Assembly (NCBI GenBank): GCA_023132135.1 | Contig: JAGLYR010000297.1 | Span: forward strand, 1-7,803 | DNA from: Candidatus Eiseniibacteriota bacterium | GTDB taxonomy: Bacteria > Arandabacterota > Arandabacteria > JAGLYR01 | Length of the DNA: 7,803 nucleotides | Direction: 5' to 3' | Shown: positions 1 through 7,803 of the stretch, one piece after another | Layout: the number at the start of each line of letters is the position of its first letter | Position numbering within the stretch: position 1 is the first letter of the stretch | Notes under the pieces: generated by a model | Told to the model about the DNA's origin: nothing | Databases searched by the model: none | What the model saw: the letters and a program-made list of their open reading frames with translations, nothing else | Program-made: the position numbers and the translations under genes

Positions 1-53
1 GGATTCCTGAATAACCCAGGCTATAACCGCAGTATTCCCCAATCCCAGCACCT

Positions 54-91
54 GTCACTGGGGCGGGGCCAGCGCCCCCCGCCCGTGTGAC
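54..91. repeat. GC-rich hairpin
   Basis: An 8-bp stem pairs GGGCGGGG (61-68) with CCCCGCCC (77-84) around an 8-nt loop. It is extended by an outer 5-bp stem, GTCAC (54-58) with GTGAC (87-91), separated by a 2x2 internal loop. No T-run follows on either strand, so it is not a standard intrinsic terminator. It could still end transcription of, or protect the 3' end of, a gene lying to the left of the window. Confidence 0.5.
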
Positions 92-203
92 GAGGGTGAG
101 TGACAAGTGTCGAGGAAATAGGACAGAATTGCGCAGGCCAAACGGGACTATGCTCCTACCAGCCCAGGGCCGAGACCAAGGGGAGGGTCGCAGCAAGTGG
201 CAC

Positions 204-220
204 GCCGGGCTCGGCCCGGC
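204..220. repeat. Short perfect hairpin, 7-bp stem
   Basis: GCCGGGC (204-210) and GCCCGGC (214-220) form a perfect 7-bp stem with a TCG loop. There is no T-run and no nearby gene end. A stem this short and GC-rich can arise by chance at this base composition, so its meaning is unclear. Confidence 0.35.
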
Positions 221-243
221 AATCCGTCTTGCTGCAGAGGGGT

Positions 244-323
244 GAAAGGAGAAAGGTGAAAGGTGAAAAGCCAAGCCTGACACCCAATACTACACCTTCA
301 CCCCGGTCACCTCTCTCCTTCTC
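244..323. repeat. Long imperfect purine/pyrimidine inverted repeat
   Basis: The left arm (244-267) is a purine-rich tract built from GGTGAAA units at 241-247, 255-261 and 262-268, with an AGGAGA insert. The right arm (297-323) is its imperfect reverse complement, TTCACC...GGTCACC followed by CTCTCTCCTTCTC. Aligned with a few 1-2 base gaps, the arms match over about 24-27 bases around a loop of about 29 bases. The element ends 24 bp before the -35 box of the downstream promoter. It could be a dispersed extragenic repeat, a strand-asymmetric structural element, or a protein-binding region. Confidence 0.5.
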
Positions 324-347
324 TCCTCTCGCACTCGCCACGTTGCC

Positions 348-376
348 TTGACTTTGTCGTCGGGCGCAGGCATTAT
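348..376 (+). promoter_or_regulatory. Sigma70-type promoter of the RNase/Tam operon
   Basis: A -35 box TTGACT (348-353) is separated by 17 bp from CATTAT (371-376), which matches 4 of 6 positions of TATAAT. Initiation would fall near 383, giving a 5' untranslated region of about 25 nt. The ribosome binding site AGGAG (397-401) stands 6 nt before the ATG at 408. Box quality, spacing and position agree, although sigma-factor preference in this lineage is unknown. Confidence 0.6.
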
Positions 377-407
377 CTAGAACTACACTCCGGAAAAGGA
401 GACTGGG

Positions 408-1796
408 ATGAAGATTCACTTCCACGGAGCCGTTCGGTCCGTCACCGGATCGAAGCACGTGATTGAAACCGAGCAGAGCCGTGTCTTGATTGATTGCGGG
501 TTGTTTCAGGGCCGCCGCAAGGACTTCTGGGAACAGAACCAGAACTTCCCCTTCGATCCCACGGAGATCGATGCTCTCATTCTGTCCCACGCCCATATCG
601 ACCACTCGGGGAACATTCCAGGCCTGGTGAAACAGGGGTTCCGGCAGAATATCTTCTCCACCACGGCAACGCGAAATCTCTGCGCCGTGATGCTCCGGGA
701 CAGTGCGCACATTCAGGAACAGGACGCCGAGTACCTCAACCGCAAACGGCGGAACAAGGATGAAGAGATCACGCCGCTCTACACAAGCGCGGACGCGGAA
801 AAGGCGATGGAGCTCTTTGTGGGTATCCACTACGGCCGGAAGATCCCTGTCACCCCGGACATCGCAGTGACTTTCTACGACGCCGGGCACGTCCTTGGGT
901 CTGCCCTCCCCGTTCTGGATGTGACCGAGAACGGCAAAACGCGCCGAATCGCATACGCCTGTGACCTGGGCCGGGATGACCTGCCTATTCTGAAGGATCC
1001 CTACCGAATCAACGATGCTGATTTCATGATCATGGAGAGCACCTACGGCGACCGCGAACATGAGACAATCGACTCTGCTGCCGAGAAGCTGGCGGCAATC
1101 GTGAATCGCACGGCTGCGCGAGGTGGAAAAGTGATCATCCCTTCCTTTGCCCTCGAGCGAACTCAGGAGATTCTGCACTGCTTGCGGCGCCTCTTTGATA
1201 AACGCCAGATCCCCGAGATTCCCGTCTATGTCGACAGTCCCTTGGCCGTGAACGTGACGGAGATCTTCCGGATCCACAGCGAGTACTTCGATCAGGAAAC
1301 GATGGAAATGCTGGCCAACGACCAGAATCCTTTCCAGTTCCCCCATCTGACTTACATCCGGAAGGTTGAAGACTCCAAGAAGCTCCACCAGCAGCGGTTT
1401 CCCTCCATCATCATCTCCGCCTCCGGCATGTGCGAAGCCGGCCGGATCCTCCATCACCTGAAGAACAATATCGAGGATTCTAGGAACACAATCGTTATCG
1501 TGGGATTCATGGCCCAGCACACCCTCGGGCGGAGGATCGCGGAAGGTCGGCCCAAGGTGAAGATCTTCCGCAAGGAATACCGGCTGAGAGCTGATGTGGA
1601 GGTCATGGACAGTTTCAGCGCTCATGCAGACCGGAGCGATCTCATCGCCTATGCCAAACAGGCTTCCAAACAGAGCAGGAAGTTCTTCCTCGTTCACGGC
1701 GAGGAAACCCAGGCCCTCGCCCTCGCAGGCCATCTCAGGGATGAGGGGATTGATGAAGTCATCGTTCCGAAGCTCCATGACACGATCGAGGTGTAG
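408..1796 (+). CDS. Beta-CASP metallo-beta-lactamase-fold ribonuclease (CPSF73/TTHA0252-like)
   Basis: This 462-residue protein is a cytoplasmic zinc-dependent RNA-processing nuclease of the metallo-beta-lactamase/beta-CASP family, and all the expected motifs are visible. Motif 1 is the Asp of LIDCGLFQG (D29). Motif 2 is HAHIDH (61-66). Motif 3 is the His of DAGHVLGSA (H161). Motif 4 is the Asp of ACDLGRD (D186). The beta-CASP part begins at ESTYGDR (210-216) and includes PSFALERTQEIL and YVDSPLAVNVTEIF. Motif B is SFSAHAD (H406) and motif C is LVHGE (H430). The length fits bacterial members such as Thermus TTHA0252. No KH or S1 domain follows, so it is not RNase J. Known relatives cut or trim single-stranded RNA; the substrate here is unknown. 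The ATG has AGGAG 6 nt upstream and a promoter before it. Its 3' end overlaps the next gene, so it heads an operon. Confidence 0.96.
   Translation: MKIHFHGAVRSVTGSKHVIETEQSRVLIDCGLFQGRRKDFWEQNQNFPFDPTEIDALILSHAHIDHSGNIPGLVKQGFRQNIFSTTATRNLCAVMLRDSAHIQEQDAEYLNRKRRNKDEEITPLYTSADAEKAMELFVGIHYGRKIPVTPDIAVTFYDAGHVLGSALPVLDVTENGKTRRIAYACDLGRDDLPILKDPYRINDADFMIMESTYGDREHETIDSAAEKLAAIVNRTAARGGKVIIPSFALERTQEILHCLRRLFDKRQIPEIPVYVDSPLAVNVTEIFRIHSEYFDQETMEMLANDQNPFQFPHLTYIRKVEDSKKLHQQRFPSIIISASGMCEAGRILHHLKNNIEDSRNTIVIVGFMAQHTLGRRIAEGRPKVKIFRKEYRLRADVEVMDSFSAHADRSDLIAYAKQASKQSRKFFLVHGEETQALALAGHLRDEGIDEVIVPKLHDTIEV
1743..1748 (+). promoter_or_regulatory. Ribosome binding site that favours the TamB-like start at 1753
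   Basis: GAGGGG lies inside the end of the RNase gene, 4 nt before the ATG at 1753 (6 nt if only GAGG is counted). The next in-frame ATG, at 1777, has no comparable purine tract upstream, and the ATG at 1741 has its AGGG too close. The site therefore supports initiation at 1753 within the upstream reading frame. Confidence 0.45.
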
Positions 1797-2949
1797 CTTC
1801 GGGCCTGGTTCCGGCCACTGTCCGAACCCCGGTCTCGCACTCCTTGTGGCAATGCTCGTGGCCGGGCTTGCGTCCAGTGCTTCGGCCGGGCTCCCGGGAC
1901 TGCCCGTTCCAGGGGAACTCCCTGTCTCCCCCGGTGCGCTCACGTGCATCGACACCACCCTGTTCGACGAAACAATCGCCATTTCTTTCTGCATGGAGCC
2001 GGGGGGCGATGGTCCCTGGCGCGCATCCATCGACTTCCTCGCGACACCCGTGAGAACACTTGCGCCACTCCTGCCCGGGGCAATTGGAACCCTCCGCGGC
2101 GGCACGGTGTCCGGCCGGATCGAGTTGGAAGGATCACACCTCCGGGAGCCGACGTACGATCCGGGAATCCTCATCTCGGGAACCGTCTGCGCCGACAGCC
2201 TGTGGTGGCCCGCAAGCCGGACCCACAGCGAATGGTCCCTTCTCAATGCAATATTCCGTCTCAACGTTGGCCTTCGCGGGAAACCCTCCAGCCCCATCGT
2301 CGAGGGATCCATCACCGGCGAGCAGGGTGCCGTCCGGTACCTGGGACATGATCTCCCCCTCTCCATCTTCCAGATCACATTCCTGGACACGACACGGTTC
2401 GATCCCTTTGTGAGCCTTGCCGCATCGGGATCTGTGATGTCCAACACGGGACAGAGATACTTCGTCCAGTTCGATGTGGCCGGCCTCGCCAGCCAGGCCC
2501 GCCCGCGTCTGGCCTCCAAACCGGCTCTCATTCCCCAGGATATCGAGAGCCTCATGGCCCTGGGCGTCCCTCTCTCAGCCTTCTCCGAGGAAACCCTGGT
2601 TCTCCGGGAGGGTTCGTACTGGGCCCAACAGATCTTCCTCCTCCGGGCACTGGAGATCGCCGCCGGGAGGATTCTGGGGCTGGCCGAGGAACGGGCCGCT
2701 AGGCTTCTGGCCCTGGACGAGGTCCGGGTCCCGACCGGAGTAGATCCGTCGTATCCGTCGTCCGAGGTTGAGATCGCGAAACATCTGGGAGGCCGGACGA
2801 CACTCTCGTATACGTCCCCGGTATGGCACTCGCGTGACTACAAGGTGAGGCTGGATTTCCGCCTGAGCGATCGTTTCTCCATCGAGTCGGAGAACAACCA
2901 GACCGGAGAAGCCGGGATCGACCTCAGGTTCAAGAAGAGGTTTCGTTAA
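1753..2949 (+). CDS. Short TamB-like (DUF490 C-terminal domain) envelope protein
   Basis: The protein is about 398 residues and resembles only the conserved C-terminal part of TamB. A basic N-terminus is followed by a hydrophobic segment and SSASA, giving a signal peptide or anchor with possible cleavage near residue 45. Family-like blocks are VEGSITGEQGAVRYLGHDLP (183-202), QDIESLMALGVP (262-273), a helix-forming stretch (290-325) and the strand-rich end VEIAKHLGGRTTLSYTSP to GIDLRFKKRFR. TamB is an inner-membrane-anchored periplasmic protein whose C-terminus docks on the Omp85 partner TamA; the pair helps outer-membrane protein assembly and phospholipid transport. E. coli TamB has about 1,259 residues, so the long lipid-groove region is missing here. 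The start overlaps the RNase gene by 44 bp; ATG 1777 (20-bp overlap) is the alternative. The TamA-like gene follows after 20 nt. An intact signal sequence argues against a broken gene. Confidence 0.83.
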   Translation: MKSSFRSSMTRSRCSFGPGSGHCPNPGLALLVAMLVAGLASSASAGLPGLPVPGELPVSPGALTCIDTTLFDETIAISFCMEPGGDGPWRASIDFLATPVRTLAPLLPGAIGTLRGGTVSGRIELEGSHLREPTYDPGILISGTVCADSLWWPASRTHSEWSLLNAIFRLNVGLRGKPSSPIVEGSITGEQGAVRYLGHDLPLSIFQITFLDTTRFDPFVSLAASGSVMSNTGQRYFVQFDVAGLASQARPRLASKPALIPQDIESLMALGVPLSAFSEETLVLREGSYWAQQIFLLRALEIAAGRILGLAEERAARLLALDEVRVPTGVDPSYPSSEVEIAKHLGGRTTLSYTSPVWHSRDYKVRLDFRLSDRFSIESENNQTGEAGIDLRFKKRFR

Positions 2950-2969
2950 TCCGGACCTTGGGAACAGCA

Positions 2970-4733
2970 ATGAAGAACCAGACGCTCATCGTTGCAATCA
3001 TCCTTTCCCTGGCGCCGGCGGCGGATGCTCCGGCCGATCCCCCGACGGTCCGGGAAATCCGGCTGGAGGGATCTGAGAGCTTCCGTCAATCTACACTGAC
3101 CCGGCTCATGAAAACCCGTGAAACCTCATTCTCTTCCCGCGGCCGATTCGACGCTGAAGTGTTCGCCCGCGACCTGGACAACCTGGCGGCCTTCTACCTT
3201 TTGCAGGGGTTCCTGGACGTTCAGGTCCTATCCCACCCGCCGGCATACTCCGCGGACAGCGCGACCGTCGACCTGCGGATCACAATTGCCGAAGGACCCC
3301 AGTGGAGGGTGTCGAAGGTTCGGTTGTCCGGCGCTGTTGCCCTTTCCGCCGACACCCTCGCCGGGCGGCACCTCCTCCGCGAGGGCGGCCCGTATCGCCC
3401 GTCTCTCCTTCCCGCAGACCGCAATGCCATCCTGGATGAGTATGCCGCCCGAGGGTATCTGGATACTCGTCTCAAGCAGGACGTGATTCCCGATCGGAAG
3501 ACCCGATCGGTGTCGATCGTATACAGAATCACCGAAGGCCCCCCCGCTTCGGTGGCCCGCGTCACGATCCGGGGATTGAGGAAGACAAGACGGTCCACCG
3601 TGATCCGGGAACTGGAATTCTCGCCCGGAGACCGCTTCGACCTCCGGCGCTGGGGCCGTTCCCAGTCGAACCTGTACAACACCGGGCTCTTCGAGTGGGT
3701 ATGGATTCAGCCCTCGTCCGACGACACCGGCAAGCCGGAGAAGGAGGTACTGATCCTCGTCAACGAGAAGCCGCGGTGGGAATTCTCGACCGGGGTCGGG
3801 TACGGACGGTTCGATCAGGCGCGCCTCGTCGCCAGTATCCGCCAGGGCAATCTTCTGGGCCGGGGGATTCGGGGCGGACTGGAAGGGAAGATCAGCGACA
3901 AAACCCGGAGGGCGGAATTCCTGATTTCCGATCCCTGGTTCTTTGGACACAGGATCACCAGTCACGGCGCCGCTGTCTACCAGTGGCGGGATGAACCGGA
4001 GTTCATCGCCGAGACGGTGGAAGGGGTCGTTCTGCTGACACGGGCGCTGCGGACCCGGGTGTTCGTTGAAGGCGGGTACCGCCTGCGGCGAACCACGCTG
4101 CTCGAGGTTTCTTCCTCGGCCGCCGATCGGGATCGGAGAAACCGGACGAGTCTCCTGGGAACCGCCATCTCATGGAACATGCGGGATGACCTCTTCAATA
4201 CCACACGGGGGTTCTTTCTGAGATTCGAGGCACAGTATGCCGGCACTTTCCTGAGCGGAACAAACCAGTTCCTGCGGGCCAACGTGTACTGGCGGCACTT
4301 CGTCCCGCTCCCCACCGGCGTCATCCTCGCCTTCCGATCGCACCTGGGCGCAATGACACCCCTCCACACCGGTGGAACAATCCCCATAAACGAGCGCTAC
4401 TTCATGGGCGGAGACCAGTCCGTTCGGGGTTACTCAAGGCACTCCCTGGGTCCGACCGATGCGTCCGGAGTGGCAAGGGGGGGGCGCAAACTCGTGGAGT
4501 TCAGCCAGGAGTTCCGGATCCCGGTGAGCCCCCGGTTTCTCATTGCCGTCTTCGCCGACGAGGGCATTCTCTTCGACAACAACCCTCACCGGGACGACTG
4601 GGCCGTGGGCGCCGGCGGTGGGTTCCGGATCGTAACACCGTTCGGCGTTGTGCGGGTCGAAGCCGCCCGGGGAGTTACAGAGCGTTGGGGAACGGAGACC
4701 GAGTATTACTTCAGCGTCGGTCAGTCTTTCTAG
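2970..4733 (+). CDS. TamA-like Omp85 outer-membrane protein (three POTRA domains and a beta-barrel)
   Basis: This 587-residue exported protein starts with a signal peptide (MKNQTLIVAIILSLAPAADA, 1-20). Three POTRA-type repeats follow at about 26-108, 112-189 and 193-267, each with a terminal strand such as VDLRITIAEGP or VSIVYRITEGP. The rest (about 268-587) is the Omp85 barrel. It has the family lid-loop signature MGGDQSVRGY (479-488) containing the conserved RGY, the DPWFFG block, and a C-terminal phenylalanine in FSVGQSF. Three POTRAs and this length match TamA (577 residues in E. coli) better than BamA (about 800 residues, five POTRAs). The predicted role is insertion of outer-membrane proteins or lipid handling together with the TamB-like protein encoded just upstream. 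The ATG at 2970 leads straight into the signal peptide; a TTG at 2958 would add four residues. Neither has a strong Shine-Dalgarno, so translation may be coupled to the preceding gene. Confidence 0.94.
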   Translation: MKNQTLIVAIILSLAPAADAPADPPTVREIRLEGSESFRQSTLTRLMKTRETSFSSRGRFDAEVFARDLDNLAAFYLLQGFLDVQVLSHPPAYSADSATVDLRITIAEGPQWRVSKVRLSGAVALSADTLAGRHLLREGGPYRPSLLPADRNAILDEYAARGYLDTRLKQDVIPDRKTRSVSIVYRITEGPPASVARVTIRGLRKTRRSTVIRELEFSPGDRFDLRRWGRSQSNLYNTGLFEWVWIQPSSDDTGKPEKEVLILVNEKPRWEFSTGVGYGRFDQARLVASIRQGNLLGRGIRGGLEGKISDKTRRAEFLISDPWFFGHRITSHGAAVYQWRDEPEFIAETVEGVVLLTRALRTRVFVEGGYRLRRTTLLEVSSSAADRDRRNRTSLLGTAISWNMRDDLFNTTRGFFLRFEAQYAGTFLSGTNQFLRANVYWRHFVPLPTGVILAFRSHLGAMTPLHTGGTIPINERYFMGGDQSVRGYSRHSLGPTDASGVARGGRKLVEFSQEFRIPVSPRFLIAVFADEGILFDNNPHRDDWAVGAGGGFRIVTPFGVVRVEAARGVTERWGTETEYYFSVGQSF

Positions 4734-4750
4734 GGGGAGCCACGGAGAGC

Positions 4751-4774
4751 GGGGCGACCCAACTGGGTCGCCCC
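4751..4774 (+). terminator. Perfect 10-bp hairpin after the Tam operon
   Basis: GGGGCGACCC (4751-4760) and GGGTCGCCCC (4765-4774) pair perfectly around a 4-nt loop (AACT), 17 nt after the TamA-like stop. The stem would be very stable, but only mixed sequence (TACGATGCTCTTG) follows instead of a T-run. It may act as a terminator or 3'-end protector. It may also be one copy of a dispersed palindromic repeat. Confidence 0.5.
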
Positions 4775-4792
4775 TACGATGCTCTTGTCCTT

Positions 4793-4818
4793 GGACTAGG
4801 GACTACGGACTAGGGACT
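4793..4818. repeat. 12-bp tandem direct repeat
   Basis: GGACTAGGGACT occurs at 4793-4804 and again at 4807-4818, separated by AC (14-bp period). The right copy supplies the left arm of the hairpin at 4811-4836. It sits in the spacer between convergent genes, and no protein or RNA function is evident. Confidence 0.7.
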
Positions 4819-4836
4819 GCTCTTGCTCAGTCCCTA
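4811..4836 (-). terminator. Hairpin immediately after the 799-residue minus-strand gene
   Basis: TAGGGACTG (4811-4819) and CAGTCCCTA (4828-4836) form a perfect 9-bp stem with an 8-nt loop. On the minus strand it begins at the first base after the TGA stop (4837-4839). No T-run follows, so it is a weak candidate as an intrinsic terminator. Its position directly at the gene end supports a 3'-end role. Confidence 0.45.
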
Positions 4837-7236
4837 TCACTTGACCAGCACTACCTTGCGAGTCGCCCGTCCTTCCCCGGTCTGGAGCACGCAAAAGTAC
4901 ACGCCGCTGGAGGCACGCTCGCCCGTCAGCGTCGTCCCGTCCCATGTGACCACATGCTCGCCCGCTTCCATCCTCCCGGAGATGAGGGTCGAGACCTTTC
5001 GCCCGCCCACGTCGTAGATGGCCATCTCAACCGCCCCGCTCGCGGGAATCGAGAAAGAGATCGTCGTTCTGGGATTGAACGGGTTCGGGTAGTTCTCCAG
5101 CGGAATCGAGAGCGGGACGAACCCGCCGATCTCGTCCTCCACACCACCGAAGCAGACATCGAACACCTCGATGTCCAGGATCTGTGGTGTAGTCGCGGAG
5201 AAGTTGTAGTGGTCGATCTCCAAGTTGCGGTTGACCGCCCCCGTCGTGCACTCGTAGGCGCTGTTGAACATGTACTTGTAATCAACGAACACCGACGATG
5301 ATTCGGGGAAGATCACATCCAATGTGTAGATGAAGTCCCCGGAAGTCTCGTCCGGCGGAACGCCGTCGTCAAACATCTCGCTGATCGACGGGATGTCCCA
5401 CGCCAGCGGGGCCACGGAGCCGTTGATCGAAACCGTGTCCGTCGGCGCCGGAATCTGCGAACCGGCATCGACCCGGAACCGCACGGTTACATCCCTGCTG
5501 GTGATCCACTTGAAAGCAAAGAGGTCCAGATCCAGCACCAGCGGATTCGCCAGAGAGTAGACAGCATCGTCCAGGAAGAATGTGCGGTTGTCCCCGATAT
5601 ATTCCCAGTAGTCCGGGGCCTGGTTGTACTGGTACTTGTACTGGACATTCTTGCGGGTCCCGGCGGGGAATACCAGCTCGGCGCTGTATATCAGATCGTC
5701 CGCCGTCTCGTCCGGCGCCACCCCATCGTCCGCCAGGAAGATATCAGACGGCACGCTCCAGCTGAGTGGAGCCTCGGAGCCGCCGACCATTACCGAGTCT
5801 GTTTCCGCCGGCAAGGGATCCGTACGGTTCATATCCACCTGGAAGTGAACGGCAATAGCCGTGTTGGAGAAGTTGGTGGGATCCTCGTCGTTCCACCAGA
5901 CATCCACAGTATCACGACCGACCCCACACTGAAGACCCGGTTGGTTGTAGAAGTGATGCCCCATGGGCTCCCAGTTGCTGCACTGGTGCGTGAACTGGTA
6001 CTCGATGGGTACCGTGGCCGACCCGGAACCACAGTCGCATTCCAGGCAGAACTCGATTGTACGGGTGTAGATGCTATCGCCCGCCACCGCATCGGGAGCC
6101 ACGCCGTCGTCGTACATCAGGTGGTCACAGGTAGGATCCCAGGTGAGTGGGCTGACTCCACCCTCCACCGCAACGGTGTCCGGGTTGAAGCCGACGGTCT
6201 TCAACCGCTCGTTCATGTGGACCATGAACACGAGTTCCATCAGGCAGAAACACCGCTGGTTCCCCACACCGTCTTCCACAATGGTGTTGTTGTTCAGGTC
6301 CTTGACGTTGCGCACCGTCAGCGTGTAACAAGGACCCAGATCGAGTGCCGGGGAATTCGTGAGATAGACAACCGATGGATCGCTGTCCGATCGGGTAGCT
6401 GTCTGGACCGTGACGCCACCCGTCAGGGTGTAGTTGCCTGCCGTCTCTGCGGAAGTCTCGTCCACAGGCTCACTGAACTGTACGGTGATCGTGTCGTTGG
6501 CCGCGCAGGCGGTAATCACAACCGGAGGCGTGGTATCCGACCCAGTCGCCTCTGCGACCTCTGTCGAAACCCACACGTAGGCGGGATCGGACCAGTTTGT
6601 GGCGTCCCAGTCGCCGGACGGATCGTTCACCGTGTCCTGCGCCGGGTCAGTATCGCTGCCGCCGGTACACCAGACCTCGCACCAGAGCGTGTCCGGACTG
6701 CCAATCCGGGATTTCTCGATTTTCCACTCGATCCCGCTCACAGCGCTGTTGTCGATGGCCACGGCATCAGCTCCGCCGGACATAGACCAGTTGTGGGTCC
6801 CCTGATCCCAGGCCCAGAACTGCGTATCCGAAGGATCGTAGGGCAGATTATCCACCCAGGAATTCAGGGAGAACTCCGGCTCATGCGGTTCTTCCGCGTA
6901 GGTTGACCGCCCCCAGGCATCCTCCCACGCGCCGGTGGTATCGTTCGTCGTATCAATGTAGAGCAGGTACTTTCCCCAGTCGGTCGAGGCCAGGTTCGCA
7001 TTGACTGTGAAGAAGAAGTACCAGTAGGTCGCGTCGTTGCAGACATACAGTTCCAGCAGATCCATGTTGGCGTTGCCGTTGCCGTCACCCGAAGGATCCA
7101 CGGCCTCGGCCGCGCCGTAGACCGCCTCCACGAGACCATCCATCGTCGGAGTGCCGAAGCCGAAGGCGACGGCCTGCCCAACGCAGCCCAGGACCAGGAG
7201 TGCCAGGAACGCAACGGAGAATGCGCCTTTCATCAT
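4837..7236 (-). CDS. Exported modular carbohydrate-binding-like protein with FlgD/T9SS-type C-terminal domain
   Basis: This 799-residue protein has no recognisable catalytic domain. Modules in order are: a signal peptide (1-24, ending QAVA); a DOMON/CBM9-like beta-sandwich (about 28-230, rich in Trp and Tyr); a bacterial Ig-like domain of the SbsA/Big_5 style (about 234-330, SDTTPPVV...TVQFSEPVDE); three tandem beta-sandwich modules (about 332-458, 459-577 and 578-695), each with a DDGV[AP]PD...D.IY motif at 376, 503 and 623; and a C-terminal FlgD-Ig/T9SS-like domain (about 711-799) opening with NYPNPFNP and ending in RKVVLVK. The three modules recall starch-binding (CBM20-like) or choice-of-anchor domains. 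The likely role is binding polysaccharide at or outside the cell surface. VLGC (15-18) is a weak lipobox, so lipoprotein export is an alternative. The two ATGs at 7236 and 7233 lie behind a near-perfect Shine-Dalgarno. The Cys content is high, mainly around 329-437. Confidence 0.93.
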   Translation of the reverse strand: MMKGAFSVAFLALLVLGCVGQAVAFGFGTPTMDGLVEAVYGAAEAVDPSGDGNGNANMDLLELYVCNDATYWYFFFTVNANLASTDWGKYLLYIDTTNDTTGAWEDAWGRSTYAEEPHEPEFSLNSWVDNLPYDPSDTQFWAWDQGTHNWSMSGGADAVAIDNSAVSGIEWKIEKSRIGSPDTLWCEVWCTGGSDTDPAQDTVNDPSGDWDATNWSDPAYVWVSTEVAEATGSDTTPPVVITACAANDTITVQFSEPVDETSAETAGNYTLTGGVTVQTATRSDSDPSVVYLTNSPALDLGPCYTLTVRNVKDLNNNTIVEDGVGNQRCFCLMELVFMVHMNERLKTVGFNPDTVAVEGGVSPLTWDPTCDHLMYDDGVAPDAVAGDSIYTRTIEFCLECDCGSGSATVPIEYQFTHQCSNWEPMGHHFYNQPGLQCGVGRDTVDVWWNDEDPTNFSNTAIAVHFQVDMNRTDPLPAETDSVMVGGSEAPLSWSVPSDIFLADDGVAPDETADDLIYSAELVFPAGTRKNVQYKYQYNQAPDYWEYIGDNRTFFLDDAVYSLANPLVLDLDLFAFKWITSRDVTVRFRVDAGSQIPAPTDTVSINGSVAPLAWDIPSISEMFDDGVPPDETSGDFIYTLDVIFPESSSVFVDYKYMFNSAYECTTGAVNRNLEIDHYNFSATTPQILDIEVFDVCFGGVEDEIGGFVPLSIPLENYPNPFNPRTTISFSIPASGAVEMAIYDVGGRKVSTLISGRMEAGEHVVTWDGTTLTGERASSGVYFCVLQTGEGRATRKVVLVK
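5152..6243 (-). repeat. Three tandem protein modules inside the 799-residue gene
   Basis: Residues 332-695 divide into three related units of about 115-127 residues. Each starts with a strand such as VHFQVDMN or VRFRVDAG. Each then has a D.V.V.G...PL.W segment, a DDG..PD....D.IY turn (codons near 6067-6111, 5686-5730 and 5326-5370) and a YKY- or YQF-type strand. Units two and three are closest to each other and share DNA such as GTCTCGTCCGGCG at both turns, pointing to a fairly recent internal duplication. Unit one is more diverged and Cys-rich. Confidence 0.8.
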
Positions 7237-7242
7237 CGCGCG

Positions 7243-7250
7243 ACCTCCTT
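7243..7250 (-). promoter_or_regulatory. Near-perfect Shine-Dalgarno for the 799-residue protein
   Basis: On the minus strand AAGGAGGT (7250-7243) stands 6 nt before the first of two consecutive ATG codons (7236-7234 and 7233-7231). It is the strongest ribosome binding site in the window and suggests high translation. It also fixes the start region, although either ATG could be used. Confidence 0.85.
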
Positions 7251-7270
7251 GAAGAGTGTGTGTTGAAGAC

Positions 7271-7305
7271 GAAGCCCCGCCGGAACACCACCGCGGCGGG
7301 GCTTC
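7271..7305 (-). terminator. Strong intercistronic hairpin between the two minus-strand genes
   Basis: GAAGCCCCGCCG (7271-7282) and CGGCGGGGCTTC (7294-7305) form a perfect 12-bp stem with an 11-nt loop. On the minus strand it lies 21 nt after the TAG of the upstream gene and is followed by GTCTTCAAC, which is only mildly T-rich. The Shine-Dalgarno of the next gene begins 20 nt further on. It is either a terminator with read-through or an RNA-stabilising or processing structure that sets the relative expression of the two cistrons. Confidence 0.65.
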
Positions 7306-7326
7306 GAGCTTCGATCGAACGTTCAG

Positions 7327-7803
7327 CTACTTGTACAGCGACTTGATGGATCCCCAGGACTTCGCTTCCGCCGCGGACGGGCCGGTCGTGAAGTCGACCA
7401 TAATGCGGCCCGTGTTGCTGTCCAGGAAGAACCCCACGCACTGATCGCCGGATACATCGAAGTACCAGGTGTCGCAGTTGCTCCCAAAGCCGTTGGCGCC
7501 ACACTGCAAACCCCAGCCGTCATCGGCAGCACACTTGTACCGGAACGTGCCGCCGGCATCGAAGTGATGGACATAGCAGAAAATGCCGCCGCCAATGTCC
7601 GTCATCTCGGTCTCGCTGCTGGCCGGGTCCCAACCCTGCCAGTCGCCGACCGCGGCCCAGGTATGAGTCTGGGCGATCAGCTTGCTGTCATAGACAGCGT
7701 TGGACTCCGGCGACCAGCCCACCTGCGCGTTGGTGTCCAGGTAGAACGTGACATCCTCTCCCGCAGTGAAGGAGATAGGAATATTGGAATCACCCGGATA
7801 CTT
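7327..7803 (-). CDS. C-terminal part of a secreted protein with X25/CBM-like glucan-binding modules (5' end outside window)
   Basis: The frame is open to the right edge, so only the last 158 residues are seen and the start is missing. A GTG at 7722 is internal and not a likely start, because the frame upstream of it reads as good protein (ISFTAGEDVTFYLDTN). The visible part is the end of one module and one whole module: HTWAAVGDWQGWDPASSETEMTDIGGGIF, an AGGTFRYKCAADDGW strand, then VGFFLDSNTGRIMVDF. This pattern (aromatic GDWQGWDP, glycine turn, YKC strand, FFLDS end) resembles the X25/SusE-type starch-binding modules of pullulanases and outer-membrane starch proteins. Five cysteines suggest export and disulfides. 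The last residues, WGSIKSLYK, could be a sorting tail. A catalytic domain may lie outside the window. It probably shares a transcript with the 799-residue gene 91 bp downstream. Confidence 0.82.
   Translation of the reverse strand, partial: KYPGDSNIPISFTAGEDVTFYLDTNAQVGWSPESNAVYDSKLIAQTHTWAAVGDWQGWDPASSETEMTDIGGGIFCYVHHFDAGGTFRYKCAADDGWGLQCGANGFGSNCDTWYFDVSGDQCVGFFLDSNTGRIMVDFTTGPSAAEAKSWGSIKSLYK

Follow-up and report, generated by a model that had tools for sequence, protein, structure and literature searches.

The locus described here raises the question of what the part of TamB that would dock onto a TamA-type partner does without the lipid-carrying bridge. The window, that is, the whole 7,803 bp stretch of DNA that was analysed, is an entire contig of the genome of a Candidatus Eiseniibacteriota bacterium (G000), whose assembly comprises 3.40 Mb in 345 contigs and is 96% complete. 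The contig belongs to this genome: its tetranucleotide distance equals the median of 61 of the genome's own contigs, its GC content is 0.607 vs 0.605 for the genome, and its composition is far from that of the phyla holding the relatives. As far as structure is concerned, we consider it likely that the window holds a real, reduced TAM pair.

The mini-TamB and TamA2 genes

The first gene of the pair, here called mini-TamB or TamB2 (1753–2949, plus strand), encodes a predicted signal peptide (about residues 1–45) and a DUF490 domain only. Its frame is open from 1594 and stops at 2947–2949. There are two ATG candidates, at 1753 (398 aa) and 1777 (390 aa), and GAGGGG, a possible ribosome site, lies just 5' of the first. 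The TamB/DUF490 profile PF04357 matches residues 174–397 over profile positions 154–381 of 381, that is, to the profile end (E 2.8e-11, 43.7 bits; curated cut-off 22.4 bits). The C-terminus, which reads GIDLRFKKRFR, has an aromatic residue near its end, as in the outer-membrane-strand mimic of the TamB family. At 398 aa overall, mini-TamB lacks the long periplasm-spanning taco region before DUF490. The N-terminal hydrophobic segment, GLALLVAMLVAGLA, is followed by ASA-G and looks cleavable, as judged by eye and hydropathy only; the predicted hydrophobic core and cleavage region (GLALLVAMLVAGLASSASA) is located at 1831–1887 on the plus strand, as indicated by hydropathy and by a helix at residues 26–43 in the model described below. 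Among 3,734 interior 60-aa segments taken from 37 full-length TamBs, not one reaches the 14-residue hydropathy of this segment (2.55). This means that the N-terminal segment is not simply an exposed TamB interior. The first-pass annotation of this DNA had described a short TamB with a C-terminal domain and a signal sequence at 1753–2949, and both features are borne out here. The codon usage of the C-terminal part of mini-TamB is as gene-like as that of TamA2. Of the conserved DUF490 columns, mini-TamB keeps 74%, the lowest of 43 sequences (83–100% in the others), which fits relaxed constraint. The possibility that one long TamB has been split by frameshifts, as in Deinococcus DR_1462-1460, was rejected, as no other TamB piece is found in the six frames of the window.

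The second gene, TamA2 (2970–4733, plus strand), starts best at ATG 2970, 20 bp 3' of mini-TamB, and encodes 587 aa, in agreement with the earlier description of a TamA-like gene of normal size directly after the short TamB. The protein is intact and well conserved, with three POTRA domains (three stretches matching PF07244) and an Omp85 barrel (PF01103, 8.8e-45). It scores 288 bits against the NCBIfam BamA model TIGR03303, just under the cut-off of 297, and 119 bits against the proteobacterial TamA equivalog NF047950, below the cut-off of 625. TamA2 thus resembles BamA in scoring better with the BamA model than with the TamA model; unlike BamA, it has only three POTRA domains and a TamB-type gene as partner. 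Judged from its sequence, TamA2 is TamA-like by architecture and partner, and not a proteobacterial TamA. The BamA of the genome is a separate protein of 760 aa on another contig (C140). A fourth Omp85 protein (L051; contig C85, 3574–5355), with 593 aa, three POTRA stretches and a very long branch, is encoded between genes resembling proS and ligA, and several class members contain Omp85 frames of 563–566 aa.

Upstream of the pair, at 408–1796 on the plus strand, lies a complete gene for a beta-CASP metallo-beta-lactamase-fold nuclease (462 aa; PF10996, PF07521, PF00753), the 3' end of which overlaps the start of mini-TamB. A promoter-like site at 348–376 precedes the beta-CASP, mini-TamB and TamA2 genes, and no terminator-like site was found between 408 and 2970. 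Taken together, these two features suggest that the three genes probably share a transcript, with the beta-CASP gene as the first. No conserved link between the beta-CASP nuclease and TAM was seen. The minus strand also has a 799-aa open frame (156–2555) that lies antisense to the genes for the beta-CASP nuclease and mini-TamB; its codon bias is weak, and it was dropped as a by-product of high GC. Downstream of TamA2, an intergenic repeat-like motif (GGACTAGGGACTACGGACTAGGGACT, 4793–4818) was present, among the loci examined, only in copies of that stretch. Convergent with TamA2 is a gene on the minus strand (4837–7236) for a 799-aa secreted-type protein with choice-of-anchor X repeats, Big_5 and a C-terminal tail of the FlgD/Por_Secre_tail type, which may be an outer-membrane client. 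The end of a further minus-strand gene, with a pullulanase X25-type domain, is cut by the contig end (7327–7803).

Predicted fold of mini-TamB

We modelled mini-TamB with AlphaFold2 as a single chain (43-sequence alignment, mean pLDDT 68.5). The model consists of the signal helix (residues 26–43), about 12 strands (55–256), helices (261–318) and six strands (323–393). Its top Foldseek matches were E. coli TamB in 9xdc_B (2.3e-8) and 9xdd_B (2e-5), and VIA-align superposed residues 54–386 on TamB residues 902–1259 of 9xdc_B (Z 10.0, rmsd 6.8, 229 aligned). The first block of strands (1915–2520, plus strand) is a stub of the beta-taco, which VIA-align matched to residues 975–1135 of 5vtg (Z 8.8). 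The beta-taco, which the first-pass annotation had regarded as lacking, is thus shortened but, in the model, not absent. At about 0.48 nm per strand, the twelve strands add up to a stub of roughly 5–6 nm, too short for the periplasm, and the earlier statement that this TamB could not bridge the envelope alone stands.

The helices and the last six strands form the predicted C-terminal docking region (2533–2946, plus strand), which profile alignment to 9xdc_B equates with residues 1137–1259 of E. coli TamB; it has counterparts for helices 1137–1154 and 1160–1184 and for the strands that follow as far as 1259, among them those found inside the TamA barrel. Cryo-EM of E. coli TamAB has shown that strand 1 of TamA is paired with the final strand of TamB, that TamB strands 3–6 are inside the TamA barrel and that the taco groove is a lipid carrier (PMC12800296). 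In E. coli, a coupling loop at TamB residues 998–1012 contacts POTRA domains. Across the TamB family, the length profile is consistent, with a long beta-helical/taco region before DUF490 (PMC4494059). The window shares with E. coli TamA-TamB (9xdc/9xdd) the combination of a three-POTRA Omp85 protein and an adjoining TamB, and the DUF490 part of mini-TamB has the taco strands, the two helices, the six C-terminal strands and the aromatic residue near the terminus. Unlike E. coli TamB, mini-TamB lacks roughly residues 1–900 and probably the inner-membrane signal anchor, and the coupling loop has no aligned counterpart, in a part where the alignment is weak. The gene order also differs, with TamB preceding TamA, and the pair is a second one alongside a canonical one.

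Canonical TAM, relatives and a second reduced case

The canonical pair of the genome begins on contig C26, where rpsB, tsf, frr, dxr and rseP-type genes (identified by sequence and by a gene order that agrees with that of relatives) are followed by TamA, a 689-aa frame, and then by a TamB that runs off the contig end. Contig C125 continues this TamB through an exact 150-bp end overlap, and the joined protein has 1,303 aa. Two class members show the same rpsB-dxr-rseP locus order with TamBs of 1,291 and 1,297 aa, and all seven other phylum genomes have a TamB. As the genome contains this canonical TamA with its 1,303-aa TamB, the window pair is a second, paralogous TAM. In one class member (L020; G002 C132, 6386–7450), the canonical TamB frame contains one in-frame TAG, which may be a sequencing error or a true interruption. 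Directly after the canonical TamB of the genome lies a gene (L013; C125, 732–3686, minus strand) for a protein of about 984 aa that combines a Peptidase_MA-like domain and PD40 propeller repeats with an Omp85-type barrel at its C-terminus; similar genes occur there in G001 and G006, and the protein is possibly a third component of the canonical locus.

TamA2 shows mostly 34–42% identity to TamAs of a family named Eisenbacteria/Effluviviaceae in public records (f72), which has TamB-then-TamA pairs, as against 30% to the genome's own TamA. In a quick tree of 93 Omp85 proteins, TamA2, the f72 TamAs and the TamA of one further locus, L114, which is on a long branch, grouped in a single clade with 98% SH-aLRT support, to the exclusion of the canonical TamAs of the genome, its class and Eisenbacteria. 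The window has the same gene order as TamB-TamA operons of Zixibacteria, Latescibacterota, Cloacimonadota and Eisenbacteria/Effluviviacota (L096–L137), among which the f72 operons hold the best-matching TamA relatives (up to 42% identity, same clade). Unlike mini-TamB, the TamBs of these operons have 1,212–2,109 aa in all complete cases, L114 excepted. In three of them (L112, L120 and L127, two of which are named Neomarinimicrobiota), the TamB that precedes TamA has exactly 2,109 aa, a length far above that of the others.

The first-pass annotation had called for a survey of TamB lengths next to Omp85 genes in related genomes. In other phyla, 53 complete TamBs adjoining comparable TamA-like genes have 1,137–2,109 aa, and one further reduced case, L114, was found. 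The annotation had also held that a full-length TamB at the same locus in relatives would speak for an assembly error or a decayed gene. Full-length TamBs do occur beside the best-matching TamA2 relatives, but in other phyla and other gene neighbourhoods, and not at the same locus. Most f72 genomes hold two TamBs, and, among the frames opened, both are long as far as the contigs reach. As the TamBs that neighbour the best-matching TamA relatives are full length, the window pair descends from a full-length system from which about 1,000 residues were lost. A second TAM of the window type is therefore either old or was transferred, and its short TamB is derived.

No match to mini-TamB was found in the other seven phylum genomes, and a scan of genome contigs with mini-TamB itself confirmed no relative. 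When the short form was sought in the eight phylum genomes and 386 relatives, the matches were nearly all in frames of more than 1,000 aa and began at about residue 110–320. The shorter frames that were opened, in G039, G018, G302, G340 and G076, start at a contig edge. Among the other Eisenbacteria TamA matches (47 genomes searched), only G405 showed a TamB plug in the flanks that were read.

The second reduced case, L114, comes from Candidatus Eisenbacteria isolate Loclat_bin-10216, where a 201-aa protein precedes a TamA of the TamA2 clade. The protein starts with MRAGGNGRAESWLWVASLTVFLVSC|AG, a lipobox, and its residues 118–201 match the TamB C-terminal profile (38 bits, 7e-11); identity to mini-TamB is 29% over 86 aa. 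Its AlphaFold2 model shows a helix (116–130) and six strands (134–196), mostly at pLDDT 83–95, with low confidence in the remainder. L114 thus retains only the last helix and the six strands of TamB, with no recognisable taco. A Foldseek search with this small, partly disordered model returned no significant PDB match, a result that carries no weight in either direction. Like the window genome, the L114 genome contains a separate long TamB frame (1,410 aa) beside another TamA. The known reduced pairs are these two only, and they are distantly related.

Possible role of the reduced pair

The reading that we favour, to which we give an even chance, is that the pair is a reduced TAM, made of an Omp85 insertase and a periplasmic docking subunit and having no lipid bridge. 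Mini-TamB2 would be exported, have its signal peptide removed and dock onto TamA2 from the periplasm, the taco stub lying alongside the POTRA domains. Its terminal strands would enter the TamA2 barrel and pair with the first strand at the lateral gate. There, mini-TamB2 would serve as a built-in pseudosubstrate, holding or priming the gate for the insertion of outer-membrane proteins by TamA2, and phospholipid transfer across the periplasm would be left to the canonical TamAB. As mini-TamB2 lacks the beta-taco of about 1,000 residues and probably the inner-membrane anchor, it should be unable to carry phospholipid across the periplasm itself. DUF490 binds the POTRA domains of TamA and BamA across species (PMC11361582). 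In vitro, TAM came close to BAM in the assembly of four OMPs, whereas TamA alone did not, and the OMP assembly activity of TamA is far lower without TamB than with it, which would be a reason to keep a TamB (PMC11341756). A cap for the Omp85 protein was among the roles that the first-pass annotation had offered, and by inference a cap or docking role is the best-fitting one.

Second TamB-Omp85 pairs as such are already known. In the TamB2-TamL2 operon of Flavobacterium johnsoniae and other Bacteroidota, which is dispensable, there is likewise a second pair per genome with the TamB gene first; unlike in the window, the F. johnsoniae TamB2 is full length, with a C-terminal pseudosubstrate domain at 1538–1643 (PMC12045153). 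The lipoprotein of that operon is the Omp85 protein (PMC12045153), whereas in L114 the lipobox is on the short TamB. What sets the window apart is the reduction to the docking part, and we found no report in the open-access papers searched of a TamB cut to its docking domain beside an intact TamA.

The main alternative is that the window holds a decaying paralogue, in which a redundant TamB erodes from its N-terminus into a relic ORF of little function, with TamA2 acting alone or also being lost. A complete canonical TamAB is present to make the copy redundant, mini-TamB is the most divergent of the 43 sequences at the conserved DUF490 columns, and none of the relatives has retained the short form at that locus. 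The two reduced copies also differ in length (398 vs 201 aa), as random erosion could give. Yet, exactly the TamA-docking C-terminus is kept in both the window and L114, and truncation alone would not expose the new hydrophobic signal at the N-terminus of mini-TamB, in place of which L114 has a lipobox. The intact frame with its gene-like C-terminal codon usage and the intact, well conserved TamA2 also argue against erosion, and we regard decay as rather unlikely.

Alternatively, mini-TamB2 could be the outer-membrane end of a two-part bridge, to which either the canonical TamB or a separate long AsmA-like protein hands lipid. The kept taco stub could continue a groove, and a long AsmA-like protein, which the first-pass annotation had suggested as a possible partner encoded elsewhere, does exist in the form of the full-length 1,303-aa TamB. 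That protein, however, has its own adjacent TamA, and is not obviously the partner here. The L114 version keeps no recognisable taco, and a scan of 1.0 Mb (about 30% of the 3.4-Mb genome) turned up no N-terminal TamB2 fragment encoded separately, which makes a relay improbable. An assembly or binning artefact, either a foreign contig or a beta-CASP gene end joined to the 3' end of a full-length TamB, would suit a fragmented assembly of 345 contigs and best-matching relatives with full-length TamBs, but is very improbable given a composition that matches the genome and is far from the relatives' phyla, a predicted signal peptide not found inside TamBs and a similar reduced pair in an unrelated assembly (L114).

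With the docking reading, a broader and more tentative proposal is possible. TamB may be reducible to a stand-alone docking plug, periplasmic in the window and lipid-anchored in L114, that fills and regulates the lateral gate of a dedicated TamA and is uncoupled from phospholipid transfer. As the role of TAM in OMP assembly, phospholipid movement or both is debated, the window pair would allow each to be tested without the other. Should the terminal strands by themselves be enough to activate or gate a TamA, the TamB C-terminus would have a function that is independent of the rest of the protein. A docking plug of this kind, if true, would be a new class of TamB-derived Omp85 accessory subunit, in which the two functions claimed for TAM are separated by nature.
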